Assembly: GCF_036014215.1 (NCBI RefSeq)
Contig: NZ_CP107921.1
Coordinates: forward strand, 1,993,501 to 2,057,500
DNA length: 64,000 bases
DNA from: Streptomyces sp. NBC_00440
GTDB lineage: Bacteria; Actinomycetota; Actinomycetes; Streptomycetales; Streptomycetaceae
Reading direction: 5' to 3'
Shown: positions 1 to 64,000 of the stretch, one piece after another
Position numbering within the stretch: position 1 is the first letter of the stretch
Layout: each line of letters begins with the position of its first letter
Notes under the pieces: generated by a model
The model's database searches: none
Told to the model about the DNA's origin: nothing
The model's input: only the letters and a program-made list of their open reading frames with translations
Made by a program: the position numbers and the translations under genes

Positions 1-1061
1 TGACCGCACGGCTTGCCGACATCGCAACTCAGGCGGGGGTCAGCGAAGCGACGGTGAGCCGGGTCCTCAACGGCAAGCCCGGGGTAGCGGCGGCCACCCG
101 CGAGTCCGTACTCGCCGCACTCGACGTACTCGGCTACGAACGTCCGGTACGGCTGCGGCGGCGGAGCGCCGGTCTGGTCGGTCTGATCACGCCCGAGCTG
201 GAGAACCCGATCTTCCCGGCGCTGGCCCAGGTCATCGGCCAGGCCCTGACCCGGCAGGGGTATACGCCGGTCCTGGCCACCCAGACACCGGGCGGCTCCA
301 CCGAGGACGAGCTCACCGAGATGCTGGTGGAGCGCGGGGTCGCGGGCATCATCTTCGTCTCGGGACTGCACGCGGACACCACGGCGGACATGCGGCGCTA
401 CGAGCAGCTGCGCGCCCAGGGTGTGCCGTACGTCCTGGTCAACGGCTTCTCGGCGAAGGTGCAGGCGCCCTTCATCTCGCCCGACGACCGCGCGGCGATG
501 CGGCTGGCCGTCACCCACCTCGCGTCGCTCGGCCACACCCGGATCGGGCTGGCGCTCGGACCGCGGCGCTTCGTGCCCGTACTGCGCAAGACAGAGGGCT
601 TCCAGGCCGAGATGCGGGCCAGGTTCGGGCTGTCGGCGGCCGAGAGCGGGAAGCTGATCCAGCACTCGCTGTTCACGCTGGAGGGCGGCCAGGCGGCCGC
701 GTCCGAGCTCATCGCGTCGGGCTGTACGGCGGTGGTCTGCGCCAGCGACATGATGGCACTCGGTGCCATCAGGGCCGCCCGCCAGCTGGGGTTCGACGTT
801 CCGCGCGACATCTCGGTGGTCGGCTTCGACGACTCCCCGCTCATAGCGTTCACGGACCCGCCGATGACCACCATCAGGCAGCCGGTCACCGCCATGGGCC
901 AGGCAGCTGTCCGGACCCTGCTCGAAGAGGTCGGCGGCACCCCTGCACCGCACAGCGAATTCGTCTTTATGACCGAGTTGGTAGTCCGTGGTTCCACCGC
1001 GGCCGCGCCGGGATCCGCGTCGGGCCCGGTATCCCGGGGCGAGGACGTCAACAAGGCGTAG
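1..1061 (+). CDS. malR: LacI-family maltose repressor MalR/Reg1, start codon cut by window edge
   Basis: LacI/GalR-family DNA-binding repressor, closely resembling the MalR/Reg1 proteins of Streptomyces, which repress the maltose/maltodextrin ABC transporter genes and affect amylase and chitinase genes. The helix-turn-helix is at the extreme N terminus (LADIATQAGVSEATVSRVL), followed by a periplasmic-binding-protein-like effector domain to about residue 330. The window opens with TG, so only the first base of the start codon is missing and the protein is about 353 aa, a normal length. Its targets would lie outside the window, upstream. The glnE neighbourhood matches what I recall for malR in S. 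coelicolor. The family call is certain; the exact orthology is inferred from sequence memory. Confidence 0.88.
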   Translation, partial: TARLADIATQAGVSEATVSRVLNGKPGVAAATRESVLAALDVLGYERPVRLRRRSAGLVGLITPELENPIFPALAQVIGQALTRQGYTPVLATQTPGGSTEDELTEMLVERGVAGIIFVSGLHADTTADMRRYEQLRAQGVPYVLVNGFSAKVQAPFISPDDRAAMRLAVTHLASLGHTRIGLALGPRRFVPVLRKTEGFQAEMRARFGLSAAESGKLIQHSLFTLEGGQAAASELIASGCTAVVCASDMMALGAIRAARQLGFDVPRDISVVGFDDSPLIAFTDPPMTTIRQPVTAMGQAAVRTLLEEVGGTPAPHSEFVFMTELVVRGSTAAAPGSASGPVSRGEDVNKA

Positions 1062-1129
1062 CGGGTGCGGACGCGTCCCTCCCGAGGGATGATCTGTGGG
1101 AAGCCGAGTTTCTGGCAGACTCTTCCCCT

Positions 1130-2044
1130 ATGGGTGAAACGACTGTGAAGACACTGGACGGCCATTCGGCCACCGCGTCACCCGTCGTGGCCAAGGAGCC
1201 TCACATCTCATTCATCGGGCGTCTGCGTACGCCCCGCCGCCCCCGTATCTGGTTCGAAGTACTGCTGATCGCGGTGAGTTACTGGGGTTACTCCCTGATC
1301 CGCAACGCGGTACCGGAGCAGAAGGCGGAGGCGCTGCGCAACGCGGACTGGATCTGGCACGCCGAGCACTTTCTCGGTATTTCGGTCGAGCAGCACATCA
1401 ACCACGCCATAAATTCGGTGACATGGTTGATCGTCGCGATGAACTACTACTACGCGACACTGCACTTCATCATGACCATCAGCGTCCTGGTCTGGCTGTT
1501 CCACTTCCATCCGGGGCGCTACGCGGCGGCCCGTCTGGCGCTCTTCGCGACGACCGCGGTGGCGCTGGCCGGCTACTACCTGTACCCACTGGCACCGCCG
1601 CGTCTGATGAACAACAACCACTTCATCGACACGGTGCTGGTGCACCACACCTGGGGTTCGATGGCCTCGGGCAACCTCAAGAACATGTCGAACCAGTACG
1701 CCGCGATGCCCTCGATGCACATCGGCTGGTCCCTCTGGTGCGGCCTGATCATCTTCGCCCTGGCCCGTGCCCCCTGGGTCCGGATCCTGGGCCTGGTGTA
1801 CCCGGCCCTGACCCTCCTGGTGATCGTCTCGACGGCGAACCACTTCTGGCTGGACGCGGTGGGCGGCGTACTCTGCCTGGCTTTCGGCACCGGCCTCTCG
1901 TACGCCTGGTACGGAGCACTGCCGCACCGGCTGCCACGGGTCCCGGAGAAGGTCAGAGCCAGCGGCAAGGGCGGTACCTTCACCCAGGGCATCCACGGCA
2001 CGCTGAAGCCGGTACCGGCCAAATCGGTCCCGTCGGACCGCTGA
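1130..2044 (+). CDS. PAP2-superfamily integral membrane phosphatase
   Basis: A 304-aa polytopic membrane protein with about six hydrophobic helices. The PAP2 (phosphatidic acid phosphatase type 2/inositolphosphotransferase-like) signature is present: AAMPSMHIGWS carries the catalytic histidine, and STANHFWLDAVGG carries the second histidine and the acidic residue that activates it. It probably dephosphorylates a lipid phosphate or transfers an inositol-phosphate group on the membrane; the substrate cannot be told from sequence. The ATG start lies 69 nt after the malR stop with no strong Shine-Dalgarno. Its 3' end converges on glnE with only 16 nt between the stops. Confidence 0.85.
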   Translation: MGETTVKTLDGHSATASPVVAKEPHISFIGRLRTPRRPRIWFEVLLIAVSYWGYSLIRNAVPEQKAEALRNADWIWHAEHFLGISVEQHINHAINSVTWLIVAMNYYYATLHFIMTISVLVWLFHFHPGRYAAARLALFATTAVALAGYYLYPLAPPRLMNNNHFIDTVLVHHTWGSMASGNLKNMSNQYAAMPSMHIGWSLWCGLIIFALARAPWVRILGLVYPALTLLVIVSTANHFWLDAVGGVLCLAFGTGLSYAWYGALPHRLPRVPEKVRASGKGGTFTQGIHGTLKPVPAKSVPSDR

Positions 2045-2060
2045 GGCGCCCCCTGCGCAC

Positions 2061-5000
2061 CTACGCCCCGTAGAACCGCTCCTCCATCACCCCGCGGGCC
2101 CGCCTCGTCGCGCGCCGGTAGTCGTCCAGCATGTCCCCCACGTGCCCCGTCTCGTACCCCAGGTACCGCGCCATCGCGGCCAGCTCCCGCCCGTCCGAGG
2201 GAAACGTGTCACCGGCCCTCCCCCGCACCAGCATCACCGCGTTGCGCACCCGCGACGCCAGCACCCACGCCTCGTCCAGCGTCTGCGCGTCCTCCGTGGA
2301 GATCAGGTCCGCGGCGTGCGCGGCGGAGAGCGCGGTCCGGGTGCGGGTGGTCCGCAGCCCCGGCACCTCCCAGCCGTGCTGCATCTGCAGCAGCTGCACG
2401 GTCCACTCCACGTCGCTGAGCCCGCCCCGGCCCAGCTTCGCGTGGAGCGTCGGGTCGGCGCCGCGCGGCATCCGCTCGGACTCCATCCGCGCCTTGAGAC
2501 GGCGGATCTCGCGTACGGCGTCGTCCCCGAGCCCCTCGACGGGATAGCGCAGCGGGTCGACGAGCTCGATGAAGCCGCGGCCCAGCTCCGCGTCGCCGGC
2601 CATCGGCTCGGCGCGCAGCAGCGCCTGGCTCTCCCAGACGCGCGACCAGCGCCGGTAGTACGCGGCGTAGGAGGCCAGTGTCCGCACCGTCGGGCCGCTC
2701 TTGCCCTCGGGGCGCAGGTCCGCGTCGATCACCAGTGGCGGGTCGGCGGTCGGCAGCTGGAGGAGCCTGCGCATCTCGGCGACGACGGCGTTCGCGGCGC
2801 GGGCCGCCTCCTGGTCGTCCACGCCGTCCCGCGGCGCGTGCAGGAAGAGCACGTCGGCGTCCGAGCCGTAGCTCAGCTCGTGGCCGCCGAAGCGGCCCAT
2901 GCCGATGACCGCGAACCGGGTGGGCAGGGTGTCGCCCCACTGCGCCCGTACGGCGGCCCGCAGCGCGCCCGCGATGGTGGCGGCGTTCAGATCGGTGACG
3001 GCGTTGCCGACCCGGTCGACCAGCGCCCCGGGATCGGATTCCGCGGGGTTCTCCTCGGTGCCGTACGAGCTGATCAGGTCGGCAGCCGCGGTACGGAACA
3101 GTTCGCGGCGGCGCACTCCGCGCGCGGACGCGACAGCGCCTTCGGGGGTCTCGGCGCGGCCGACGGCCGCCAGCACCTCCTGCTCCAGGATCTCGCGAGG
3201 GCGCGGTTCGAGCCCGCCGCGCGCACCGAGCAGCGCGACCGCCTCCGGGGCCCGCAGCAGCAGGTCGGGGGCGAGCCGGCCAGCGGAGAGGACCCGGGCG
3301 AGATTCTCGGCGGCGGCGCCCTCGTCCCGCAGCAGCCGCAGGTACCAGGGGGTCTTGCCCAGCGCGTCGGAGACCTTGCGGAAGCCGAGCAGCCCGGCGT
3401 CCGGGTCGGCGGAGTCCGCGAACCAGCCGAGCAGCACGGGCAGCAGGGTGCGCTGGATGGCGGCCTTCCTGGAGACCCCGGAGGAGAGCGCCTCCAGATG
3501 CCGCAGGGCGCCGGCCGGGTCCGCGTAGCCGAGCGCTTCGAGGCGCTGGCCCGCCGCCCTGGGGCTGAGCCGGATCTCGCCGGGCGCCAGCTGTGCGACG
3601 GCGTCCAGGAGAGGCCGGTAGAAGAGCTTCTCGTGCAGCCGCCTGACGACCGCCGCATGGCGCTTCCACTGCCTGGTGAGTTCGGCGACAGGTTCGGTGC
3701 GCAGTCCCAGCGAGCGCCCGAGCCTGCGCAGGTCCGCCGGGTCCTCCGGCACCAGGTGGGTGCGCCGGAGGCGGTACAGCTGGATCCGGTGCTCCATGGC
3801 CCGCAGGAAGCGGTAGGCCGCGTCGAGCTGCGCCGCGTCGGTCCTGCCCACGTAGCCGCCGGCTGCCAGGGCCGCGAGGGCGTCCAGGGTGTTGCCGCTG
3901 CGCAGGGTCGCGTCGTTGCGGCCGTGCACGAGCTGGAGCAGCTGGACGGCGAACTCCACGTCCCGCAGCCCGCCGGGCCCGAGTTTCAGTTCGCGGTCGA
4001 CGAGGTCCGGGGGGATGTTGTCGATGACCCGGCGGCGCATCTTCTGGGCGTCGGCGACGAAGTTCTCCCGCTCGGACGCCTGCCACACCAGGGGCCCGAC
4101 CGCTTCGGTGTACTCCACACCGAGCGCGGCGTCGCCCGCGACCGCGCGGGCCTTGAGGAGCGCCTGGAACTCCCAGGTCTTGGCCCAGCGGTCGTAGTAC
4201 GCGAGATGGCTGGAGAGCGTACGGACCAGCGGTCCGTTGCGCCCCTCGGGCCGCAGGTTCGCGTCGACGGGCCAGATGGTGCCCTCGATGTTGGTGTCGG
4301 AGCAGATCCGCATGAGGTGTGCGGCGAGCCGGGTGGCGGCCTGCATCGCCCCGGCCTCGTCGGCGCTCTCGCCGATGCCGGTGGGCTCGATGGGCTCCGC
4401 GACGAAGATGACGTCCACGTCGGACACGTAGTTGAGCTCGTGCCCGCCGCACTTGCCCATCGCGACGACCGCGAGGCGGCAGAGCGCGGCGTCCTCGGGG
4501 GCCGCGGCCGATGCGATGGCGAGGGCGGCGCGCAGGGTGGCGGTTGCCAGGTCGGCCAGTTCGGCGGCGGCCTCCCGCACGTCGGTCGTGCCGCAGACGT
4601 CCCGGGCCGCGATGGCCAGCAGACACCGCCGGTAGGCGATCCGCAGCTCCACCGCGTCGGTCGCCCCGGCGAGCCCTTCCTCGAACTCGGGAACGCCGGG
4701 ATGCAGATCGGCCGTCTCGTACGTGACGAGGGCGTGCCAGTCGTGCGGGTGCCGCGCCAGGTGGTCGCCGAGCGCCTCGGACGCGCCGAGCACCCCGAGC
4801 AGCCGGTCGCGCAGCGGCTTGGCCGCGATCAGTGTGTCCAGCAGCGTCTGCCGCTCGTCGGGCTGCTGGGACTCGGCCATGCGGACCAGCCCGAGCAGGG
4901 CGAGATCCGGGTCGGCGGTGGCACCGAGCGCGTCGAGCAGGACGGAGTCATCGCGTACGGAGGCCAGCTCGGGGGCGTCGAGCAGCCGCTCGGCCGCCGC

Positions 5001-5066
5001 CGGGTCGGTGAAACCGTGCCGGAGCAGCCGGGTGAACGTACTGCCTCTGCGTCCCGGCACGCTCAT
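2061..5066 (-). CDS. glnE: Bifunctional glutamine synthetase adenylyltransferase/deadenylylase
   Basis: GlnE adenylylates glutamine synthetase I (inactivating it) and removes the AMP again, tying nitrogen assimilation to glutamine status. The 1001-aa protein has the expected duplicated layout. The N-terminal nucleotidyltransferase domain (deadenylylation) has MGKCGGHELNYVSDVDV near residue 200; the C-terminal one (adenylylation) has GMGRFGGHELSYGSDADV near residue 720. Each is followed by a helical GlnD-like domain. I chose the ATG at 5066 because it follows a GAGAGGCGG-type ribosome site and because MSVPGRRGSTF matches the known Streptomyces N terminus. The reading frame stays open further upstream, but that extension looks unrelated. 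Confidence 0.96.
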   Translation of the reverse strand: MSVPGRRGSTFTRLLRHGFTDPAAAERLLDAPELASVRDDSVLLDALGATADPDLALLGLVRMAESQQPDERQTLLDTLIAAKPLRDRLLGVLGASEALGDHLARHPHDWHALVTYETADLHPGVPEFEEGLAGATDAVELRIAYRRCLLAIAARDVCGTTDVREAAAELADLATATLRAALAIASAAAPEDAALCRLAVVAMGKCGGHELNYVSDVDVIFVAEPIEPTGIGESADEAGAMQAATRLAAHLMRICSDTNIEGTIWPVDANLRPEGRNGPLVRTLSSHLAYYDRWAKTWEFQALLKARAVAGDAALGVEYTEAVGPLVWQASERENFVADAQKMRRRVIDNIPPDLVDRELKLGPGGLRDVEFAVQLLQLVHGRNDATLRSGNTLDALAALAAGGYVGRTDAAQLDAAYRFLRAMEHRIQLYRLRRTHLVPEDPADLRRLGRSLGLRTEPVAELTRQWKRHAAVVRRLHEKLFYRPLLDAVAQLAPGEIRLSPRAAGQRLEALGYADPAGALRHLEALSSGVSRKAAIQRTLLPVLLGWFADSADPDAGLLGFRKVSDALGKTPWYLRLLRDEGAAAENLARVLSAGRLAPDLLLRAPEAVALLGARGGLEPRPREILEQEVLAAVGRAETPEGAVASARGVRRRELFRTAAADLISSYGTEENPAESDPGALVDRVGNAVTDLNAATIAGALRAAVRAQWGDTLPTRFAVIGMGRFGGHELSYGSDADVLFLHAPRDGVDDQEAARAANAVVAEMRRLLQLPTADPPLVIDADLRPEGKSGPTVRTLASYAAYYRRWSRVWESQALLRAEPMAGDAELGRGFIELVDPLRYPVEGLGDDAVREIRRLKARMESERMPRGADPTLHAKLGRGGLSDVEWTVQLLQMQHGWEVPGLRTTRTRTALSAAHAADLISTEDAQTLDEAWVLASRVRNAVMLVRGRAGDTFPSDGRELAAMARYLGYETGHVGDMLDDYRRATRRARGVMEERFYGA

Positions 5067-5270
5067 GCTGCCGCCTCTCGTCACGTGGCACCCGGCTGGC
5101 CGGAACACCGGTTGATCGAAGTCCGGTTCCGAGCGTAGTCGCAGCGGGCTGCGGTGGCGTTGCCGCATCGCACTGCGGGGGTCGGCCGGGTCCCCGGGGA
5201 CCCGGCCGACGGCGGGTGCCGCTTGTGCCGCGGGTGGCGTTTGTGCCGTGGCAGACGGTCGGAGGCCCGG

Positions 5271-6026
5271 CTACTGCCCGATGCCGTTCTCCTCCGTCGC
5301 CCCGGAGGCGTCCAGGGTCACCTTGGCGATGGACTGGCAGGTGTCGCTGAGGCTGGAGGAGTTGTAAGTGCCCTTGCCCGCACTGGTGGTGGGAATGCCG
5401 AACAGCAGCTTGGAGTACTTGGCGTCGGCGCAGACGGTGGCGGGGTTGTTCCAGTCGAAGTACTCGGTCCAGCTGTCGAAGCTGGATCCGGCCATCGGAT
5501 GGTCGCCGTCGATCTTGATGTTCCCGAGGACCGTGGTGGTGCCCGCGGTCCTGTCGACGATGGAGTACTTCCAGTACGAGCCGGACTGCTGCGCCGCCTC
5601 CATCGCGTACTGGTGCCCTTCGACGGGCCGCTGGTCGAGCCGGCAGGTCTTGCCGGTGCCGCCCTCGTCGAAGTCCTGGCAGTAGGTTCCGGAGCCGCCC
5701 GCGGTGGCCTCCGTACCGTTCCAGATCGAGACGAGGAACATCCCGCCGCCGTCCTGGTGGGTCTGGAACCCCATGTACCCAGAAGCCCCGCTGCCGGCGA
5801 AGTTGAACTGGGTCGACCAGTAGGCGTTGTAGTTGCCGGGCGAGTGCTGGAGCGTCATCGGGATGGAGACCGATGTGACGTCGGAGGGTGCGCTCCAGTA
5901 GGCGTACGTACCGGGGGTCTGCCCGGTGTCGGCGGCCTGTACGGGGGCCGCTGGCCCCATGAGCAGCACGGCGGCGCCCGCCGCCGTGGCCAGTGTTCCG
6001 GTGGTGAGCAGGTGCCGCATCCGCAT
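5271..6026 (-). CDS. Secreted protein of unknown function, DUF3472-like
   Basis: A 251-aa exported protein. The start at 6026 has a good ribosome site (AGGAG, 6 nt before ATG) and gives a classical signal peptide: MRMRHLL, a hydrophobic run, then an Ala-X-Ala cleavage region near residue 32. The mature part is rich in aromatic residues and beta-type sequence (TYAYWSAP, GYMGFQTH, WTEYFDWNN) and contains paired cysteines that could form disulfides. The pattern is reminiscent of DUF3472 proteins, beta-sandwich proteins sometimes linked to carbohydrate binding, but I am not sure of the family. The gene stands alone between glnE and the PstS-like remnant. Confidence 0.7.
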   Translation of the reverse strand: MRMRHLLTTGTLATAAGAAVLLMGPAAPVQAADTGQTPGTYAYWSAPSDVTSVSIPMTLQHSPGNYNAYWSTQFNFAGSGASGYMGFQTHQDGGGMFLVSIWNGTEATAGGSGTYCQDFDEGGTGKTCRLDQRPVEGHQYAMEAAQQSGSYWKYSIVDRTAGTTTVLGNIKIDGDHPMAGSSFDSWTEYFDWNNPATVCADAKYSKLLFGIPTTSAGKGTYNSSSLSDTCQSIAKVTLDASGATEENGIGQ

Positions 6027-6231
6027 GTGTGTCTCCTGTGTGGGGGTGGAGTTCACTGCTGGCGTTGTGCAGCCTGGTGAGTGGTTCTGTTCACCGAGGG
6101 CTTTGGACAAGCACGTTCACGCACCAACTGACGCTTCGTCAACGGCTGGTGACGAAAAGACAAGTGCTGCCCTGCCAAAGTCCAAGAGCCACTTCGCCGG
6201 GCCCGGCCACACCGGGAATCGGCGGACGGCG

Positions 6232-6857
6232 TCAGGGCGCGGTGTTCAGTGCCCGGAGGCTGGCTGTCGCCTGGCCGGAGCGCAGCGGAAGGAAGACCTG
6301 CTGTCCGGCCACCACGTGCTGCCCCTGCTTGCTGAGGATGAAACGGATCAGCTCCTCCATCACCGGGTCCAGCTGCTTCCCGGGCCGCTTGTTGACGTTG
6401 AAGTACGTAACCCTGCTCAGCGGGTAGGCGGCCGAGGCGACGTTCTCGTACGTGGGGGCGTAGGCGGCGTCACCGACGTGATCGCTGAGCGAGAGGACCT
6501 TGACGCCCTGGTCGACGCAGGCCATGCCGGTGTACCCGATGGCGTAGGGATCGTCGTGGACGTCCTTGGCCAGGTTGAAGACCGTCTTCTCCCAGTGCAC
6601 GTTCGGGTCCGCGGGCGTACTGCCGTCAGCCGCGCCCGGCCTCCACTCACCGCGCTTGCCGTTGTGGTCGAGCACCCTCTGGCGTGCGAACTCCTCGAAT
6701 CCGTTCCACGGCTGAAGCCCGACGATATGGATCGGCTTGTCGGCCCAGTCACCGGTCACGCCCAGATCCCCCCATGTCCTGGCCGCCTTGCCGCCGCGGT
6801 TGCGGGTGGTGGAGAGCGCGGCGTCGAGCTGGTCGAGGGAGAGCTTGTCGATCCCGC
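6232..6857 (-). pseudogene. PstS-like phosphate-binding protein, 5' part missing
   Basis: About 208 residues of the C-terminal half of a PstS-type phosphate-binding protein of the PBP-like family, reading from GIDKLSLDQLDAALSTTRNR to a normal stop. Recognisable segments are TWGDLGVTGDWADKPI, DPYAIGYTGMACVDQGV and FILSKQGQHVVAGQQ. A complete protein would need roughly 150 more N-terminal residues, including a signal peptide. Instead, homology stops near 6857 and the DNA continues as an unrelated plus-strand coding remnant (6858-7142). No start codon or ribosome site in a sensible place restores a secreted protein, so I treat it as a truncated pseudogene. Confidence 0.72.
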
Positions 6858-7142
6858 GAGGAGATCCGAAAACTTCGCACGGAACGCGACCAGCTCCAGC
6901 GCAACGCACGCCTCCACCTCGGCCACCAACTCGACCAGATCGGCGCCGCCGATCTCACCACCAGAGTCTATGAACTCAACCATTCCAAAGTTGAGTTGGA
7001 AGCACTCCTCGCCACCAAGACCGTCGAGGCCAACGGCCTCGCCCACCGCGTGACCGAGCTCGAAGACGAGCTCACCGCCGCCCGCACCAGCCTCCGTCAG
7101 ATGATCAAAAACCAGAGCAAAGGGGCCACGTCGTCCACATGA
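6858..7142 (+). mobile_element. 3' fragment of a coiled-coil protein, probably a transposon accessory gene
   Basis: The plus strand stays open from about 6858 to a TGA at 7140-7142 and encodes a charged coiled coil (EEIRKLRTERDQLQRNARL ... HRVTELEDELTAARTSL). Such C-terminal coiled coils are seen in small accessory proteins (DUF6262/TnpC-like) of Tn554-type recombinase transposons, and I think it is the tail of one. No start codon belongs to it, because its 5' side is the broken PstS-like gene. The abrupt join at about 6857, with each partner lacking its 5' end, is what an insertion followed by deletion would leave. The family assignment is tentative; that it is a gene fragment is better supported. 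Confidence 0.5.
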
Positions 7143-7267
7143 CTACCCGGCAGCCTTCACCTGCCCGGACAGAATCACCCCTGGCAGATGGGAAAACGGG
7201 TCGCCTGCCCGCGCACCGATCAGGCACTGTCCCCGGCAGAAGGGCGCTTGGGGAGTGCGGGCGACCG

Positions 7268-7350
7268 ATGCGCCTGTCGAAATCCGAGGCTGATCTGTAT
7301 GGGCCGATCCGCCGCGACCACCGCGCCAGGATGTCGGCTCTCACCGGCCG
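7268..7350 (+). mobile_element. Possible N-terminal scrap of an IS21-type transposase
   Basis: From an ATG at 7268 the plus strand reads MRLSKSEADLYGPIRRDHRA before similarity stops. This resembles the first residues of IS21-family IstA transposases (LSK-x-ELYE-x-IRRDHR, just before the helix-turn-helix). Only about 25 residues survive and there are no terminal repeats, so this is at most a relic. It lies between the transposon fragment ending at 7142 and the oxidoreductase gene, supporting the view that 6.86-7.35 kb is a graveyard of mobile elements. Confidence 0.3.
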
Positions 7351-7356
7351 GGTGTC

Positions 7357-8190
7357 TCAGCGGAAGATGTTGGCATTCTCCGCAACCCACTGCCGGAACG
7401 GTCTGCCCGACGAGCCGGTGACCTGTGAAACCGTGTCGCGCACCGCGAGCAACTCGTCATTGACGTCTCCGCCCGTGACGTCGAGCACTGCATCCGCTGC
7501 CTCGTGCCCGAAGACCGCGGCCATCTGAGCATGGGCCTCCTGCCGGCTGATCTCCATGAAGGGCACCTCCCGCCCGAGGGCTGCCGCGATGGCCTTGACC
7601 TGCTGCCGGGCTGTCACCGGCTCCGGACCGGTCAGGGCATACGTCCGCCCCTGGTGGCCGGGCTCGGTCAGCGCAACCCGCGCCACCGACGCGATGTCCG
7701 CGGGGTGGATCGTGGGCAGCCCGGTGTCCGCATACGGCGCGCGGACCGCCTCACGGTCGCGGATCGACGCCGCCCACATCAGAGCGTTCGAGGCGAACTG
7801 CGTCGGCCGCAGGATCGTCCAGGCCATGCCACTGTCCTTGAGTAGCCGCTCGACCGCCAGGTTCTCGCCGGCGGGGCCCAGGTGCGGATGGGTCTGGACG
7901 GTAATGGACGACACCAGCACCACGTGCTCCACACCCGCCCGACGGGCTGCCGCGAGGATGTTCGCGTCCGGGCCCACACGCGACAACAGGAACAGCGAGC
8001 GCACCCCGCCCAGAGCGGGCTTCAACGACTCCTGCACCGCGAAGTCACCCTCAATGGCCTCGACCTCTGCGGGGAACGCCGCCCGTGAGGCGTCACGGGT
8101 GAACCCTCTCAGCGGCCCCGCACCGCATGCGTGCAACTCCCCCAGCAGTGCACTTCCTATGTTTCCGGTGGCTCCGGTCACGAGGATCAT
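7357..8190 (-). CDS. NmrA-like NAD(P)-binding oxidoreductase (atypical SDR)
   Basis: A 277-aa NAD(P)-dependent protein of the NmrA/TMR (atypical short-chain dehydrogenase) group. The N terminus MILVTGATGNIGSALL is a complete glycine-rich Rossmann motif; HVVLVSSI and WTILRPTQFASN match the later conserved segments. Such proteins reduce quinones or small carbonyls or act as redox sensors; the substrate is unknown. I chose the ATG at 8190 because it begins directly at the first beta strand and is preceded by GGGAG at a reasonable distance. It is a single gene; a MerR-type promoter lies about 40 nt upstream (8230-8260), suggesting induction by a stress signal. Confidence 0.88.
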   Translation of the reverse strand: MILVTGATGNIGSALLGELHACGAGPLRGFTRDASRAAFPAEVEAIEGDFAVQESLKPALGGVRSLFLLSRVGPDANILAAARRAGVEHVVLVSSITVQTHPHLGPAGENLAVERLLKDSGMAWTILRPTQFASNALMWAASIRDREAVRAPYADTGLPTIHPADIASVARVALTEPGHQGRTYALTGPEPVTARQQVKAIAAALGREVPFMEISRQEAHAQMAAVFGHEAADAVLDVTGGDVNDELLAVRDTVSQVTGSSGRPFRQWVAENANIFR

Positions 8191-8229
8191 GAGCGCGTTC
8201 TCCCGTCGGCAGGTGAGCAACTTGAGGAC

Positions 8230-8260
8230 ACGCTAAAAGCTCAATCGCACTTCAGGTCAA
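8230..8260 (-). promoter_or_regulatory. MerR-type promoter with operator dyad in a 19-bp spacer
   Basis: Reading the minus strand, a -35 TTGACC (8260-8255) and a -10 TAGCGT (8235-8230) are separated by 19 bp, the over-long spacing typical of MerR-activated promoters. The spacer contains an imperfect dyad (CCTGAA ... TTGAGC, within 8239-8256). It drives the NmrA-like gene at 8190. No MerR-family gene is adjacent, so the regulator must act from elsewhere or has been lost. Confidence 0.5.
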
Positions 8261-8536
8261 GGAAAGCCTGCACGCTCGTCGAGCGACATCGGAACTCACT
8301 GGTATCCAGAAGCGCGCAGACCCTCCACTGGCATCCGAACTCGTCGACAAGCGACACCCGTTGAGGGCTACAGCCGAGGGGCAGCCTGGATGACGTCGTG
8401 GAGAGCGCGGAGTGCTCCTGCGACGCCGGTGACGACAACCCCCACTGACCGACACGGCCCGGTCGATTCCGTTCAGGCCCCGGTTCGTTCACGCCGGGGC
8501 CCGAACCCCGACCGGCCGCCCCTCAGGATGCCGCTC

Positions 8537-9435
8537 ATGTTCTTCCGCTGGGACTGGCTCCGGTCCGTACTGACCGCGCCGATCGTGCCGACTCTCGGTC
8601 CCGTCCACCCGCACGCGCTCACCGTCGACCTCGCATCCAGCTCCAGGACTTCACGGCCCGTTCCTGCCCCGACCCCGGCGGCCCGGTCCGCCCGGTCACC
8701 GACTGGCCGACCACCGTGCAGGAGACCTTCGTTCCGTTCGCCGAGGCCATGGCGGGCGTTGGTTTGGCCTTCCTTCACACCCAGATGCAGGCCGGCCGGT
8801 GCGGCCCGGTCCTCGCTGCCTCCGTCGAAGACCGCATCGTGGGCGCGATCGGCCTCATGGAGGTACGCCCCGATGCCATCGGATGCCCTCAGCTCATGCC
8901 CCAGTACTTCGCCGTCCTGCCCGGGGCGCGGGAGCTGGGACTGGGCCGCATGCTGTGGCGGGCCGCGATGCACTGGGGCCAGTCCCACGGCGCTGCCTAC
9001 CAACTCCTCCAGACCGAGGTCAGCGGCCCCTCCGACCGGCTGTGTCAGGCCGGAGGACTGACCTCCCTCGGCTTCAGCCACATCACCCGGGTATGGCCGC
9101 CGGATCCGGCCTTCCGGGCCCGCAACTGCGAAGTGCGGGCCCGGGAACGAAAACCGAGCGGGAAACCCTCGCTGACCTGCCCCTACAACACCGGCAGGTT
9201 CTTCCGCAGCTCGAAGGCGGTGACCTCGCTGCGGTACTCCTCCCACTCCTGCTTCTTGTTGCGCAGGAAGAAGTCGAAGACATGCTCGCCGAGCGTCTCG
9301 GCGACCAGTTCGCTGCGCTCCATCAGTTCGATCGCCTCGCCCAGGTTCTGCGGCAGCGGCTCGATGCCCATCGCGCGGCGCTCCGAGTCGGAGAGCGCCC
9401 ACACGTCGTCGTCGGCGCCGGCCGGGAGTTCGTAG
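8537..9435 (+). pseudogene. GNAT-family acetyltransferase with a frameshift and no stop of its own
   Basis: The main frame encodes a GNAT-like domain (about 8632-9110): IQLQDFTARSCPDPGG, then FVPFAEAMAG, VLAASVEDRIVGAIGLMEV, and the acetyl-CoA loop ARELGLGRMLWRAAMHWG. It has no good start. A plausible N terminus (MFFRWDWLRSVLTAP ... ALTVD, from the ATG at 8537) sits in the next frame; removing the two bases at 8630-8631 would join them as ALTVD-RIQLQDF. At the other end, the frame has no stop after the domain and runs through the glnA2 terminator and antisense to glnA2 until 9435. Both defects suggest a decaying gene, though a sequencing error could explain the first. Confidence 0.5.
9112..9147 (-). 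terminator. Intrinsic terminator-like hairpin downstream of glnA2
   Basis: An 11-bp perfect GC-rich stem (9114-9124 with 9134-9144; CCGGGCCCGCA) and a 9-nt loop, with partial pairing beyond. It lies about 40 nt past the glnA2 stop and lacks a U-tract, as is usual in Streptomyces. Confidence 0.7.
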
Positions 9436-10544
9436 TTCTCCTCGACGCCCTTGAGCCCCGCCGCGAGCAGCAGCGCGTAGGTCAGGTACGGGTTGGCCCC
9501 GGAGTCGATGGAGCGGACCTCGACCCGCGCCGAGCCGGTCTTGCCCGGCTTGTACATGGGGACGCGGATCAGCGCGGAGCGGTTGTTGTGCCCCCAGCAG
9601 ATGTACGAGGGGGCCTCGCCGCCCGCCCCCGCGCTGCGCGCCGAGCCGCCCCAGATCCGCTTGTAGGAGTTGACCCACTGGTTGGTGACCGCGCAGACCT
9701 CTGCGGCGTGCGTCAGCAGGCCCGCGATGAAGGACCGGCCCACCTTGGAGAGCTGGTATTCGGAGCCCGACTCGTAGAAGGCGTTGCGGTCGCCCTCGAA
9801 GAGGGAGAGGTGGGTGTGCATGCCCGAGCCCGGGTACTCGCTGAACGGCTTCGGCATGAAGGTGGCCTGCACCCCCTGTTCCAGCGCGACCTGCTTCATG
9901 ACCAGCCGGAAGGTCATGATGTTGTCGGCGGTCGACAGCGCGTCGGCGTACCGGAGATCGATCTCCTGCTGTCCCGGTGCGCCCTCGTGGTGGCTGAACT
10001 CGACCGAGATGCCCATGGATTCGAGCATGGTGATCGCCTGGCGGCGGAAGTCCATGCCGACGTTCTGCGGAGTGTGGTCGAAGTAGCCGGAGTTGTCGGC
10101 GGGGGTGGGGCGGGTGCCGTCGAGCGGCTTGTCCTTCAGGAGGTAGAACTCGATCTCCGGGTGGGTGTAGAAGGTGAAGCCCAGGTCGGAGGTCTTGGCC
10201 AGGATCCGCTTCAGCACATAGCGGGGGTCGGCGAAGGACGGGGAGCCGTCCGGCATCAGGATGTCGCAGAACATCCGGGCGGTACCGGGAGCCTCCGCGC
10301 GCCACGGCAGGATCTGGAAGGTACTGGGGTCCGGCTTGGCGATCATGTCGGACTCGTAGACCCGCGCGAATCCCTCGATGGCCGATCCGTCGAAACCGAT
10401 GCCCTCGTCGAAGGCCTGCTCCAGCTCGGCGGGTGCCACGGCGACCGACTTCAGGAACCCGAGGACGTCGGTGAACCACAGGCGCACAAAGCGGATGTCG
10501 CGCTCCTCCAGCGTACGGAGTACGAATTCCTGCTGTTTATCCAT
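9183..10544 (-). CDS. glnA2: Gamma-glutamylpolyamine synthetase GlnA2 (glutamine synthetase fold)
   Basis: A 453-aa glutamine-synthetase-family ligase nearly identical, as I recall it, to S. coelicolor GlnA2 (SCO2241), which is not a glutamine synthetase but glutamylates putrescine, cadaverine, spermidine and spermine with ATP, opening polyamine breakdown. Visible features are the N-terminal beta-grasp domain (IRFVRLWFTDVLGFLKS), the metal-binding THPEIEFYLL and HHEGAPGQQEIDLRY segments, the PGSGMHTHLSLF loop, and the ATP/glutamate-binding NNRSALIRVPMY. The adenylylation tyrosine region of classical GSI is not conserved, so GlnE probably does not act on it. It is monocistronic with a terminator after it. 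Confidence 0.93.
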   Translation of the reverse strand: MDKQQEFVLRTLEERDIRFVRLWFTDVLGFLKSVAVAPAELEQAFDEGIGFDGSAIEGFARVYESDMIAKPDPSTFQILPWRAEAPGTARMFCDILMPDGSPSFADPRYVLKRILAKTSDLGFTFYTHPEIEFYLLKDKPLDGTRPTPADNSGYFDHTPQNVGMDFRRQAITMLESMGISVEFSHHEGAPGQQEIDLRYADALSTADNIMTFRLVMKQVALEQGVQATFMPKPFSEYPGSGMHTHLSLFEGDRNAFYESGSEYQLSKVGRSFIAGLLTHAAEVCAVTNQWVNSYKRIWGGSARSAGAGGEAPSYICWGHNNRSALIRVPMYKPGKTGSARVEVRSIDSGANPYLTYALLLAAGLKGVEENYELPAGADDDVWALSDSERRAMGIEPLPQNLGEAIELMERSELVAETLGEHVFDFFLRNKKQEWEEYRSEVTAFELRKNLPVL

Positions 10545-10653
10545 ACCGTTCCTACCTATCCTTGCTGGTCAGCCACCTGCTCCCACGCCTCCGGAGTCAC
10601 CGGGGCTCATGAGCATCCCACCACACGATTTCCAGCATGTTGCGAACCCTCGT

Positions 10654-10675
10654 CCGAACATCTGACCCCGTTCGG
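10654..10675. promoter_or_regulatory. Inverted repeat upstream of glnA2
   Basis: CCGAAC and GTTCGG, separated by 10 nt, about 110 nt upstream of the glnA2 start in the 271-bp gap between the Mrp-type operon end and glnA2. A regulator site is possible but nothing identifies the protein. I see no coding sequence in the rest of this gap. Confidence 0.25.
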
Positions 10676-10815
10676 GTGTACCGCAGCCTCCATTGTGAGT
10701 CACGTGGGGGCCGTGAACGAGTCAGGGTCGCTGCCCTCCCGGACGGCCCCCGCGCGGGCGGCGGGCACGTCGAACACCCGCGTACGGAGTTGATGTTGTG
10801 CGGGCCGCCGGCCGG

Positions 10816-12582
10816 CTACCAGCGGACCAGCGCGCCCAGCAGGGACGCCCCCGCGACCAGCCACGCGACGTAGTCACCGACGTGCCCCGAGTGGAGCCGG
10901 CGCAGTGGCCGGAACCGGTCGGGGCCGCCGAGACGGTCCGGCCGGCGCACGGCCACGGTGGCCAGGGCCGCCGCGAGCACCGTGGACAGCAGTCCCAGGA
11001 GCACTCCGGCAGCCGACCACGCGGGCCCGTGGTCCGCCTTCCCCGGAATCGCCTCGTCCAGCGCGTGGCCGACCGCGCCGGCGATACCCGGCACCACACC
11101 GGCGGCCAGTGCCCCGGCGAGCAGCACCGCCGGCACGGCGAGCATGGTGTCGGGGACGCGGGACAGCGGCCGGTCGCCGGTCTCGGGCTCCTCGTGCTCA
11201 CCGCTCGTCTCGTACCGGCGGCTCTCCTCCGGGGGCCTGCCGAAACCGCCGAAGACCCGCGCGGCGACGCGCAGCACCGCTCCCCCCGTGAGCACCGACA
11301 CCGCGACGCAGAGCACCGTGAGGGGGATGCCTGCCGACTCCTCGATGACTGCCTTGCCCAGGGCCGTGCCGAACGGCGGCAGCCCCGCGAGTGCGAGACC
11401 GCCGGCCGTGAACAGCACACCGACGAACGGGAGTCCACGCGCCCGGCCGTGCAGTTCGTGCTCGTCGATGGAGCCGTAACGGTCGAGGAGGATCCCGGCG
11501 CAGGCGAAGAGCGCCGCCTTCACACCCGCGTGCCCCAGCACGTACAGCGCGACGCCCGCAGACGCCTGCGGGGTGAGCAGTCCGAGGCCGACGAGGAAGA
11601 GGCCGGTGTGCGCGACGGTCGAGAAGGCGAGCAGGCGTTTGAGATGGCGCTGGTACCAGCACATGACCGCCCCGACCAGGGCGGTCAGTACGCCGAGGGT
11701 CACCAGGGCCCGCTCGGCGTCGTGCGCCGGGACGCCGCCCGGGCCGCCGAAGACCGTCCAGTAGACCCGCCCCGTCCCGTACACACCGAGCTCGACCATC
11801 ACACCGGAGAGCAGCATGCAGACCGGGGTGGGGGCGACCGCGTGCGCGTCGGGAAGCCAGAAGTGGAAGGGGACGGCGGCCGCTTTGACGAGCAGCCCGG
11901 TGAGGATGAGGACGAAGGCGGTGAGGACGAGGGCGTCCGGTCCGCCCTGCTCGTCCAGGCGGCGCCCGATGGCCCGCATACCGAGTTCACCGGTCCGTGC
12001 GTAGAGCAGCACGATCCCGGTGAGCGTGGCGTACGCGCCGAGCGAGTTGACGATGCCGAAGGTGAGGGCGCCCTGGACCGCTTTCGCCTCCTCGACCCGG
12101 TAGCCGGTGAGCGCATAGGCGACCACGCTCATCAGCTCGAAGAAGACGAAGGCGTTGAAGAGGTCCCCGGTGAGCACGAAGCCGCACATTCCTGCCTGGA
12201 AGAGCAGGACGAGCGCGGGGAACGCCCCGGCGTGCCGCAGCGGTGGCTCGTCGAAGTACCGCCAGGAGTAGGCGAGTACGGCGACGACGAGCAGGGAGAT
12301 CAGCGTGGCGATGCCCAGCGCGAGCGGGTCGCCGGTGAGGACGATGCCGACGCTCTGCCCGTGCTCCGGGGTCCAGCCGCCGACCCATTCGGCTGCGTGG
12401 TCCGTGCCGCCCGCGAACAGGACGGCGGAGAGCGCCGCGGTGCCCGCGGCGAAGGCGGCGGCGATCACTTCGGCGGCGGACCTGGGCAGCCTGCGGCCGG
12501 CGGCGACCAGGGCGACGGCCCCGGCGAGCGGGAGCGCCACGATCAGCGGCAGCAGCTGGTTCAGCTGCCCGGACCCGTTCAT
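10816..12582 (-). CDS. mnhD: Mrp-type Na+/H+ antiporter subunit D (NuoL/M/N-like)
   Basis: A 588-aa membrane protein of the proton-translocating NADH-quinone oxidoreductase/Mrp antiporter family, with about 14 helices. The conserved channel elements are present: FVFFELMSVVAYALTGY (acidic residue of TM5), LVKAAAVPFHFWLPDAHAVA (TM7 lysine and downstream motif) and YQRHLKRLLAFSTVAHTG (TM8). It is the largest subunit of this operon and the only NuoL/M/N-like one; canonical Mrp systems have two (A and D). The start at 12582 overlaps the subunit C stop by 4 nt. A hydrophilic loop near residue 470 (PPEESRRYETSGEHEEPET) is unusual. It would exchange Na+ or another cation for protons across the cytoplasmic membrane. 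Confidence 0.88.
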   Translation of the reverse strand: MNGSGQLNQLLPLIVALPLAGAVALVAAGRRLPRSAAEVIAAAFAAGTAALSAVLFAGGTDHAAEWVGGWTPEHGQSVGIVLTGDPLALGIATLISLLVVAVLAYSWRYFDEPPLRHAGAFPALVLLFQAGMCGFVLTGDLFNAFVFFELMSVVAYALTGYRVEEAKAVQGALTFGIVNSLGAYATLTGIVLLYARTGELGMRAIGRRLDEQGGPDALVLTAFVLILTGLLVKAAAVPFHFWLPDAHAVAPTPVCMLLSGVMVELGVYGTGRVYWTVFGGPGGVPAHDAERALVTLGVLTALVGAVMCWYQRHLKRLLAFSTVAHTGLFLVGLGLLTPQASAGVALYVLGHAGVKAALFACAGILLDRYGSIDEHELHGRARGLPFVGVLFTAGGLALAGLPPFGTALGKAVIEESAGIPLTVLCVAVSVLTGGAVLRVAARVFGGFGRPPEESRRYETSGEHEEPETGDRPLSRVPDTMLAVPAVLLAGALAAGVVPGIAGAVGHALDEAIPGKADHGPAWSAAGVLLGLLSTVLAAALATVAVRRPDRLGGPDRFRPLRRLHSGHVGDYVAWLVAGASLLGALVRW

Positions 12583-12929
12583 CCGCGCAGCTCGGAGAGT
12601 TCGTCGGGGTCGACGGTGCCGTGCCGTTTGTCGACCTGCACGACGAGCGCGAGCAGCAGTGCGGTGAGGGTGGCGCCGACCACCACGTCGGTCAGGGCCA
12701 GGGCCTGCACGACGGGATCCACCAGGGGCCGTGAGCCCGGCTTCAGATCGGAGAAGACCGGGGCGGTGCCGCCGTCGCGGTAGCCGACGGAGAGGAGGAG
12801 GACATAGGTGGAGGACTGGCAGACGGCGAGGCAGCCCACGGCATGGATGAGATTGCGGCTGGTGGCGAGGCCGTAGATACCGATGACGAAGATCCATCCG
12901 GCGATCGCGTACGGCAGTGCGGACATCAT
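12579..12929 (-). CDS. mnhC: Mrp-type antiporter subunit C (NuoK-like)
   Basis: A 116-aa, three-helix NuoK/MnhC-type subunit (YAIAGWIFVIGIYGL at the N terminus, VQALALTDVVVGATLTALLLAL in the third helix). NuoK-like subunits contribute to the proton path together with subunit D. The gene overlaps both neighbours by 4 nt (ATGA), so translation of the operon is coupled. The tail KRHGTVDPDELSELRG is cytoplasmic and charged. The length is normal for MnhC. Confidence 0.88.
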   Translation of the reverse strand: MMSALPYAIAGWIFVIGIYGLATSRNLIHAVGCLAVCQSSTYVLLLSVGYRDGGTAPVFSDLKPGSRPLVDPVVQALALTDVVVGATLTALLLALVVQVDKRHGTVDPDELSELRG

Positions 12930-13675
12930 CGCGTCGCTGTCTCCGTCTCTGTCTCCTCGATCTCCAGTGCCTGGTCGAGGAAGCCGGCGAGGAGGACGAC
13001 CACCGCGCAGGCGACCTCGACCCCGATGGCCGCGTTGAGCAGCGGCACGGTCCCGCCCGACGCGAGGGTGTTGAAGGTGCCGTACGGCAGGAAGTTGGCG
13101 AGGAACGAGGTCCCGCAGAGGAGTCCCGCGAGCCCCAGGACCAGATAGGCGCCCTCGCCCGCCGCGTCACCGATGTGGTAGACGCCGATGGGCCGGACCC
13201 GCTCCAGCGCCCGGTAGTCGACCGCGATGTAGAGCAGATGCAGGGCGGTGGCCATCACGACGCCGCCCTGGAATCCGCCGCCGGGGCTGAGCTGGCCGTG
13301 CGCGACCACGTACGCCCCCGCGAGCAGGGTGACGGGCAGCGCCACCAGCGCGTAGCGGCGCACGGAGCGCAGGACGGGGGCGGGCTCGGGGCGGTGCTGC
13401 CGCTCGCCCCGTGTCTGGCGCAGCAGCACGACCGTGCCGAGGACCGCGCCGAAGAGGATGCTCTCCTCCCCCAGGGTGTCGAAGGCCCGCTGGTCGAAGT
13501 TGACGGAGGAGATGACGTTGGCGGTGTGCCGGCTCAGCGCCGCCCGCACCGCGCGCTCGCCGTACGGGTGGACAGCACCGCCGAAGCGCGGGAGCAGCCG
13601 GTACGCGCCGGCGAGCATGGCCGCGAGTCCGGCCAGGCCCAGGGCCAGCACCCACAGTCGCAGCCGTCGGCTCAT
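12926..13675 (-). CDS. mnhB: Mrp-type antiporter subunit B with an MbhE-like N-terminal part
   Basis: A 249-aa membrane protein. The C-terminal two-thirds is an MnhB domain with the hallmark GQLSPGGGFQGGVVMATALHLLY and the conserved GVYHIGDAAGEGAYLVLG. The first 100 residues (VSSVNFDQRAFDTLGEESILF-type segment, here VISSVNFDQRAFDTLGE) match the MbhE-like piece normally found at the C terminus of MrpA or as a separate subunit in membrane-bound hydrogenases. The gene therefore fuses modules distributed differently in canonical Mrp. It overlaps its neighbours by 4 nt on both sides. Confidence 0.85.
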   Translation of the reverse strand: MSRRLRLWVLALGLAGLAAMLAGAYRLLPRFGGAVHPYGERAVRAALSRHTANVISSVNFDQRAFDTLGEESILFGAVLGTVVLLRQTRGERQHRPEPAPVLRSVRRYALVALPVTLLAGAYVVAHGQLSPGGGFQGGVVMATALHLLYIAVDYRALERVRPIGVYHIGDAAGEGAYLVLGLAGLLCGTSFLANFLPYGTFNTLASGGTVPLLNAAIGVEVACAVVVLLAGFLDQALEIEETETETATR

Positions 13676-13938
13676 CCGCTCCGCTCCTTCCGCTCGCCCC
13701 GGCGCCTGCGGCGGACCTTGCGTACGGAGAGGAGCACCAGCAGCGGGGTGAGCGCGGAGCCCACCGAGAGCTGGGAGAGCGCCACGTCCGGGGCCTGGAG
13801 GACGGTGAACAGCACGGCCAGGGCGAGGCCGAGTACCGAGAGGACCAGCGCCTGCCGGGCAGGGTCCCGGACCAGGACGGCGGCGGTCGCGGCGGCCGCG
13901 ACCAGCAGCAGCGCGATGGTGATCAGCGCGTCAGTCAT
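13672..13938 (-). CDS. DUF4040/MbhD-type antiporter subunit
   Basis: An 88-aa three-helix protein matching the DUF4040 domain (MbhD), which in canonical Mrp complexes is fused to the C-terminal end of MrpA. The typical signature is VLQAPDVALSQLSVGSAL followed by a helix and an arginine-rich tail. Its existence as a free gene, with no MrpA NuoL-like part anywhere in the operon, shows that this is an Mbh-like arrangement. It overlaps the upstream gene by 8 nt and the downstream gene by 4 nt. Confidence 0.85.
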   Translation of the reverse strand: MTDALITIALLLVAAAATAAVLVRDPARQALVLSVLGLALAVLFTVLQAPDVALSQLSVGSALTPLLVLLSVRKVRRRRRGERKERSG

Positions 13939-14389
13939 GGGGCGCCGCCTCCGGGACCGGGTCGTCCAGCGCCCGTGAAGCGACGACGTTGCCGACGACC
14001 AGCAGGGCCCCGATGACGAGCAGCTTGACCGTCGCCCGGCCCGGCCCGGTCACCACGCACAGCGGCAGGACGACCAGCACCGTGGCGGCGACGGCCGGCC
14101 AGCTGGTCCGGGAGCTGTGCGGCGGGTCGTCCGCCAGGTCGTCGGCGAGCAGCCGGGCGTACACCAGGGTGCCGACCGGGCCGAGTACCGCGAGAACGAG
14201 GGCGAGATCGGTGTACGCGGAGGAGCGGCCGAACCCCTGGGCGAGCAGCAGCAGGGCGAGGCAGACCAGCAGAGTGGCCTGGTTCTGGGCGACGACGCGG
14301 CGCCGCAGCGGGCCGGTGGCCACCCCCCACAGGGCCGGCGCCAGCCCGCAGACCAGCAGCGCTGCGGCGGCGAAGAGCCAGCCGTTCAC
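13931..14389 (-). CDS. mnhF: Mrp-type antiporter subunit F with a C-terminal extension
   Basis: A 152-aa membrane protein. Residues 1-80 are an MnhF/MrpF module (RRRVVAQNQATLLVCLALLL, then YTDLALVLAVLGPVGTLVYARLL). Residues 85-152 add two more helices, the last (TVKLLVIGALLVVGNVVASRAL) resembling the end of MnhG, so F and a reduced G may be fused. The GTG start at 14389 overlaps the TGA of the upstream small gene (GTGA). A longer upstream reading in the same frame is unlikely, being proline/arginine/glycine-rich and non-membrane. Confidence 0.8.
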   Translation of the reverse strand: MNGWLFAAAALLVCGLAPALWGVATGPLRRRVVAQNQATLLVCLALLLLAQGFGRSSAYTDLALVLAVLGPVGTLVYARLLADDLADDPPHSSRTSWPAVAATVLVVLPLCVVTGPGRATVKLLVIGALLVVGNVVASRALDDPVPEAAPHD

Positions 14390-14559
14390 CGTTGCCTCAC
14401 CGCCGTCCGTGCCGCGCGGGCGGCGACTGCCGCCGGCAGCGCCAACGCCGCTCCCACCACTGCTTCCAGTACGTCCACGGTGCTGATGAGGACCAGCCAC
14501 AGCGCCGTCAGAGCCGCCCACCAGAGCAGCAGTTCCGCGGCGATCGCATACTTGTGCAC
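14386..14559 (-). CDS. Short MnhE-like subunit (first gene of the Mrp-type operon)
   Basis: A 57-aa two-helix peptide (AAELLLWWAALTALWLVLI, then VVGAALALPAAVAARAAR) resembling only the N-terminal third of MnhE/MrpE. I chose the GTG at 14559 because GGAGG lies 10 nt upstream and because it removes a hydrophilic, implausible extension. It leads the operon and overlaps the F gene by 4 nt. It could be a minimal E subunit or a degenerate one. Confidence 0.6.
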   Translation of the reverse strand: MHKYAIAAELLLWWAALTALWLVLISTVDVLEAVVGAALALPAAVAARAARTAVRQR

Positions 14560-14701
14560 CCTTCGTCCACCTCCGTACGCCAGTGCCCCGGCCACAGTGC
14601 CGCACTTGTGCTGTCCGGCCCCTGTGCCATGCCGCATGCCCCGCCATTACGATCTGAGCCCCCGGACCGTCCGTATCCCACCAGGACTTGAGGACTCATC
14701 G

Positions 14702-15382
14702 ATGGCTTCGACGCAGGGCTCGAAGAACGATCGCAGGACCCGAATAGAGGAGATGCGCCGCGCCGAGAAGTCGCGTGAGCGCCGTGTCCGTATCGCCGCG
14801 ATCACGGTGGCGGCGGTCGCCGTGGCGGGTCTTGTGGGCTTCGGTACGTATCTCGTCAGCGACAGCTCGTCGAACAGCACCGCGTCGGACAGCACGGCGT
14901 CCGACAGCACGGCGGACGGCGCGACGACAGCCGGGCCCATCAAGGGTGAGCGGGACTGGGACATCAAGAAGCTCGGCCGCACCCACGTCACCACGAAGGT
15001 GAACTATCCGATGACGCCGCCGGTGGGCGGGAACCACAACCAGGTCTGGATGGACTGCAACGGGAACGTCTACACCAAGCCGCTCCCCGACATGAACGCC
15101 GTCCACTCGCTGGAGCACGGCTCGGTCTGGGTCACCTACACGGACAAGGCCCCGGCGGCCGATGTGAAGAAGCTCGGCGCGAAGGTGTCGAGGACCCCGT
15201 ACTCGCTGATGAGCCCGTACCCGGGCCAGTCGGGTGCGATCATGCTCAGCGCCTGGGGCAAGCAGGTGACGGTGGACGGCGCGGACGATCCGAGGGTGAA
15301 CCAGTTCTTCACCAAGTACGTGCAGGGCCCGCAGACCCCGGAGCCGGGCGCGGCGTGCACGGGCGGGCTGGACGGCCAGTGA
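14702..15382 (+). CDS. Membrane-anchored DUF3105 protein
   Basis: A 226-aa protein with a positively charged cytoplasmic N terminus (residues 1-30), one membrane helix (AAITVAAVAVAGLVGFGTYLV), a repetitive Ser/Thr/Asp linker (TASDSTASDSTAD) and an extracytoplasmic DUF3105 domain. Domain landmarks are NYPMTPPVGGNHNQVWMDC, HSLEHGSVWVTY and the C-terminal AACTGG. The conserved His and Cys residues suggest metal or redox chemistry, but no activity is established for the family. The linker is encoded by short in-frame DNA repeats. The stop overlaps the start of the DUF305 gene by 4 nt; the two families are often adjacent in actinobacteria, implying a shared job. Confidence 0.87.
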   Translation: MASTQGSKNDRRTRIEEMRRAEKSRERRVRIAAITVAAVAVAGLVGFGTYLVSDSSSNSTASDSTASDSTADGATTAGPIKGERDWDIKKLGRTHVTTKVNYPMTPPVGGNHNQVWMDCNGNVYTKPLPDMNAVHSLEHGSVWVTYTDKAPAADVKKLGAKVSRTPYSLMSPYPGQSGAIMLSAWGKQVTVDGADDPRVNQFFTKYVQGPQTPEPGAACTGGLDGQ

Positions 15383-16038
15383 GCAGGGGCACCCGGCTGC
15401 TGGCCGTCGCCGCCGCCGTTCTCGTCCTGCTGTGCGCGGCCGCCGGGACGATGGCGTTCACCAGGGGCCCCGGCACGCACTCCGCTCCCGCCGCGCGGAC
15501 GCCCACCGAGGGATCGGCGGACGCCGGTTTCGCCCGTGACATGTCGGTCCATCACCAGCAGGCCGTGGAGATGTCGTTCATCGTGCGGGACCGCACGGAC
15601 GACGCCGATGTGCGCCGTCTCGCGTACGACATCGCCAACACCCAGGCCAACCAGCGCGGCATGATGACGGGCTGGCTGAACCTGTGGGGGCTGCCGGTGA
15701 GCGACGCGGACCGGCTGCCGATGCAGTGGATGGGGATGGGCCAGGAGCCTTCCACGGACGGGGCGTTGATGCCCGGCATGGCCACCACGGCGCAGCTCTC
15801 CACCCTGCGGAAGCTGAGCGGCAGGAAGGCGGAGATCCTCTACCTCCAGCTGATGACGGCCCACCACAAGGGCGGTATCCACATGGCGGAGGGGTGTGTG
15901 CAGCTCTGCAAGGTCGGCGCGGAGAAGAAGCTGGCGCAGGGAATGGTGGCCGCCCAGCAGTCCGAGGTGCAGCTCATGGCCGATCTGCTGAAGGAAAGGG
16001 GCGCTTCGGCAACAACGGGATCAACTGCCGGTTCATGA
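15379..16038 (+). CDS. Secreted or membrane-anchored DUF305 protein
   Basis: A 219-aa protein whose GTG start (15379) overlaps the DUF3105 stop (GTGA). A hydrophobic N-terminal segment (LLAVAAAVLVLLCAAAGTMAF) is a signal or anchor. The DUF305 domain is ferritin-like, with paired histidine motifs DMSVHHQQAVEMS and MTAHHKGGIHMAEG plus methionine-rich stretches (MQWMGMGQ, LMPGMA). Met- and His-rich DUF305 proteins are frequently associated with copper, so extracellular copper binding is a reasonable inference but is not shown here. The C terminus ends in a low-complexity Thr/Ser/Gly tail. Confidence 0.87.
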   Translation: MSRGTRLLAVAAAVLVLLCAAAGTMAFTRGPGTHSAPAARTPTEGSADAGFARDMSVHHQQAVEMSFIVRDRTDDADVRRLAYDIANTQANQRGMMTGWLNLWGLPVSDADRLPMQWMGMGQEPSTDGALMPGMATTAQLSTLRKLSGRKAEILYLQLMTAHHKGGIHMAEGCVQLCKVGAEKKLAQGMVAAQQSEVQLMADLLKERGASATTGSTAGS

Positions 16039-16147
16039 CCGTTCCTTGATCTCTTCTTGGTCATCACATACCCCTGGCATGAGCTGTTCATCGGGCAGGG
16101 TGTGGCGTACACGCGTACCTGCGACGAACCGCAACACAGGGGGTTCC

Positions 16148-18100
16148 ATGAGATCCAGCCGCTCGAAAATGCGCGCCGGGCTGAGCGTGGCAGCGACACT
16201 GCCACTGCTCGCCGGCGCGCTGGCTCTGTCCATACCCAGCGCCAACGCCGACTCCGGTACGGGCAGCCGCCATGCACTTCAGGGCACCAAGCCGCTGTGG
16301 GCGAAGGCCTCCGCCGACCGTGGCGCGAGCGCGAACTCGGGCCAGGTGAACGCGCGCGTCTATCTGGCCGGGCGCGACGCCCAGGGCCTGACGGCGTACG
16401 CGAAGGAGGTGTCGGACCCGCAGTCCGCCTCCTACGGCAAGTACCTGAGCGCGAAGCAGGCCAAGGCCCGCTTCGGCACGACGCCCGAGCAGATCAAGCA
16501 GGTCACCGCCTGGCTGAAGTCCTCGGGTCTGAAGGTCACCGGCTCGAACCAGCACTACGTCTCGGTCAGCGGTGACGTGAGCGCGGCCGAGAAGGCCTTC
16601 TCGACGCAGCTGCACAACTACCGTAAGGGCAGCAAGACCTACCGCGCCCCGACGTCGACGGCTTCTGCGCCCGCGTCCCTCCGCGGTGCGGTGCTGACGG
16701 TGGTCGGCCTCGACAACGCGCCGCACAACGTCAAGCACGACACCACGACGCTGCCCCCGCCCAGCGCGGTCTTCAAGAACGCCGGGCCGATGTCGTCGTA
16801 CTACGGCTCGAAGGTCAACAAGACGCTTCCGAACGCGTACGGCGAGAAGGCCCCCTACGCGATCAAGGGCTACACCGGTCAGCAGCTGCGCTCCGCGTAC
16901 GGCGCGGGCAACAAGACCGGCAAGGGCGTCACGGTCGCCATCACGGACGCCTACGCCTCGCCGACCATCGCGCAGGACGCGACCAAGTACGCCAAGCGCA
17001 ACGGCGACAGCGCGTACGCCGGCGGCCAGCTCTCGCAGGTGCTGCCGAGCGACTACACCGACATCGACGAGTGCGGCGCGGCCGGCTGGTACGGCGAGGA
17101 GACCCTCGACGTCCAGGCCGTCCACGCGGTGGCACCCAAGTCGGACATCGTGTACGTCGGCGCCGCGTCCTGCAACGACGACGCGCTGCTCGACTCGCTC
17201 GGCAAGGTCGTCGACAACCACCTCGCCGACATCGTCTCCAACTCCTGGGGCGACATCGAGGCCAACGAGACCCCGGCCGTCGCGGCCGCCTACGACCAGG
17301 TCTTCCAGCTGGGCGCCGTCGAGGGCATCGGCTTCTACTTCTCCACCGGCGACAACGGCGACGAGGTCGCCAACACCGGTACGAAGCAGGTCGACACCCC
17401 GGCCAACTCCGCCTGGGTGACGGCGGTCGGCGGTACCTCGCTCGCCGTGGGCAAGGGCGACAAGTACCAGTGGGAGACCGGCTGGGGCACCCTGAAGTCG
17501 AGCCTCTCGGCCGACAACAAGACCTGGACGGCCTTCCCCGGCACCTTCAACGGCGGCGCGGGCGGCGGCACCAGCAAGACCGTGGCGCAGCCGTTCTACC
17601 AGCGCGGTGTGGTCCCCGGGAAGCTCGCCAAGGCCAACGGCAAGACGGCCATGCGCACCACTCCGGACATCTCGGCGATCGCTGACCCGAACACCGGTTT
17701 CCTGGTGGGCCAGACGCAGACCTTCCCGGACGGTTCGCAGCAGTACAGCGAGTACCGCATCGGCGGCACCTCGCTGGCGGCTCCGGTCATCGCGGGCATC
17801 CAGGCGCTGGCGCAGCAGGCGCAGCACGGGGTTCCGATCGGGTTCGCCAACCCGTCGATCTACTCCCGCTACGGCACGTCGGCGTACCACGACGTCACCG
17901 ACCACCCGCTGGGCGCGGGCCACACCCAGTCGGTCGTCCGGGTCGACTTCGCCAACAGTGTCGACGCGAGCGGTGGTCTGCTGACCTCGCTGCGGACGCT
18001 CGGCGCGGACTCCTCGCTGACCGCCACCGTCGGCTACGACGACGTGACGGGTGTCGGCAGCCCGGGACGGACGTACATCAGCTCGTTCGCCCGTCGCTGA
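16148..18100 (+). CDS. Secreted S53-family (sedolisin) serine carboxyl peptidase
   Basis: A 650-aa exported acid protease. A signal peptide (residues 1-36, ending SANA) is followed by a pro-kumamolisin activation domain (about 50-200) and the S53 catalytic domain. The catalytic set is visible: Glu317 and Asp321 in GEETLDVQAVHA, the oxyanion Asp369 in SNSWGD, and the nucleophile Ser542 in GGTSLAAPVIAG. The C-terminal DVTGVGSPG is the calcium-binding region. The start at 16148 follows AGGGGG. It is transcribed alone and ends in a strong hairpin (18166-18213). Streptomyces S53 enzymes are tripeptidyl- or endo-peptidases. Confidence 0.93.
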   Translation: MRSSRSKMRAGLSVAATLPLLAGALALSIPSANADSGTGSRHALQGTKPLWAKASADRGASANSGQVNARVYLAGRDAQGLTAYAKEVSDPQSASYGKYLSAKQAKARFGTTPEQIKQVTAWLKSSGLKVTGSNQHYVSVSGDVSAAEKAFSTQLHNYRKGSKTYRAPTSTASAPASLRGAVLTVVGLDNAPHNVKHDTTTLPPPSAVFKNAGPMSSYYGSKVNKTLPNAYGEKAPYAIKGYTGQQLRSAYGAGNKTGKGVTVAITDAYASPTIAQDATKYAKRNGDSAYAGGQLSQVLPSDYTDIDECGAAGWYGEETLDVQAVHAVAPKSDIVYVGAASCNDDALLDSLGKVVDNHLADIVSNSWGDIEANETPAVAAAYDQVFQLGAVEGIGFYFSTGDNGDEVANTGTKQVDTPANSAWVTAVGGTSLAVGKGDKYQWETGWGTLKSSLSADNKTWTAFPGTFNGGAGGGTSKTVAQPFYQRGVVPGKLAKANGKTAMRTTPDISAIADPNTGFLVGQTQTFPDGSQQYSEYRIGGTSLAAPVIAGIQALAQQAQHGVPIGFANPSIYSRYGTSAYHDVTDHPLGAGHTQSVVRVDFANSVDASGGLLTSLRTLGADSSLTATVGYDDVTGVGSPGRTYISSFARR

Positions 18101-18165
18101 CCGCCGCAGGCTGTCACTGACGTCCGCGGTACGGCGACCCGTCGTCGCACGCGGTAGTCACAGTC

Positions 18166-18213
18166 GCCGCCCCGCCCCCTGCAACCCCGCATCGCGGGTG
18201 GGGGCGGGGCGGC
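18166..18213 (+). terminator. Strong GC hairpin after the S53 protease gene
   Basis: Perfect 14-bp arms (18166-18179 and 18200-18213; GCCGCCCCGCCCCC) enclose a smaller CCCGC/GCGGG hairpin. It is 65 nt after the protease stop and just before nadE. Confidence 0.8.
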
Positions 18214-18306
18214 ACTGCTGTGACATGCCGCAGCGGCCTGCCGCAGTGACATACCGCGCACCCTCCCAGCAGGACATCGCGTCAGAGAGACGATTACACT
18301 GGCCAC

Positions 18307-20058
18307 GTGCCTCAACTACGCCTCGCACTGAATCAGATCGACTCGACCGTCGGTGACCTCGCCGGGAACGCCGAGGCGATCGTCCACTGGACCCGGCACT
18401 CCATCGAGCAGGGCGCCCATCTGGTGGCGTTCCCCGAGATGATGCTGACCGGATACCCCGTCGAGGACCTGGCCCTGCGGTCGTCCTTCGTCGACGCGTC
18501 CCGGGCCGCGCTGCGCGCGCTCGCCGCCCGGCTGGACACCGAAGGGTTCGGGGAGGTCCCCGTCGTCGTCGGCTACCTCGACCGCACCGAGAAGGCCCAG
18601 CCCCGCTACGGGCAGCCCGCGGGCGCCCCGCGGGACGCCGGGGCCGTGCTGCACCGCGGGGAGGTCGCGCTGACCTTCTCCAAACACCACCTGCCGAACT
18701 ACGGCGTCTTCGACGAGTTCCGCTACTTCGTCCCCGGCGAGACCCTCCCGGTGATCCGGGTGCACGGCGTCGATGTCGCGCTCGCCATCTGCGAGGACCT
18801 CTGGCAGGACGGCGGACGGGTCCCCGCCACCCGGTCGGCCGGCGCCGGGCTGCTGGTCTCGATCAACGCGTCGCCGTACGAGCTGAACAAGGACGACCAG
18901 CGCCTTGAGCTGGTCCGCAAGCGGGCCAGGGAGGCCGGCTGCACCACCGCGTACGTCGCGATGACCGGCGGCCAGGACGAGCTGGTCTACGACGGCGACT
19001 CGATCGTGGTCGACCAGGACGGCGAAGTCGTCGCGCGGGCACCGCAGTTCACCGAGGGCTGTGTGGTGGTCGACCTGGAGCTGCCCGCCGCGGGCCCGGT
19101 CCCTTCCGGCGTGGTCGCCGACGGGCTGCGCATCGAGCACGTCACGCTCTCCGACAAGCCGGTTCCCGAGTACCCGGCCGAGCTGCCCGGCGGCTACGCC
19201 GACCGGCTCGACGACGACGAGGAGCTGTACACGGCGCTGGTCGTGGGCCTGCGGGCGTACGCGGCGAAGAACGGCTTCTCCTCGGTGCTGATCGGGCTCT
19301 CCGGCGGTATCGACTCGGCGCTCGTCGCGGCCATCGCCTGCGACGCCATTGGTGCGAAGAACGTGTACGGCGTCTCGATGCCGTCCAAGTACTCGTCCGA
19401 CCACTCCCGGGGCGACGCGGCCGAACTGGCCCGGCGTACCGGGCTGAACTACCGGACCGTGGAGATCGCGCCGATGTTCGACGCGTACATGGAGTCGCTC
19501 TCGCTCACCGGCCTGGCCGAGGAGAACCTCCAGTCGCGGCTGCGCGGCACCACGCTGATGGCCATCTCCAACCAGGAGGGCCAGATCGTGCTCGCGCCGG
19601 GCAACAAGTCCGAGCTGGCGGTGGGGTACTCGACGCTCTACGGCGACTCGGTCGGCGCGTACGGCCCGATCAAGGACGTCTACAAGACCTCGATCTTCCG
19701 GCTCGCCGAGTGGCGGAACCGGGCGGCGGCCGAGCGGGGCCAGACGCCGCCGATCCCGGAGAACTCGATCTCCAAGCCGCCCAGCGCCGAGCTGCGCCCG
19801 GGTCAGGTCGACACGGACTCGCTGCCGGACTACGAGGTGCTCGACGCGATCCTGGCGCGGTACGTCGACGCCGACCAGGGCCTCGACTCCATTGTCGCGG
19901 CCGGGTTCGACCCGGAGCTGGTGGCGAAGACGCTCCGGATGGTGGACACCGCCGAGTACAAGCGGCGTCAGTACCCGCCGGGCACCAAGATCTCCGCGAA
20001 GGGGTTCGGCAAGGACCGGCGGCTGCCGATCACGAACCGCTGGCGCGAGACGAGCTGA
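18307..20058 (+). CDS. nadE: Glutamine-dependent NAD+ synthetase
   Basis: A 583-aa bifunctional enzyme that makes NAD+ from deamido-NAD+, ATP and glutamine, the last step of NAD synthesis. The N-terminal nitrilase-type glutaminase domain carries the triad Glu44 (AFPEMMLTGYP), Lys126 (TFSKHHLPNYG) and Cys162 (ALAICEDLW). The C-terminal synthetase domain has the PP-loop SGGIDS at 332-337 and NKSELAVGYSTLYGD. GTG start; no clear ribosome site. Its 3' end overlaps the convergent MFS gene by 29 nt, and its terminator (20074-20105) lies inside that gene. Confidence 0.96.
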   Translation: MPQLRLALNQIDSTVGDLAGNAEAIVHWTRHSIEQGAHLVAFPEMMLTGYPVEDLALRSSFVDASRAALRALAARLDTEGFGEVPVVVGYLDRTEKAQPRYGQPAGAPRDAGAVLHRGEVALTFSKHHLPNYGVFDEFRYFVPGETLPVIRVHGVDVALAICEDLWQDGGRVPATRSAGAGLLVSINASPYELNKDDQRLELVRKRAREAGCTTAYVAMTGGQDELVYDGDSIVVDQDGEVVARAPQFTEGCVVVDLELPAAGPVPSGVVADGLRIEHVTLSDKPVPEYPAELPGGYADRLDDDEELYTALVVGLRAYAAKNGFSSVLIGLSGGIDSALVAAIACDAIGAKNVYGVSMPSKYSSDHSRGDAAELARRTGLNYRTVEIAPMFDAYMESLSLTGLAEENLQSRLRGTTLMAISNQEGQIVLAPGNKSELAVGYSTLYGDSVGAYGPIKDVYKTSIFRLAEWRNRAAAERGQTPPIPENSISKPPSAELRPGQVDTDSLPDYEVLDAILARYVDADQGLDSIVAAGFDPELVAKTLRMVDTAEYKRRQYPPGTKISAKGFGKDRRLPITNRWRETS

Positions 20059-21253
20059 GCGCACGCTCCGTACGGGGGCCTTCCGCGACCACGCGGGAGG
20101 CCCCCTTCCGCGTACCGCGGTCCAGCACGCCCGCGGTCACCGCGATGGCGAGACCGATCACGGCGAGCGCCGCGCCCACCAGGGTCGGTGACATCCAGCC
20201 CCAGCCTGCCGCGATGGCGACCCCGCCGAGCCAGGCGCCGCCCGCGTTGGCCAGGTTGAAGGCGGAGTGGTTGGAGGCCGACGCGAGGGTGGGGGCCGAC
20301 CTGGCCTTCTCCATCACCAGCATCTGGAGCGGGGTCGTGGTCATGAAGCCGACCGCGCCGAGGAGCACCACGCTCAGCAGCGCGGCCCACTTCACATGGA
20401 CGGTGAAGTCGAACGCGACCAGCACGACGGCGAGCCCGGCCAGCGAGCCGTACACCGTGGGGCGCAGCGCCCGGTCGCTCAGCGGCCCGGCGGCCAGCGC
20501 GCCCAGCGTCATACCGATACCGAAGAGCGCGAGCACCAGGGTCACCGAGGACTCGGAGAAGCCCATGACCTCGGTGGTGATCGAGGCGAGGTAGCTGTAC
20601 ACGGCGAAGACCCCGGCGAAGCCGAAGACCGCGGTGAGCAGCCCGAGGAGCACCTGCCGGTTGCCGAGGGCGCGCACCTCGTGGCGCAGGCTCTGGTGTG
20701 CGTCGACGGGGACGTACGGGATGAGCCGGGCCAGCGCGGCCAGCGCCACCAGGCCGATCACGCCGACCACGACGAAGGTGGCGCGCCAGCCGAGGTGCTG
20801 CCCGAGCAGGGTGGCGGCGGGGACGCCGACGATGTTGGCGATGGTCAGGCCGAGGAACATGGTGGCGACGGCGCGGCCGCGCCTGCCCTCGTCGACCAGG
20901 CCTGAGGCGACGACCGCGCCGACGCCGAAGAAGGCGCCGTGCGGCAGCCCGGCGAGTACCCGCCCGGCCAGCAGCCAGCCGAAGCCGGGCGCGAAGGCGG
21001 ATGCCAGGTTGCCGACGGTGAACAGGGCCATCAGGAGCAGCAGCATCCGCTTGCGCGGGATCCGGGAGCCGATGGCGGTGAGGAGCGGGGCGCCGACGAC
21101 GACGCCGATCGCGTAGGCGGAGACGAGATAGCCCGCAGTGGGCACGGAGGTGCCCAGGTCGTCGGCGACATTGGGCAGCAGGCCCATCATCACGAACTCT
21201 GTGGTGCCGATGCCGAACGCGGAGATGGCCAGCGCGAGCAGGGCCAGGGGCAT
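20030..21253 (-). CDS. MFS transporter, AraJ/sugar-efflux-type
   Basis: A 407-aa, 12-helix major facilitator of the drug-resistance/AraJ branch. The first helix reads LALAISAFGIGTTEFVMMGL, a hallmark of this group, and the loop 2-3 motif is GSRIPRKRMLL. Such proteins export small molecules such as arabinose-type sugars or chloramphenicol-like drugs; the substrate cannot be inferred. I chose the start at 21253 because the hydrophobic segment begins immediately. The gene stands alone; its last 29 nt overlap the end of nadE on the other strand. Confidence 0.88.
   Translation of the reverse strand: MPLALLALAISAFGIGTTEFVMMGLLPNVADDLGTSVPTAGYLVSAYAIGVVVGAPLLTAIGSRIPRKRMLLLLMALFTVGNLASAFAPGFGWLLAGRVLAGLPHGAFFGVGAVVASGLVDEGRRGRAVATMFLGLTIANIVGVPAATLLGQHLGWRATFVVVGVIGLVALAALARLIPYVPVDAHQSLRHEVRALGNRQVLLGLLTAVFGFAGVFAVYSYLASITTEVMGFSESSVTLVLALFGIGMTLGALAAGPLSDRALRPTVYGSLAGLAVVLVAFDFTVHVKWAALLSVVLLGAVGFMTTTPLQMLVMEKARSAPTLASASNHSAFNLANAGGAWLGGVAIAAGWGWMSPTLVGAALAVIGLAIAVTAGVLDRGTRKGASRVVAEGPRTERALSSSRASGS
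20074..20105 (+). terminator. nadE terminator inside the convergent MFS gene
   Basis: 14-bp stem with one mismatch (GGGGGCCTTCCGCG, 20074-20087, against 20092-20105) and a 4-nt loop, 16 nt after the nadE stop. It is simultaneously the coding sequence of the last residues of the opposing MFS gene. Confidence 0.65.
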
Positions 21254-21434
21254 GAAGGGAGACCTTCTCTTACGAGAGCGGAACACGGGGACGGGATCAC
21301 GGGGAGTACGGGAAACGGGGGCACGGCGGCGTGCCCGAGGACCAGCGTAAGTTCTCCTGCTGAACAAAGTGTCCCCACCGTGTTGTTCCGGCAGGTGAAC
21401 GCCCCGTTAAGTGATGTGCGTCTCCCGGGAACGC

Positions 21435-22469
21435 CTATCCCTGGAGCTTGATGCGGGCCGCGATCGGCAGATGGTCGCTGCCGGTCCTGGGCAGCGTCCA
21501 GGAGGAGACCGGGTCGGCGCCCTTGACCAGGATCTGGTCGATCCGCGCCATCGGGAACTTCGCGGGCCAGCTGAAGCCGAAGCCGTTGCCCGCTGCGCCC
21601 TGGGTGGAGCGCATCTGCGCGCTCACCGCGTTCAGCGAACGGTCGTTCATCGTCCCGTTGAGGTCACCGAGGAGCACCACGTCCTTCAGCGGCTCCTTCC
21701 TGATGGCCGCACCCAGCGCGTCCGCGCTCTGGTCGCGCTGCGACGCGGTGAACCCGGCGTCGAGCTTCACCCGCACCGAGGGGAGGTGCGCGACGTAGAA
21801 AGCGACCTTGCCCTTGGGTGTGGTGACCGTGGACCGCAGGGCGCGGACCCAGCCGAGCCTTATATTGACGGGCTCGGTGTCGCTCATCGGGTACTTGCTC
21901 CAGAGCCCGACCGTGCCCTCCACCGCGTGGTACGGGTAGGTGGCCGCGAGGGCCTTCGAGTACGTCGAGACCTTGCCCGCCGCCAGCTCCTCCAGGGCGA
22001 CCACGTCGGCGCCCGAAGCGGCGACCTTCTTCGCGGTGCCCACCGGGTCGGGGTTCGCCGCGTTCACGTTGTGGGTGGCCACCACCAGGTCGCCGCCGGA
22101 GGCCGACTTGTCGGTGAGCAGTCCGCCGAAGACGTTCAGCCAGACGATGACGGGCAGCAGCAGGGCGATCAGCGCGGTGGCCGAGCGGCGCAGCAGCCCC
22201 AGAACGAGCAGGACCGGGATGCCGATCAGGCCCAGCCAGGGCAGGAAGGTCTCGGTGAGACTGCCGAGGTTGCCGATGTCGTTGGGGAGATGCCCGTGGA
22301 AGAGCATCGTCAGCGTGAGCAGAACGGCGAAGCACGCGAGGACGATGCCGCGGCGCCAGATGCCCTGGTCACCCCGCCAGCGCCCGCCGAACAGACGCCG
22401 GGAACCGGACTCGGAATGCCCGTGCTCCGAGCCGCCGTGTTCCGTGTCCGTGAAGTGCGCCTGCGCCAT
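21435..22469 (-). CDS. Membrane-anchored endonuclease/exonuclease/phosphatase family protein
   Basis: A 344-aa protein: a His-rich cytoplasmic N terminus (about 40 aa), three membrane helices (residues about 42-125), then an extracytoplasmic EEP (DNase I-like) domain. EEP landmarks are THNVNAANPD, ALEELAAG, YVAHLPSVR, LLGDLNGTMNDRS and the C-terminal GSDHLPIAARI, covering the metal-binding Asn and Glu and the catalytic His/Asp pairs. Likely activity is hydrolysis of a phosphodiester or phosphomonoester outside the cell. The ATG at 22469 was preferred to the upstream GTG because it gives the usual compact N terminus. Confidence 0.88.
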   Translation of the reverse strand: MAQAHFTDTEHGGSEHGHSESGSRRLFGGRWRGDQGIWRRGIVLACFAVLLTLTMLFHGHLPNDIGNLGSLTETFLPWLGLIGIPVLLVLGLLRRSATALIALLLPVIVWLNVFGGLLTDKSASGGDLVVATHNVNAANPDPVGTAKKVAASGADVVALEELAAGKVSTYSKALAATYPYHAVEGTVGLWSKYPMSDTEPVNIRLGWVRALRSTVTTPKGKVAFYVAHLPSVRVKLDAGFTASQRDQSADALGAAIRKEPLKDVVLLGDLNGTMNDRSLNAVSAQMRSTQGAAGNGFGFSWPAKFPMARIDQILVKGADPVSSWTLPRTGSDHLPIAARIKLQG

Positions 22470-22621
22470 ACCGTTGCCCTCGCTGCCTTGCCGTGCACGC
22501 CGTCCCGCCCTTGACACTAAGCGATGGAACGGCACTTTCCGCGCCGTGGGGACACGGCCGTACTGTCACGAGGACGTGGGGGTGGCACCTGGAGTTCCGG
22601 TTGTGACGGAATGCGCATATT

Positions 22622-23251
22622 TCAGCTGTGCTGCCCCTCGCTTCCGCGCGGAGCGAGCCCCTCCAGGAGCGCGTCCACGACCCGGGCGGCCAGATCGTCA
22701 TCGAGCTCCGCTTCGGGGCGGAGCACGGTGCGCAGCAGCATGGGCCCCACGAACAGGTCGTTGATCAGGTCCGGGGCGAGGTCGGAGCGGATCTCACCCT
22801 CCTCGATCCCCCGGCGTACGATCTCCGCCCCCATCCGGCGGCGGGCCTCGACGACCGTGTCGTGGTAGGCCCGCCAGAGTTCCGGATAGCTCTGCATCTG
22901 CGCGAAGACGTTGTACAGCAGTGTCGATGAGCGCTTCGCGAGGCCCTGCCGACGCAGCGATTCGAGCATGGCGACCAGATAGTCGCGGACCGAGGTGCCC
23001 CGCAGCTCCGGGGCAGCGGGCTCGATGGCCTTGAGCACATCGATGAAGAGTTCTTCCTTGCCCTTCCAGCGGCGGTAGATGGTCGCCTTGCCGACGCCCG
23101 CGGTGCGGGCGACCCGCTCGATGGACACCTCGGTGAGCGGGACGCCCTCCTCCAGCAGCTTCACCACGGCCTCGACGATCGACCGCTCGACCGCCTCCGA
23201 GCGCGGCCGTCCGCGCCGCTGCTCAGCCGGCCTGTGTTCCGTCGGGGGCAC
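22622..23251 (-). CDS. TetR-family regulator, probably of the upstream efflux gene
   Basis: A 209-aa TetR/AcrR-type repressor. The DNA-binding helix-turn-helix is VSIERVARTAGVGKATIYRRW (residues about 42-62 including flanks), followed by a ligand-binding all-helical domain with the TetR C-terminal pattern. It begins with GTG 25 nt after the DHA2 transporter stop and is in the same direction, so it is probably the second gene of that operon. The perfect dyad at 24904-24932 in front of the transporter is the obvious binding site, giving drug-inducible autoregulation. Confidence 0.9.
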   Translation of the reverse strand: MPPTEHRPAEQRRGRPRSEAVERSIVEAVVKLLEEGVPLTEVSIERVARTAGVGKATIYRRWKGKEELFIDVLKAIEPAAPELRGTSVRDYLVAMLESLRRQGLAKRSSTLLYNVFAQMQSYPELWRAYHDTVVEARRRMGAEIVRRGIEEGEIRSDLAPDLINDLFVGPMLLRTVLRPEAELDDDLAARVVDALLEGLAPRGSEGQHS

Positions 23252-23276
23252 GCCCGCTCCACCTCTCGCTGTCCGT

Positions 23277-24887
23277 TCAGTCCGTACCGATTGTCGCCGA
23301 CGCGGGGACCGCCTCCACCTCCGCTCCGGCGGCGCCGCCGGACTTCGGACGGCCGGGCAGGAAGAGCACCACCACGACGGCGCCGAGCAGGGCGACCCCG
23401 GCCGAGCCGAGTGCCGTCACATGCATGGCGTGCAGGAATGCGGTGTCCGCCCGGCCCGCGAGTGCGCGGCCGGCCGGGCCGAGCTTCTCCGCGATGCCCA
23501 GCGTCGCCTCGATCGACTCCCCCGCCGCCTTGCGCGCACCGGGCGGCACCGCGCCGAGGTGACCCTCGATGCCACTCCGGTACGAGGCGGAGAGCACCGA
23601 CCCCAGGACGGCGACCCCGAGCGCCCCGCCCACCTGGCGGAAGGTGTTGTTGATCGCGGAACCGGAACCGGCCTTCTCACGGGGCAGCGACTGCATGATC
23701 GAGACGGTGACCGGCGGCATGATGTGGGCCATTCCCGTGCCCATGACGAAGAAGACGGCCTCCATCACCCAGATGGGCGTACCAGCGCCGAAGAACGCGA
23801 AACAGCCGAGCCCGGCGGCGACCAGCACCATGCCGGCCGTGCAGACGGCGCGGGCGCCGAACCGCTCGACGACGAGCCTGGCCCGCGGCGAGAAGATCAT
23901 CTGGGCCGCGGCGAGCGGGAGCAGCAGGACGCCGGACTCCAGCGCGCTGTAGCCGCGGACGCTCTGCATGTAGAACGCGGAGAAGAAGGTGACGCCCATC
24001 AGCGCGAAGAAGACCAGCGCGATGGCGGCGACGGCCGCGGAGAACGCCGGGTTCTTGAAGTAGGTGACGTCGATGGCCGGGTGGCTGCTGTGCTTCTCGT
24101 ACAGCACGAAGCCGGTCAGCACCGCGACCCCGCCGAGCGTGGTCAGCAGTACGGACGGCGCGGTGAAGTCGGCCAGTTCGCCGCCGCGGATGATCCCGTA
24201 CACCAGCAGCACCAGGCCGACGATGGACAGGCTCACGCCCACCGGGTCGATGTGGCCGGGGTTGGGGTCCCTCGAATCGGGGACCAGCAGCACCATCGCG
24301 ATCAGCGCGACGATCACCACCGGCACATTGACCAGGAACACCGAGCCCCACCAGAAGTGTTCGAGCAGCACTCCGCCGGTGATCGGGCCGATGGCGATGG
24401 CCAGGCCGACGCCGCCTGCCCAGATACCGATGGCCTTGGGCTGCTCCTCGCGCTCGAAGACGTTCATCAGCACGGCGAGAGTGGCGGGCATCACGAAGGC
24501 CCCGCCGAGGCCCATCACGGCCCGGAACGCGACGAGTTCGGCCGGCGAGGTGGAGAGCGCGGCGAGCACCGAGCCGATTCCGAAGACCGCGAGCCCGAAG
24601 AGCAGGACCTTCTTGCGGCCGATGCGGTCACCCAGGAGACCCGCGGTGAAGAGCAGTCCGGCGAAGACCAGCGTGTAGGCGTTGATCGCCCATTCCAGCT
24701 GGCTCTGGGTGGCGCCGAGTCCGGTCGGCGCGGGGGCGGCGATGGTCTTGACCGCCACATTGAGGATGGAGTTGTCGAGCACCACTATCAGCAGGCTCAG
24801 CATCAGCGCGGCCAGGATCGCCCAGCGGCGCCGGTGTACGGCTTCGGGTATGCGGGGCGCTGCGACTGGCCCCGTGGAGTTGGTCAT
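23277..24887 (-). CDS. DHA2-family (14-helix) MFS drug efflux transporter
   Basis: A 536-aa EmrB/QacA-type proton-coupled exporter with about 14 helices. Signatures are [16 protein letters not shown] (helix 1, motif D1), [14 protein letters not shown] (motif A), and motif C in helix 5 ([20 protein letters not shown]). Typical substrates are lipophilic or cationic toxins. It is the first gene of a two-gene operon with the TetR gene. The ATG start is only 17 nt from the operator dyad, so repressor binding would block the promoter or the ribosome site. Confidence 0.92.
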
Positions 24888-24903
24888 GCGGACAGCTTAG
24901 CAA

Positions 24904-24932
24904 TTTCGATACGACACCGTCTCGTATCGAAA
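24904..24932. promoter_or_regulatory. TetR operator (perfect 11-bp inverted repeat)
   Basis: TTTCGATACGA and TCGTATCGAAA with 7 nt between them, immediately upstream of the DHA2 transporter start. Half-sites GATAC and GTATC are 11 nt apart. Its position and symmetry identify it as the operator of the TetR gene at 22622-23251. Confidence 0.82.
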
Positions 24933-25058
24933 AGATTTTACCCGGCGGCCGGTTGCGGGCCCGGAGCCCACTTCCGTACGACGGCGGTCCGGTGCAACCA
25001 TGGAGGCGGTCCGGGGACGCCGTCAGGGCGCCTCGAGATGACGAACAGGAGCGTTGCG

Positions 25059-25943
25059 ATGACGCGCGCGTTGAACCCCCAGAGCCCCACCGCCTCCGCC
25101 GGGAAGCCCGCCGACAGCAGCAAGGCGCTGTACGGCGGCCGGAGCAGCAGGCGCATCACCGTCCACGACATCGGCGGCGCCAAGGAGCGCGGCGAGAAGT
25201 GGCCCATGCTCACCGCGTACGACGCGATGACCGCTTCCGTCTTCGACGAGGCAGGCATCCCGGTGATGCTCGTCGGCGACTCGATGGGCAACTGCCATCT
25301 CGGCTACGACACCACGGTCCCGGTCACCCTCGACGAGATGACGATGCTCTCCGCCGCCGTCGTACGCGGCACCTCAAGGGCGCTGATCGTCGCCGACCTG
25401 CCCTTCGGCAGCTACCAGGAAGGCCCCGTCCAGGCACTGCGCAGCGCGATGCGGCTGATCAAGGACGCGGGCGTGGGCGCGGTGAAGCTGGAGGGCGGCG
25501 AGCGCTCCCACCAGCAGATCGATCTGCTGGTGCGGTCCGGCATCCCCGTCATGGGGCACATCGGGCTGACGCCGCAGTCCGTCAACTCCATGGGCTACCG
25601 GGTGCAGGGCCGCGGCGAGGAGGCCGCACAGCAGCTGCTGCGCGACGCCAAGGCCGTGCAGGACGCGGGCGCGTTCGCGGTCGTACTCGAACTCGTACCC
25701 GCCGAGCTGGCCGCCGAGGTCACCCGCATCCTGCACATTCCGACGGTCGGGATCGGCGCCGGCCCCGAGTGCGACGCGCAGGTGCTCGTCTACACCGACA
25801 TGGTCGGTCTGACGGGCGGCAAGGTGCCGCGCTTCACCAAGCAGTACGCGGACCTCCGCCGGACGCTCGGCGACGCGGCGAAGGAGTTCGCCGACGAGGT
25901 CGTCGGCGGGACGTTCCCGCAGGAGCAGCACACCTTCCACTAG
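25059..25943 (+). CDS. panB: 3-methyl-2-oxobutanoate hydroxymethyltransferase
   Basis: A 294-aa (beta/alpha)8 enzyme that transfers a hydroxymethyl group from 5,10-methylene-tetrahydrofolate to ketoisovalerate, the first committed step of pantothenate (and so CoA) synthesis. The metal/substrate site is seen in MLVGDSMGNCHLGYDTT, the lysine segment in AVKLEGGERSH, and the catalytic Glu in VVLELVPAELA. I chose the ATG at 25059 because AGGAG lies 7 nt upstream; an in-frame ATG at 25038 is possible. The first 30 residues are a variable, disordered tail. It is monocistronic with a terminator at 25992-26030. Confidence 0.96.
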   Translation: MTRALNPQSPTASAGKPADSSKALYGGRSSRRITVHDIGGAKERGEKWPMLTAYDAMTASVFDEAGIPVMLVGDSMGNCHLGYDTTVPVTLDEMTMLSAAVVRGTSRALIVADLPFGSYQEGPVQALRSAMRLIKDAGVGAVKLEGGERSHQQIDLLVRSGIPVMGHIGLTPQSVNSMGYRVQGRGEEAAQQLLRDAKAVQDAGAFAVVLELVPAELAAEVTRILHIPTVGIGAGPECDAQVLVYTDMVGLTGGKVPRFTKQYADLRRTLGDAAKEFADEVVGGTFPQEQHTFH

Positions 25944-25991
25944 GTCCTGTCCGGCCCTTCCCGGGCCCCTTCGAGGCCACTGCCGCACGGA

Positions 25992-26030
25992 CCGACAGCC
26001 CGCCGACATCCCCCATCGGCGGGCTGTCGG
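25992..26030 (+). terminator. Terminator after panB
   Basis: A perfect 15-bp stem (CCGACAGCCCGCCGA at 25992-26006 with 26016-26030) and a 9-nt loop, about 50 nt after the panB stop. Confidence 0.82.
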
Positions 26031-26075
26031 CATTCTGTCGGTGACTTGTCAGTGGTGGCTGGTCTGATAGTCGGC

Positions 26076-27110
26076 ATGACGCGAATCGACAAGAACCCCG
26101 GGAACGGCGGACCCGCCGTACAGGTGCGGGGGCTGGTGAAGCACTACGGGGACACGAAGGCCCTGGACGGCGTGGACCTGGACGTCCGGGAGGGCACGGT
26201 CCTCGGTGTGCTCGGGCCCAACGGCGCCGGGAAGACCACCCTCGTACGAGTCCTCTCCACCCTGTTGCAACCCGACTCGGGCACCGCGACCGTGGCCGGC
26301 TACAACGTCCTGACCCAGCCCCGGCAGCTGCGCCGGGTCATCGGTCTCACCGGGCAGTACGCATCGGTCGACGAGAAGCTCTCCGGCCGGGAGAACCTCT
26401 ACATGATCGGCAGGCTGCTCGACCTCCCCCGCAAGGACGCCAGGCGCCGCGCGGACGAGCTGCTTGAGCGGTTCTCGCTGACGGAGGCCGCCAAGAAGGC
26501 CGCGATGAACTACTCGGGCGGGATGCGCCGCAGGCTCGACCTGGCCGCTTCCATGATCGGCCGCCCGTCCGTGCTCTTCCTCGACGAGCCGACGACCGGT
26601 CTCGACCCCCGTACCCGCAACGAGGTCTGGGACGAGGTGCAGCGGATGGTCGCGGAGGGGGCGACCGTGCTCATCACCACCCAGTACATGGAGGAGGCCG
26701 AGCAGCTCGCCAACGAGCTGACGGTCATCGACAAGGGCAAGGTCATCGCCAACGGCAAGGTGAACGAGCTGAAGGCGAAGGTCGGCGGCCGCACCCTCCG
26801 GATCGAGCCGAGCGACCGTGCCCAGCTGCCCGCCATGGCGCGCGCCCTGGCTGAGGCAGGGCTCGACGGTGTCGCCGGCTCGCAGGCGGTGCCCGACGAG
26901 GGTCTGCTCAATGTGCCGATCCTCAGCGACGAGCAACTGACCGCGGTGGTCGGCCTGCTGGCCTCGCGCGGCTTCGGCATCACCAACATCGGTACCCATC
27001 TGCCCAGCCTGGACGAGGTGTTCCTGGCCATCACCGGCCAGAAGCCCACCGTGCAGGACGGCTTCGACGAGAACGAGAAGACGGACCAGGTCCAGGAGGC
27101 CGCGGTATGA
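26076..27110 (+). CDS. ABC exporter ATPase, daunorubicin-resistance (DrrA) type
   Basis: A 344-aa ABC-transporter nucleotide-binding subunit. Walker A GPNGAGKTT, signature YSGGMRRRLDLA, Walker B VLFLDEPTTGLD and the DrrA-type C-terminal extension (GRTLRIEPSDRAQLP, THLPSLDEVFLAITG) are present. It powers a two-component exporter with the next gene, whose start overlaps its stop (ATGA). I chose the ATG at 26076; there is no recognisable ribosome site, so leaderless translation is possible. An extended start at 26046 exists. The convergent SARP regulator follows the pair. Confidence 0.92.
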   Translation: MTRIDKNPGNGGPAVQVRGLVKHYGDTKALDGVDLDVREGTVLGVLGPNGAGKTTLVRVLSTLLQPDSGTATVAGYNVLTQPRQLRRVIGLTGQYASVDEKLSGRENLYMIGRLLDLPRKDARRRADELLERFSLTEAAKKAAMNYSGGMRRRLDLAASMIGRPSVLFLDEPTTGLDPRTRNEVWDEVQRMVAEGATVLITTQYMEEAEQLANELTVIDKGKVIANGKVNELKAKVGGRTLRIEPSDRAQLPAMARALAEAGLDGVAGSQAVPDEGLLNVPILSDEQLTAVVGLLASRGFGITNIGTHLPSLDEVFLAITGQKPTVQDGFDENEKTDQVQEAAV

Positions 27111-27943
27111 GCACGGCAACGATCGAGAAACCGGCACCCGCCGTGACTGCCGCGACCGCCGGTGAGGGGCGGATCGGGCTGCGGGCCAATCTGCGCCACA
27201 TCGGAGCGCTGGCCCGGCGCAACGCGCTGCAGATCAAGGCAGATCCGGAGTCGATGTTCGACGTCCTGTTCATGCCGATCATCTTCACCCTGCTGTTCGT
27301 GTTCGTCTTCGGCGGCGCCATCGCGGGCAAGGGCAACCAGACGCAGTACGTCGACTACGTCGTCCCCGGCCTGATGGCGATGATGGGCATGAACATCGCC
27401 ATGGCCGTCGGCACCGGGGTCAACGACGACTTCAAGAAGGGGGTGATGGACCGGTTCCGCAGTATGCCCATCGCCCGGTCGTCCGTCCTCATCGCGAAGA
27501 TCGTCGTGGAGATCGGCCGGATGCTGGTCGCCATCACGATCCTGCTGACCGTGGGCTTCATCCTCGGCCTCACCATCCACACCTCGGTGCTCTCGCTCTT
27601 CGCGGCGATCGGCCTCTCGCTGGTGTTCGGCGCCTCGCTGATGTGGATCTTCATTCTGCTCGGACTGACCATGAAGACGGTGCAGGCCGTCCAGGGGATG
27701 GCCATGCTGGTTCTGATGCCGCTGCAGTTCGGCTCGTCGATCTTCGCCCCGCCCACCACGATGCCCGGCTGGCTCCAGGCGTTCACCGACTACAACCCGC
27801 TCTCCAACCTCGCGGACGCGGCACGGAACCTGGTGAACGGCGGCCCGGTCGCCCACTCCGTGCTGATGACGCTCGGCTGGTCGGTGGCGATCACCGCGCT
27901 CACCGCTCCGCTGGCGATCCGGAAGTTCCGCAAGAAGACCTGA
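27107..27943 (+). CDS. ABC exporter permease, DrrB/ABC-2 type
   Basis: A 278-aa ABC-2 permease with six membrane helices, partner of the upstream ATPase (4-nt overlap). Landmarks are LARRNALQIKADPESMFDVLFMP-type N terminus (RNALQIKADPESMFDV), YVDYVVPGLMAMMG, DRFRSMPIARSSVL and NPLSNLADAARNLVNGG, all classic for DrrB and related antibiotic or lipid exporters. Substrate unknown. It ends 36 nt from the convergent SARP stop, with a shared hairpin at 27949-27972. Confidence 0.92.
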   Translation: MSTATIEKPAPAVTAATAGEGRIGLRANLRHIGALARRNALQIKADPESMFDVLFMPIIFTLLFVFVFGGAIAGKGNQTQYVDYVVPGLMAMMGMNIAMAVGTGVNDDFKKGVMDRFRSMPIARSSVLIAKIVVEIGRMLVAITILLTVGFILGLTIHTSVLSLFAAIGLSLVFGASLMWIFILLGLTMKTVQAVQGMAMLVLMPLQFGSSIFAPPTTMPGWLQAFTDYNPLSNLADAARNLVNGGPVAHSVLMTLGWSVAITALTAPLAIRKFRKKT

Positions 27944-27948
27944 CCGGG

Positions 27949-27972
27949 CCGCCGGGTCCGCCGGCCCGGCGG
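27949..27972. terminator. Shared hairpin between the convergent ABC operon and SARP gene
   Basis: CCGCCGGG (27949-27956) and CCCGGCGG (27965-27972), an 8-bp GC stem with an 8-nt loop located in the 35-bp gap between two convergent stops. Confidence 0.5.
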
Positions 27973-27978
27973 TCCCGT

Positions 27979-30900
27979 TCACCGATCGCGTCGCTCCACC
28001 AGGGCGGTGGCCTCCTCCGGGGTGAGGCCACCGCCCTCGGCGTACGCACGCTCGTAGCCGGCGTCCCCCAGCGCCGCGCGGGCGGCCGCCTCGGCCTTCC
28101 CTCGGTTGGCGCGCTCCGTGGCCGCGCTGAAGTGGCCGGGCGGCAGCTGCGCGTCGGATGCCGCGATCAGCCGCGCCGCGTCCCGGGCGTCCGCCGGATC
28201 GCCGAGGCCCGCCAGCGACCAGGCATACGTCACCAGATGAGTGGCGGGCATCTGCGGGGCCACCATCAGCGACAGCGGATCACGGGTCCGGGTCAGCGCC
28301 TTCCGTGCATGGTCGATGCCGTCGGCGTACCGGCCTTCCTCGTTGTCGAGCCAGGCCGTCAGACCGAGCAGGATGCCCTCGAAGACGGCGAGCGGCCCCG
28401 ACGTGAACTTCTCGTGCAGCAGGTCCAGTTCGACCCGCGCCTCCGCCGTCCGGCCGCTGCGGCCCAGCCACATCGCGAGGAACATCCGGGCCATCGGCCA
28501 GACCTCGTGCCCGAGGTCGGGGCCCTGCTCCTCCGCCAGGAGTTCCCGCAGGATCGCCTCGCCCTCATCGCCGCGGCCCGCTTCGAGGAGCACCCCGGCG
28601 TGCCGCGCCCGCAACACCGCGACCTGGGTCCGGGCGCCGAGCTTCTCGGCGTAGCCCAGGGCCATCCGGTAATCCTCACCAGCGAGCAGGAAGTCGCCGC
28701 GCCGCTCACGCGCCTCGCCCCGCGCCGAGAGCGCCTCGCCGGCGCCCCAGGCGTCGCCGAGGCGGATGAAGATGTCGAGGGCCTCCTCGGCGTCCCTGGA
28801 CGCGTCGCCCGCCCAGTCGCTGCGATTGGCCAGGATGTTGGCCCGCATCTGCAGGGCGGAGGCCAGCTCCCACTCGTAGCCGAAGTTCCGGCAGGAACGC
28901 ACCGTCTCGTCGAGCACCACCCGCAGCTGGTCGGGGGAGCCGGTGCCGGTGAGCATGACGGCGAAGAACCAGAGCGAGGCGGGGCTCCGGCAGGTCTGCG
29001 GCAGCCCGGGGCCGTAGGCCTCCACCACCCGGCTGAGCCGCTCCCTGCTCTCCGGTGTGTTCCAGTCGTCGAAGTCGTGGTCGGCCGAGGTCAGGTGGAT
29101 CAGCCGCACCCCGCGCCGCGCCTCCTCCAGGAGTTCGGGGCTCATCGGCGGCGGGGCGTCCGTGCACCGCGCGTGCAGCGGCGGGGCCTTCACGACCGGC
29201 GGTTCGAACGGGTCGGGGCCGAGTTCCGCGGTCGCGGCGGTCCAGTGCCTGGAGTCGCTGCGCAGATCGCGCATCTGCCAGAACCAGGCGAGGGAGTGCA
29301 CCAGGATCAGCGCCTCCTGCTCGTCGCCCGCGGCGACGGCCCGGCGCAGGGCGGTGCGCACGTTCTCGTACTCGCGCACCAGCAGGTCGATCGCCGCGCG
29401 CTGCCCGTGCCCGCGCAGTTCGGGGTCGGCCCGCCTGGCCAGCTCCCGGTAGTGCACCAGGTGGCAGCGCTCGGCATCGGCGCGGTCCCCGGCCTCGTCC
29501 AGCCGCTCGGCCGCGTACTCGCCGACGGTTTCGAGCAGCCGGTAGCGCATGTCGCCTTCGCCCGAAGGGGCCGCCACCACCAGGGACTTGTCGACCAGTG
29601 AACCCAGTACGTCCAGGGCGTCGGCGCCGCACACCGCCTCCACCGCGGTGAGCCCGCAGCCCCCGGCGAAGACGGAGAGCCTGCGCAGTACGGTGCGCTC
29701 CGGCCCGTCCAGCAGGTCCCAGGACCAGTCGACGACCGCCCGCAGGGTCTGCTGGCGCGGCAGGGTGGTCCGGGCGCCACCGGTGAGCAGCCGGAACCGG
29801 TTGTCGAGGCGGTCGGCGATCTGGCGCGGGGAGAGCATCCGCAGCCGGGCCGCGGCGAGTTCGATGGCCAGCGGCAGTCCGTCGAGGCGGCGGCAGATCT
29901 CGGTGGCGGCCGCCGGGTCGTCGTCGATCCGGAAGCCCGGTCTCGCGGCGCTCCCGCGCTCGGCGAACAGCCGCAGCGCGGACGGCTGGGGCAGCGGTTC
30001 GAGGGGGCGTACGACCTCGCCGGGCACCCCGAGCGGCTCCCGGCTGGTGGCGAGGATCGTCAGACCGGGGCAGTGTGCGAGGAGTTCCTCGGCGAGGGTG
30101 GCGGCGGCCCCGATGACGTGCTCGCAGTTGTCGAGCAGGAGCAGCATCCGGCGCCGCGCGCAGTGCTCGGCGAGCCGGGTGAGGGGGTCGTCCGCGTGCC
30201 GGTCGGCGGCGCGTATCTCCTCGGCGCCCGCACCGCGCAGCACCGTCTCGCGGGCGCCGAGTGCGCCCAGTACCGCTTCGGGCACGGTCTCCGGGTCGTC
30301 CACCGGGGCCAGTTCGGCCAGCCACACCCCGTCGGGCCAGGCTCCGGAGGCGGCCTCGGCCGCCTCCTGCGAGAGCCGGGTCTTGCCGGCCCCGCCGGGG
30401 CCGAGCAGCGTGACGAGCCGGGCCGACCCGAGGTCGCCGCGCAGGGCGTCGATGTCGCTCTCACGTCCGACGAAGCTGGTCAGCCGGGCCCGCAGGTTGC
30501 CGGGCGGGCGTCCGGGGGCCGGGGCGGGGCTCGCCTGCTCAGAGGTGTCCAGGCCCGGCGGCTGCCGGTCAGTGATCTGCCCGCTCGGGGGCTGCTGGTC
30601 CGGGGTCTCCGGTCCGGCGGCGGGTGCGGCCGGGGCCTGCCCGTCCGGCCGGTGCTCTGCGGCGGGCTCGCCGGATGACAGCAACTCGGCGTACAGCGAG
30701 CGCAGTTCGGGCCCCGGGTCCACGCCGAGCCGCTCCACGAGGCCGCGCCGCACCTCCTCGTACGCCACCAGCGCCTCCGCCGTCCGCCCCGCGTCCCGCA
30801 GCGCCCGGATCCGCAGGGCCTGCAGCGGTTCGTCGATCGGATGGCCGGCGCAGAGCGCGGCCAGCTCCGGCAGCGTCTCATCGGCCCGGCCGAGCGCGAG

Positions 30901-31389
30901 CGCGGCGCCGAGCGCCGCCCGGCGCGTGTCCAGCCGCCGGGCCTCCCAGCGGGCCGCCACCGCCGTGCGGTCGGGGAGGTCGGCGAGCACCATCCCCCGC
31001 CACAGCGCCAGCGCGTCCTCCAGGAGAACGGCCGCCTTGGCCGGGTCGCCCTCGTCCAGCGCCCGCGCCCCCTCCCCCGCCAGCCGCTCGAACCGGTACA
31101 GATCGACGTCGTCCGGATCGGCGCACAGCCGGTACCCGCCGTCCACGGAGACGACGGCCGCATGTCCGATGGCCCGCCGCAGCCGGGCCACCAGCGCCTG
31201 GAGCGCGCCGGTGGCGTCGGCGGGCGGCTCGCCGTCCCACACCTCGCCGACCAGCACGGCCGCCGGGACGGTCCGTCCGACGCGCAGCGCCAGCACGGTG
31301 AGGAGAGCACGCAGCCGCGCCCCGCCGAGGGCGACGGCCGTGCCGTCGGGGCGGAGCGCCTGGGTCGTGGAGAGGATCCGGTAGCGCAC
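27979..31389 (-). CDS. AfsR/SARP-family regulator with BTAD, NB-ARC ATPase and TPR domains
   Basis: A 1136-aa large SARP. Domains in order: OmpR-like winged helix (residues 1-90, VRYRILSTTQALRPDG at the start), BTAD bacterial transcriptional activation domain (about 95-245), a Pro/Gln-rich linker, an NB-ARC ATPase (Walker A LLGPGGAGKTRLSQEA; Walker B MLLLLDNCEHVIG), and a C-terminal TPR-rich superhelix from about residue 650. Such regulators activate transcription when an ATP switch driven by the TPR sensor allows it. I chose the GTG at 31389 because it begins directly at the winged helix. Its position beside the ABC exporter suggests that it controls export or a distant biosynthetic cluster. 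Confidence 0.92.
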   Translation of the reverse strand: MRYRILSTTQALRPDGTAVALGGARLRALLTVLALRVGRTVPAAVLVGEVWDGEPPADATGALQALVARLRRAIGHAAVVSVDGGYRLCADPDDVDLYRFERLAGEGARALDEGDPAKAAVLLEDALALWRGMVLADLPDRTAVAARWEARRLDTRRAALGAALALGRADETLPELAALCAGHPIDEPLQALRIRALRDAGRTAEALVAYEEVRRGLVERLGVDPGPELRSLYAELLSSGEPAAEHRPDGQAPAAPAAGPETPDQQPPSGQITDRQPPGLDTSEQASPAPAPGRPPGNLRARLTSFVGRESDIDALRGDLGSARLVTLLGPGGAGKTRLSQEAAEAASGAWPDGVWLAELAPVDDPETVPEAVLGALGARETVLRGAGAEEIRAADRHADDPLTRLAEHCARRRMLLLLDNCEHVIGAAATLAEELLAHCPGLTILATSREPLGVPGEVVRPLEPLPQPSALRLFAERGSAARPGFRIDDDPAAATEICRRLDGLPLAIELAAARLRMLSPRQIADRLDNRFRLLTGGARTTLPRQQTLRAVVDWSWDLLDGPERTVLRRLSVFAGGCGLTAVEAVCGADALDVLGSLVDKSLVVAAPSGEGDMRYRLLETVGEYAAERLDEAGDRADAERCHLVHYRELARRADPELRGHGQRAAIDLLVREYENVRTALRRAVAAGDEQEALILVHSLAWFWQMRDLRSDSRHWTAATAELGPDPFEPPVVKAPPLHARCTDAPPPMSPELLEEARRGVRLIHLTSADHDFDDWNTPESRERLSRVVEAYGPGLPQTCRSPASLWFFAVMLTGTGSPDQLRVVLDETVRSCRNFGYEWELASALQMRANILANRSDWAGDASRDAEEALDIFIRLGDAWGAGEALSARGEARERRGDFLLAGEDYRMALGYAEKLGARTQVAVLRARHAGVLLEAGRGDEGEAILRELLAEEQGPDLGHEVWPMARMFLAMWLGRSGRTAEARVELDLLHEKFTSGPLAVFEGILLGLTAWLDNEEGRYADGIDHARKALTRTRDPLSLMVAPQMPATHLVTYAWSLAGLGDPADARDAARLIAASDAQLPPGHFSAATERANRGKAEAAARAALGDAGYERAYAEGGGLTPEEATALVERRDR

Positions 31390-31417
31390 GGGCCCATTGT
31401 CCGTTACCCGGCGCACC

Positions 31418-31810
31418 TCAGCCGCCCGGTCTTTCCAGCTCGACCAGGACACCGGTCGCACGCCTGTCGTGACCCGGCGCGCCGGCCCCGTCCGCCTCCC
31501 GGCTGAACCACTTCGGGCAGCGCCGCACGGACCGCAGCCCGAGCCGCCCCGGCACGGGCTCGTACCCGGACCCGCTCGTCGCCTCCACGAACTCCTCCGT
31601 CATCACCTGGATCGACCGGACGCGCGCCGTCAGCGGCTCCGCCTCCGGACCGCCCATGCTGTGGTTCGAGACGCGGAGCGTCCCGTCGGGCAGGCCGGGG
31701 CCGGCCCCGGCGTACGGGCCCACGGTCCAGGTGACCTCGTCGCCCACCGAGAACGGGGTGCCGCAGCACTCCATCTCCCAGTCCGCGTACACCACCTGCC
31801 ATACCGTCAT
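31418..31810 (-). CDS. Conserved actinobacterial protein, DUF6578-like
   Basis: A 130-aa soluble protein beginning MTVWQVVYADWEMECCGTPF. The segment CGTPFSVGDEVTWTVGP resembles DUF6578, a family of small actinobacterial proteins without known function. Two adjacent cysteines and a compact beta-rich composition suggest a metal site or a beta-barrel, but that is only a guess. It lies 28 nt upstream of the SARP gene in the same direction and may be co-transcribed with it. Confidence 0.75.
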   Translation of the reverse strand: MTVWQVVYADWEMECCGTPFSVGDEVTWTVGPYAGAGPGLPDGTLRVSNHSMGGPEAEPLTARVRSIQVMTEEFVEATSGSGYEPVPGRLGLRSVRRCPKWFSREADGAGAPGHDRRATGVLVELERPGG

Positions 31811-31930
31811 GCCCCCACCCTGCCCGGAACCCCTCCCCGACCGCGAGACGTTTAGCGCGTGTCACCTGTACGGTCGGAGCTCTTGAGACACGGCCGCCCA
31901 CGCACCGCCCACCCATCAGGAGCTCCGTCC

Positions 31931-32731
31931 ATGACCACCGCCTTCACCCGCCGCAGCGAGCGGCGGATCAGTCCGGTCTTCCTGGGGATCGTCGCTGTCA
32001 TGGCGGTCACCGGCTGGGCGGTGTGGGCGGACTTCGCGAAGGTCCCCGGTTTCTCGGTGTTCCTCTTCGTGACGTCGGCGTGGGTGGTGTCGCTCTGTCT
32101 GCATGAGTACTCGCACGCGCGCAGCGCCCTGCACAGCGGTGACATCTCGGTCGGCGCGAAGGGCTATCTCACCCTCAACCCGATGAAGTACACACACGCG
32201 ATGCTCTCCATCGTGCTGCCGCTGATCTTCCTGGTGCTGGGCGGGATCGGTCTGCCCGGTGGCGCGGTCTTCATCGAGCGGGGCCGGATCAGGGGCCGCT
32301 GGCGGCACAGTCTGATCTCGGCGGCGGGACCGCTGACGAATGTGCTGTTCGCGTTCGTCTGCACGGCGCCGTTCTGGCTGCACGCGCTGGACGGCGTACC
32401 GCCGCTGTTCCGCTACGCGCTGGGCTTCCTCGCGCTGCTCCAGTTCACGGCGGCGATCCTGAACTTCCTGCCGGTGCCGGGGCTCGACGGGTACGGCGTG
32501 ATCGAGCCCTGGCTGCCGCACAGCGTCCGCCGCCAGGTCGAGCCGTTCGGGCAGGTCGGGATGATCGCGGTGTTCGCGCTCCTGTGGATCCCGTCACTGA
32601 ACCACGCGTTCTTCGACCTGATCGACGCGATCCTGCGCGGTGTCGGGGTCAGCGGCAACGACACGTACTGCGGGCAGAACTTCTACCGCTTCTGGTACGG
32701 GCAGCCCGCCGGGTTCTTCTGCCCGCGGTAG
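31931..32731 (+). CDS. Site-2-protease-family membrane metalloprotease (M50-like)
   Basis: A 266-aa integral membrane protein with about six helices and the S2P zinc site: HEYSH at residues 58-62, with the third ligand in NFLPVPGLDGYGV. Family members cut transmembrane segments of anti-sigma factors or signal peptides; the target here is unknown. The ATG at 31931 has AGGAG 8 nt upstream. The C-terminal segment contains two cysteines (NDTYCGQNF, GFFCPR) that are unusual for the family and could be extracytoplasmic. Confidence 0.9.
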   Translation: MTTAFTRRSERRISPVFLGIVAVMAVTGWAVWADFAKVPGFSVFLFVTSAWVVSLCLHEYSHARSALHSGDISVGAKGYLTLNPMKYTHAMLSIVLPLIFLVLGGIGLPGGAVFIERGRIRGRWRHSLISAAGPLTNVLFAFVCTAPFWLHALDGVPPLFRYALGFLALLQFTAAILNFLPVPGLDGYGVIEPWLPHSVRRQVEPFGQVGMIAVFALLWIPSLNHAFFDLIDAILRGVGVSGNDTYCGQNFYRFWYGQPAGFFCPR

Positions 32732-32768
32732 CGCGAGCGGCGCGGCCGGGTCAGCGGGCGGCTCGGCG

Positions 32769-32960
32769 TCAGCGGGTGGCGGTGGCGCTCGCCGACTTCG
32801 CGGCGCGGCTCTTGCGCAGATAGAACCAGGCCATGTTCGAGGAGAGTCCCGCCAGCAGGATCCAGACGATCCCGATGAAGCTGCCCTGGACGAAGGAGAC
32901 CACGGCCGCTGCTACGGCGAGGGCGCAGACGACGAGGGCGTACAGAGCGAGGCGGGGCAT
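32769..32960 (-). CDS. Small two-helix membrane protein
   Basis: A 63-aa protein with two membrane helices (LALYALVVCALAVAAAVVSF and GIVWILLAGLSSNMAWFYL) and a basic C-terminal tail (RKSRAAKSA). No family is recognised. The ATG at 32960 has weak ribosome-site potential. It lies between the convergent site-2 protease and the reductase gene behind it. A longer open frame continues upstream but runs antisense through several genes and is not believable. Confidence 0.65.
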   Translation of the reverse strand: MPRLALYALVVCALAVAAAVVSFVQGSFIGIVWILLAGLSSNMAWFYLRKSRAAKSASATATR

Positions 32961-33025
32961 GGGGGCGGCTCCTGTCCGGGGGCTGAGTCGGTTCGCCCCC
33001 CAGTGTCCCCCATGCCCGATCGCAC

Positions 33026-33730
33026 TCACACGTCGGTGACGCGCAGCCCCGCGTGGGCCTTGTAGCGGCGGTTGACCGAGATCAGATTGGCGACCAGCGA
33101 CTCGACCTGGTGGGCGTTGCGCAGCCGGCCGGCGAAGACTCCGCGCATCCCGGCGATCCGCCCGGCGAGCGCCTGCACGATCTCGACGTCGGCGCGCTCC
33201 TCGCCCAGCACCATCACATCGGTGTCGATCTCGTCGATCGCCGGGTCCTGGAGCAGTACGGCCGAGAGATGGTGGAAGGCGGCGGCCACCCGGGATTCCG
33301 GCAGCAGGGCGGCGGCCTGCTCGGCGGCGCTGCCCTCCTCGGGCTTCAGGGCGTACGCGCCCTTCTTGTCGAAGCCGAGCGGGTTGACGCAGTCGACCAC
33401 GAGCTTGCCGGTCAGCTCTTCGCGCAGCGACTCCAGGGTCTTGGCGTGCCCGTCCCAGGGCACGGCCACGATCACCACATCGCTGCGGCGTGCGCACTCG
33501 GCGTTCTCCGCGCCCTCGACACCGTTCCCGAGCTCTCCGGCCGCGGCCTCGGCCCGCTCGGCGGCGCGCGAGCCGATGATCACCTTCTGGCCCGCCCTGG
33601 CCAGCCGGTAGGCGAGCCCGCGCCCCTGGTCGCCGGTCCCGCCGAGGACGCCGACGACCAGGTCCGAGACGTCGGGCAGGTCCCAGGGGTCCTTGGCGGC
33701 CGGCTGCTGTGCACTGTCGGTGGAAGTCAT
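33026..33730 (-). CDS. npdG: NADPH-dependent F420 reductase (Fno/NpdG-type)
   Basis: A 234-aa reductase that passes hydride between NADPH and the deazaflavin F420. The Rossmann motif is VVGVLGGTGDQGRGLAYRLARAG-like (GVLGGTGDQGRGLAYRL), followed by the NADP-selecting IIGSRAAERAE and the F420-binding segments AVPWDGHAKTLES and CVNPLGFD. The length is normal for actinobacterial Fno. F420H2 serves many redox reactions in Streptomyces, including tetracycline and lincosamide pathways. It is monocistronic on the minus strand; the hypothetical gene at 33825 diverges from it with 94 nt between the starts. Confidence 0.9.
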   Translation of the reverse strand: MTSTDSAQQPAAKDPWDLPDVSDLVVGVLGGTGDQGRGLAYRLARAGQKVIIGSRAAERAEAAAGELGNGVEGAENAECARRSDVVIVAVPWDGHAKTLESLREELTGKLVVDCVNPLGFDKKGAYALKPEEGSAAEQAAALLPESRVAAAFHHLSAVLLQDPAIDEIDTDVMVLGEERADVEIVQALAGRIAGMRGVFAGRLRNAHQVESLVANLISVNRRYKAHAGLRVTDV

Positions 33731-33824
33731 GGCCCGACCATACTTGCCGGCGCCCGATGCCCGTACGGGTGATGACCGGCCAACGGCCCGCGCCGGGCGG
33801 CCCGGTGGGGCAGGATGCCGGGCC

Positions 33825-34427
33825 ATGGATGCCGTACGGGTGGCGCTGCTCCGGGAAGTACTCGCCGGGACCGAGTGGCCGCGCGCCGCCCGCCGGTTCG
33901 CCACCGCGCTGCGGTCGTCCGTGGTCCCGCACGGCGGGGGGCTGCTCCTGGTGGGGACCGAGCGGTACGAGCCCTGGCATCTGGCGGCCCATCTCGTGGA
34001 CGAGGCCGCCTGGTCGGGGCTGCCCGAGCTGGCGCCCACGCTGGTACGGCACCGGGTCGGGGGCGGTGAGCCCGCGCATCTCTCCGTGGGGCTCGGGCGG
34101 ATCGAGGCGGCGGGGCGCGGCGAGACGCTGCTCGTCGTCGCGCCGGGGCTGCCGGGCGCGGGGCTTCTCGAACGGGTGCACGGGGCGCGGCGGGCGGGTG
34201 CCACCGTGCTGACGCTGGACGGCGGGGATCCGGAGGTGCACGGACTCGCACACGAGACGCTGACCGTGGCGGACGGCGACGAGGTGGATCTCGACACCGT
34301 GCAGCACCTGGTCAGCGCGGCCGCCGGGGAGAACAGCCTGCCCGCGCAACGTGGCAAGCCACGCTTCCGCGACCGTCTGTCGCGCCTCGCCGACCAGCTG
34401 ACGGCTCCCCCGCCGGGCCGCTGGTAA
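33825..34427 (+). CDS. Hypothetical soluble protein
   Basis: A 200-aa protein starting MDAVRVALLREVLAG. It looks like a globular alpha/beta protein with no signal peptide or membrane segment; the middle (RYEPWHLAAHLVDEAAWSGLPEL) and the basic C terminus (RFRDRLSRLADQL) have an actinobacterial flavour, but I cannot name a family. It diverges from the F420 reductase and lies 43 nt upstream of the MFS gene in the same direction, so it may be co-transcribed with it. Confidence 0.7.
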   Translation: MDAVRVALLREVLAGTEWPRAARRFATALRSSVVPHGGGLLLVGTERYEPWHLAAHLVDEAAWSGLPELAPTLVRHRVGGGEPAHLSVGLGRIEAAGRGETLLVVAPGLPGAGLLERVHGARRAGATVLTLDGGDPEVHGLAHETLTVADGDEVDLDTVQHLVSAAAGENSLPAQRGKPRFRDRLSRLADQLTAPPPGRW

Positions 34428-34470
34428 ACCGGTTGCGGCCGGGGCGCGAAGCGGCCGAGCATGACCCCTT

Positions 34471-35766
34471 GTGGCTCCTCGCACGCGGCTCGGCGCGATC
34501 CTCCCCGACCTCACCCCCTGGCGCTCGTCGCGGGAGTTCCGGCTGCTCTGGGTCCAGGGCCTGATCGCCTTCTTCGGCAGCTCGATGGCGCTGATCGCGC
34601 TGCCGCTCCAGATCAAGGACCTCACCGACTCCCCGGCAGCTGTGGGTGCGATGGGGGCGGTGGAGCTGGTGCCGCTGGTCGTCTTCGGGCTGTACGGCGG
34701 CGCGCTCGCCGACGCGGCCGACCGGCGCAAGGTCATCCTGGCCACCGAGGCGGGGCTCGGGCTGCTGGCCGTACTGCTCCTGGTGAACGCGCTGATCCCC
34801 GCGCCGATGCTCTGGCCGCTGTACGTCGTGGCGGCCGGGGTCTCGGCCCTCGCCGGGCTGCAGCGGCCCGCGCTCGACTCGCTGCTGGCGCGGATCGTGC
34901 CGCACGACCAGCTCACCGCGGCCGCCGCGCTGAACGCGCTGCGCTGGCAGACCGGTGCGATCGCGGGCCCGGCGCTGGCGGGCGTGGTCGTGGCGTACGC
35001 CGGATACCCCACCGCATACAGCGTCACCGTGCTGGGCTTCGCCGTCTCGGTGGCCATGTGCACCCGGCTGTCGCCCGCGCCGCCGTCCCACGGTGCCGAG
35101 CGGCCTTCGCTGCGCGGGATCGCGCAGGGCGCACGGTACGCGTGGAGCCGCCCGGTGCTGCTGGGGACGTACGCGATCGACCTGGCCGCGATGTTCTTCG
35201 CCTACCCGAACACGGTCTTCCCCTTCCTCGCCGACGATCTGCATGCCACCTGGGCGCTGGGTCTGATGTACGCGGCCGGGTCGGTGGGGTCCGTGCTGCT
35301 CAGCCTGACCAGCGGCTGGACGTCACGGGTCAGACGGCACGGGCTCTTCGTGGTCTTCGGGGCGGCGGGCTGGGGCCTGGCGATCACGGCGGCCGGCTGG
35401 TTCGCCAATGTCTGGCTGGTGCTGCTCTGCCTGGTGTTCGCGGGCGCGGGCGACATGCTCAGCGGACTCGGCCGCTCCACCATCTGGAACCAGACCATCC
35501 CGGAGGAGCTGCGCGGGAGACTCGCGGGCATCGAGGTGCTCTCCTACAGCGTCGGGCCGCAGCTGGGCCAGGTCAGGGCGGGCACCCTGGCAGGCTGGAC
35601 CGGGACCCGGAACGCGATCTGGAGCGGTGGTCTCGCGTGTGTCGCGTCGGTGGGCGTGCTCGCCGCGGTGCTGCCGAAGCTGCTGACGTACGACGCGGAC
35701 ACGGACACCGACGCGCAGCTGCGCCGCGCCCGCAAGGAGGAGGCGGCTGCTGCGGCGGCCATCTGA
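34471..35766 (+). CDS. MFS transporter, MFS_3/EntS-type
   Basis: A 431-aa major facilitator of the MFS_3 (enterobactin exporter S-like) branch, with 12 predicted helices. Landmarks are FRLLWVQGLIAFFGSSMALIA in helix 1, GGALADAADRRKVIL (motif A) and SGLGRSTIWNQTIPEELRGR in the central-late loop. GTG start at 34471. The tail AQLRRARKEEAAAAAAI is a short charged coil. The substrate is unknown; family members export siderophores, macrolides and similar molecules. The 3' end converges on the small protein gene, with a hairpin in between. Confidence 0.9.
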   Translation: MAPRTRLGAILPDLTPWRSSREFRLLWVQGLIAFFGSSMALIALPLQIKDLTDSPAAVGAMGAVELVPLVVFGLYGGALADAADRRKVILATEAGLGLLAVLLLVNALIPAPMLWPLYVVAAGVSALAGLQRPALDSLLARIVPHDQLTAAAALNALRWQTGAIAGPALAGVVVAYAGYPTAYSVTVLGFAVSVAMCTRLSPAPPSHGAERPSLRGIAQGARYAWSRPVLLGTYAIDLAAMFFAYPNTVFPFLADDLHATWALGLMYAAGSVGSVLLSLTSGWTSRVRRHGLFVVFGAAGWGLAITAAGWFANVWLVLLCLVFAGAGDMLSGLGRSTIWNQTIPEELRGRLAGIEVLSYSVGPQLGQVRAGTLAGWTGTRNAIWSGGLACVASVGVLAAVLPKLLTYDADTDTDAQLRRARKEEAAAAAAI

Positions 35767-35792
35767 CCGGACCCGCCGGACCTGCCGGAGCA

Positions 35793-35821
35793 GCCGGACC
35801 CGCGGAGCGGTCGGGTCCGGC
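35793..35821. terminator. Bidirectional hairpin between convergent genes
   Basis: GCCGGACCCG (35793-35802) and CGGGTCCGGC (35812-35821), a perfect 10-bp stem with a 9-nt loop, between the MFS stop and the small protein stop. Confidence 0.65.
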
Positions 35822-35847
35822 CGGCCGGGATGCCGGCGCCGGGGCGG

Positions 35848-36081
35848 TCAGCCCTCCTCGTCGGTGGGGGCGCTCTTGTCGTCGTTCCACTTGGGGTCGG
35901 TGTCCCACTCCAGGTTGCGCTCGGCCACCTTGTCCATCGCGTGCGCCGCCTCCTCGCGGGTGGCGTAGGGGCCGAAGCGGTTCTTACCCGGGCACTCGGG
36001 ACCGTCTTCGACCTTTTTGTGCTGGAGGCAGTAGTACCAGTCGCCCGGCTGCGCGGTCGTTCGCCTCTTGAACAAAGCCAT
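35848..36081 (-). CDS. Small conserved acidic protein of unknown function
   Basis: A 77-aa soluble protein ([20 protein letters not shown]..., ending in acidic TDEEG). The pattern [16 protein letters not shown] ... [15 protein letters not shown] recurs in actinobacterial proteins and resembles a SPOR-like or zinc-ribbon-like fold with two cysteines. Function unknown. The start at 36081 is supported by GAGAGGAAC upstream. Its start is only 30 nt from the divergent map start, so the two promoters must overlap. Confidence 0.8.
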
Positions 36082-36111
36082 GGCCGGTTCCTCTCTCATA
36101 CACTCGCTGGC

Positions 36112-36969
36112 ATGTCTGGCCAGTCACTGCTCGTACCAGGGGAGCTTTCTCCCACCCGTTCCGTACCCGGAAACATCCGGCGTCCCGAGTACGTGGGCAA
36201 GCCCGCGCCGACGCCGTACACCGGGCCGGAAGTCCAGGATGCCGACACCATCGAGCGTATGCGCGTCGCGGGCCGTATCGCCGCGCAGGCGATGGCGGAG
36301 GCCGCCAAGCACATCGTGCCCGGTGTGACGACGGACGAACTCGACCGGGTCGCCCATGACTTCATGTGCGACCACGGCGCCTATCCGTCGACCCTCGGCT
36401 ACCGCGGGTTCAAGAAGTCTCTCTGCACCTCAGTCAACGAAGTCATCTGCCACGGGATTCCGGACTCCACCGTGCTCCGGGACGGCGACATCGTGAACCT
36501 CGACGTCACCGCGTACATCAACGGGGTGCACGGGGACAACAACGCCACCTATCTCTGCGGGGACGTCGACGAGGAGTCCCGGCTCCTGGTGGAGCGCACC
36601 CGGGAGTCGCTCGCCCGTGCCATCAAGGCGGTGCGGCCCGGCCGCCAGATCAACATCATCGGGCGGGTCATCGAGTCGTACGCCAAGCGCTTCGGCTACG
36701 GCGTCGTCAAGGACTTCACCGGGCACGGCATCAGCACGTCGTTCCACTCGGGGCTGATCGTCCCGCACTACGACAGCCCGTACGCCACGGAGCTGATCCG
36801 GCCCGGGATGACGTTCACGATCGAGCCGATGCTCACCCTCGGCTCGTACGAGTACGACATGTGGGAGGACGGCTGGACCGTGGTGACCAAGGACCGTAAG
36901 CGGACCGCGCAGTTCGAGCACACGCTCGTGGTGACGGAGACCGGGGCGGAGATCCTGACGCTGCCCTGA
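36112..36969 (+). CDS. map: Methionine aminopeptidase type I
   Basis: A 285-aa pita-bread metalloprotease that removes the initiator methionine from new proteins. The dinuclear metal site is complete: Asp in VNLDVTAYI, Asp in HGDNNATYL, His in [11 protein letters not shown], Glu in [10 protein letters not shown] and Glu in AQFEHTLVV. The N-terminal extension of about 40 residues ([19 protein letters not shown]) is the one found in actinobacterial class Ic MetAP, which interacts with the ribosome through a proline-rich segment. The chosen ATG at 36112 gives the standard length; a longer upstream reading would run through the small gene at 35848. Confidence 0.95.
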
Positions 36970-36996
36970 GCCCGCTCACGGCCCGCTCGCGGGAGT

Positions 36997-38016
36997 TCAC
37001 ACCGCCCGGCGCCTGCTCACCTCGGGCGCCGGGGCGCGCGAGCCGGTGAGGAGCCGGCGGGCGGCGTCCCAGCCCGCGTACCGGGCGGACGCCACCGCCG
37101 CCTCGTCGTCGCCGAGTATCCGCAGCCACGCGCCGCAGTCGTGCGGCAGCACGCTCACCCCGTACGGCAGCCCCATACCGTCAAGGGCGGCGTGCAGGGC
37201 GTCGGCCACCTCGGCGGCGGGCGTCCGGCCGGTCACGACGAAGAGCGAAGCCAGCTGGGTGTGCCCGGAGAGCACGCCAGGACCTGCCACATCGTGCCGG
37301 TCGGGGCAGAGCCGTACCGCGTCCAGGGCCAGCAGCCTGCCGTGCGGCCGGCGCACCTCCAGGTCGAGGCCGAGCACGTCGTACCCATGGCGTGCACCGG
37401 GGCCCGGACGTCCCGCCGCCACCGTCTCACCGATGACGACGGTGGCGGCGGGGTCCGCGGTGATCACGGTGCGCTGGTAGAGCCGGGCGCCGGGGAGGGG
37501 GAGCAGCGGATCCGGCAGATACTCCAGATACGCGTCGGGCCCCGCCGAGAGGTTGACCAGCCGGGTGGCACAGCCCCGCTCCATCGGCCGGACCTCGGTC
37601 GCGGCCCCCGTCGAGAGATGCACCTCGGTCTCGGCACCGCAGCAGACATCGATGCGCTGGCGGTCCTCCTGGATCAGGCCGCCCACGACCGGCGCCAGCC
37701 GGACGAACGCCATCTGTGGCCGCAGCGGGTCGGGGTACTGCGGCCGGCCTGTCCGCAGCGGCATCCTGCTGTACCGGCGGACCAGTTCGGTGCGTCCGCT
37801 CAGCCGCTCGAATCCCATCTCCAGGAGACCGACCCGGGTGGACGGTTCCGCGGATCCAGCGATGGATTCGCCGGCGGATTCACCGGCGTCGGGCAGGTGC
37901 CGGGCCACCTCGGGCGGTATCCGGCCGGGGGTGTGGTGCGCGGCGGACAGCCGCGACTCCCCCTTCGCGCGTCCCGTCCCCGAGGTCTCGGGCATCTCGT
38001 CCGTGACGAGCGCCAT
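36997..38016 (-). CDS. ureD: Urease accessory protein UreD
   Basis: A 339-aa UreD/UreH-type chaperone, needed with UreF and UreG to deliver nickel to urease. Typical segments are RIDVCCGAETEVHLSTGAAT (central beta-helix), CATRLVNLSAGPDAYLEYLPDPLLPLPGA-like text (AYLEYLPDPLLPLPGARL) and TVVIGETVAAGRPG. The first 70 residues are poorly conserved. ureF is 143 nt upstream. No ureG and no urease structural genes (ureA, ureB, ureC) are in the window, so this pair is incomplete as seen here. The 3' end converges on map. Confidence 0.85.
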   Translation of the reverse strand: MALVTDEMPETSGTGRAKGESRLSAAHHTPGRIPPEVARHLPDAGESAGESIAGSAEPSTRVGLLEMGFERLSGRTELVRRYSRMPLRTGRPQYPDPLRPQMAFVRLAPVVGGLIQEDRQRIDVCCGAETEVHLSTGAATEVRPMERGCATRLVNLSAGPDAYLEYLPDPLLPLPGARLYQRTVITADPAATVVIGETVAAGRPGPGARHGYDVLGLDLEVRRPHGRLLALDAVRLCPDRHDVAGPGVLSGHTQLASLFVVTGRTPAAEVADALHAALDGMGLPYGVSVLPHDCGAWLRILGDDEAAVASARYAGWDAARRLLTGSRAPAPEVSRRRAV

Positions 38017-38017
38017 G

Positions 38018-38098
38018 TCAGACCACCGCCCCGTGCAGGACACCTGGCAAAGAGAGTCCGGCGTGGCAGCGGACCGCACGCAACACCCTGTCGTTCAT
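38018..38098 (-). CDS. Possible 26-aa leader peptide before ureD
   Basis: Between ureF and ureD a 26-codon frame (MNDRVLRAVRCHAGLSLPGV...) has a good ribosome site (GGAAGGAA) and its TGA lies 1 nt before the ureD ATG. This is where ureG would usually stand, but the peptide is unlike UreG. It may be a leader or the leftover of a deletion. Low certainty that it is translated. Confidence 0.3.
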   Translation of the reverse strand: MNDRVLRAVRCHAGLSLPGVLHGAVV

Positions 38099-38158
38099 GG
38101 TGATTCCTTCCGGTCTCTGGCGGCCGGTGGGCCGGCAGGTCGTGCGCTGCGTACCGGA

Positions 38159-38899
38159 TCAGCCGGCGGACGCCGGCGCCGGCGCACGGCCGGGGAGCCC
38201 CGACAGGGCTTCGGCCGCGGGCACACAGCCGCCCAGATCGGCGAGTTCACGGCAGAGGGCGTCCGCCGTCACTTCCCCGATCACCGGGACCGCCGCGCGC
38301 AGCAGCAGTTGCGCGGCGCCGTGGTCGGCCGCGCCCGTCCGCCGGGCCGCGTCGGCGAAGGCGGCGCAGAACGCGAACAGGTCCGCGGCCACGGCCTGTT
38401 GGCGCGGTACGCCCGCACCGGCCTGGATGACCGCGGAGACCACGGCCCGGCTGCCGGGTGCCTCCCTGCGCGCGACCAGGGCGGCGAACTCCTCCACGGC
38501 CTCGCTGGGGAACACGGCACGGCCCAGGTCGAGCATCCGCCGGCCGGTCCGGGTCGCTGCCGCCCGCTGCTCCCGGCCGAGCTTGGTGGCGTGCAGCCGT
38601 TCGTCGATCTCGGCCACCTCACCCCAGCAGCCCTCCGAAGCGGCGACGTGGGCGAGGGCGAGGGCCGTCGCGTCGGACGGGCCGACGCCACGGCGCAGCA
38701 GGGCGTGGAGCAGGGGCTCCAGGCCGGCCCGGTCCACCCGGTGCGGCTGGACCAGGCAGTCCCACTCGTAGGCGGGGTTGCACCCGCCGCCCGGGAACTC
38801 GGGGTCCGCCAGTTGCAGGCTGACCAGCAGGGAAGCGTACGGGCCCGGGACGACCGGGTCTGCGGGCGTCACCGGACGCGGGGGCAGGGCGGGCAGCAC
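38159..38899 (-). CDS. ureF: Urease accessory protein UreF
   Basis: A 246-aa all-helical UreF-type protein; UreF acts as the GTPase-activating or gating partner of UreG during nickel insertion. The typical beginning is ASLLVSLQLADPEFPGGG, in place of the usual LLQLADSAFPSGAF; it continues with EIDERLHATKLGREQRAA and RTGRRMLDLG, strongly conserved in the family. The GTG at 38872 (overlapping the stop of a small upstream frame as GTGA) is an alternative start that fits the family's N terminus as well. ureD follows; ureG is missing. Confidence 0.85.
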   Translation of the reverse strand: MLPALPPRPVTPADPVVPGPYASLLVSLQLADPEFPGGGCNPAYEWDCLVQPHRVDRAGLEPLLHALLRRGVGPSDATALALAHVAASEGCWGEVAEIDERLHATKLGREQRAAATRTGRRMLDLGRAVFPSEAVEEFAALVARREAPGSRAVVSAVIQAGAGVPRQQAVAADLFAFCAAFADAARRTGAADHGAAQLLLRAAVPVIGEVTADALCRELADLGGCVPAAEALSGLPGRAPAPASAG

Positions 38900-38994
38900 G
38901 GCACGCGGCGCCCCGATTCGGCTCCGAGCGGACCGTCGGCACGTGGGACGACCGGGGGGTCATCTCCGTACGGGTACACCGGCTGGCCGGCCAT
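38869..38994 (-). CDS. Possible 41-aa peptide overlapping the ureF start
   Basis: A short frame beginning MAGQPVYPYGDDPPVVPRAD, with GAGG 6 nt upstream, ends in TGA overlapping a possible ureF GTG (GTGA). It is rich in proline and cysteine, and has no known relatives that I recognise. The 4-nt overlap is the only argument for it. The rest of the stretch to 39258 contains direct and inverted repeats (CACTCCA/TGGAGTG at about 39109-39133) but nothing that looks coding. Confidence 0.25.
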   Translation of the reverse strand: MAGQPVYPYGDDPPVVPRADGPLGAESGRRVPCCPPCPRVR

Positions 38995-39258
38995 GGTTGC
39001 CTCGTTTCGGCAGTTCGAACAGATCACTGATTCGGGCAGATCACTGAGTGAAGTGGAGTCGGGCACGGCGAAGGCCGCGCTTCCGACGCTACGAGAGCCG
39101 GGCGGACCTGCCACTCCAGTCGGCCCGTTGGAGTGAGCGGCGCCGCACCGGCGCGGGGCGGGCTCGATCGGGCAACAGCCGGCCCAGCCGCGGCGGTGAC
39201 CGGCCAGGACCGGACCCAGGAGAAATGAGACCTGAATCACAACACGGGCAGGTATCGG

Positions 39259-39292
39259 TGAGGTAAGCCTCGGTTAAGTTAGGGCTGCCTCA
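39259..39292 (+). promoter_or_regulatory. Overlapping iron-box-like sequences in front of efeO
   Basis: Two 19-mers resemble the DmdR1/IdeR iron box (TTAGGTTAGGCTCACCTAA): 39259-39277 (TGAGGTAAGCCTCGGTTAA) and 39274-39292 (TTAAGTTAGGGCTGCCTCA), each matching about 13 of 19 positions by my count. They lie 30-63 nt upstream of efeO, where a repressor would shut off iron uptake when iron is plentiful. Confidence 0.6.
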
Positions 39293-39321
39293 CTCGACCA
39301 TTCACCCAGCGCGGAGCCCCT

Positions 39322-40467
39322 ATGAGACCCGTCCGACTCTCTGTTGTCACCGCCGCCACGGCGGTGGCCGCTCTGACCGCCGTCACGGGCTGCGCCGAGA
39401 AGAGCGATGCCAAGGCGGGCGGCAGCGGCGTCGTCTCCGTCACCGCGAGCGACTCCTCCTGCAAGGTGTCCACGACCGAATTCCCGGCCGGACACGTGCA
39501 GTTCGCCCTGGAGAACAAGGGCTCCAAGGTCACCGAGGTCTATCTGCTCTTCCCGGACGACCGCATCGTCGCGGAGCGCGAGAACATAGGCCCCGGCCTG
39601 AAGCAGAACCTGACCGCCGAGGTGAAGGCCGGTTCGTACGAGATCGCCTGCAAGCCCGGGATGAAGGGCAACGGCATCCGCCAGAAGGTCACCGTCACCG
39701 GTGGCAAGGCCGTCAAGCGCGACCCGAAGCTGGACGCCGCGGTCGCCGCGTACCGCAAGTACGCCCAGGAGCAGGCCGACGAGACGCTGCCGAAGGTGAA
39801 GGTCTTCACGGACGCCATCCGCAGGGGCGACCTGGCAGCGGCCAAGAAGGCGTACGCCCCCTCGCGCATCGGCTGGGAGCGCACCGAGCCGGTCGCCGAG
39901 TCGTTCGGCGACATCGATCCGAAGACCGACACCCGCGCGGACGGCCTGGAGAAGGGCCAGAAGTGGACCGGCTGGCACCGCCTGGAGAAGTCGCTCTGGC
40001 AGGACGGGAAGACCGGCGCCACCGAGAAGTCCCTCGCGAACGAGCTGGACACCGACCTGGCCGACTGGCAGAAGCGGGTGGGCACGGCGGCGATCACCCC
40101 GACCTCGATGGCCAACGGCGCCAAGGAGCTGCTCGACGAGGTCGCCACCGGGAAGATCACCGGTGAGGAGGACCGCTACAGCCACACCGACCTGGTCGAC
40201 TTCAAGGCGAACGTCGAGGGCGCGCAGCAGGCGTACGAGCTGCTGAAGCCGGTCGCGTCGAAGAACCAGCCGGCCCTGGCCAAGGAGCTGGACAAGCAGT
40301 TCGCCGCGCTGAACTCGCTGCTCGACCACTACCGCAAGGACCAGACCTCGTACGACTTCACGTCGTACGACAAGGTCTCGGAGGCGGACCGCAAGAAGCT
40401 GTCGGACGCCGTCAACGCCCTGGCCGAGCCGCTGTCGAAGCTCGCAGCGGCCGTGGTCGCCAAGTAG
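39322..40467 (+). CDS. efeO: Iron-uptake lipoprotein EfeO (cupredoxin + M75 domain)
   Basis: A 381-aa exported lipoprotein (lipobox TAVTGC, Cys at about residue 24). Residues 35-130 form a cupredoxin-like domain (VSTTEFPAGHVQFALEN, YEIACKPGMKGNGI). The rest is a helical M75 peptidase-like domain with the metal-binding HxxE motif (WTGWHRLEKSLW) and GEEDRYSHTDLVDFKAN. EfeO collects ferrous or ferric iron and passes it to the EfeU permease. It opens the operon efeO-efeB-efeU-lipoprotein. The start lies 30 nt after the iron-box-like sequences, and efeB begins directly after its stop. Confidence 0.95.
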   Translation: MRPVRLSVVTAATAVAALTAVTGCAEKSDAKAGGSGVVSVTASDSSCKVSTTEFPAGHVQFALENKGSKVTEVYLLFPDDRIVAERENIGPGLKQNLTAEVKAGSYEIACKPGMKGNGIRQKVTVTGGKAVKRDPKLDAAVAAYRKYAQEQADETLPKVKVFTDAIRRGDLAAAKKAYAPSRIGWERTEPVAESFGDIDPKTDTRADGLEKGQKWTGWHRLEKSLWQDGKTGATEKSLANELDTDLADWQKRVGTAAITPTSMANGAKELLDEVATGKITGEEDRYSHTDLVDFKANVEGAQQAYELLKPVASKNQPALAKELDKQFAALNSLLDHYRKDQTSYDFTSYDKVSEADRKKLSDAVNALAEPLSKLAAAVVAK

Positions 40468-41793
40468 ATGACCCACACGGAGAAGACGGCCGGACAGCAG
40501 AGTTCCGGACAGCAGGGTTCCGGACAGCAGAAGCCGGATCACCGTACGGCTGACGAGACCGCCGTCCCTTCCCCTTCCAGGCGTTCCCTGATCGGCTGGG
40601 GCGGCGCCGGGCTCGCGATCGGGGCGGTGGCGGCGGGCGGCGCCGTCGCCGCGCTGCGCACCGGCGACGACAGCGCTCCGGTGGCGGAGTCCGGCGCGGC
40701 CGTGCCCTTCCACGGCGCGCACCAGGCCGGTATCGCCACCGCGGTCCAGGACCGGCTGCACTTCGCCTCGTTCGACGTGACGACCACCGACCGGGCCGAG
40801 CTGATCCAGCTGCTCAAGGACTGGACGGCGGCGGCCGCCCTGATGACGCAGGGGCACACCGTGGGCGACGGGGCGTACGGCGGTCTCCCCGAGGCCCCTC
40901 CGGACGACACCGGCGAGGCCCTCGGTCTGAAGCCGTCCCGGCTGACGCTGACGGTGGGCTTCGGCCCCGGGCTCTTCGAGAAGGGGCGGTTCGGCCTGGA
41001 GGGCCGGCGCCCCGAAGCGCTGGTCGATCTGCCGGAGTTCCCCGGTGACAACCTCGAAGCGACGCGCAGCGGCGGGGACTTGTGTATCCAGGCGTGCGCG
41101 GACGACCCGCAGGTCGCGGTGCACGCGATCCGCAACCTGGCCAGGATCGGCTTCGGGAAGATCGCGATCCGCTGGTCGCAGCTGGGTTTCGGCAAGACCT
41201 CCTCGACCACTCCGGACGCCCAGACCCCGCGCAACATGATGGGCTTCAAGGACGGCACCCGGAACATCTCGGGCACCGACACGGCCGCGCTGAAACAGCA
41301 TGTGTGGGCGGTGGAGAAGGACGGGGCGGCCTGGATGACCGGCGGCTCCTATCTGGTGGCCCGCCGTATCCGGATGCACATCGAGACCTGGGACCGCGCC
41401 TCGCTCCAGGAGCAGGAGGACGTCTTCGGCCGCGACAAGGGCGAGGGCGCACCGGTCGGCAAGGCCAAGGAGCGCGACGAGCCGTTCCTGAAGGCGATGC
41501 TGCCGACCTCGCACGTACGTCTCGCCCATCCGGACAGCAACCACGGGATCCGGATCCTGCGCCGCGGCTACTCGTTCACCGACGGCACGGACGGTCTGGG
41601 GCGGCTGGACGCGGGGCTGTTCTTCCTGGCGTACCAGAAGGACACCCGGCAGGGATTCATCCCGCTCCAGCGCGGTCTGGCCCGCCATGACGCGCTCAAC
41701 GAGTACATCCAGCACGTGGGTTCGGCGCACTTCGCCGTCCCGCCGGGTGTCCGTGACAAGAGCGACTGGTGGGGCCGTGCGCTGTTCACCTGA
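40468..41793 (+). CDS. efeB: Tat-exported Dyp-type heme peroxidase EfeB
   Basis: A 441-aa deferrochelatase/peroxidase that oxidises ferrous iron or heme outside the membrane. The N terminus has a Gln/Ser repeat (GQQSSGQQGSGQQKP, encoded by 15-bp DNA repeats) and then a twin-arginine signal SRRSLIGWGGAGLAIGAVAA. The Dyp motif GFKDGTRN supplies the distal aspartate, and TSHVRLAHP contains the proximal heme histidine. ATG immediately follows the efeO TAG, so the genes are translationally coupled. Standard partner of EfeO and EfeU. Confidence 0.95.
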   Translation: MTHTEKTAGQQSSGQQGSGQQKPDHRTADETAVPSPSRRSLIGWGGAGLAIGAVAAGGAVAALRTGDDSAPVAESGAAVPFHGAHQAGIATAVQDRLHFASFDVTTTDRAELIQLLKDWTAAAALMTQGHTVGDGAYGGLPEAPPDDTGEALGLKPSRLTLTVGFGPGLFEKGRFGLEGRRPEALVDLPEFPGDNLEATRSGGDLCIQACADDPQVAVHAIRNLARIGFGKIAIRWSQLGFGKTSSTTPDAQTPRNMMGFKDGTRNISGTDTAALKQHVWAVEKDGAAWMTGGSYLVARRIRMHIETWDRASLQEQEDVFGRDKGEGAPVGKAKERDEPFLKAMLPTSHVRLAHPDSNHGIRILRRGYSFTDGTDGLGRLDAGLFFLAYQKDTRQGFIPLQRGLARHDALNEYIQHVGSAHFAVPPGVRDKSDWWGRALFT

Positions 41794-41887
41794 CGCGCCA
41801 CGCCTCCCCTTTCCCTCATCCTCCTTCCGTCCTTCCGTCCTCCCGTCGTTCTCGTAATCCGGTTCCTGCAACCAGAAAGGACCCGAC

Positions 41888-42856
41888 GTGTTCGGCAACT
41901 ATCTGATCGGTCTGCGCGAGGGGCTCGAAGCGAGCCTGGTCGTGTGCATCCTCATCGCCTATCTGGTCAAGACCGGGCGGCGTGACGCGCTGCGCCCGGT
42001 GTGGATCGGTATCTCCACCGCGGTCCTGGTGGCGCTCGCCTTCGGCTTCGCGCTCGAATTCGGCTCGGAGGAGCTGACGTTCAAGGCCCAGGAGGCACTC
42101 GGCGGTTCCCTGTCGATCGTCGCCGTGGGCCTGGTGACCTGGATGGTCTTCTGGATGCGGCGCACCGCCCGGCACCTCAGGACCGAGCTCCACGGCAAGC
42201 TCGACACCGCCTTGCAGATGGGGACGGGCGCGCTGGTCGCGACGGCGTTCCTGGCCGTGGGCCGGGAGGGCCTGGAGACCGCGCTGTTCATCTGGTCCTC
42301 GGTGCACACCTCGACCGACGGCGCCCAGGGGCCGATGATCGGCGCCCTGCTCGGCATCCTGAGCGCCGTCGTGCTCGGGTGGCTCTTCTACCGGGGCGCG
42401 GTCCGTATCAACCTGTCGAAGTTCTTCACCTGGACCGGCGGGATGCTGGTGGTCGTGGCCGCGGGTGTGCTGGCGTACGGCTTCCATGACTTGCAGGAGG
42501 CCGACTTCGTCCCCGGTCTGCAGAGCCTGGCGTTCGACATCAGCTCGGCCGTGCCGCCGGACAGCTGGTACGGGACGCTCCTGAAGGGCGTGTTCAACTT
42601 CCAGCCCGACCCGACGGTGCTCCAGGCAACGGTATGGGTGCTGTATCTGGTCCCCACGCTCGTGTTCTTCTTCGCCCCGGTAGGGTTCACCACGTCCTCG
42701 AAGGCAGCGGGATCGCAGGAGCAGAAGGCAACTCATGGGCAGGCTGGGGCGGCTGGCAGCGGGGCTCGCGACGACGGCGGCGATGTCGCTGACGGCGAGC
42801 GGGTGCATGACGGTGCACGGCGAGCTGGAGGTCGTACCGTCAGCGACGAAGGCTGA
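41888..42856 (+). CDS. efeU: FTR1-family iron permease EfeU
   Basis: A 322-aa, seven-helix ferrous/ferric iron permease of the oxidase-dependent FTR1 family. Both REGLE iron-binding motifs are present, at residues 10-14 (LREGLEASLVV) and 126-130 (VGREGLETALF). GTG start; AAAGGA lies upstream. The last 40 residues (QAGAAGSGARDDGGDV...) are hydrophilic and read through the beginning of the next gene, overlapping it by 122 nt, which is unusually long. The functional permease probably ends near residue 275. Confidence 0.94.
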   Translation: MFGNYLIGLREGLEASLVVCILIAYLVKTGRRDALRPVWIGISTAVLVALAFGFALEFGSEELTFKAQEALGGSLSIVAVGLVTWMVFWMRRTARHLRTELHGKLDTALQMGTGALVATAFLAVGREGLETALFIWSSVHTSTDGAQGPMIGALLGILSAVVLGWLFYRGAVRINLSKFFTWTGGMLVVVAAGVLAYGFHDLQEADFVPGLQSLAFDISSAVPPDSWYGTLLKGVFNFQPDPTVLQATVWVLYLVPTLVFFFAPVGFTTSSKAAGSQEQKATHGQAGAAGSGARDDGGDVADGERVHDGARRAGGRTVSDEG

Positions 42857-43715
42857 GGCGGCGCGGGCACTCGCCGCCTTCACCGTCGCGTACAACAAGG
42901 CGGACAAGGCGTACGACCCGGCTCTCGACGCGGGCCGGGTCACCGGGCCGCTCGGGGCCATCCACCAGGCGGGGCTGAAGGCGCGGCACGTCACCACTCC
43001 GGCCGGCAACGCGCACCACTCGGACCTGAAGCTCACCGACGCGAAGTTCGTCATCCCGAAGAAGGCCGGCTGGCCGCGGTGGTTCGTCGCGAACACGGAC
43101 TCCAACCAGGACCAGGACGGCGGCGGCAGGCTGGACACCCGCTGGCTCGTGGTGTTCGTACGGGACGCGGCCGACCAGCCGTGGAAGGCCGCCTATCTCT
43201 CGGTCCTCCGCTCGTCGGCGGTCCCCGACTTCGCCATGGACAAGGACGGCTGGGCGGAGCCCGCCGAACCGGCCGACCCCTCGCTCGCGGTTGCTCCGGA
43301 GAAGCTCAGCGGCGAGTACGCCGGGTATCTCAAGAGCGGGAGCCCGGACCACTTCGCCCCCGGCAACGACACCACCGTCTGGCGCGAGACACGAGCGAAG
43401 AACGCGAATCTGCCGGGGCTCTCCACGCAGTACGTCGACCGGTCGCTCACCGACGGCGACTACCGGCCGCTGGGTCTTGCCCTCCGGGGCGGCGGGGCGC
43501 TGGTCTTCTTCTCCACCCGGCACTACGAGCAGCAGACCGCCGCGAAGGGTCTGCATCTGACGGTGCCCGCGGATGTGAAGGCGCTGATGACCGGTGACGC
43601 GACGAGCACCGTCACCAAGGAACGCGTCTCCAGCCAGGTGGCGCTGGTCCCGGCGAAGGGGCAGGTCACGATCCTCAACCGGCTGGCCGGACTGACGGCG
43701 GCGAAGGGCTCGTAA
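42735..43715 (+). CDS. Secreted lipoprotein of the efe operon, function unknown
   Basis: A 326-aa exported protein with signal peptide and lipobox (LTASGC, Cys at about residue 24). The mature part is a mixed alpha/beta protein (TVAYNKADKAYDPALDAGRV, TRWLVVFVRDAADQPWKAAYLSVL) typical of Streptomyces lipoproteins that have no named function. It overlaps the end of efeU by 122 nt and has its own ribosome site (GGAGCAGAAGG). Being last in an iron operon, it may help iron binding or attachment of EfeO at the surface, but that is inference only. Confidence 0.85.
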   Translation: MGRLGRLAAGLATTAAMSLTASGCMTVHGELEVVPSATKAEAARALAAFTVAYNKADKAYDPALDAGRVTGPLGAIHQAGLKARHVTTPAGNAHHSDLKLTDAKFVIPKKAGWPRWFVANTDSNQDQDGGGRLDTRWLVVFVRDAADQPWKAAYLSVLRSSAVPDFAMDKDGWAEPAEPADPSLAVAPEKLSGEYAGYLKSGSPDHFAPGNDTTVWRETRAKNANLPGLSTQYVDRSLTDGDYRPLGLALRGGGALVFFSTRHYEQQTAAKGLHLTVPADVKALMTGDATSTVTKERVSSQVALVPAKGQVTILNRLAGLTAAKGS

Positions 43716-43732
43716 CGTCCGGCCAGCCGGTT

Positions 43733-43753
43733 ACGCGTACACCGCGTACGCGT
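43733..43753. terminator. Inverted repeat between the convergent efe operon and primase gene
   Basis: ACGCGTAC (43733-43740) and GTACGCGT (43746-43753), an 8-bp stem with a 5-nt loop, 18 nt after the lipoprotein stop and 61 nt before the end of the convergent gene. Confidence 0.4.
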
Positions 43754-43813
43754 GTCCGGGTGCGGCACGGTACGGCTTCACGGGTCCGGCCGGGCCAGGA
43801 CCCCTCGTCCGGA

Positions 43814-44542
43814 TCAGCGGCCGAGTGGCCAGGCCACCGCGTGGGCGTCCTGGTCGCCGTCGGCATGGCGCGCGCAGGCGTCGGTGAGCGTCTCCAGGAG
43901 GGTCAGCGGGTCGGGCAGCGGATGTTCGAGTCCACGTACCCAGTCCACACTCGCCTCGCCGGGCAGCCGGGCGGGCGGTACGAGCACATAGCTGCCGCGG
44001 CAGTGCCAGCGCAGCCCCGGGTGCTCGTCCATCGTCTCGGGGTGGCAGTCCAGCTCACACGGCCACCACTCGTCCTCGTCCTCGGGCGTACCGCGGGTGG
44101 CGGTGAAGAAGAGCATCCGGTCGATGCCCGACTGGGCGACGGGTCCCACCTGGATCCCGTCGGCGAGCAGCCGCTCCAGCGCGCTGCGCCCCGCGTCGAG
44201 CGGCACGTCCAGGACGTCGAGGACCATGCCGGTCGCGGTGATGAAGTTGGCCTCGGGCTGGTTGCGGACCCAGCGCTCGACCTGGGCGCGGTCGGTCGTG
44301 GACTGCGTCTGCCAGGCGAAGGAGAGCGGGTGCCTGGCCGGGGTGGGACAGCCCACCCGGTCGCAGGAACACCGGTACCCGACGGGGTGCGCGGCAGGCG
44401 AGAGGGGCAGCCCGGCTTCGGCGGCGGCGACGAAGAGCTTCTCGCGGGTGAGGTTGTCGTCAGGGGACTGTCTGGGGCGGCGGCGCAGCCACTGGGTCAT
44501 CCTGCTCGCCGGGCCACGGTCTCGGCCGAACTCTGTTCCCAT
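43814..44542 (-). CDS. Bifunctional DNA primase/polymerase (prim-pol)-type protein
   Basis: A 242-aa protein matching the N-terminal prim-pol domain found in plasmid and phage replication proteins and, as free-standing genes, in many Streptomyces chromosomes. Family landmarks are FVAAAEAGLPLSPAAHPVGY (start of the fold), the cysteine cluster RCSCDRVGCPTPARHPL, WVRNQPEANFITATG and LDVLDVPLDAG. The usual acidic catalytic pair is less clear here (VLDVLDVP), so polymerase activity is uncertain. No helicase or integrase is next to it. Monocistronic, between the efe operon and the TetR gene. Confidence 0.82.
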   Translation of the reverse strand: MGTEFGRDRGPASRMTQWLRRRPRQSPDDNLTREKLFVAAAEAGLPLSPAAHPVGYRCSCDRVGCPTPARHPLSFAWQTQSTTDRAQVERWVRNQPEANFITATGMVLDVLDVPLDAGRSALERLLADGIQVGPVAQSGIDRMLFFTATRGTPEDEDEWWPCELDCHPETMDEHPGLRWHCRGSYVLVPPARLPGEASVDWVRGLEHPLPDPLTLLETLTDACARHADGDQDAHAVAWPLGR

Positions 44543-44641
44543 CTATCCCCTCACCTCACCGCTGCCGCTGCCTGCTCCACGGACCCTCCATGCTGCCACC
44601 ATCCTGCGCCCCGGGTGACCACACTTACCGGCCGGGGTGGT

Positions 44642-45328
44642 TCAGCCACCGTCCGGGCGGGCCCCGATGCCGCGGAGTACCTGGTCCACACAGGTATCGG
44701 CGAAGGCGTGGGTGAGCGGATTGGTGCGCTGGAGCCAGCGGTGGGTGAGCGGCCCGACCAGCATCTCCACGGCGATCCGGATGTCCACGTCCGCGCCGAT
44801 CTGCCCGGCGGCGACGGCGGACCGCAGCCGCTCCTCGTACAGCCCGAGGGCCGGTTCGAGCAGCTCGCGGGTGAAGCGCCTGCCGAGTTCCGGATCGGTG
44901 CACCCGGCCGCCGTCAGGGCGCGGGTGGACGCCTCGTACTTCTCGTCGTTGAACTGGTCGACGGTGAGCCGCAGCACATGCTTGAGGTCGGCCGCGATGT
45001 CCCCGGTGTCGGGGAAGCCGCTCCACGCGCCCTCGGTCTCGGCGTCCCCGGCGAGGGCGAGGGACGCGTCGAGCAGAACGGCCGCCTTCGAGGGCCACCA
45101 GCGGTAGATCGTCTGCTTCCCCACTCCGGCCCGGGCAGCGATGGCCTCGATGGTCAGCTTGTTGTAGCCGGCCTCCGAGACCAGGGAGAGCGCCGCGTCG
45201 AGGATCGCCCGGCGTGAGCGTTCGCTGCGGCGGGTGGCGTCCGGAGCCCTCGTGGGCCGGGCGGCGGGCGGGTCTCCGGGCTGGTGTCCGGCGGGCGGCT
45301 TCGCTGCGGGGGACGGGGAGTCGGCCAT
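44642..45328 (-). CDS. TetR-family regulator facing the DDAH-type gene
   Basis: A 228-aa TetR-type repressor. A disordered Pro/Ala-rich N terminus (about 40 aa) precedes the helix-turn-helix (LTIEAIAARAGVGKQTIYRWW); the ligand domain is of the TetR_C_11-like kind (HVLRLTVDQFNDEKYEAS). I chose the ATG at 45328 because the sequence upstream is not protein-like. A dyad GATAC-N11-GTATC (45356-45376) sits 28 nt upstream of the start and is its probable operator. Divergent from the dimethylargininase-like gene, which it may also control. Confidence 0.9.
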   Translation of the reverse strand: MADSPSPAAKPPAGHQPGDPPAARPTRAPDATRRSERSRRAILDAALSLVSEAGYNKLTIEAIAARAGVGKQTIYRWWPSKAAVLLDASLALAGDAETEGAWSGFPDTGDIAADLKHVLRLTVDQFNDEKYEASTRALTAAGCTDPELGRRFTRELLEPALGLYEERLRSAVAAGQIGADVDIRIAVEMLVGPLTHRWLQRTNPLTHAFADTCVDQVLRGIGARPDGG

Positions 45329-45355
45329 GGAGGGGAATCTAACATCGGCGGATCC

Positions 45356-45376
45356 GATACGTATCGTCTCGGTATC
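45356..45376. promoter_or_regulatory. TetR operator, same half-site geometry as at 24904
   Basis: GATAC and GTATC half-sites separated by 11 nt (45356-45360 and 45372-45376), with an extra GATACGTATC core. It is 28 nt upstream of the TetR gene at 44642-45328 in the divergent gap, and shares the half-sites and the 11-nt gap with the dyad at 24904-24932. Confidence 0.6.
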
Positions 45377-45544
45377 CGCGTGATGTGGCGCTCCGTACCG
45401 GCACCGGGCGCGCCCGGCGGACGCGCCCACGGCCACGGTGGGTGAACCACCCGATCGGTGCACAGCGCGCGGGCCCCGCAGGGCGGACCATGGCAAACAG
45501 TCGGCTGCACACCCGCAGCCCATGTCCGCCGTGAGGAGCCCTCA

Positions 45545-46360
45545 TTGCCTCGTGACGCCAGACCCCGGCGCTATCTGATGTGCCCACCGGCACACTTCAG
45601 GGTGACGTACTCCATCAACCCGTGGATGGACCCTTCGAAACCGGTCGAACTGCCCCTGGCCCTCGCCCAGTGGGAGGACCTGCGCGACCGCTACCGCACG
45701 CTCGGCCACACGGTCGACATCCTGGACCCCGGGCCCGGCCTGCCCGACATGGTCTTCGCGGCCAACGGTGCGACGGTGATCGACGGGCGCGTGCTCGGCG
45801 CCCGCTTCGCCCACGCGGAGCGGGCCGAGGAGGCCGAAGCGCACCTGGAGTGGTTCCGCGCACACGGCTTCACCGGGATCCACCGGCCCGCCCATGTCAA
45901 CGAGGGCGAGGGCGACTTCGCCGTCACTTCCTCGTACATCCTGGCCGGGCGGGGTTTCCGCTCCAGCCCGCTCTCGCACGACGAGGCGCAGGAGTTCTTC
46001 GGCCGCCCGGTGATCGGCCTCGATCTGGTCGACCCGCGCTACTACCACCTCGATACGGCGCTGAGCGTCCTGGACGACGCGGCGGACGAGATCATGTACT
46101 ACCCGGACGCCTTCTCGCCCGGCAGCCGCTCCGTCCTGGCCAGGCTCTTCCCCGACGCGCTGATCGCGGCCCCGGAGGACGCCGCGGCGCTCGGGCTCAA
46201 CGCGGTGAGTGACGGCCGCCATGTGCTGCTGCCACAGGCCGCGGTCGGCCTCTACGCGCCGCTGCGGGCCCGCGGGTTCGAACCGCTCGGCATGGATCTG
46301 AGCGAGCTGCTCAAGGGCGGCGGCAGCGTCAAGTGCTGTACACAGGAGCTGCGTTCGTAG
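45545..46360 (+). CDS. Dimethylargininase (DDAH)/amidinotransferase-family hydrolase
   Basis: A 271-aa pentein-fold guanidine hydrolase. The first strands (YLMCPPAHFRVTYSINPWM), the substrate site DMVFAANGAT and GEGDFAV, the catalytic His in YYHLDTALSVLDD, and the nucleophilic Cys in SVKCCTQEL near the C terminus are all present. Enzymes of this type split N-omega-dimethylarginine or arginine-like substrates into citrulline and amine; in actinobacteria they often sit in arginine/ornithine catabolism. I chose the TTG at 45545 because GAGGAG lies 6 nt upstream and it matches the family's N terminus. It is a single gene, divergent from the TetR gene. Confidence 0.9.
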   Translation: MPRDARPRRYLMCPPAHFRVTYSINPWMDPSKPVELPLALAQWEDLRDRYRTLGHTVDILDPGPGLPDMVFAANGATVIDGRVLGARFAHAERAEEAEAHLEWFRAHGFTGIHRPAHVNEGEGDFAVTSSYILAGRGFRSSPLSHDEAQEFFGRPVIGLDLVDPRYYHLDTALSVLDDAADEIMYYPDAFSPGSRSVLARLFPDALIAAPEDAAALGLNAVSDGRHVLLPQAAVGLYAPLRARGFEPLGMDLSELLKGGGSVKCCTQELRS

Positions 46361-46548
46361 CCGCGGCATGATCACAAGGCTCCTGTGCCGCGACAGGCCG
46401 GCGCGTGCTGGTCGGGGAGCGGCGTACGGCGCGTTCCCCGAGCTCCGCCAGCAGGGGGAGTACCGGCCGGAAGTCCTCGTACTGGACGTACGCGGGCTTT
46501 CGGCCGGTGCTGTGAGAAAGGGGGCTTCCCCTCTCTGGGGCACGAGTG

Positions 46549-46986
46549 TCATCCGGCGTCGTAGCGGTGGCGCGCGCTGTCGATCTCTTCATGGTGGTCC
46601 GTGACCCACTGGGCGAGCGCGTGGACGATGGCGCGCAGGCTCTCGCCCAGTGGCGTCAGTTGGTACTCGACGCGTGGGGGCACCTCGGCGTAGACGGTGC
46701 GGGAGACGACCCCGTCGCGTTCCAGGTGGCGCAGGGTGAGGGTGAGCATGCGCTGGGAGACGCCCGGAATCCGCTGGTGCAGGGCGCCGAACCGCAAGGT
46801 ATCGCGGCTGAGGACACCGATGACCAGGACCGACCACTTGTCGCCGATCCGGTCGAGGGTCTCCCGGAACCTTCGGCCGTTGTCCGGCCAGCTCTCGCAC
46901 GGGTGGGGGACATCGGCAGGCCGGGCGTCTCCCGGGTGCGGGGCGGCGGCACGGTCAGGGTCAGTGGTGTGCTCTGCGTACATCAA
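46549..46986 (-). CDS. HxlR-family winged-helix regulator
   Basis: A 145-aa HxlR/MarR-like transcription factor. After a 25-residue variable tail come CESWPDNGRRFRETLDRIGDKWSVLVIGVL (here shown by DRIGDKWSVLVIGVL), the recognition helix GVSQRMLTLTLRHLERDGVV and the wing PPRVEYQLTPLGESL. Such proteins sense electrophiles or redox stress, often through the cysteine near the N terminus. It diverges from the VOC gene (75 nt between starts), so it very probably controls it. A redundant ATG pair begins the gene. The 188-bp gap down to the DDAH-type gene end holds nothing I can identify. Confidence 0.9.
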   Translation of the reverse strand: MMYAEHTTDPDRAAAPHPGDARPADVPHPCESWPDNGRRFRETLDRIGDKWSVLVIGVLSRDTLRFGALHQRIPGVSQRMLTLTLRHLERDGVVSRTVYAEVPPRVEYQLTPLGESLRAIVHALAQWVTDHHEEIDSARHRYDAG

Positions 46987-47060
46987 TGTGCCTTTTGTGA
47001 GGTCCTCGGTGCATCCCTATGGTGGGGCTACGCACTAATCGTAACCAACCGAGGAGCGAC

Positions 47061-47585
47061 ATGCCGGTCCAGCGTCTCAACCACGCCGTGCTCTACGTCC
47101 GCGACGTCGAACGCAGCGTCGCCTTCTACACCGACCTGCTGAACTTCCGCACCGTCTTCCGCCTCCACGCCGACGGCGGCAAGGTGCCCGAGGGCGCGTT
47201 CCTGCAGGCCGAGGAGTCGACCAACGACCACGACTTGGCCTTCCTCCAGATCGACGGCCCGGCTTCCCCGCAGAGTCCGGGCCGACGCCCCGGGCTCGCG
47301 CACCTGGCGTGGGAGGTGGACACCCTGGCCGAGTTCCAGCAGATCCGCGGCAAGCTGCAGCAGGCAGGTGCACTGGCCTACGAGACCGATCACGGCACCA
47401 CCAAGTCGGTGTACGCCAGCGACCCGGACGGCCTGGAGTTCGAAGTGTGCTGGCTGGTGCCCGCCGACAGGATCAACGAGGTGGACCCCGTGGCATTCTC
47501 ACCGCTCGACCTGGACGCGGTCATCGCGCAATTCGGCGCCGACCTCCCGGGCGGGACCGGCATCTCCGCTCCGGCCCGCAACTGA
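47061..47585 (+). CDS. VOC-superfamily dioxygenase/glyoxalase-like protein
   Basis: A 174-aa vicinal-oxygen-chelate protein with the beta-alpha-beta-beta-beta repeats and probable metal ligands in RLNHAVLYVRDVERSVAFY (His), LAHLAWEVDTLAE (His) and GLEFEVCW (Glu). The closest relatives are catechol-2,3-dioxygenase-like or glyoxalase-like proteins; the substrate is unknown. The ATG at 47061 has GAGGAG 4 nt upstream, which fixes the start. Divergent from the HxlR gene, whose product probably represses it and releases it under electrophile stress. Confidence 0.9.
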   Translation: MPVQRLNHAVLYVRDVERSVAFYTDLLNFRTVFRLHADGGKVPEGAFLQAEESTNDHDLAFLQIDGPASPQSPGRRPGLAHLAWEVDTLAEFQQIRGKLQQAGALAYETDHGTTKSVYASDPDGLEFEVCWLVPADRINEVDPVAFSPLDLDAVIAQFGADLPGGTGISAPARN

Positions 47586-47779
47586 ACCACCAGACGCCGT
47601 CCTTCGGCCCCGGCGGGCCATTTGCGAGGCGCCCTCGTCCAGCACCGGACGGTTCCGCGGTCGCGGCCTTCTGGAGTTCACCGGCTGACTGTCACTGGTC
47701 ACCTCTGCGGGCTTATGTATCGCCTCCCACAGGATGCCCGGCGGCAGGTGTCCGATTCAGCCCCCAGGTGCGCACGCAG

Positions 47780-48817
47780 TTACGCGTGGGGCGGCGGCCA
47801 TGCGTCGCCCCACGCGGTGTCCCGGGCCGCTCGGTAGAGGTCGCCGTGGCGCTTGGAGACGGTCTCGCGGGTGAGTTCGCCCGCGGCCGTGCACAGTTCC
47901 AGCTGGACCAGGCCCTTGCGGATCTGCGGTTTGCGTACGACCCGGGCCGGGACGGTCGCCACCTCGCCCCGGAACGCGGCGACATAGCTGAACTTCTCGT
48001 CCTCGTACGCCAGGGAGCCGCCCTTGACCTTCCGGTGCAGCGACGACCTGCTCACCCGGGCCGAGAAGTGGCACCAGTCGGTGCCGCGCTCGATGGGGCA
48101 GGCGTCGCTGTGCGGGCAGGGGGCCGCGGTCCGCAGACCCGCCGCGGTCAGCCGGTCCCGGGCCGCCATGATCCGCAGATAGCCGTCGGGCGTGCCTGGT
48201 TCGACCACGACGACCGCCTGGGCTGCCTGCGCGGCGGCGTCCACGACGGCGGTGCGGGCGGCCTCGGTCAGCTCCCCCAGGACGTACGAGACCGTGACCA
48301 GATCAGTGCTCTCCAAAGTGAGCCCCGGTCCGATACGAGAGCGCTGCCAGTCGGCCGCGCGCAGCGCGGACGAGCCGGACTGCGCGGCAAGTTCACGGCC
48401 GAGTACGAGCGCGGGCTCCGCCCAGTCCAGCACCGTGGTGCGCCGGGTCGCCGCCCCGTCCGGCCCGTCCGCTCCGCCCCGTCCGTCCGGGCCGTCCCAG
48501 GCCCCCGCCACCGCCCAGGTCGCCGCGCCGGTGCCGCCGCCGACGTCGGTGTGCCGGGCGGGCACCCACCCGGGCACCGCGGCACGGAAGGCGTCGAGCG
48601 CCGCCCGTACCGCTTCGAACGTGGCGGGCATCCGGTACGCGGCGTACGCGGCGACGTCCGAGCGGTCGCGCAGCAGCGGGGTACCGGTGGGGGTGGTCCC
48701 CCGGTAGTTGGCGATCAGCCGCTCGACGGCCTGGGCGGCCTGTTTGGGCGGCAGTCCGTCGAGGAGCCCGGCCAGGGCGGTGCGCAGGGCTTCGGCGGTG
48801 GGGAGGGAGTCGTTCAC
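47780..48817 (-). CDS. Rsm22-like small-ribosomal-subunit methyltransferase
   Basis: A 345-aa SAM-dependent methyltransferase-fold protein of the Rsm22 family (mitochondrial METTL17 relatives), associated with small-subunit assembly. Family features are RMPATFEAVRAALDAF, the SAM-binding DVGGGTGAATWA, and a cysteine cluster CPHSDACPIERGTDWCHF that is likely to bind an Fe-S cluster. The C-terminal domain (FRGEVATVPARVVRKPQI) is a beta-barrel-like segment. GTG start at 48817. Asp/Gly/Pro-rich insert (DGPDGRGGADGPDG) after the SAM motif is low complexity. The 194-bp gap to the convergent VOC gene shows nothing recognisable. Confidence 0.85.
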   Translation of the reverse strand: MNDSLPTAEALRTALAGLLDGLPPKQAAQAVERLIANYRGTTPTGTPLLRDRSDVAAYAAYRMPATFEAVRAALDAFRAAVPGWVPARHTDVGGGTGAATWAVAGAWDGPDGRGGADGPDGAATRRTTVLDWAEPALVLGRELAAQSGSSALRAADWQRSRIGPGLTLESTDLVTVSYVLGELTEAARTAVVDAAAQAAQAVVVVEPGTPDGYLRIMAARDRLTAAGLRTAAPCPHSDACPIERGTDWCHFSARVSRSSLHRKVKGGSLAYEDEKFSYVAAFRGEVATVPARVVRKPQIRKGLVQLELCTAAGELTRETVSKRHGDLYRAARDTAWGDAWPPPHA

Positions 48818-48837
48818 CGGAGGAGTCTAGGCGGTGT

Positions 48838-49010
48838 CCGGTCCCGGTCAGTGCGTTGGTGCCGATGCCCAGCTCGACGCAGCCGAAGACCCTCTCGTCC
48901 TCGACGATACGGCCCGTGGGCACGAGCACGCCGGGGTTGAAGCCGGGCGACCAGTGCGCGGCGCGGAACGCGTGGGAGTGCCGGCCCGCGTCAGAGCGGA
49001 CCGGCACCAC
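48838..49010 (-). pseudogene. Possible C-terminal remnant of an aminopeptidase-like protein
   Basis: Between the Rsm22-like gene and the ketosynthase, the minus strand encodes about 55 protein-like residues (HWSPGFNPGVLVPTGRIVED, then FGCVELGIGTNALTG). The GRIVED...IGTN pattern recalls the C-terminal end of M29-type leucyl aminopeptidases and relatives. There is no start, and the frame runs into ureadable sequence after 48838. Most likely a gene relic; the family is a guess. Confidence 0.3.
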
Positions 49011-49031
49011 GGAAGGGGCCTGCGGAGGCCG

Positions 49032-50258
49032 TCAGGCGTGCTGGAAGGCGAGCACGGCGTTGTGCCCGCCGAAGCCGAAGGAGTGGCTGACCGCGCGCGA
49101 CACCCGTACCCTGCGGGGCTGTTTGGTCACACAGTCGATGTCGAACTCCGGTGCGGGGGCGGTCAGATTGGCGACCGGCGGTACGAGTCCGTGCTGGAGG
49201 GTGAGGACGGTCAGCCCGGCCTCGATGGCGCCCGCCGCGCCCATGCAGTGACCGAGCACACCCTTGGGCGCGGTCACCGGGGGCCGGTGCGGGTAGGCGC
49301 GGGCGATCAGCCCCGCCTCGGCGGCGTCGTTGAGCAGGGTCGATGTGCCGTGGGCGTTGACATGGCCGACGTCCGCCGCGCACCATCCCGCGTCGCGCAG
49401 CGCCGCGTCCACCGCGGCCCGGGCGACGGAGCCGTCGGGCCGGGGGCTGGTCGGGTGGTACGCGTCGGTGGTGGCGCCGGTTCCGGCCAGCAGGGCGCGC
49501 GGGGCGACGTTCCGGGCCAGCGCGTCGGCCTCCCGCTCCAGGACCATGACGGCGGCGCCCTCCCCCATCACGAGACCGCGCCGGTCGGCCGCGAACGGGC
49601 GGCTGATGGCCGGGGGTTCCTCCCCCGCCCGCATCGCACCGGCCCCCGACCGCGCGAACCCGGTCAGGGCCAGCCGGTCGATGATCGATTCGGTGGCGCC
49701 CGCGAGGGCGATGTCGCACTGCCCGGTGACCAGCAGATCGCGCGCCACCGACAGCGCGGTGGCGCCGGACGAACATGCCGTGCAGGGCGCCAGGCTCGGC
49801 CCGGTGGTCCGCAGCCGGATGGCGACCTCGGCGGCCGCCATGTTGGGGACGGTGAGCAGGGTACCCAGGGGCGAGGTCGCCTCGGGCCCCCGGTTCGTCA
49901 GGGCGACCGACTGCTCGTACAGCCCGGTCGAACCCGCACTGCTGGTCCCGATGACGACGGCGACCCGGGTGCCGTCCCAGCCGGCCGGGGAGAGACCGGC
50001 GTCGGCGACGGCCTCCTCGGCGGCGAGCACCGCGAACCTGACGTAGCGTCCCATGCGGTAGACGGTCCGGCCACCGACGGCGTCCGCCAGGTCGATTCCG
50101 GTGACCTGACAGGCGAAGTCGATGGCGCAGCCGTCCAGTTCGGGAACGGTACGGGCCGTGGAGCGGCCCGCACACACACCCCGCCAGGTGGATTCCGTGT
50201 CGTTGCCGGCCGGGGTGATCATGCCCAGGCCGGTGATGGCGACAGGAGGAAGCGTCAT
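49032..50258 (-). CDS. Beta-ketoacyl-ACP synthase II (FabF-like), second of the cassette
   Basis: A 408-aa condensing enzyme that extends an acyl-ACP with malonyl-ACP. The full Cys-His-His triad is present: Cys162 in TACSSGAT, His303 in NAHGTST and His337 in KGVLGHCMG, and the C terminus has HSFGFGGHN. It is therefore a catalytic KS and not a chain-length factor. The start at 50258 overlaps the ACP stop by 4 nt (ATGA), so ACP and KS are made together. A frame extending upstream to 50546 is only the ACP region read in another frame. It ends the cassette. Confidence 0.93.
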   Translation of the reverse strand: MTLPPVAITGLGMITPAGNDTESTWRGVCAGRSTARTVPELDGCAIDFACQVTGIDLADAVGGRTVYRMGRYVRFAVLAAEEAVADAGLSPAGWDGTRVAVVIGTSSAGSTGLYEQSVALTNRGPEATSPLGTLLTVPNMAAAEVAIRLRTTGPSLAPCTACSSGATALSVARDLLVTGQCDIALAGATESIIDRLALTGFARSGAGAMRAGEEPPAISRPFAADRRGLVMGEGAAVMVLEREADALARNVAPRALLAGTGATTDAYHPTSPRPDGSVARAAVDAALRDAGWCAADVGHVNAHGTSTLLNDAAEAGLIARAYPHRPPVTAPKGVLGHCMGAAGAIEAGLTVLTLQHGLVPPVANLTAPAPEFDIDCVTKQPRRVRVSRAVSHSFGFGGHNAVLAFQHA

Positions 50259-50518
50259 CGGGCGCCGGCCGCGGTGGATGCGGTGGATGCGGTGGATGCG
50301 GTCAGGAACTCGCTGATCCGGCCGAGCGTGGCTCCCTTGTAGGCGGTGTCGGCGTCGGCGTCGACACCGAGGGTCTCCTTGACGATGACCCCGAGCTCCG
50401 CGACGGCGAGGGAGTCCATCTCCAGGTCGTCCATGGTGGCCTCGGGGCGGAGTTCGACGGCGGGGACCTTGAAGGTGTTGGTCAGGACGTCGACAAGGGT
50501 CGGGTGCAGCTCGGACAT
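50255..50518 (-). CDS. Discrete acyl carrier protein
   Basis: An 87-aa four-helix ACP. The phosphopantetheine site is Ser36 in DDLEMDSLAVAELG, and the second helix continues VIVKETLGVDAD. It carries the growing chain for the neighbouring ketosynthases and for the oxidase. The start at 50518 (MSELHPTLVDV) has AAGGGGAA upstream; a second ATG 15 nt earlier is possible. The C-terminal tail TASTASTASTAAGAR is coded by a 9-bp tandem repeat (50271-50302) and is not part of the ACP fold. It begins a separate transcription unit with the KS at 49032. Confidence 0.93.
   Translation of the reverse strand: MSELHPTLVDVLTNTFKVPAVELRPEATMDDLEMDSLAVAELGVIVKETLGVDADADTAYKGATLGRISEFLTASTASTASTAAGAR
50271..50302 (-). 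repeat. 9-bp tandem repeat coding the ACP tail
   Basis: Three full copies and a partial fourth copy of GCGGTGGAT (plus strand). Each unit adds three residues (Thr-Ala-Ser) in frame, so copy-number changes would only lengthen or shorten the tail. Confidence 0.85.
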
Positions 50519-50547
50519 GACATTCCCCTTCATTCAAAGCGGACATA

Positions 50548-50600
50548 CCTACAGAACAGACCCACAGAACAGGCCTGCAAAAATGGACCTACAAAACAGA
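50548..50600 (-). repeat. Four imperfect 13-14-bp tandem repeats in front of the ACP gene
   Basis: On the plus strand: CCTACAGAACAGA (50548-50560), CCCACAGAACAGG (50561-50573), CCTGCAAAAATGGA (50574-50587), CCTACAAAACAGA (50588-50600). They lie 30-82 nt upstream of the ACP start, in a non-coding, unusually A-rich patch. They could be stacked protein-binding sites or a remnant of slippage. Confidence 0.7.
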
Positions 50601-50634
50601 CTGAATACGGATGAATCGCATCCCATAGATATCG

Positions 50635-50649
50635 GTCCAACGGTTGGAC
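50635..50649. promoter_or_regulatory. Perfect 15-bp palindrome in the ACP promoter region
   Basis: GTCCAAC-G-GTTGGAC, 7-bp arms around one base, about 120 nt upstream of the ACP start. Its symmetry and place fit an operator for a dimeric regulator not encoded nearby. Confidence 0.5.
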
Positions 50650-50749
50650 GATCTTCCGGTTACGCGGTGACGGAAGGTTTTTTCACCCCGCGGGGACGGC
50701 CGCCGGAAGCCTCTCCGGGCCCACCGGGGCGCGACTCCGCGGACACGGC

Positions 50750-50827
50750 CTAGCGGCAGAAACGGGACAGCACGTGGACCGTGCCCCAGTACGCGACCAG
50801 AACCGCGCGCAGCAGCAGCCGGCTCAC
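50750..50827 (-). CDS. Possible 25-aa membrane peptide coupled to the oxidase gene
   Basis: A GTG at 50827 overlaps the oxidase TGA (GTGA) and opens a 25-codon frame (SRLLLRAVLVAYWGTVHVL...) ending in TAG at 50750. It would form one short hydrophobic helix. The overlap is the same kind seen between real genes here, but there is no other support. Below it, 50519-50749 is the control region of the ACP gene. Confidence 0.25.
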   Translation of the reverse strand: MSRLLLRAVLVAYWGTVHVLSRFCR

Positions 50828-52767
50828 CGCCGCGCCTCCACTGCCGAACGGTGCCAGGGCCCTTCGGGGTCGTCGTACGCCGATGCGTACCCGGCGTCCG
50901 TGACCGGCACATCCGCCAGCCACTCGTCCGGCAGGTCGAACGCCCCGGTCAGCATCTGCGCCTGCCCGGCGATCCGGGCGGCCAGCCGGTCGGTCTCGGC
51001 CGGTAGTTCACTGATGTGACGGCCCGCCATGAACCCCTCGTTCAGCAGATCACCTCCGTGGGGCGCGATGCGCTCCAGGGCGAACAGCCGGCCCAGGGTG
51101 TGCAGCAGTTCCCCGGCGGCGGAGTCCGGCGGCAACGCGTCCGCGGCCGCCGCGACGGCCTCGGCGGCCCGGAGCTGGGCGTGCGCGGTGGCAGCCCGCA
51201 GCGCTGCGCTCGCCCCCGCGTTCCACCGGCCGAGCGCGTCCCCCGGGGCCGCCGCACGCATCCCGGCGCGGGCCCGGTCGAGTTCGACGCACTCGACGGC
51301 GGCCAGCAGCTCCCGCAGGAACACCGGATCGGTCAGTTCACGGCCGGCCGGGTCGGCGGGTGGCCTCGGCGGGCGGTGACCCGACACCATCCCGGCCGCC
51401 GCCTTGGCGTGGATGGCGATGTTGTCGCCCTCGGCGGTGATCGCTCCCTCGATGCCGGTCACCAGCGCGGCGAGGCCGTTGTTCTCCAACAGCCCCTGGG
51501 CGCCGCACCGTTCGCGGCACTGCGTGATAACAACGCGCGCCTCCCAGGTGATCCACGCCTTGGCGACGGCGACCAGCCGCTCGGCCTCCACCCGGCCGGC
51601 CACGCCCGTCCGGTCGTGCACGGTCCGGTCGCGCTCCGTCCGGTCGTACTCCGTCCAGGCGCGCAGGACCGTGCGGTGCAGCAGCGTCATCGCGTACGCC
51701 GTGGCCAGCGCGCCCGCGAGGGGGGCGTAGTGGCTGCGGTGCGCCATGACGGGCACCCGCTCGGATGCCCGTACCCCGCCGATCAGCCGGTGCGATCCAT
51801 GGCGCACCGCCACCGCCAGGGCCGCCCGTACGGACCCCACCGCGGAGGCGCTCATGCTCAGCTTCCCGGCGGTGACCCGGCCGATCGACAGCAGGAAGCG
51901 GCTGCGCCGGTTGACGACCTCGCTGGTGAAGGCGCCCTCGGCGTCCAGCCGGCCCTGCGCCCCGGAGAGCAGTGCCTCGCGCGGGACGAAGACACCGTCG
52001 AAGGAGGTCAGACAGTGGTCGACCGCGCTGCCCATGCGCCGGGGCAGCAGCCTGACGCGTACACCGGGCAGCGGTCCCTCCGCCCCGGTCAGCGCGGTCA
52101 GGAACAGGAAGACGCCGAGGTCCCTGCCGTCGACCAGCAGCCGGGCCGCCACCACTCCGCTCTTGGGGCCGCCCGCCGCACTGGTGTTGGGCATGAACTT
52201 CTGGGCGCCCGCATGCGGGGTGCGCAGCAGGAACCCGTCCCTGGCCCGGTCGTAGTCGGCGGTCGTCTCCAGCGCCGTCGCGTCGTTGCCGTGGTCGAGC
52301 TCGGTACAGAGGAAGGTCCCGATGCGGGTCAGATCCGCGAAGGCGGACAGATCCCGCCGTACGTCGCCGTCATGGTCCAGCAGGCTGCCGAGGAACAGGT
52401 TGTAGTGGATGCCGGCGACCGTGGTCAGCGTGGTGTCGACCGGGCTGAGCCACTCGTGCATGTTGGCCAGCGCCACCGGGTCGGCGGCCAGCCGGAAGGC
52501 GCTGTCCAGCGTGGAGTTGAGGGTCCGCAGCCGCCCGTACGCGAGTCGCAATTGCGCGTCCGGTGCCAGATCGGACCTGCGCCGGAAGGGTTCCGTGGTG
52601 AGGAGCGCGCGCCAGGGGCCGTGGGCGGCCCGGTGGTCGTCACCGAAGAGCACCCGGACGAGCTCACCGCGCACGGCGGAGCTGCCCGCGGTACCGGCAT
52701 CGGCCCCGGCAGCGTTGGCGTCGGTGGCATCGGCGCCGGCAATCGTGGTCAGGGTTTCCGCAGTCAT
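50824..52767 (-). CDS. Acyl-CoA oxidase-like flavoprotein (HxcO-type)
   Basis: A 647-aa FAD enzyme of the acyl-CoA oxidase/dehydrogenase superfamily, clearly longer than dehydrogenases (about 380 aa). FAD/active-site parts are IGTFLCTELDHGND, FMPNTSAAGGPKSGV and, near residue 440, the typical oxidase stretch RCGAQGLLENNGLAAL followed by AITAEGDN, whose Glu is the expected base. The C-terminal helical domain is present. The best analogue I know is HxcO of the CDA cluster, which oxidises hexanoyl-ACP to the 2,3-enoyl (and epoxy) form. The start is 3 nt beyond the upstream KS stop. The Ala/Asp-rich first 30 residues are probably disordered. Confidence 0.88.
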   Translation of the reverse strand: MTAETLTTIAGADATDANAAGADAGTAGSSAVRGELVRVLFGDDHRAAHGPWRALLTTEPFRRRSDLAPDAQLRLAYGRLRTLNSTLDSAFRLAADPVALANMHEWLSPVDTTLTTVAGIHYNLFLGSLLDHDGDVRRDLSAFADLTRIGTFLCTELDHGNDATALETTADYDRARDGFLLRTPHAGAQKFMPNTSAAGGPKSGVVAARLLVDGRDLGVFLFLTALTGAEGPLPGVRVRLLPRRMGSAVDHCLTSFDGVFVPREALLSGAQGRLDAEGAFTSEVVNRRSRFLLSIGRVTAGKLSMSASAVGSVRAALAVAVRHGSHRLIGGVRASERVPVMAHRSHYAPLAGALATAYAMTLLHRTVLRAWTEYDRTERDRTVHDRTGVAGRVEAERLVAVAKAWITWEARVVITQCRERCGAQGLLENNGLAALVTGIEGAITAEGDNIAIHAKAAAGMVSGHRPPRPPADPAGRELTDPVFLRELLAAVECVELDRARAGMRAAAPGDALGRWNAGASAALRAATAHAQLRAAEAVAAAADALPPDSAAGELLHTLGRLFALERIAPHGGDLLNEGFMAGRHISELPAETDRLAARIAGQAQMLTGAFDLPDEWLADVPVTDAGYASAYDDPEGPWHRSAVEARR

Positions 52768-52770
52768 GTC

Positions 52771-53997
52771 TCACGCTCCGCGCTGGAAGGCCAGCACCAC
52801 GTTGTGCCCGCCGAAGCCGAAGGAGTGGCTGACGGCCCGCTCCACCGATTCGCGGCGTGCTTGCTTGGTCACACAGTTCAGGTCGAACTCCACAGCGGGG
52901 GCGTCGAGATTGGCGATCGGCGGGATGACGCCCTCCTCCAGGGTCAGTACGGTCAGCGCGGCCTCGATCGCCCCGGCCGCCGCGAGCGAGTGCCCCAGGA
53001 CGCCCTTGGCCGAGGTCACCGGTGGCCAGTGCGGGAAGACCCGCGCGATCACGTCGGCCTCCATCGCGTCGTTGAGCGGGGTGGACGTGCCGTGCGCGTT
53101 GACGTGCCCGACGTCGTACGGACTCCAGCCCGCGTCCCGCAGCGCCTCCTCGACGGCGGCCTGCGCACAGCGGCCGCGCGGGTCGGGGGCGGTGGGGTGG
53201 TGCGCGTCGGTGGTCGATCCCACCCCGGCGAGCAGCGCCCGCGCCCGGCCCCCTCGCGCCGCCGCGTCGGCGGCCCGCTCCAGAACCAGCATCCCGGCGC
53301 CCTCGGCGATGACGAAACCGTCCCGGTCCCCGGCGAACGGCCTGGACGCCCCCGCCGGGTCGTCGCAGCGCCTCGACACGGCGCCCATCTGCGCGAATCC
53401 GGACACCACGAGCGGCTGGAGCACCGACTCCGCTCCCCCGGCCACCACGACGTCGCACTGCCCGGACGCCAGCAGGTCACGGGCGACGGCGATGGCCGTG
53501 GCGCCGGACGCGCAGGCGGTGGCGGGCGCCAGACTCGGCCCGTGCGCCGACAGCGCGATGGCGACCTCGCCCGCGGCCGCGTTGGGGATCATCATCGGCA
53601 CCAGCAGCGGGGAGACCGCGCCCGGACCTTCGGCGCTCAGCCGCAGGGCGTTGTCGGTGAGAACGGAGACGCCGCCGACTCCGACGCCGATGACGACCCC
53701 CACCCGGCCGCCGTCCCAGCCCGCGGGGTCGAGCCCGGCGTCGGCGACGGCCTGCCGGGCCGCGATCACCGCCAGTTTGACGAACCGGTGCATCCGCCAG
53801 GTCTTCCGTCCGCCGACCGCGGCGTCCAGGTCGACCCCGTCCACGGGACAGCCGAAGTCGACCGGCAGGCCGCGCAGTTCGGGCAGCCGGCGGGCGGTGG
53901 GCCGCCCGGCGCGGACCTCTTCCCAGGTCTCGGCCGCACCGACGCCACCCGGGGTGATCATCCCCAGTCCGGTCACAGCGATCTCGGGTGTCCTCAT
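52771..53997 (-). CDS. Beta-ketoacyl-ACP synthase II (FabF-like), first of the cassette
   Basis: A 408-aa ketosynthase closely related to the one at 49032. Catalytic residues are complete: Cys162 in TACASGAT, His302 in NAHGTSTP and His336 in KGVLGHSLAA; FGFGGHN ends the protein. The start (ATG 53997) overlaps the KAS III stop by 4 nt and the stop is 3 nt before the oxidase start, so KAS III, this KS and the oxidase form one tightly coupled transcript. The two FabF copies probably arose by duplication and may act on different chain lengths. Confidence 0.93.
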   Translation of the reverse strand: MRTPEIAVTGLGMITPGGVGAAETWEEVRAGRPTARRLPELRGLPVDFGCPVDGVDLDAAVGGRKTWRMHRFVKLAVIAARQAVADAGLDPAGWDGGRVGVVIGVGVGGVSVLTDNALRLSAEGPGAVSPLLVPMMIPNAAAGEVAIALSAHGPSLAPATACASGATAIAVARDLLASGQCDVVVAGGAESVLQPLVVSGFAQMGAVSRRCDDPAGASRPFAGDRDGFVIAEGAGMLVLERAADAAARGGRARALLAGVGSTTDAHHPTAPDPRGRCAQAAVEEALRDAGWSPYDVGHVNAHGTSTPLNDAMEADVIARVFPHWPPVTSAKGVLGHSLAAAGAIEAALTVLTLEEGVIPPIANLDAPAVEFDLNCVTKQARRESVERAVSHSFGFGGHNVVLAFQRGA

Positions 53998-55154
53998 GAG
54001 AGCTCCTCGGAGAGTGCGGCCGCGGCGGGCCGCGCAGCGGTGGTACGGGAAGCGGTCGTACGGGAAGCAGTCGTACGGGAAGCGGGGATGCCGTCAGAAA
54101 CAGCTGAGCCAGCAGCAGAGGCGGCTGACCGGGCGGAGGCGGCAGAAGCAGCTGACCCGCCGGCAGCGGCGGCCGGACCGGCCCAGCGCAGCGCCGCCGA
54201 CCCCCAGGTCAGACCGCCGCCGAAGGCGGTCAGCAGTACGCGGTCGCCGGTCCGCAGCGCACCCCTGGCGTCCGCGTCGGCGAGTGCGAGCGGAATGGAG
54301 GCGGCGCCGGTGTTGCCGACGCGGTCCAGGTGGGTCACGCACCGGGCGGGGTCGATGCCCAGCCGCTCGGCGACCGCGCTGAGGATCCGGCCGTTGGCCT
54401 GGTGAGGTACGAAGTGGTCGACCTGCCCGGGGTCCCAGTCCAGCTTGGCGAGGAGGGTCCGGCAGGAGGCGGTCATCCGCTCGACGGCCTGCTGGTAGAC
54501 GGCTCCGCCGCGCATCCGGAAGTAGCCGTCGCCCGGCGCTGCGGGTCCCCGCGCGGACCGCGCCCGCGAGCCGCCGCCCGCCACGGTGATCAGGTCGTGT
54601 CCGGTGCCGTCGCTGCCCAGGTCGAAGCCGAGCAGCTCCCCGGGGGCTCCGGCGGGCCCCGCCGCGACCAGCGCGGCCCCCGCGCCGTCGCCGAAGACGA
54701 CCCCGGACCTGTGGTCGTCCGGGTCGAGCCAGCCGGAGTACGTGTCGGCGCCGGCCAGCAGGACACGCTCGGCGATTCCGGCGGCCACCAGACCCTGGGC
54801 GCAGGCCAGCCCGTAGATGAAGCCGCTGCACACCGCCGACACGTCGACCGCCGCGACGGAACCCAGGCCCAGCCGGGCCGCGACGGCGGGAGCCGTGGCC
54901 GGACACGGGTGGTCGGGGGTGGCCGTGGCCAGGACGAGCGCGTCGACGCGCGGATGGCCCGCGCGCTCCAGGAGCAGCCGGGCCGCCGCGTACGCCAGGT
55001 CCCCGGTGGAGACACCGGGACCGCTCCGGTGACGGGCCGCGATCCCGGTCCGGGTGCGCACCCAGTGGTCGTCCACACCCCAGTGCGCGGGTAATTCGTC
55101 GTTGGTCACGCGCCACGGCGGCACCCACCCGGCCACCGACTCGACCAGAGCCAC
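53994..55154 (-). CDS. Beta-ketoacyl-ACP synthase III (FabH-like), cassette starter enzyme
   Basis: A 386-aa KAS III that would condense an acyl-CoA starter with malonyl-ACP. The triad is intact: Cys109 (VSAVCSGFIYG), His251 (FVPHQANGR) and Asn281 (VGNTGAASIP). The FabH fold ends near residue 325; the remaining 60 residues are Ala/Ser/Thr-rich and contain a five-residue repeat (ASRTT, three times) coded by a 15-bp DNA repeat. Such a tail is not normal for FabH. GTG start with AGGGGGG upstream. It is the first gene of the cassette. FabH homologues outside the primary fatty-acid operon usually serve secondary metabolism. Confidence 0.93.
   Translation of the reverse strand: MALVESVAGWVPPWRVTNDELPAHWGVDDHWVRTRTGIAARHRSGPGVSTGDLAYAAARLLLERAGHPRVDALVLATATPDHPCPATAPAVAARLGLGSVAAVDVSAVCSGFIYGLACAQGLVAAGIAERVLLAGADTYSGWLDPDDHRSGVVFGDGAGAALVAAGPAGAPGELLGFDLGSDGTGHDLITVAGGGSRARSARGPAAPGDGYFRMRGGAVYQQAVERMTASCRTLLAKLDWDPGQVDHFVPHQANGRILSAVAERLGIDPARCVTHLDRVGNTGAASIPLALADADARGALRTGDRVLLTAFGGGLTWGSAALRWAGPAAAAGGSAASAASARSAASAAGSAVSDGIPASRTTASRTTASRTTAARPAAAALSEELS
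54036..54080 (-). repeat. 15-bp tandem repeat coding the KAS III tail
   Basis: Three near-identical 15-bp units (54036-54050, 54051-54065, 54066-54080; plus strand AGCGGTSGTACGGGA, the third with one more change). Units are in frame and give ASRTT repeats. Confidence 0.85.
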
Positions 55155-55160
55155 CCCGTC

Positions 55161-55209
55161 CCCCCTCGTCCGTACGCTGTCTGCGGCAGCAGAACGGCTT
55201 ACGAGGGGG
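55161..55209. promoter_or_regulatory. Inverted repeat in the promoter region of the KAS III operon
   Basis: CCCCCTCGT (55161-55169) and ACGAGGGGG (55201-55209), perfect 9-bp arms with 31 nt between, directly upstream of the KAS III start. May be an operator pair or an mRNA hairpin in the leader; the rest of the gap to 55346 is unremarkable. Confidence 0.35.
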
Positions 55210-55346
55210 AAGGGTTTCGCAGCACGGGGCCGAACGGGTGGCCCTTGGTCAGCCGTTCGAACCGCGTCCGTACACCGCCATGACCTGCGACGCTTCGATA
55301 CGGACCGGCCGGGCGGCCGAAGCGGCGCACCGCCGCACCCGGGTGT

Positions 55347-56633
55347 CTACAGTGTTGCCGCCACCGCGGGCGCCCTGCGCTGCCACGGCCGGCACAGCAC
55401 CAGGAAGCAGGTCATCGCGCCCAGCCCGCACACCAGTTGGACCACGGCCATCGGGGCGGCCGTCGCCTCGCCCGCGATGCCGACCAGCGGGGACGCCACC
55501 GCGCCGAGCAGGAAGGTGGAGCTGCCGAGCAGCGCCGAGGCCGATCCCGCGGCGTGCGGGGTGCGCATCAGCGCCTGCGCGTTGGTGTTCGGCATGGCCA
55601 GGCCCATCGCCGACATCAGGACGAAGAGCCCGGCGGCGATCGGGAAGAGGCCGACGTGGCCGAAGACCCCGGATGTCATCAGCAGCAGCGCCGTGGCGGC
55701 GAGTGTGATGACCATCAGCCCGAAACCGAGCGCCTTGTCCAGGCTGACCCGGCCGACGAGCAGCTTGCCGTTGATCTGGCCGACCGCGACCAGACCGACC
55801 GAGTTGATCCCGAAGAGCAGGCTGAACATCTGCGGCGACGCCCCGTAGATGTCCTGCACGACGAAGGGCGAAGCGGAGATGTACGCGAAGAGCGCCCCGA
55901 AGGCGAGACCCCCGGCGAGCAGATAGCCGGTGAAGACCCGGTCGGCGATGAGCGTGCGCATGGTCCGCAGCGCGTGGCCCACACCGCCGGTGTGCCGCCG
56001 CTCGGGCGGCAGCGTTTCGTGCAGCCACTTCCACACCACGAGGGTGAGCAGCGAGCCGACCACGGTGAGCAGGACGAAGACTCCGCGCCAGTCGGTGATC
56101 TGGAGGATCTGGCCGCCGATGAGCGGGGCGACGATCGGGGCGACGCCGGAGATCAGCATCAGCGTGGAGAAGAACCGCGCCATCTCCAGACCGTCGTAGA
56201 GATCGCGCACCACCGCACGGGCGATCACGATGCCCGCGGAGCCCGCGAGACCCTGCAACAGCCGGAAGCCGATGAGCAGTTCGACACTCGGCGCGAAGGC
56301 GCAGACCGCGGTGGCAGCGACGTACACAGCCATGCCGATGAGGAGCGGCCGCCGCCTTCCCCACTTGTCACTCATCGGACCGACGACGAGCTGGCCGAGC
56401 GCCATACCGATCAGGCAGGCGGTGAGGGTGAGCTGAACGGTGGCGGCGGGCGAGTGCAGCGCGTCCGTGACCTCGGGCAGCGCGGGGAGATACATGTCCA
56501 TCGAGAGCGCGGGCAGCGCGGTGAGCCCGCCGAGGACGAGGGTGACCAGGATTCCGGTGGTGCGGGCGACGGCAGGGGCGGGGAGCCCGGTGCGTATGTG
56601 CTCCGGGGCAGAGGTCTTCGGCATGGCCCCCAT
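55347..56633 (-). CDS. Bcr/CflA-family multidrug MFS transporter
   Basis: A 428-aa, 12-helix DHA1 transporter of the Bcr/CflA (bicyclomycin/chloramphenicol resistance) group. Motifs are LSMDMYLPALPEV in helix 1, GPMSDKWGRRRPLLIGM (motif A), RLLQGLAGSAGIVIARAVVRD and ISGVAPIVAPLIGGQI (motif C). The start is either 56633 or the ATG three codons later. It is in the same direction as the fatty-acyl cassette and 192 nt upstream of it, so it could be the export or self-protection partner, although it has its own likely transcript. Confidence 0.9.
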   Translation of the reverse strand: MGAMPKTSAPEHIRTGLPAPAVARTTGILVTLVLGGLTALPALSMDMYLPALPEVTDALHSPAATVQLTLTACLIGMALGQLVVGPMSDKWGRRRPLLIGMAVYVAATAVCAFAPSVELLIGFRLLQGLAGSAGIVIARAVVRDLYDGLEMARFFSTLMLISGVAPIVAPLIGGQILQITDWRGVFVLLTVVGSLLTLVVWKWLHETLPPERRHTGGVGHALRTMRTLIADRVFTGYLLAGGLAFGALFAYISASPFVVQDIYGASPQMFSLLFGINSVGLVAVGQINGKLLVGRVSLDKALGFGLMVITLAATALLLMTSGVFGHVGLFPIAAGLFVLMSAMGLAMPNTNAQALMRTPHAAGSASALLGSSTFLLGAVASPLVGIAGEATAAPMAVVQLVCGLGAMTCFLVLCRPWQRRAPAVAATL

Positions 56634-56769
56634 ACTCTCAGCTCAGCGGGTGTGATAAAGACGGATCACGCGAGCCGGGGTGATGCACGCCGGGCGCACG
56701 GTCGGGACCGCGCCCCCCGCCGGTACCGGGGCCCGCCCCGGGACCGGCCCTGTCGTAATCTGCGCCCCC

Positions 56770-57522
56770 ATGAACACATCTCGGAAGACAGCAGTGGTCA
56801 CCGGCGCGGGTTCCGGCATCGGGCGCAGTGTCGCCCGCACCCTGGCGGACGCGGGCTGGTCGGTGGCGCTGGCCGGGCGCCGCATGGAGAAGCTGGCCGG
56901 GACGGCCGCGCTCACCGGGGGTGAGACCTTCCCCGTAGTGGCGGACGTCACATCCCCCGACGAGGTGGGCGCGCTCTTCGGCGCGGTGCGGGAGCGCTGG
57001 GGGCGACTGGACCTGCTCTTCAACAACGCGGGCATCTCGGGCCCCGGCGGGGTGCCGGTGGAGGACCTTCCGTACGAGGCGTGGCGGCAGGTCGTCGACA
57101 CCAATCTGACGGGTTCGTTCCTGTGCGCGCAGGCCGCCTTCCGGCTCATGAAGGAGCAGGACCCGCAGGGCGGCCGGATCATCAACAACGGCTCCATCTC
57201 GGCGCACGCCCCGCGCCCGGACTCGATCGCGTACACCGCGACGAAGCACGCCCTGACGGGCCTCACCAAGTCCCTCTCCCTGGACGGCCGTCCGTACCGC
57301 ATTGCCTGCGGGCAGATCGACATCGGCAACGCGGCGACCGAGATGACCGAGCGGATGCGCAGCGGCATCAAGCAGGCCAACGGGGAGCTGCTGGCCGAGC
57401 CGGTGATGGACGTGGCGGACGTGGCGCGCACGGTGCTGCACATGGCGGACTTGCCGCTGGAGACGAATGTGCAGTTCGCGACGGTGCTGGCGACGTCGAT
57501 GCCGTACGTGGGACGCGGCTGA
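56770..57522 (+). CDS. Short-chain dehydrogenase/reductase
   Basis: A 250-aa classical SDR. NAD(P)-binding [15 protein letters not shown], the NNAG motif ([12 protein letters not shown]), the catalytic Ser in [24 protein letters not shown] and the YTATK Tyr/Lys pair are all present. The Arg after the second beta strand (LAGRRMEK) favours NADP. The substrate is unknown. The start at 56770 is chosen because the Rossmann fold begins there; upstream sequence is not protein-like. Divergent from the Bcr/CflA gene, so they share a 136-bp promoter region. Confidence 0.93.
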
Positions 57523-57723
57523 GCCGGGCGGGGGGGTGACGGGGGCCGGGCGGTGGGTGGGGCCGAACCCGTGGGCACCGCACCGGGCCGTACGGGCCGG
57601 GTAGTTGAGGAGAAGTGAGTTGTGGAGAAGCGACTTGGCGGAAAGCGGGCACGGCGGCCTCTTCTGCCCTCTACACTCCACTACTTCAAGGTTCCTTCAC
57701 ACTTTCCACACCAGGAGCGCACC

Positions 57724-58182
57724 TTGCGCATACGTTCCACGGCCTCCGCCGCACTGCTCGCCACCGCCCTCGCGGGGGCGCTGCTCGCCACCGCTCCGAG
57801 CGCTTCGGCGGCCACATCGCCCGTACAGATCAGCAAGGTCCAGTACGACTCGCCGGGCAAGGACACCCGCACCAACAAGAGCCTCAACGGCGAGTGGGTA
57901 CGGCTCCAGAACCGGAGCAAGTCGACTGTCAGCATCAAGGGCTGGAAGGTGACCGACGCGAGCCGGCACACGTACACCTTCGGCAGCGTCACCCTCAAGC
58001 GGAACCAGTCGGTCACCGTGTACACGGGCAAGGGCACGAACACGACGGCGTCCAAGTACCAGGGGCGCGGCGCGTATGTGTGGAACAACGACCGCGACAC
58101 GGCGACACTGACCGACTCCAAGGGCAAGAAGAAGGACAGCGTCTCGTGGTCGCACCCCGGCAAGGGGTACGTCACCAGCTGA
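57724..58182 (+). CDS. Secreted lamin-tail-domain protein
   Basis: A 152-aa exported protein: signal peptide (residues 1-30, ending ASA) and one lamin-tail (LTD) immunoglobulin-like domain (VQISKVQYDSPG ... SLNGEWVRLQNRSKSTVSIKGW ... TVYTGKGTNT ... RGAYVWNNDRDTATLTD). Bacterial LTD proteins are secreted or cell-surface adaptors, often attached to nucleases. I chose the TTG at 57724 because AGGAG lies 7 nt upstream and it begins the signal sequence correctly; an earlier ATG would put a soluble segment in front. Stand-alone gene. Confidence 0.88.
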   Translation: MRIRSTASAALLATALAGALLATAPSASAATSPVQISKVQYDSPGKDTRTNKSLNGEWVRLQNRSKSTVSIKGWKVTDASRHTYTFGSVTLKRNQSVTVYTGKGTNTTASKYQGRGAYVWNNDRDTATLTDSKGKKKDSVSWSHPGKGYVTS

Positions 58183-58264
58183 CCCGCTGAGTGCACCGGC
58201 AGCAGCACCGGCGCGGGAACCGCTGACGCGGGAACCGGTGGACGGGCATGGCAGGGTGCCGTCC

Positions 58265-58600
58265 ATGGACGAACACGCCTGGACCACCGTCTCCCAACTC
58301 CACGCCTGGCTGGCCGATTCCGCCTCCCGGCCCCCGCATGAGGAGACCCTGTTCCGGATCCTCAAGCTCTCCGAGGAGGTCGGCGAGGTCGCCCAGGCGG
58401 TGATCGGCGCCACCGGCCAGAACCCCCGCAAGGGCACATCGCACAGCTGGCAGGACGTGGAGGCCGAGCTCTGCGATGTGATCGTGACGGCGATGGTGGC
58501 GCTGCGCACGCTGACCCCGGACGCGGCCGAGGTCTTCGCCGGTCATCTGGCGCGGGTCGCGAACCGCTCCCTGAGCCGGCCGGACCCCGCCGGGGAATGA
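58265..58600 (+). CDS. MazG-like nucleotide pyrophosphohydrolase
   Basis: A 111-aa all-alpha NTP pyrophosphatase of the MazG-like/dUTPase-related superfamily. The metal-binding pattern ExxE...ExxD is visible as KLSEEVGEVAQ and EAELCDVIVTAMVAL. Such enzymes cleave (d)NTPs to NMPs and clean up damaged nucleotides. The start at 58265 follows a region without strong ribosome site. It overlaps or touches the PhzF-like gene by 4 nt (ATGA at 58597), so the two are probably co-translated. Confidence 0.88.
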   Translation: MDEHAWTTVSQLHAWLADSASRPPHEETLFRILKLSEEVGEVAQAVIGATGQNPRKGTSHSWQDVEAELCDVIVTAMVALRTLTPDAAEVFAGHLARVANRSLSRPDPAGE

Positions 58601-59520
58601 TCACGCGGGATCGGCAGTTGGCAACGGACATGACGCCACCCGCCGCACGCCGCAGCTCCGAAATGCTCCGCTACACCGCGTTCTCCACCGACCCCGCCGG
58701 GGGCAACCCGGCCGGGGTCGTGCTGGACGCCGCCGGGCTCGACGACGCGGCGCAGCTCGCGATCGCGGCGGAGCTCGGGTACAGCGAGACCGCGTTTCTC
58801 ACCGCGCCGCCGGCCGGGCTCGGCGGGGAACCGGGGCGGGCCTTCACCGTCCGGTACTTCAGCCCGCAGGCCGAGGTCCCGTTCTGCGGGCACGCGACGG
58901 TCGCCACCGCCATCGCCTTCGCCGAACGGCACGGTCCCGGTGATCTCCTCCTCGCCACCCGTGCGGGCACGGTGCCGGTCACGGTGGCCGAGGAGGGCGG
59001 CGCGCTGCGGGCGACCCTGACGAGCGTCGAGCCGGCCGTTCTCGACGTGGCCGGGGACGACGTCGGCGAAGCACTCGGCGCACTGGGCTGGCAGACCTCC
59101 GATCTCGACCCGGCCCTCCCGCCCCGTATCGCCTACGCGGGCGCGCGGCATCTGGTGCTGGCAGCCGCGACCCGGTCCCGGCTGGCGGACCTCACGTACG
59201 ACTTCGACCGGCTGACCGCGTTCATGCACACCCTGGACCTCACCACGCTCCAGCTGGTGTGGCGGGAGTCGGAGACGGTCTTCCATGTCCGGGACCCGTT
59301 CCCGGTGGGCGGCGTGGTCGAGGACCCGGCGACCGGGGCCGCCGCCGCGGCGTTCGGTGCGTACGCGCGTGAGCTGGGCCTCGTCGCGGAGGACGCGGTG
59401 CTCACGCTCCACCAGGGCGCGGACATGGGCCGCCCCGGCGAGCTGACGGTCGCTCTGCGGGCGGGCGACGCGCGGGTACGGGTGAGCGGCACGGGCACCC
59501 GTATCGCGGAGAGCGGCTGA
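58597..59520 (+). CDS. PhzF-family isomerase/epimerase-like protein
   Basis: A 307-aa PhzF/diaminopimelate-epimerase-fold protein. The conserved AFSTDPAGGNPAGVV, the catalytic Glu64 in GYSETAFL, YFSPQAEVPFCGHATVAT and VEDPATGAAAAAFGAY mark both half-domains. PhzF itself isomerises a phenazine precursor; most Streptomyces copies have unknown metabolic roles, and no other phz gene is here. The ATG at 58597 overlaps the MazG-like stop; internal ATGs at 58630 or 58663 are credible alternative starts because the fold begins at LRYTAFST. Confidence 0.88.
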   Translation: MITRDRQLATDMTPPAARRSSEMLRYTAFSTDPAGGNPAGVVLDAAGLDDAAQLAIAAELGYSETAFLTAPPAGLGGEPGRAFTVRYFSPQAEVPFCGHATVATAIAFAERHGPGDLLLATRAGTVPVTVAEEGGALRATLTSVEPAVLDVAGDDVGEALGALGWQTSDLDPALPPRIAYAGARHLVLAAATRSRLADLTYDFDRLTAFMHTLDLTTLQLVWRESETVFHVRDPFPVGGVVEDPATGAAAAAFGAYARELGLVAEDAVLTLHQGADMGRPGELTVALRAGDARVRVSGTGTRIAESG

Positions 59521-59552
59521 CCGGCGCGCAAGGCCCCCCAGCGACCGGCTGA

Positions 59553-59586
59553 CCGGGGCGGCCGGGCGGGTGCCCGGCCGCCCCGG
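59553..59586. terminator. Bidirectional terminator between the PhzF and carboxypeptidase genes
   Basis: A perfect 15-bp stem (CCGGGGCGGCCGGGC at 59553-59567 with 59572-59586) and 4-nt loop between two convergent stops. Confidence 0.8.
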
Positions 59587-59594
59587 CGGGCGGT

Positions 59595-60740
59595 TCAGTG
59601 CTTGCGGGTACGGCGCGGCCGGCGGTTGCGCATGGCCACCGTGCCGGCGGCGAGCAGCGCGGCCGCCCCGCCGCCCGCGCCGAACAGCGGCCATGAGGAC
59701 GAGGAGCCGCCGGACCCGCCGGAGCCGGCCCGCGCCGCGTTCGGGCCGGGCGCCGGGGTGGCGGCGGCCGAGGGGCGGCCGCCCTCGCTGACCGGGGCGA
59801 CGAGCGTGCCGACCGGGGTGACCTTGCCCGCGGCCCGGAAGCCCCAGTCGAGGAGCGCCGACGTGTCCTTGTACACCTGGTCGTAGCCGTTCACCGGATG
59901 CATGACGGTGACCAGCAGGGTGCGGCCGTCGCGGGTGGCGGCGCCGGTGAAGGTGTTGCCCGCGTGTGTGGTGTAGCCGTTCTTGACGCCGATCATGCCC
60001 TTGTACACACCGAGCAGCCGGTCGGTGTTCTGGATCTGGAACTTCTTGCCGCCCCGGGCCGGGAACTCGGCGATCCGGGTCCCGCAGTAGCCCCGGAAGT
60101 CGGCGTTCCGCAGCCCGTGCCGGGCGAACAGCGACAGGTCGTACGCCGATGACACCTGCCCGGGGTGGTCGTATCCGTCCGGGCTGACGACATGGGTGTC
60201 GAGAGCCTGCAGGTCGACGGCCTTCGCCGCCATCTCGCGCACGGTGGCGGGCACTCCGCCGTTCATGGCGCTGAGCACATGGACGGCGTCGTTGCCGGAG
60301 CGCAGGAAGACCCCGTGCCACAACTGGTCGACCGTGTAGGACGTACCGGCCTCGACGCCCACCAGGCTGCTGCCCTCCGGTATGCCCGCCAGATCGGCCG
60401 CGGTGACCCGGTGCTTCAGCGTCTTGTCGAACTTGGGCAGCACGGTGTCCGCGAAGAGCATCTTGAGCGTGGAGGCGGGCGGCAGCCGGTGGTGCGCGCG
60501 GTAGGAGGCCAGCACCTCCCCGTTCTCGTAGTCCGCGACGAGCCACGACTGGGCGGCAAGGTGCGGAAGCCGGGGTGCGCCGCCGGGACTCACCTGTATC
60601 CCGTCGAGGCCGAGCCGCTCACCCCCCACGGCGGTGGCGGCCGAGGCCGGTGCGGCCCCGGTGGCAAGAAGAGCGGCGGGCACGGCAGCGGCGGCGAGGC
60701 CGAGCACTGCGCGCCTGGAGGGCGAAGCGTCGCTGGTCAC
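59595..60740 (-). CDS. D-alanyl-D-alanine carboxypeptidase (S11, low-mass PBP), Tat-exported
   Basis: A 381-aa extracellular DD-carboxypeptidase that trims the terminal D-Ala from peptidoglycan stem peptides. Signal: twin-arginine SRRAVLGLAAAAVPAALLA. Active-site motifs: SxxK at Ser90-Lys93 (PASTLKM), SxN at 148-150 (RSGNDAV), and a KNG variant of KTG at 253-255 (GVKNGYTTHAG), which is common among actinobacterial members. A Pro/Ser/Gly-rich linker then leads to a C-terminal membrane helix (GAGGGAAALLAAGTVAM) and a basic tail RRPRRTRKH, so the enzyme is probably anchored. GTG start at 60740. It ends at a shared terminator. Confidence 0.93.
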   Translation of the reverse strand: MTSDASPSRRAVLGLAAAAVPAALLATGAAPASAATAVGGERLGLDGIQVSPGGAPRLPHLAAQSWLVADYENGEVLASYRAHHRLPPASTLKMLFADTVLPKFDKTLKHRVTAADLAGIPEGSSLVGVEAGTSYTVDQLWHGVFLRSGNDAVHVLSAMNGGVPATVREMAAKAVDLQALDTHVVSPDGYDHPGQVSSAYDLSLFARHGLRNADFRGYCGTRIAEFPARGGKKFQIQNTDRLLGVYKGMIGVKNGYTTHAGNTFTGAATRDGRTLLVTVMHPVNGYDQVYKDTSALLDWGFRAAGKVTPVGTLVAPVSEGGRPSAAATPAPGPNAARAGSGGSGGSSSSWPLFGAGGGAAALLAAGTVAMRNRRPRRTRKH

Positions 60741-60941
60741 TGAGGGATCGTACGAACCGGAGCTGTGCGCGGGTGCGCCGGGGGGTGCGGATCACCCGAA
60801 ATGCTTCAGGGGGCGCGTCACGCGGTCGGGCGGCCCCCGCGGCCGCACCCAGGTCAGGAGAACCGCGGTTGCGCGGGCGGGGTGTCCGGGCGGGCGGTCG
60901 CACACTGGTCCGCAGCCGCCAAAACCCCTCCCACCAGGGCG

Positions 60942-60962
60942 AATTCAACGAAGTGTTGAATT
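60942..60962. promoter_or_regulatory. Perfect 8-bp inverted repeat upstream of the DUF3311 operon
   Basis: AATTCAAC-GAAGT-GTTGAATT, A/T-rich for this genome and situated 70 nt ahead of the IclR-type sites. Probably an operator for a dimeric regulator. The remainder of the 382-bp gap (60741-61122) holds the IclR-type sites and no gene. Confidence 0.55.
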
Positions 60963-61020
60963 GAAAGCGGTGCCCACCAGAGCCTTGACAGAGATCCCGC
61001 ACCGGCGGCTACGCTCATGC

Positions 61021-61065
61021 CGGAAAGTTAATTCCGCATGACGGAATACAAGCATGACGGAATAC
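61021..61065. promoter_or_regulatory. IclR-type operator cluster in front of the DUF3311-symporter operon
   Basis: The palindrome ATTCCG-CATGA-CGGAAT (61031-61047) has the TTCCG/CGGAA half-sites of many IclR operators. It overlaps CGGAA-N6-TTCCG (61021-61036). GCATGACGGAATAC is repeated twice with a 16-bp period (61036-61049, 61052-61065). Together these form at least three phased half-sites just upstream of the operon. Confidence 0.65.
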
Positions 61066-61122
61066 GCACTGCGGATCACACAGTGGAATAACACGCGCTC
61101 ACCACTACCCCGGGACGTCCCC

Positions 61123-61356
61123 ATGCCCCCTGTGTCCAAACCCCGTCCGGTTGGCGGCGCCCTGCTCCCCCTCATCGGGGCGATCCCGTTCATCGGGATC
61201 CTCGGCGGAATCTGGTTCGCCAACCGGGTGACGCCCTACGTACTCGGAATGCCTTTCATCCTGTTCTGGATCGTCCTGTGGGTGGCCCTGATCTCGGTGG
61301 TCATGGCCGTGATCTACAAACTCGATCCCCGCAACCGGGAGGAGCACTCGGCATGA
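61123..61356 (+). CDS. Small DUF3311 membrane protein
   Basis: A 77-aa two-helix protein (GALLPLIGAIPFIGILGGIW and FILFWIVLWVALISVVMAVIY) of the DUF3311 family, which regularly precedes sodium/solute symporters and is thought to be an accessory subunit. The ATG at 61123 is preferred to one at 61054 because the latter lies inside the IclR-type sites. The stop overlaps the symporter start by 4 nt. Confidence 0.85.
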   Translation: MPPVSKPRPVGGALLPLIGAIPFIGILGGIWFANRVTPYVLGMPFILFWIVLWVALISVVMAVIYKLDPRNREEHSA

Positions 61357-62837
61357 CCGCACTCGTCGTCATCCTCGGCTTCCTCCTGGTCGCCATCTGC
61401 CTCGGGCTACAGGCCCGCCGCGGCAAGGACATGGACCTCGAAGAATGGTCCGTCGGCGGCCGCAGCTTCGGAACGACCTTCGTCTTCCTGCTGCTCGCCG
61501 GCGAGATCTACACCACCTTCACCTTCCTCGGCGCCTCGGGCTGGGCGTACGGGAAGGGCGGGCCCGCCCTGTACATCCTGTGCTACGGCGCACTGGGGTA
61601 CGTGATGTCGTACTGGCTGCTGCCGGCGATCTGGCGTTACGCCAAGGAGCACCGGCTCGTCTCCCAGTCCGACTTCTTCGCCAAGAAGTTCGACAGTCCC
61701 CTGCTCGGCGCGCTGGTCGCCCTGGTCGGCGTCGTGGCGATGGTGCCGTACCTGGTCCTCCAGCTCACCGGTATGGGGATCATCGTCTCCGAGGCCTCGT
61801 ACGGCCATATCTCCAAGACCATCGCGGTGATCATCGGCACGGTCGCGCTGACCGTGTACGTGACCATCTCCGGCATCCACGGTTCGGCCTGGACCGCGGT
61901 CCTCAAGGACGTCCTGATCCTCTCGGTGGTGCTGTTCCTCGGCATCTACCTGCCGTTGCACTACGCAGGCGGCGTCGGCCACATGTTCCACACCATCAAC
62001 ACCGCGAAACCGGGCTTCCTGACCCTCCAGCACAGCGGCCTCAGCCCGTCCTGGTTCGTCTCGACCGTCCTGCTGTCCACGCTGGGCTTCTACATGTGGC
62101 CGCACTCGTTCAGCGCCTCCTACACCGCCCAGAACGAGCGGGTGTTCCGCCGGAACGCCATCTTCATGCCGCTCTACCAACTCGTCCTGCTCTTCGTCTT
62201 CCTGGCCGGATTCGCCGCGCTGATCGCCGTTCCCGGCCTGAAGGGTGCCGACGCCGACCTGTCGATGCTGCGGATCACGGTCAAGTCCTTCGACCCGTGG
62301 TTCGTGGGGGTCATCGGCGGCGCCGGTGTGCTCACCGCGCTGGTCCCCGGTTCGCTGCTCCTGCTGACCTCGGCGACCTGCCTGGCCAAGAACGTCTACA
62401 AGCTCGCCCGCCCGGCGACGTCGGAACAGTCGGTGGGCCGGCTGGCCAAGCTGCTGGTGCCCGTACTGGCGCTGATCGCGCTGTTCTTCACCTTCAACGG
62501 AGGCAGCAGCATCGTGAACCTGATGCTCATGGGCTACTCGCTGGTCACGCAGCTCTTCCCGGCACTGCTGGTCAGCCTGGCCCCGCGCAAGCTGGTCAGC
62601 AAACAGGGCGCGGCAGCGGGCATCGTCGTGGGCGTCCTGGTCGTCGGCGCGGTGACCATCAGTGGCGCCACCGTCGGAAGTCTGCTGCCGGGGCTGCCGC
62701 AGGCCGTCAAGGACCTCAACGTCGGCGTCATCGCCCTCGTGGCCAACGCCCTCGTGATGTTCGCGGTCTCGGCGGCCACCCGCACCTCGGTGAGTGAAGC
62801 CCCCGCGAAAACGGCACCGAAGGTCGGCGCCGTCTGA
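61353..62837 (+). CDS. Sodium:solute symporter (SSS family), monocarboxylate-type
   Basis: A 494-aa, 13-helix SSSF transporter. Landmarks are LEEWSVGGRSFG, EIYTTFTFLGASGWAYGKG, and the SSS signature region GSAWTAVLKDVLILSVVLF; YMWPHSFSASYTAQNERVFRRN is typical of the branch that imports acetate, pyruvate, propionate and related carboxylates with Na+. The DUF3311 partner and IclR-type operators fit a carbon-source importer induced by its substrate. The 4-nt overlap with DUF3311 makes the pair one translation unit, and a strong terminator follows. Confidence 0.93.
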   Translation: MTALVVILGFLLVAICLGLQARRGKDMDLEEWSVGGRSFGTTFVFLLLAGEIYTTFTFLGASGWAYGKGGPALYILCYGALGYVMSYWLLPAIWRYAKEHRLVSQSDFFAKKFDSPLLGALVALVGVVAMVPYLVLQLTGMGIIVSEASYGHISKTIAVIIGTVALTVYVTISGIHGSAWTAVLKDVLILSVVLFLGIYLPLHYAGGVGHMFHTINTAKPGFLTLQHSGLSPSWFVSTVLLSTLGFYMWPHSFSASYTAQNERVFRRNAIFMPLYQLVLLFVFLAGFAALIAVPGLKGADADLSMLRITVKSFDPWFVGVIGGAGVLTALVPGSLLLLTSATCLAKNVYKLARPATSEQSVGRLAKLLVPVLALIALFFTFNGGSSIVNLMLMGYSLVTQLFPALLVSLAPRKLVSKQGAAAGIVVGVLVVGAVTISGATVGSLLPGLPQAVKDLNVGVIALVANALVMFAVSAATRTSVSEAPAKTAPKVGAV

Positions 62838-62863
62838 CGGCCCGGCCACCGCACACCGGTTCG

Positions 62864-62900
62864 GAGAAGCCCCGCCATGCCGCGCATGGTGGGGCTTCTC
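62864..62900 (+). terminator. Terminator after the symporter operon
   Basis: A 17-bp stem with one G-U pair (62864-62880 with 62884-62900; arm begins GAGAAGCCCC) and a 3-nt loop, 27 nt after the symporter stop. Confidence 0.82.
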
Positions 62901-62949
62901 GGCGCAACGAGGGCTCCAGCCACCGTACGGAATCGATGACTCGCTCTCC

Positions 62950-63042
62950 GGCGCTCCGCGGACTGTGAGCACGGCGCTCCGCGGACTGTGAGCACGGCGC
63001 TCCGCGGACTGTGAGCACGGCGCTTCCCGGACTGTGCAGCAC
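62950..63042. repeat. 23-bp tandem repeat array
   Basis: Three identical 23-bp units (62950-62972, 62973-62995, 62996-63018; each begins GGCGCTCCGCGGAC and ends GTGAGCAC) and a fourth degenerate 24-bp unit (63019-63042). They lie in a 544-bp intergenic region after the symporter terminator and about 340 nt upstream of the permease start. Not CRISPR: there are no spacers. Confidence 0.9.
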
Positions 63043-63381
63043 GGAGTGCATCGCTGCACAGAGTGTGTCTTTCAATGCCCGGTCACGTTGGCGCATTCTA
63101 CTATTCATCGCGAATTTGCAGTGACCGATCGACGGACAGCCACAGGCCCCCCGAATACTTGCGCGCCGCCCACTCGAAGACGTCCGACGAGCAGTCACCG
63201 AATTCACCGAGTTCACCCTTCTTCACAGAGGGCGACGCCCCCGCGCCCGTGCCGGTACGCCGGATACCATGCCCGACCGGCCGCGTTTCGCTGTCGACCG
63301 GTATCGGCGGGGCACGCCCCCCTTTACGTGGCTCGCGCGAGCGCATCCCCGGCTCGTCCGAGTGCGGCTCAGAAAGGACAC
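63043..63381. other. Permease upstream region
   Basis: A 339-bp stretch that is less GC-rich than its surroundings at 63070-63125, which may mark the permease promoter. GTGCA and TGCAC form a small dyad near 63046-63059. I found no reading frame that looks like a gene. Confidence 0.4.
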
Positions 63382-64000
63382 CATGAGCGCCGAAAGCACC
63401 GGAGTCCGCTCTCGAAGCGGGATACCTGCCGAAGCCGGCAAAGCCAGCCTTTCCGTGCCATCCGAAAAACCCGCTGGAAGCCTGCGCGGCACCATGGGCA
63501 CCCTTCAGCTCGCTCTGACCGTGCTCGCCATGTCGGCGCCCATCGGGAACGTAACCGGCGTACTGCCGCTCGGCATCACCCGCGGTAACGGGATCGGTAC
63601 GCCTGTGATCTACGCGTTCGTCGGCGTGATCTTTCTGCTGTTCGCCGTCGGATTCACCACGATGACCCGCAACTTGCCGAAGCCCGGCGCCTTTTACACC
63701 TACATCACCGCGGGGCTCTCCCGAACGCTCGGCCTCGGCACGGGACTCCTCGCCGCCTTCACTTACCTGGTCTTCATGATCGGCAGCTACGCGTTCTTCG
63801 GGGTTTCCATCGAGAACGTACTCAGTTCCTTCGGTGCACCGAGTACGCCCTGGTGGCTTTGGGCTGCGCTCTGTTGCGTCATCATCACCGCACTCGGGCA
63901 CTTCAATGTCGAGCTTTCCGGCAAGGTTCTTTCGGCCTTCATGGTCGCGGAAGTCGTGCTGGTCATGCTGTTCAATGCGCCCGTTCTCTTCACTGGCGGC
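63382..64000 (+). CDS. APC-superfamily amino-acid permease, cut by window end
   Basis: The first 206 residues of an amino acid-polyamine-organocation permease. After a 35-residue cytoplasmic tail comes GTLQLALTVLAMSAPIGNVTG (helix 1 with the unwound substrate-binding section), then PVIYAFVGVIFLLFAVGFTTM and NLPKPGAFYTYITAGLSRTLG, the classic APC helix 2-3 signature. Start ATG at 63382 with AAAGGA upstream. The frame is open to the last base of the window. The substrate cannot be told. It follows the 23-bp repeat array. Confidence 0.88.

Follow-up and report, generated by a model that had tools for sequence, protein, structure and literature searches.

A conserved Streptomyces cassette of dedicated fatty-acid synthase genes with an oxidase of the Aco-containing group and a microprotein gene

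Gene content of the locus

The window analysed here is a stretch of 64,000 nucleotides from the chromosome of Streptomyces sp. NBC_00440. Its minus strand carries a compact gene set in the order FabH, KS1, ACOX, (microprotein), ACP and KS2, with these features:

55188..55219, minus strand: conserved block GAAACCCTTCCCCCTCG...CCGTTCTG upstream of FabH, possible promoter
53994..55154, minus strand: KAS III (FabH-like), 386 aa; 332.1 bits against NCBIfam PRK09352, cut-off 249
52771..53997, minus strand: KS1, KAS II type; 414.8 bits against PRK07314, cut-off 387; Cys-His-His intact
50824..52767, minus strand: ACOX, acyl-CoA oxidase, 647 aa, member of the Aco-containing group
50750..50827, minus strand: microprotein gene, 25 codons plus stop; GTGA overlap with the ACOX stop
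50638..50664, minus strand: ECF-type promoter boxes CGTAAC-N16-CGTTG before ACP-KS2, fitting the sigma-BldN consensus
50255..50518, minus strand: ACP, 87 aa; PP-binding 37.3, cut-off 20.8
49032..50258, minus strand: KS2, KAS II type, paralogue of KS1; 363.4 bits, below the PRK07314 cut-off of 387

The five adjacent minus-strand genes of the initial annotation are all in place, with profile matches and intact catalytic residues: Cys, HQAN and GNTGA in FabH, TAC-SG, HGTST and GVLGH in both KS1 and KS2, and the DSL motif in the ACP. ACOX matches Pfam ACOX_C_alpha1 (PF22924; 68.3 bits, cut-off 27) and ACOX (PF01756; 42.0 bits, cut-off 22.1), and the NCBIfam profiles gave no match to it. The FabH start codon is conserved (ATG in locus L003) and the C-terminal extension of FabH is of low complexity; the start of KS2 is placed at 50258, in an ATGA overlap with the ACP stop, instead of the open-frame start at 50546. 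The description of the set as one five-gene operon had overlooked the microprotein gene and a promoter before ACP-KS2 that would split the set in two.

The Bcr/CflA exporter reported upstream of the cassette is present at 55347-56633, and the nearest SDR gene (56794-57522) is divergent and lies beyond it. Of the loci fetched, only those of the window's own clade have the cassette between the exporter and a downstream Rsm22-type gene. No assembly line was seen in the window, as had been stated; its only called ORFs of more than 1000 aa encode GlnE and an AfsR/SARP-like regulator.

Conservation of the cassette in Streptomyces

Across Streptomyces the genes recur as a free-standing, conserved cassette. 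All five genes occur in order in 33 of 51 related loci, many of the compared loci being close relatives, and the cassette recurs in three unrelated neighbourhoods, namely the exporter/Rsm22 context, a PfkB kinase context (34 loci, many also with an iron-type ABC importer) and a geosmin-type terpene synthase context (6 loci). The 51-locus set omits short search loci as well as L047 and L044, in both of which the oxidase is accompanied by a KS on the opposite strand, as is the ACP in L047. A blastp search with one NRPS query gave an NRPS-like match in none of the 51 loci, 37 of which have at least 9.5 kb on both sides; the set thus stands apart from assembly lines, as proposed earlier, and no homologous locus among the 51 was found inside a lipopeptide cluster.

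KS1 and KS2 represent a cassette-specific duplication, and Cys-His-His is kept in 104 of the 104 rows that passed the filter. Oxidase-only loci exist where the synthase genes were lost; in one such genome, G065, a further pair of KS (54%) and ACP (37%) is encoded at a different place. No description of the cassette or the microprotein was recognised in the literature as judged from titles and the beginnings of abstracts, most subscription papers being out of reach.

The oxidase belongs to a group that includes Aco

The cassette oxidases form one clade of 82 of the 113 rows in the tree (SH-aLRT 100), in which some genomes occur twice and L047 accounts for one row, and again one clade of 22 rows in a smaller 50-row tree (support 100/100). 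A supported larger group unites this clade with the Aco-type oxidases; within it both trees show a three-way split, with no supported sister pair, between the cassette oxidases, those of the Aco type and a further clade of six rows. Identity of the window ACOX to 14 Aco-type oxidases ranges from 40 to 56% (mean 52.5); it is 46-51% to the six-row clade and 34-35% to five oxidases outside the Aco-containing group.

The Glu of the EGDN/EGEN motif is the catalytic residue of acyl-CoA oxidases. EGDN is invariant in the 77 sequences of alignment A3 and aligns with yeast acyl-CoA oxidase, and the AlphaFold model of an ACOX homologue matches solved acyl-CoA oxidases over a full-length fold (TM, query, 0.71-0.78), the solved eukaryotic enzymes being 17-22% identical. 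At E up to 0.001 the search of its own genome with ACOX gave one further match, a second oxidase that is Aco-type in the tree and adjoins a P450-like gene. Given this Aco-type match and an identity of only 17-22% to the eukaryotic enzymes, an ordinary role in beta-oxidation is unlikely for the window oxidase.

A microprotein tied to the oxidase

The microprotein gene is under coding selection, with codon-position differences of 0.22/0.14/0.45. Its product belongs to a family with the core VLLAYWGTxSVLxR, which has no Pfam match; it accompanies 69 of the 82 cassette-clade oxidases as against 0 of the 31 other rows, and 57 of the 69 cassette-clade rows that remain after removal of duplicate genomes. 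The microprotein is fused to ACOX in 21 of the 51 loci, the fusion occurring in the S. griseus group; the narrow pattern of the 51-locus count missed the microprotein of L030, which was found by profile scan. Of 17 oxidase-only rows 14 retain the microprotein, and 8 of 9 terpene-context rows lack it. In the AlphaFold model of the fused oxidase P0040 the microprotein tail has a pLDDT below 50 and is given no structure.

The peptide tail ESV(R/H)xKA was considered as pure protein conservation and rejected. Its DNA core GAATCGGTTC keeps the rare codon GTT, used for 1.2% of the valines in the training set, and the tail is therefore, at least in part, a DNA element. A frame shift precedes the tail in the microprotein of L032.

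Promoter boxes before ACP-KS2

A promoter of the form CGTAAC-N16-(C/A)GTT(G/A) with conserved boxes precedes ACP-KS2 in 44 of 53 ACP-bearing loci and in 0 of 14 loci that lost ACP. In 92 long loci, 31 of 31 occurrences precede ACP, compared with a mean of 0.3 in shuffled controls that keep dinucleotides only approximately. The sigma-BldN boxes are given as CGTAAC-N16-CGTTGA in the accessible part of PMC2375139; L003 fits these perfectly and the window with one mismatch. The PfkB-context clade has AGTT(A/G) as its -10 box, not CGTTGA, and the promoter is missing in 9 of 9 terpene-context loci.

The exact promoter form occurs at five sites in the window's own genome, one of them 153 nt before a BldM-like gene that has perfect boxes and adjoins a WhiB-family gene; at three of the five no developmental gene was seen. 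The constancy of the boxes at these pattern-found sites follows from the construction of the search pattern. Upstream of FabH in the window there is no sigma-BldN-type site with up to two mismatches, and therefore only ACP-KS2 would be under sigma-BldN-type control. The block at 55188..55219 is a possible promoter of the FabH-KS1-ACOX-microprotein unit; it was found in the window clade only and in none of the other clades scanned.

Proposed function and alternative explanations

We propose, at a probability of about 0.48, that the locus is a free-standing acyl-building and acyl-oxidising cassette that is developmentally timed and yields a small unsaturated lipid. FabH would start the chain, which KS1 and KS2 would extend on the cassette's own ACP with a reductase and a dehydratase borrowed from the housekeeping fatty-acid synthase. 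The flavoprotein oxidase would add a 2,3 double bond to the acyl-ACP or acyl-CoA, as has been proposed for the C2=C3 double bond made by Aco (PMC7554373, accessible part), and the microprotein may be an accessory piece of the oxidase. The genes would form two transcription units, FabH-KS1-ACOX-microprotein and ACP-KS2, the latter probably driven by a sigma-BldN-type promoter, and the pathway would therefore run when aerial hyphae form. Its most likely product would be no lipopeptide starter but an unsaturated small lipid, perhaps lactonised, with enzymes encoded elsewhere completing it.

The relationship to Aco raises the alternative of an avenolide-like butenolide autoregulator as the product of the cassette, in which case a P450 and a receptor encoded away from it would complete the hormone system. 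In favour of this, the oxidase falls in the Aco-containing group, at about 52% identity to the Aco type; published members are equally divergent, SnbX sharing 46% identity with Orf18 and 53% with Aco (PMC7554373) and ScyA1 63% with Aco (PMC7670052), as far as the accessible parts of these reports go; and the genome holds the second Aco-type oxidase beside its P450-like gene. We nevertheless regard this as rather unlikely. The cassette clade is no supported sister of the Aco type, no P450 or receptor was seen recurring beside the cassette, and no ScbR-family receptor in the genome exceeded the cut-off (best 74.2 against 150 bits), in a search in which the tool's control genomes also had none above it while two L038 receptor genes passed. 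An AfsA search of the genome, run without a positive control, gave no match. A TetR gene by the cassette region appeared AvaR-like by BLAST in L112 and was rejected; in the window the corresponding gene (44642-45328) encodes a different C-terminal domain and reaches 42.5 bits against the receptor cut-off of 150.

That oxidase-only loci outlast the loss of the synthase genes, and that the fold is that of a full-length acyl-CoA oxidase, would also fit an enzyme of lipid catabolism that neighbours duplicated fatty-acid synthase genes by chance, the set tuning membrane or storage lipids. Against this, which we consider improbable, stand the persistence of the cassette order across genomic contexts with both KSs catalytically intact, and the much higher identity to the Aco type than to the solved eukaryotic oxidases. 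More improbable still is the reading that the cassette, in the manner of CDA or cystargamide, provides an epoxy- or enoyl starter for a lipopeptide NRPS located far away. The protein classes are the same as those of fabH4, hxcO, fabF3 and ACP (PMC9136287, accessible part), and the suggested genome search did find several NRPS loci, one of them with an open frame of 8024 aa at a distance of about 0.23 Mb. However, this big NRPS is without a close counterpart in two cassette-carrying sister genomes, G023 and G259, where KS2 is 95-96% identical and the best-scoring matches to the NRPS stretch reach 52% and 42%; none of the 51 related loci gave an NRPS-like match, and the gene order and the two KSs are unlike cystargamide.

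The proposal of a developmentally timed lipid cassette can be extended, tentatively and with clearly less confidence, to a sigma-BldN-controlled pathway in which an Aco-like oxidase, a dedicated microprotein and an own mini fatty-acid synthase would make a signal or surface lipid of aerial hyphae. That such a pathway would be a previously undescribed branch of Streptomyces development is a similarly tentative suggestion. If true, a dedicated fatty-acid branch would be linked with the sigma factor in charge of the hydrophobic coat on aerial hyphae, the microprotein family would be one that belongs to a single enzyme, and Aco relatives, discussed as hormone-synthesis enzymes in the accessible literature, would be seen to occur with a fatty-acid synthase of their own as well; each implication is testable in common laboratory streptomycetes.

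Comparison with known systems

In undecylprodigiosin biosynthesis, RedP-RedR-RedQ is a mini-FAS of KAS III, KAS II and ACP that works beside the primary FAS and is encoded in the pigment cluster. The cassette shares the dedicated KAS III, KAS II and ACP with it, whereas RedP-RedR-RedQ is not known to have an acyl-CoA oxidase partner.

The CDA genes fabH4-hxcO-fabF3-ACP and the cystargamide genes ctmABCD share with the cassette a KAS III, a KAS II, an ACP and an acyl-CoA-oxidase/dehydrogenase-like protein (PMC9136287), a comparison of published gene classes and order. The claim that the set closely mirrors the CDA operon is not supported: the cystargamide order is KAS III, acyl-CoA dehydrogenase, KAS and ACP, and the accessible part of that source describes one KAS II and names no microprotein, whereas the cassette has another order and two duplicated KSs. 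The ctm genes precede NRPS genes (same source), unlike the cassette in the examined loci. Among ACOX loci at about 27-37% identity other layouts occur, such as AT-ACOX-KAS III-SDR-KAS III-ACP-KS or ACP-KS-ACOX-KAS III with an inositol-phosphate-synthase-like gene, and some adjoin NRPS-like or very large KS-containing ORFs; the cystargamide order was not seen in the subset of these matches that was opened.

The sigma-BldN regulon resembles the cassette in its CGTAAC-N16-CGTTGA type of promoter boxes; the targets named in the accessible part of PMC4125116 are bldM, chaplins and rodlins, that is, a regulator and surface proteins, with no fatty-acid cassette among them. Aco of avenolide biosynthesis and its relatives, Orf18 of S. 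fradiae and SnbX of S. pristinaespiralis, belong to the same oxidase group. Aco has cyp17 and a GBL-type receptor as neighbours, whereas the cassette has no receptor or P450 beside it; conversely, no FabH, KS or ACP was seen alongside in the Aco-type loci fetched, whereas the cassette has all three and, unlike Aco, also carries a microprotein and an ECF-type promoter.

Gene organization of the cassette

The initial annotation placed five minus-strand genes here; its coordinates are exact, and family scans back each assignment. A microprotein gene and a candidate promoter lie among them.

Features of the cassette
55154-53994, minus strand, KAS III (FabH)
53997-52771, minus strand, ketosynthase KS1
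52767-50824, minus strand, acyl-CoA oxidase (ACOX), 647 aa
50827-50750, minus strand, microprotein gene of 25 codons, starting on the ACOX stop codon (GTGA)
50664-50638, minus strand, candidate promoter CGTAAC-N16-CGTTG, between the microprotein gene and ACP
50518-50255, minus strand, acyl carrier protein (ACP)
50258-49032, minus strand, ketosynthase KS2

Active-site residues are intact across the cassette enzymes. The upstream exporter is indeed a Bcr/CflA MFS protein. GlnE and an AfsR/SARP-like regulator account for the two called window ORFs longer than 1000 aa, so that no assembly line was seen in the window, as had been noted. Streptomyces sp. NBC_01306 has an oxidase of 98% identity. The C-terminal extension of the window FabH (53994-54180) is of low complexity and rich in Ala, Ser and Thr, and is shorter in the related locus L003. 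Upstream of FabH, a block at 55188-55320 is strongly conserved in six window-clade sequences and differs from the BldN consensus.

Conservation and neighbourhoods

Scanning one genome per species identified 63 distinct loci that carry a related oxidase. The cassette-clade sample comprises 51 loci (short search loci, L044 and L047 excluded), 37 of them flanked on each side by 9.5 kb or more. The order FabH-KS1-ACOX-ACP-KS2 is complete in 33 of the 51; FabH is missing in eight, ACOX stands alone in eight and contig ends cut two. The window clade neighbours the exporter and an Rsm22 gene, the S. griseus group and its kin a PfkB-type kinase (34 loci) and an iron-siderophore-type ABC importer (25 loci), and the terpene context (six loci) a two-domain, geosmin-synthase-type terpene synthase. 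Only the cassette is common to all three contexts; it is a conserved, free-standing set. Oxidase-only rows nest within the cassette clade of the oxidase tree. When nine oxidase-only genomes were searched for KS2 (E ≤1e-100), the best match was 54% and six gave none, and their ACP matches were weak or absent; the synthase genes have therefore been lost, not moved. In L044 (S. prunicolor) and L047 (S. iconiensis) an Aco-like oxidase, resembling that of avenolide synthesis, converges with an opposite-strand KS, joined in L047 by an ACP; this may be the cassette after rearrangement, or its ancestral arrangement.

KS1 and KS2 are duplicates that arose within the cassette lineage (ultrafast bootstrap 100); Cys-His-His is kept in all 63 + 41 KS rows passing the filter. 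KS1 and KS2 do not form a KS/chain-length-factor pair.

The oxidase and its relatives

Of 113 rows in the oxidase tree, 82 fall in the cassette clade (SH-aLRT 100) and 19 in a second clade (support 92). The latter includes all 14 rows that have a Cyp17-like P450 and an AvaR1-like TetR gene as neighbours. At the single Aco-type locus scanned, the P450 is a Pfam p450 and both TetR genes, at 203.8 and 174.3 bits, exceed the ScbR autoregulator-receptor cut-off of 150. These neighbours match the cyp17-receptor-aco arrangement that PMC7554373 and PMC7670052 describe for S. avermitilis and S. fradiae and that has counterparts in S. pristinaespiralis and S. cyaneogriseus. A third clade, of Aco-like oxidases in Streptomyces, has six rows (L055, L057, L058, L117, L118 and L125), which mostly lack a recognised adjoining partner gene. 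A second, careful tree of 50 rows unites the three clades as one group (100/100), and neither tree gives a supported order among them. Identity to the window oxidase is 40-56% for the 14 Aco-type rows (mean 52.5), 46-51% for the six third-clade rows and 34-35% for five outside the group. A close homologue was modelled with the complete acyl-CoA oxidase fold (mean pLDDT 85.3), the best PDB matches of the model being eukaryotic acyl-CoA oxidases at 17-22% identity.

Separate from this group is a different mini-FAS layout, FabH-ACP-KS-ACOX (L064 and L106-L109), followed in L107 by thioesterase, FAA-hydrolase-type, carboxyltransferase, class IV aminotransferase and SDR genes. Other loci (L162-L164) run oxidase, KAS III, SDR (a 280-aa ORF, scanned in L163), KAS III, ACP, KS, with an acyltransferase also in L163 and no NRPS-like match in the fetched stretches of the three. 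L165 and L167 carry ACP-KS-ACOX-KAS III, then FAD-binding and myo-inositol-1-phosphate-synthase-like genes (scanned in L165), an unusual combination of lipid with inositol chemistry. The window strain's genome has a second Aco-type oxidase (C1:6570453-6572282) adjoining a P450-like protein, the two together spanning L074:8429-11688; an acyl-CoA ligase and an acyl-CoA dehydrogenase are encoded close by, and the pair of oxidase and P450-like protein recurs in a sister genome (G259, locus L114).

A microprotein overlapping the oxidase gene

Aligned microprotein relatives span 25-64 aa around a core VLLAYWGTxSVLxR. Mean pairwise differences at codon positions 1/2/3 are 0.22/0.14/0.45 over 50 distinct sequences, a pattern as expected of a translated gene. 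In a profile scan, 69 of the 82 cassette-clade oxidases had the putative microprotein at their locus, against 0 of 31 others. The 13 rows lacking it are L004 (truncated), L047, eight of the nine rows of the terpene-context clade and three in one oxidase-only group. In the S. griseus group (21 of 51 loci) the microprotein forms an in-frame C-terminal extension of the oxidase, and 14 of 17 oxidase-only rows retain it, which suggests that it acts together with the oxidase. A database search returned 123 proteins at E ≤1; among the 120 listed, none has a Pfam domain and two are named acyl-CoA oxidase. At L048:12308 the YWG peptide is in frame with the ACP start and may be an N-terminal extension of ACP in that genome.

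A candidate promoter ahead of ACP-KS2

A BldN-type candidate promoter divides the operon ahead of ACP-KS2. The sigma-BldN consensus is CGTAAC-N16-CGTTGA (PMC2375139), and L003 matches it perfectly. The form CGTAAC-N16-(C/A)GTT(G/A) occupies the microprotein-ACP gap in 44 of 53 ACP-keeping loci versus 0 of 14 ACP-less ones; the nine exceptions all belong to the terpene-context clade. Among the 92 loci above 12 kb, which total 3740 kb when both strands are counted, all 31 occurrences lie upstream of ACP; the shuffled mean is 0.3 (maximum 1). The exact form occurs five times in the strain's 8.68-Mb genome (reversed control, none). One site is that of the cassette; another lies 153 nt before a 203-aa response regulator with receiver and LuxR-type domains and Asp54, adjoining a WhiB-family gene; at the remaining three sites no developmental gene is evident. 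The regulator and its neighbour fit BldM, whose gene lies next to whiD. BldM is a direct sigma-BldN target with Asp54 as putative phosphorylation site (PMC4125116).

In PfkB-context loci with ACP, the -35 box includes the codon at which the microprotein or fused oxidase stops. Just upstream, at the end of ACOX/microprotein, all 53 loci of this clade (39 with ACP, 14 without; L031 and L059 are examples) share the DNA word GAATCGGTTC unchanged; it includes the rare valine codon GTT and is kept even where the ACP promoter is gone.

Proposed role of the cassette

We propose that FabH would begin an acyl chain, which KS1 and KS2 would extend on the cassette ACP, the reductase and dehydratase being borrowed, and that the oxidase would desaturate it at C2-C3. 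A BldN-type sigma factor would turn on ACP and KS2; such control would probably mean expression in aerial growth, the stage at which chaplins, rodlins and bldM are produced (PMC4125116).

The initial annotation had likened the cassette to the CDA lipopeptide fab operon. A lipopeptide role is disfavoured, because none of the 51 cassette loci has an NRPS-like match above 60 bits (blastp, single NRPS query) and the strain's big NRPS lacks a close counterpart in two sister genomes with 95-96% identical KS2. ORFs longer than 1000 aa occur in three of the 51 loci and form a single protein cluster, whose scanned member is a glycoside hydrolase 32. A butenolide hormone circuit of the classical kind is likewise disfavoured in the window strain, since no ScbR-family receptor in its genome reaches the cut-off (best 74.2 versus 150 bits); an AfsA search of the genome, run without a positive control, gave no match.

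Comparison with known systems

In the literature searched, thin on subscription journals, we recognised no description of the cassette combination, the microprotein or the promoter link; the text of a Streptomyces small-ORF paper (PMC10654065) contains none of acyl-CoA, fatty acid, oxidase and griseus. Each enzyme family is already known. The proposed oxidase reaction resembles the C2-C3 desaturation proposed for Aco in avenolide synthesis in PMC7554373, where SnbX of S. pristinaespiralis is 46% identical to Orf18 of S. fradiae and 53% to Aco; published Aco relatives thus differ from one another as much as the window oxidase does from the Aco type.
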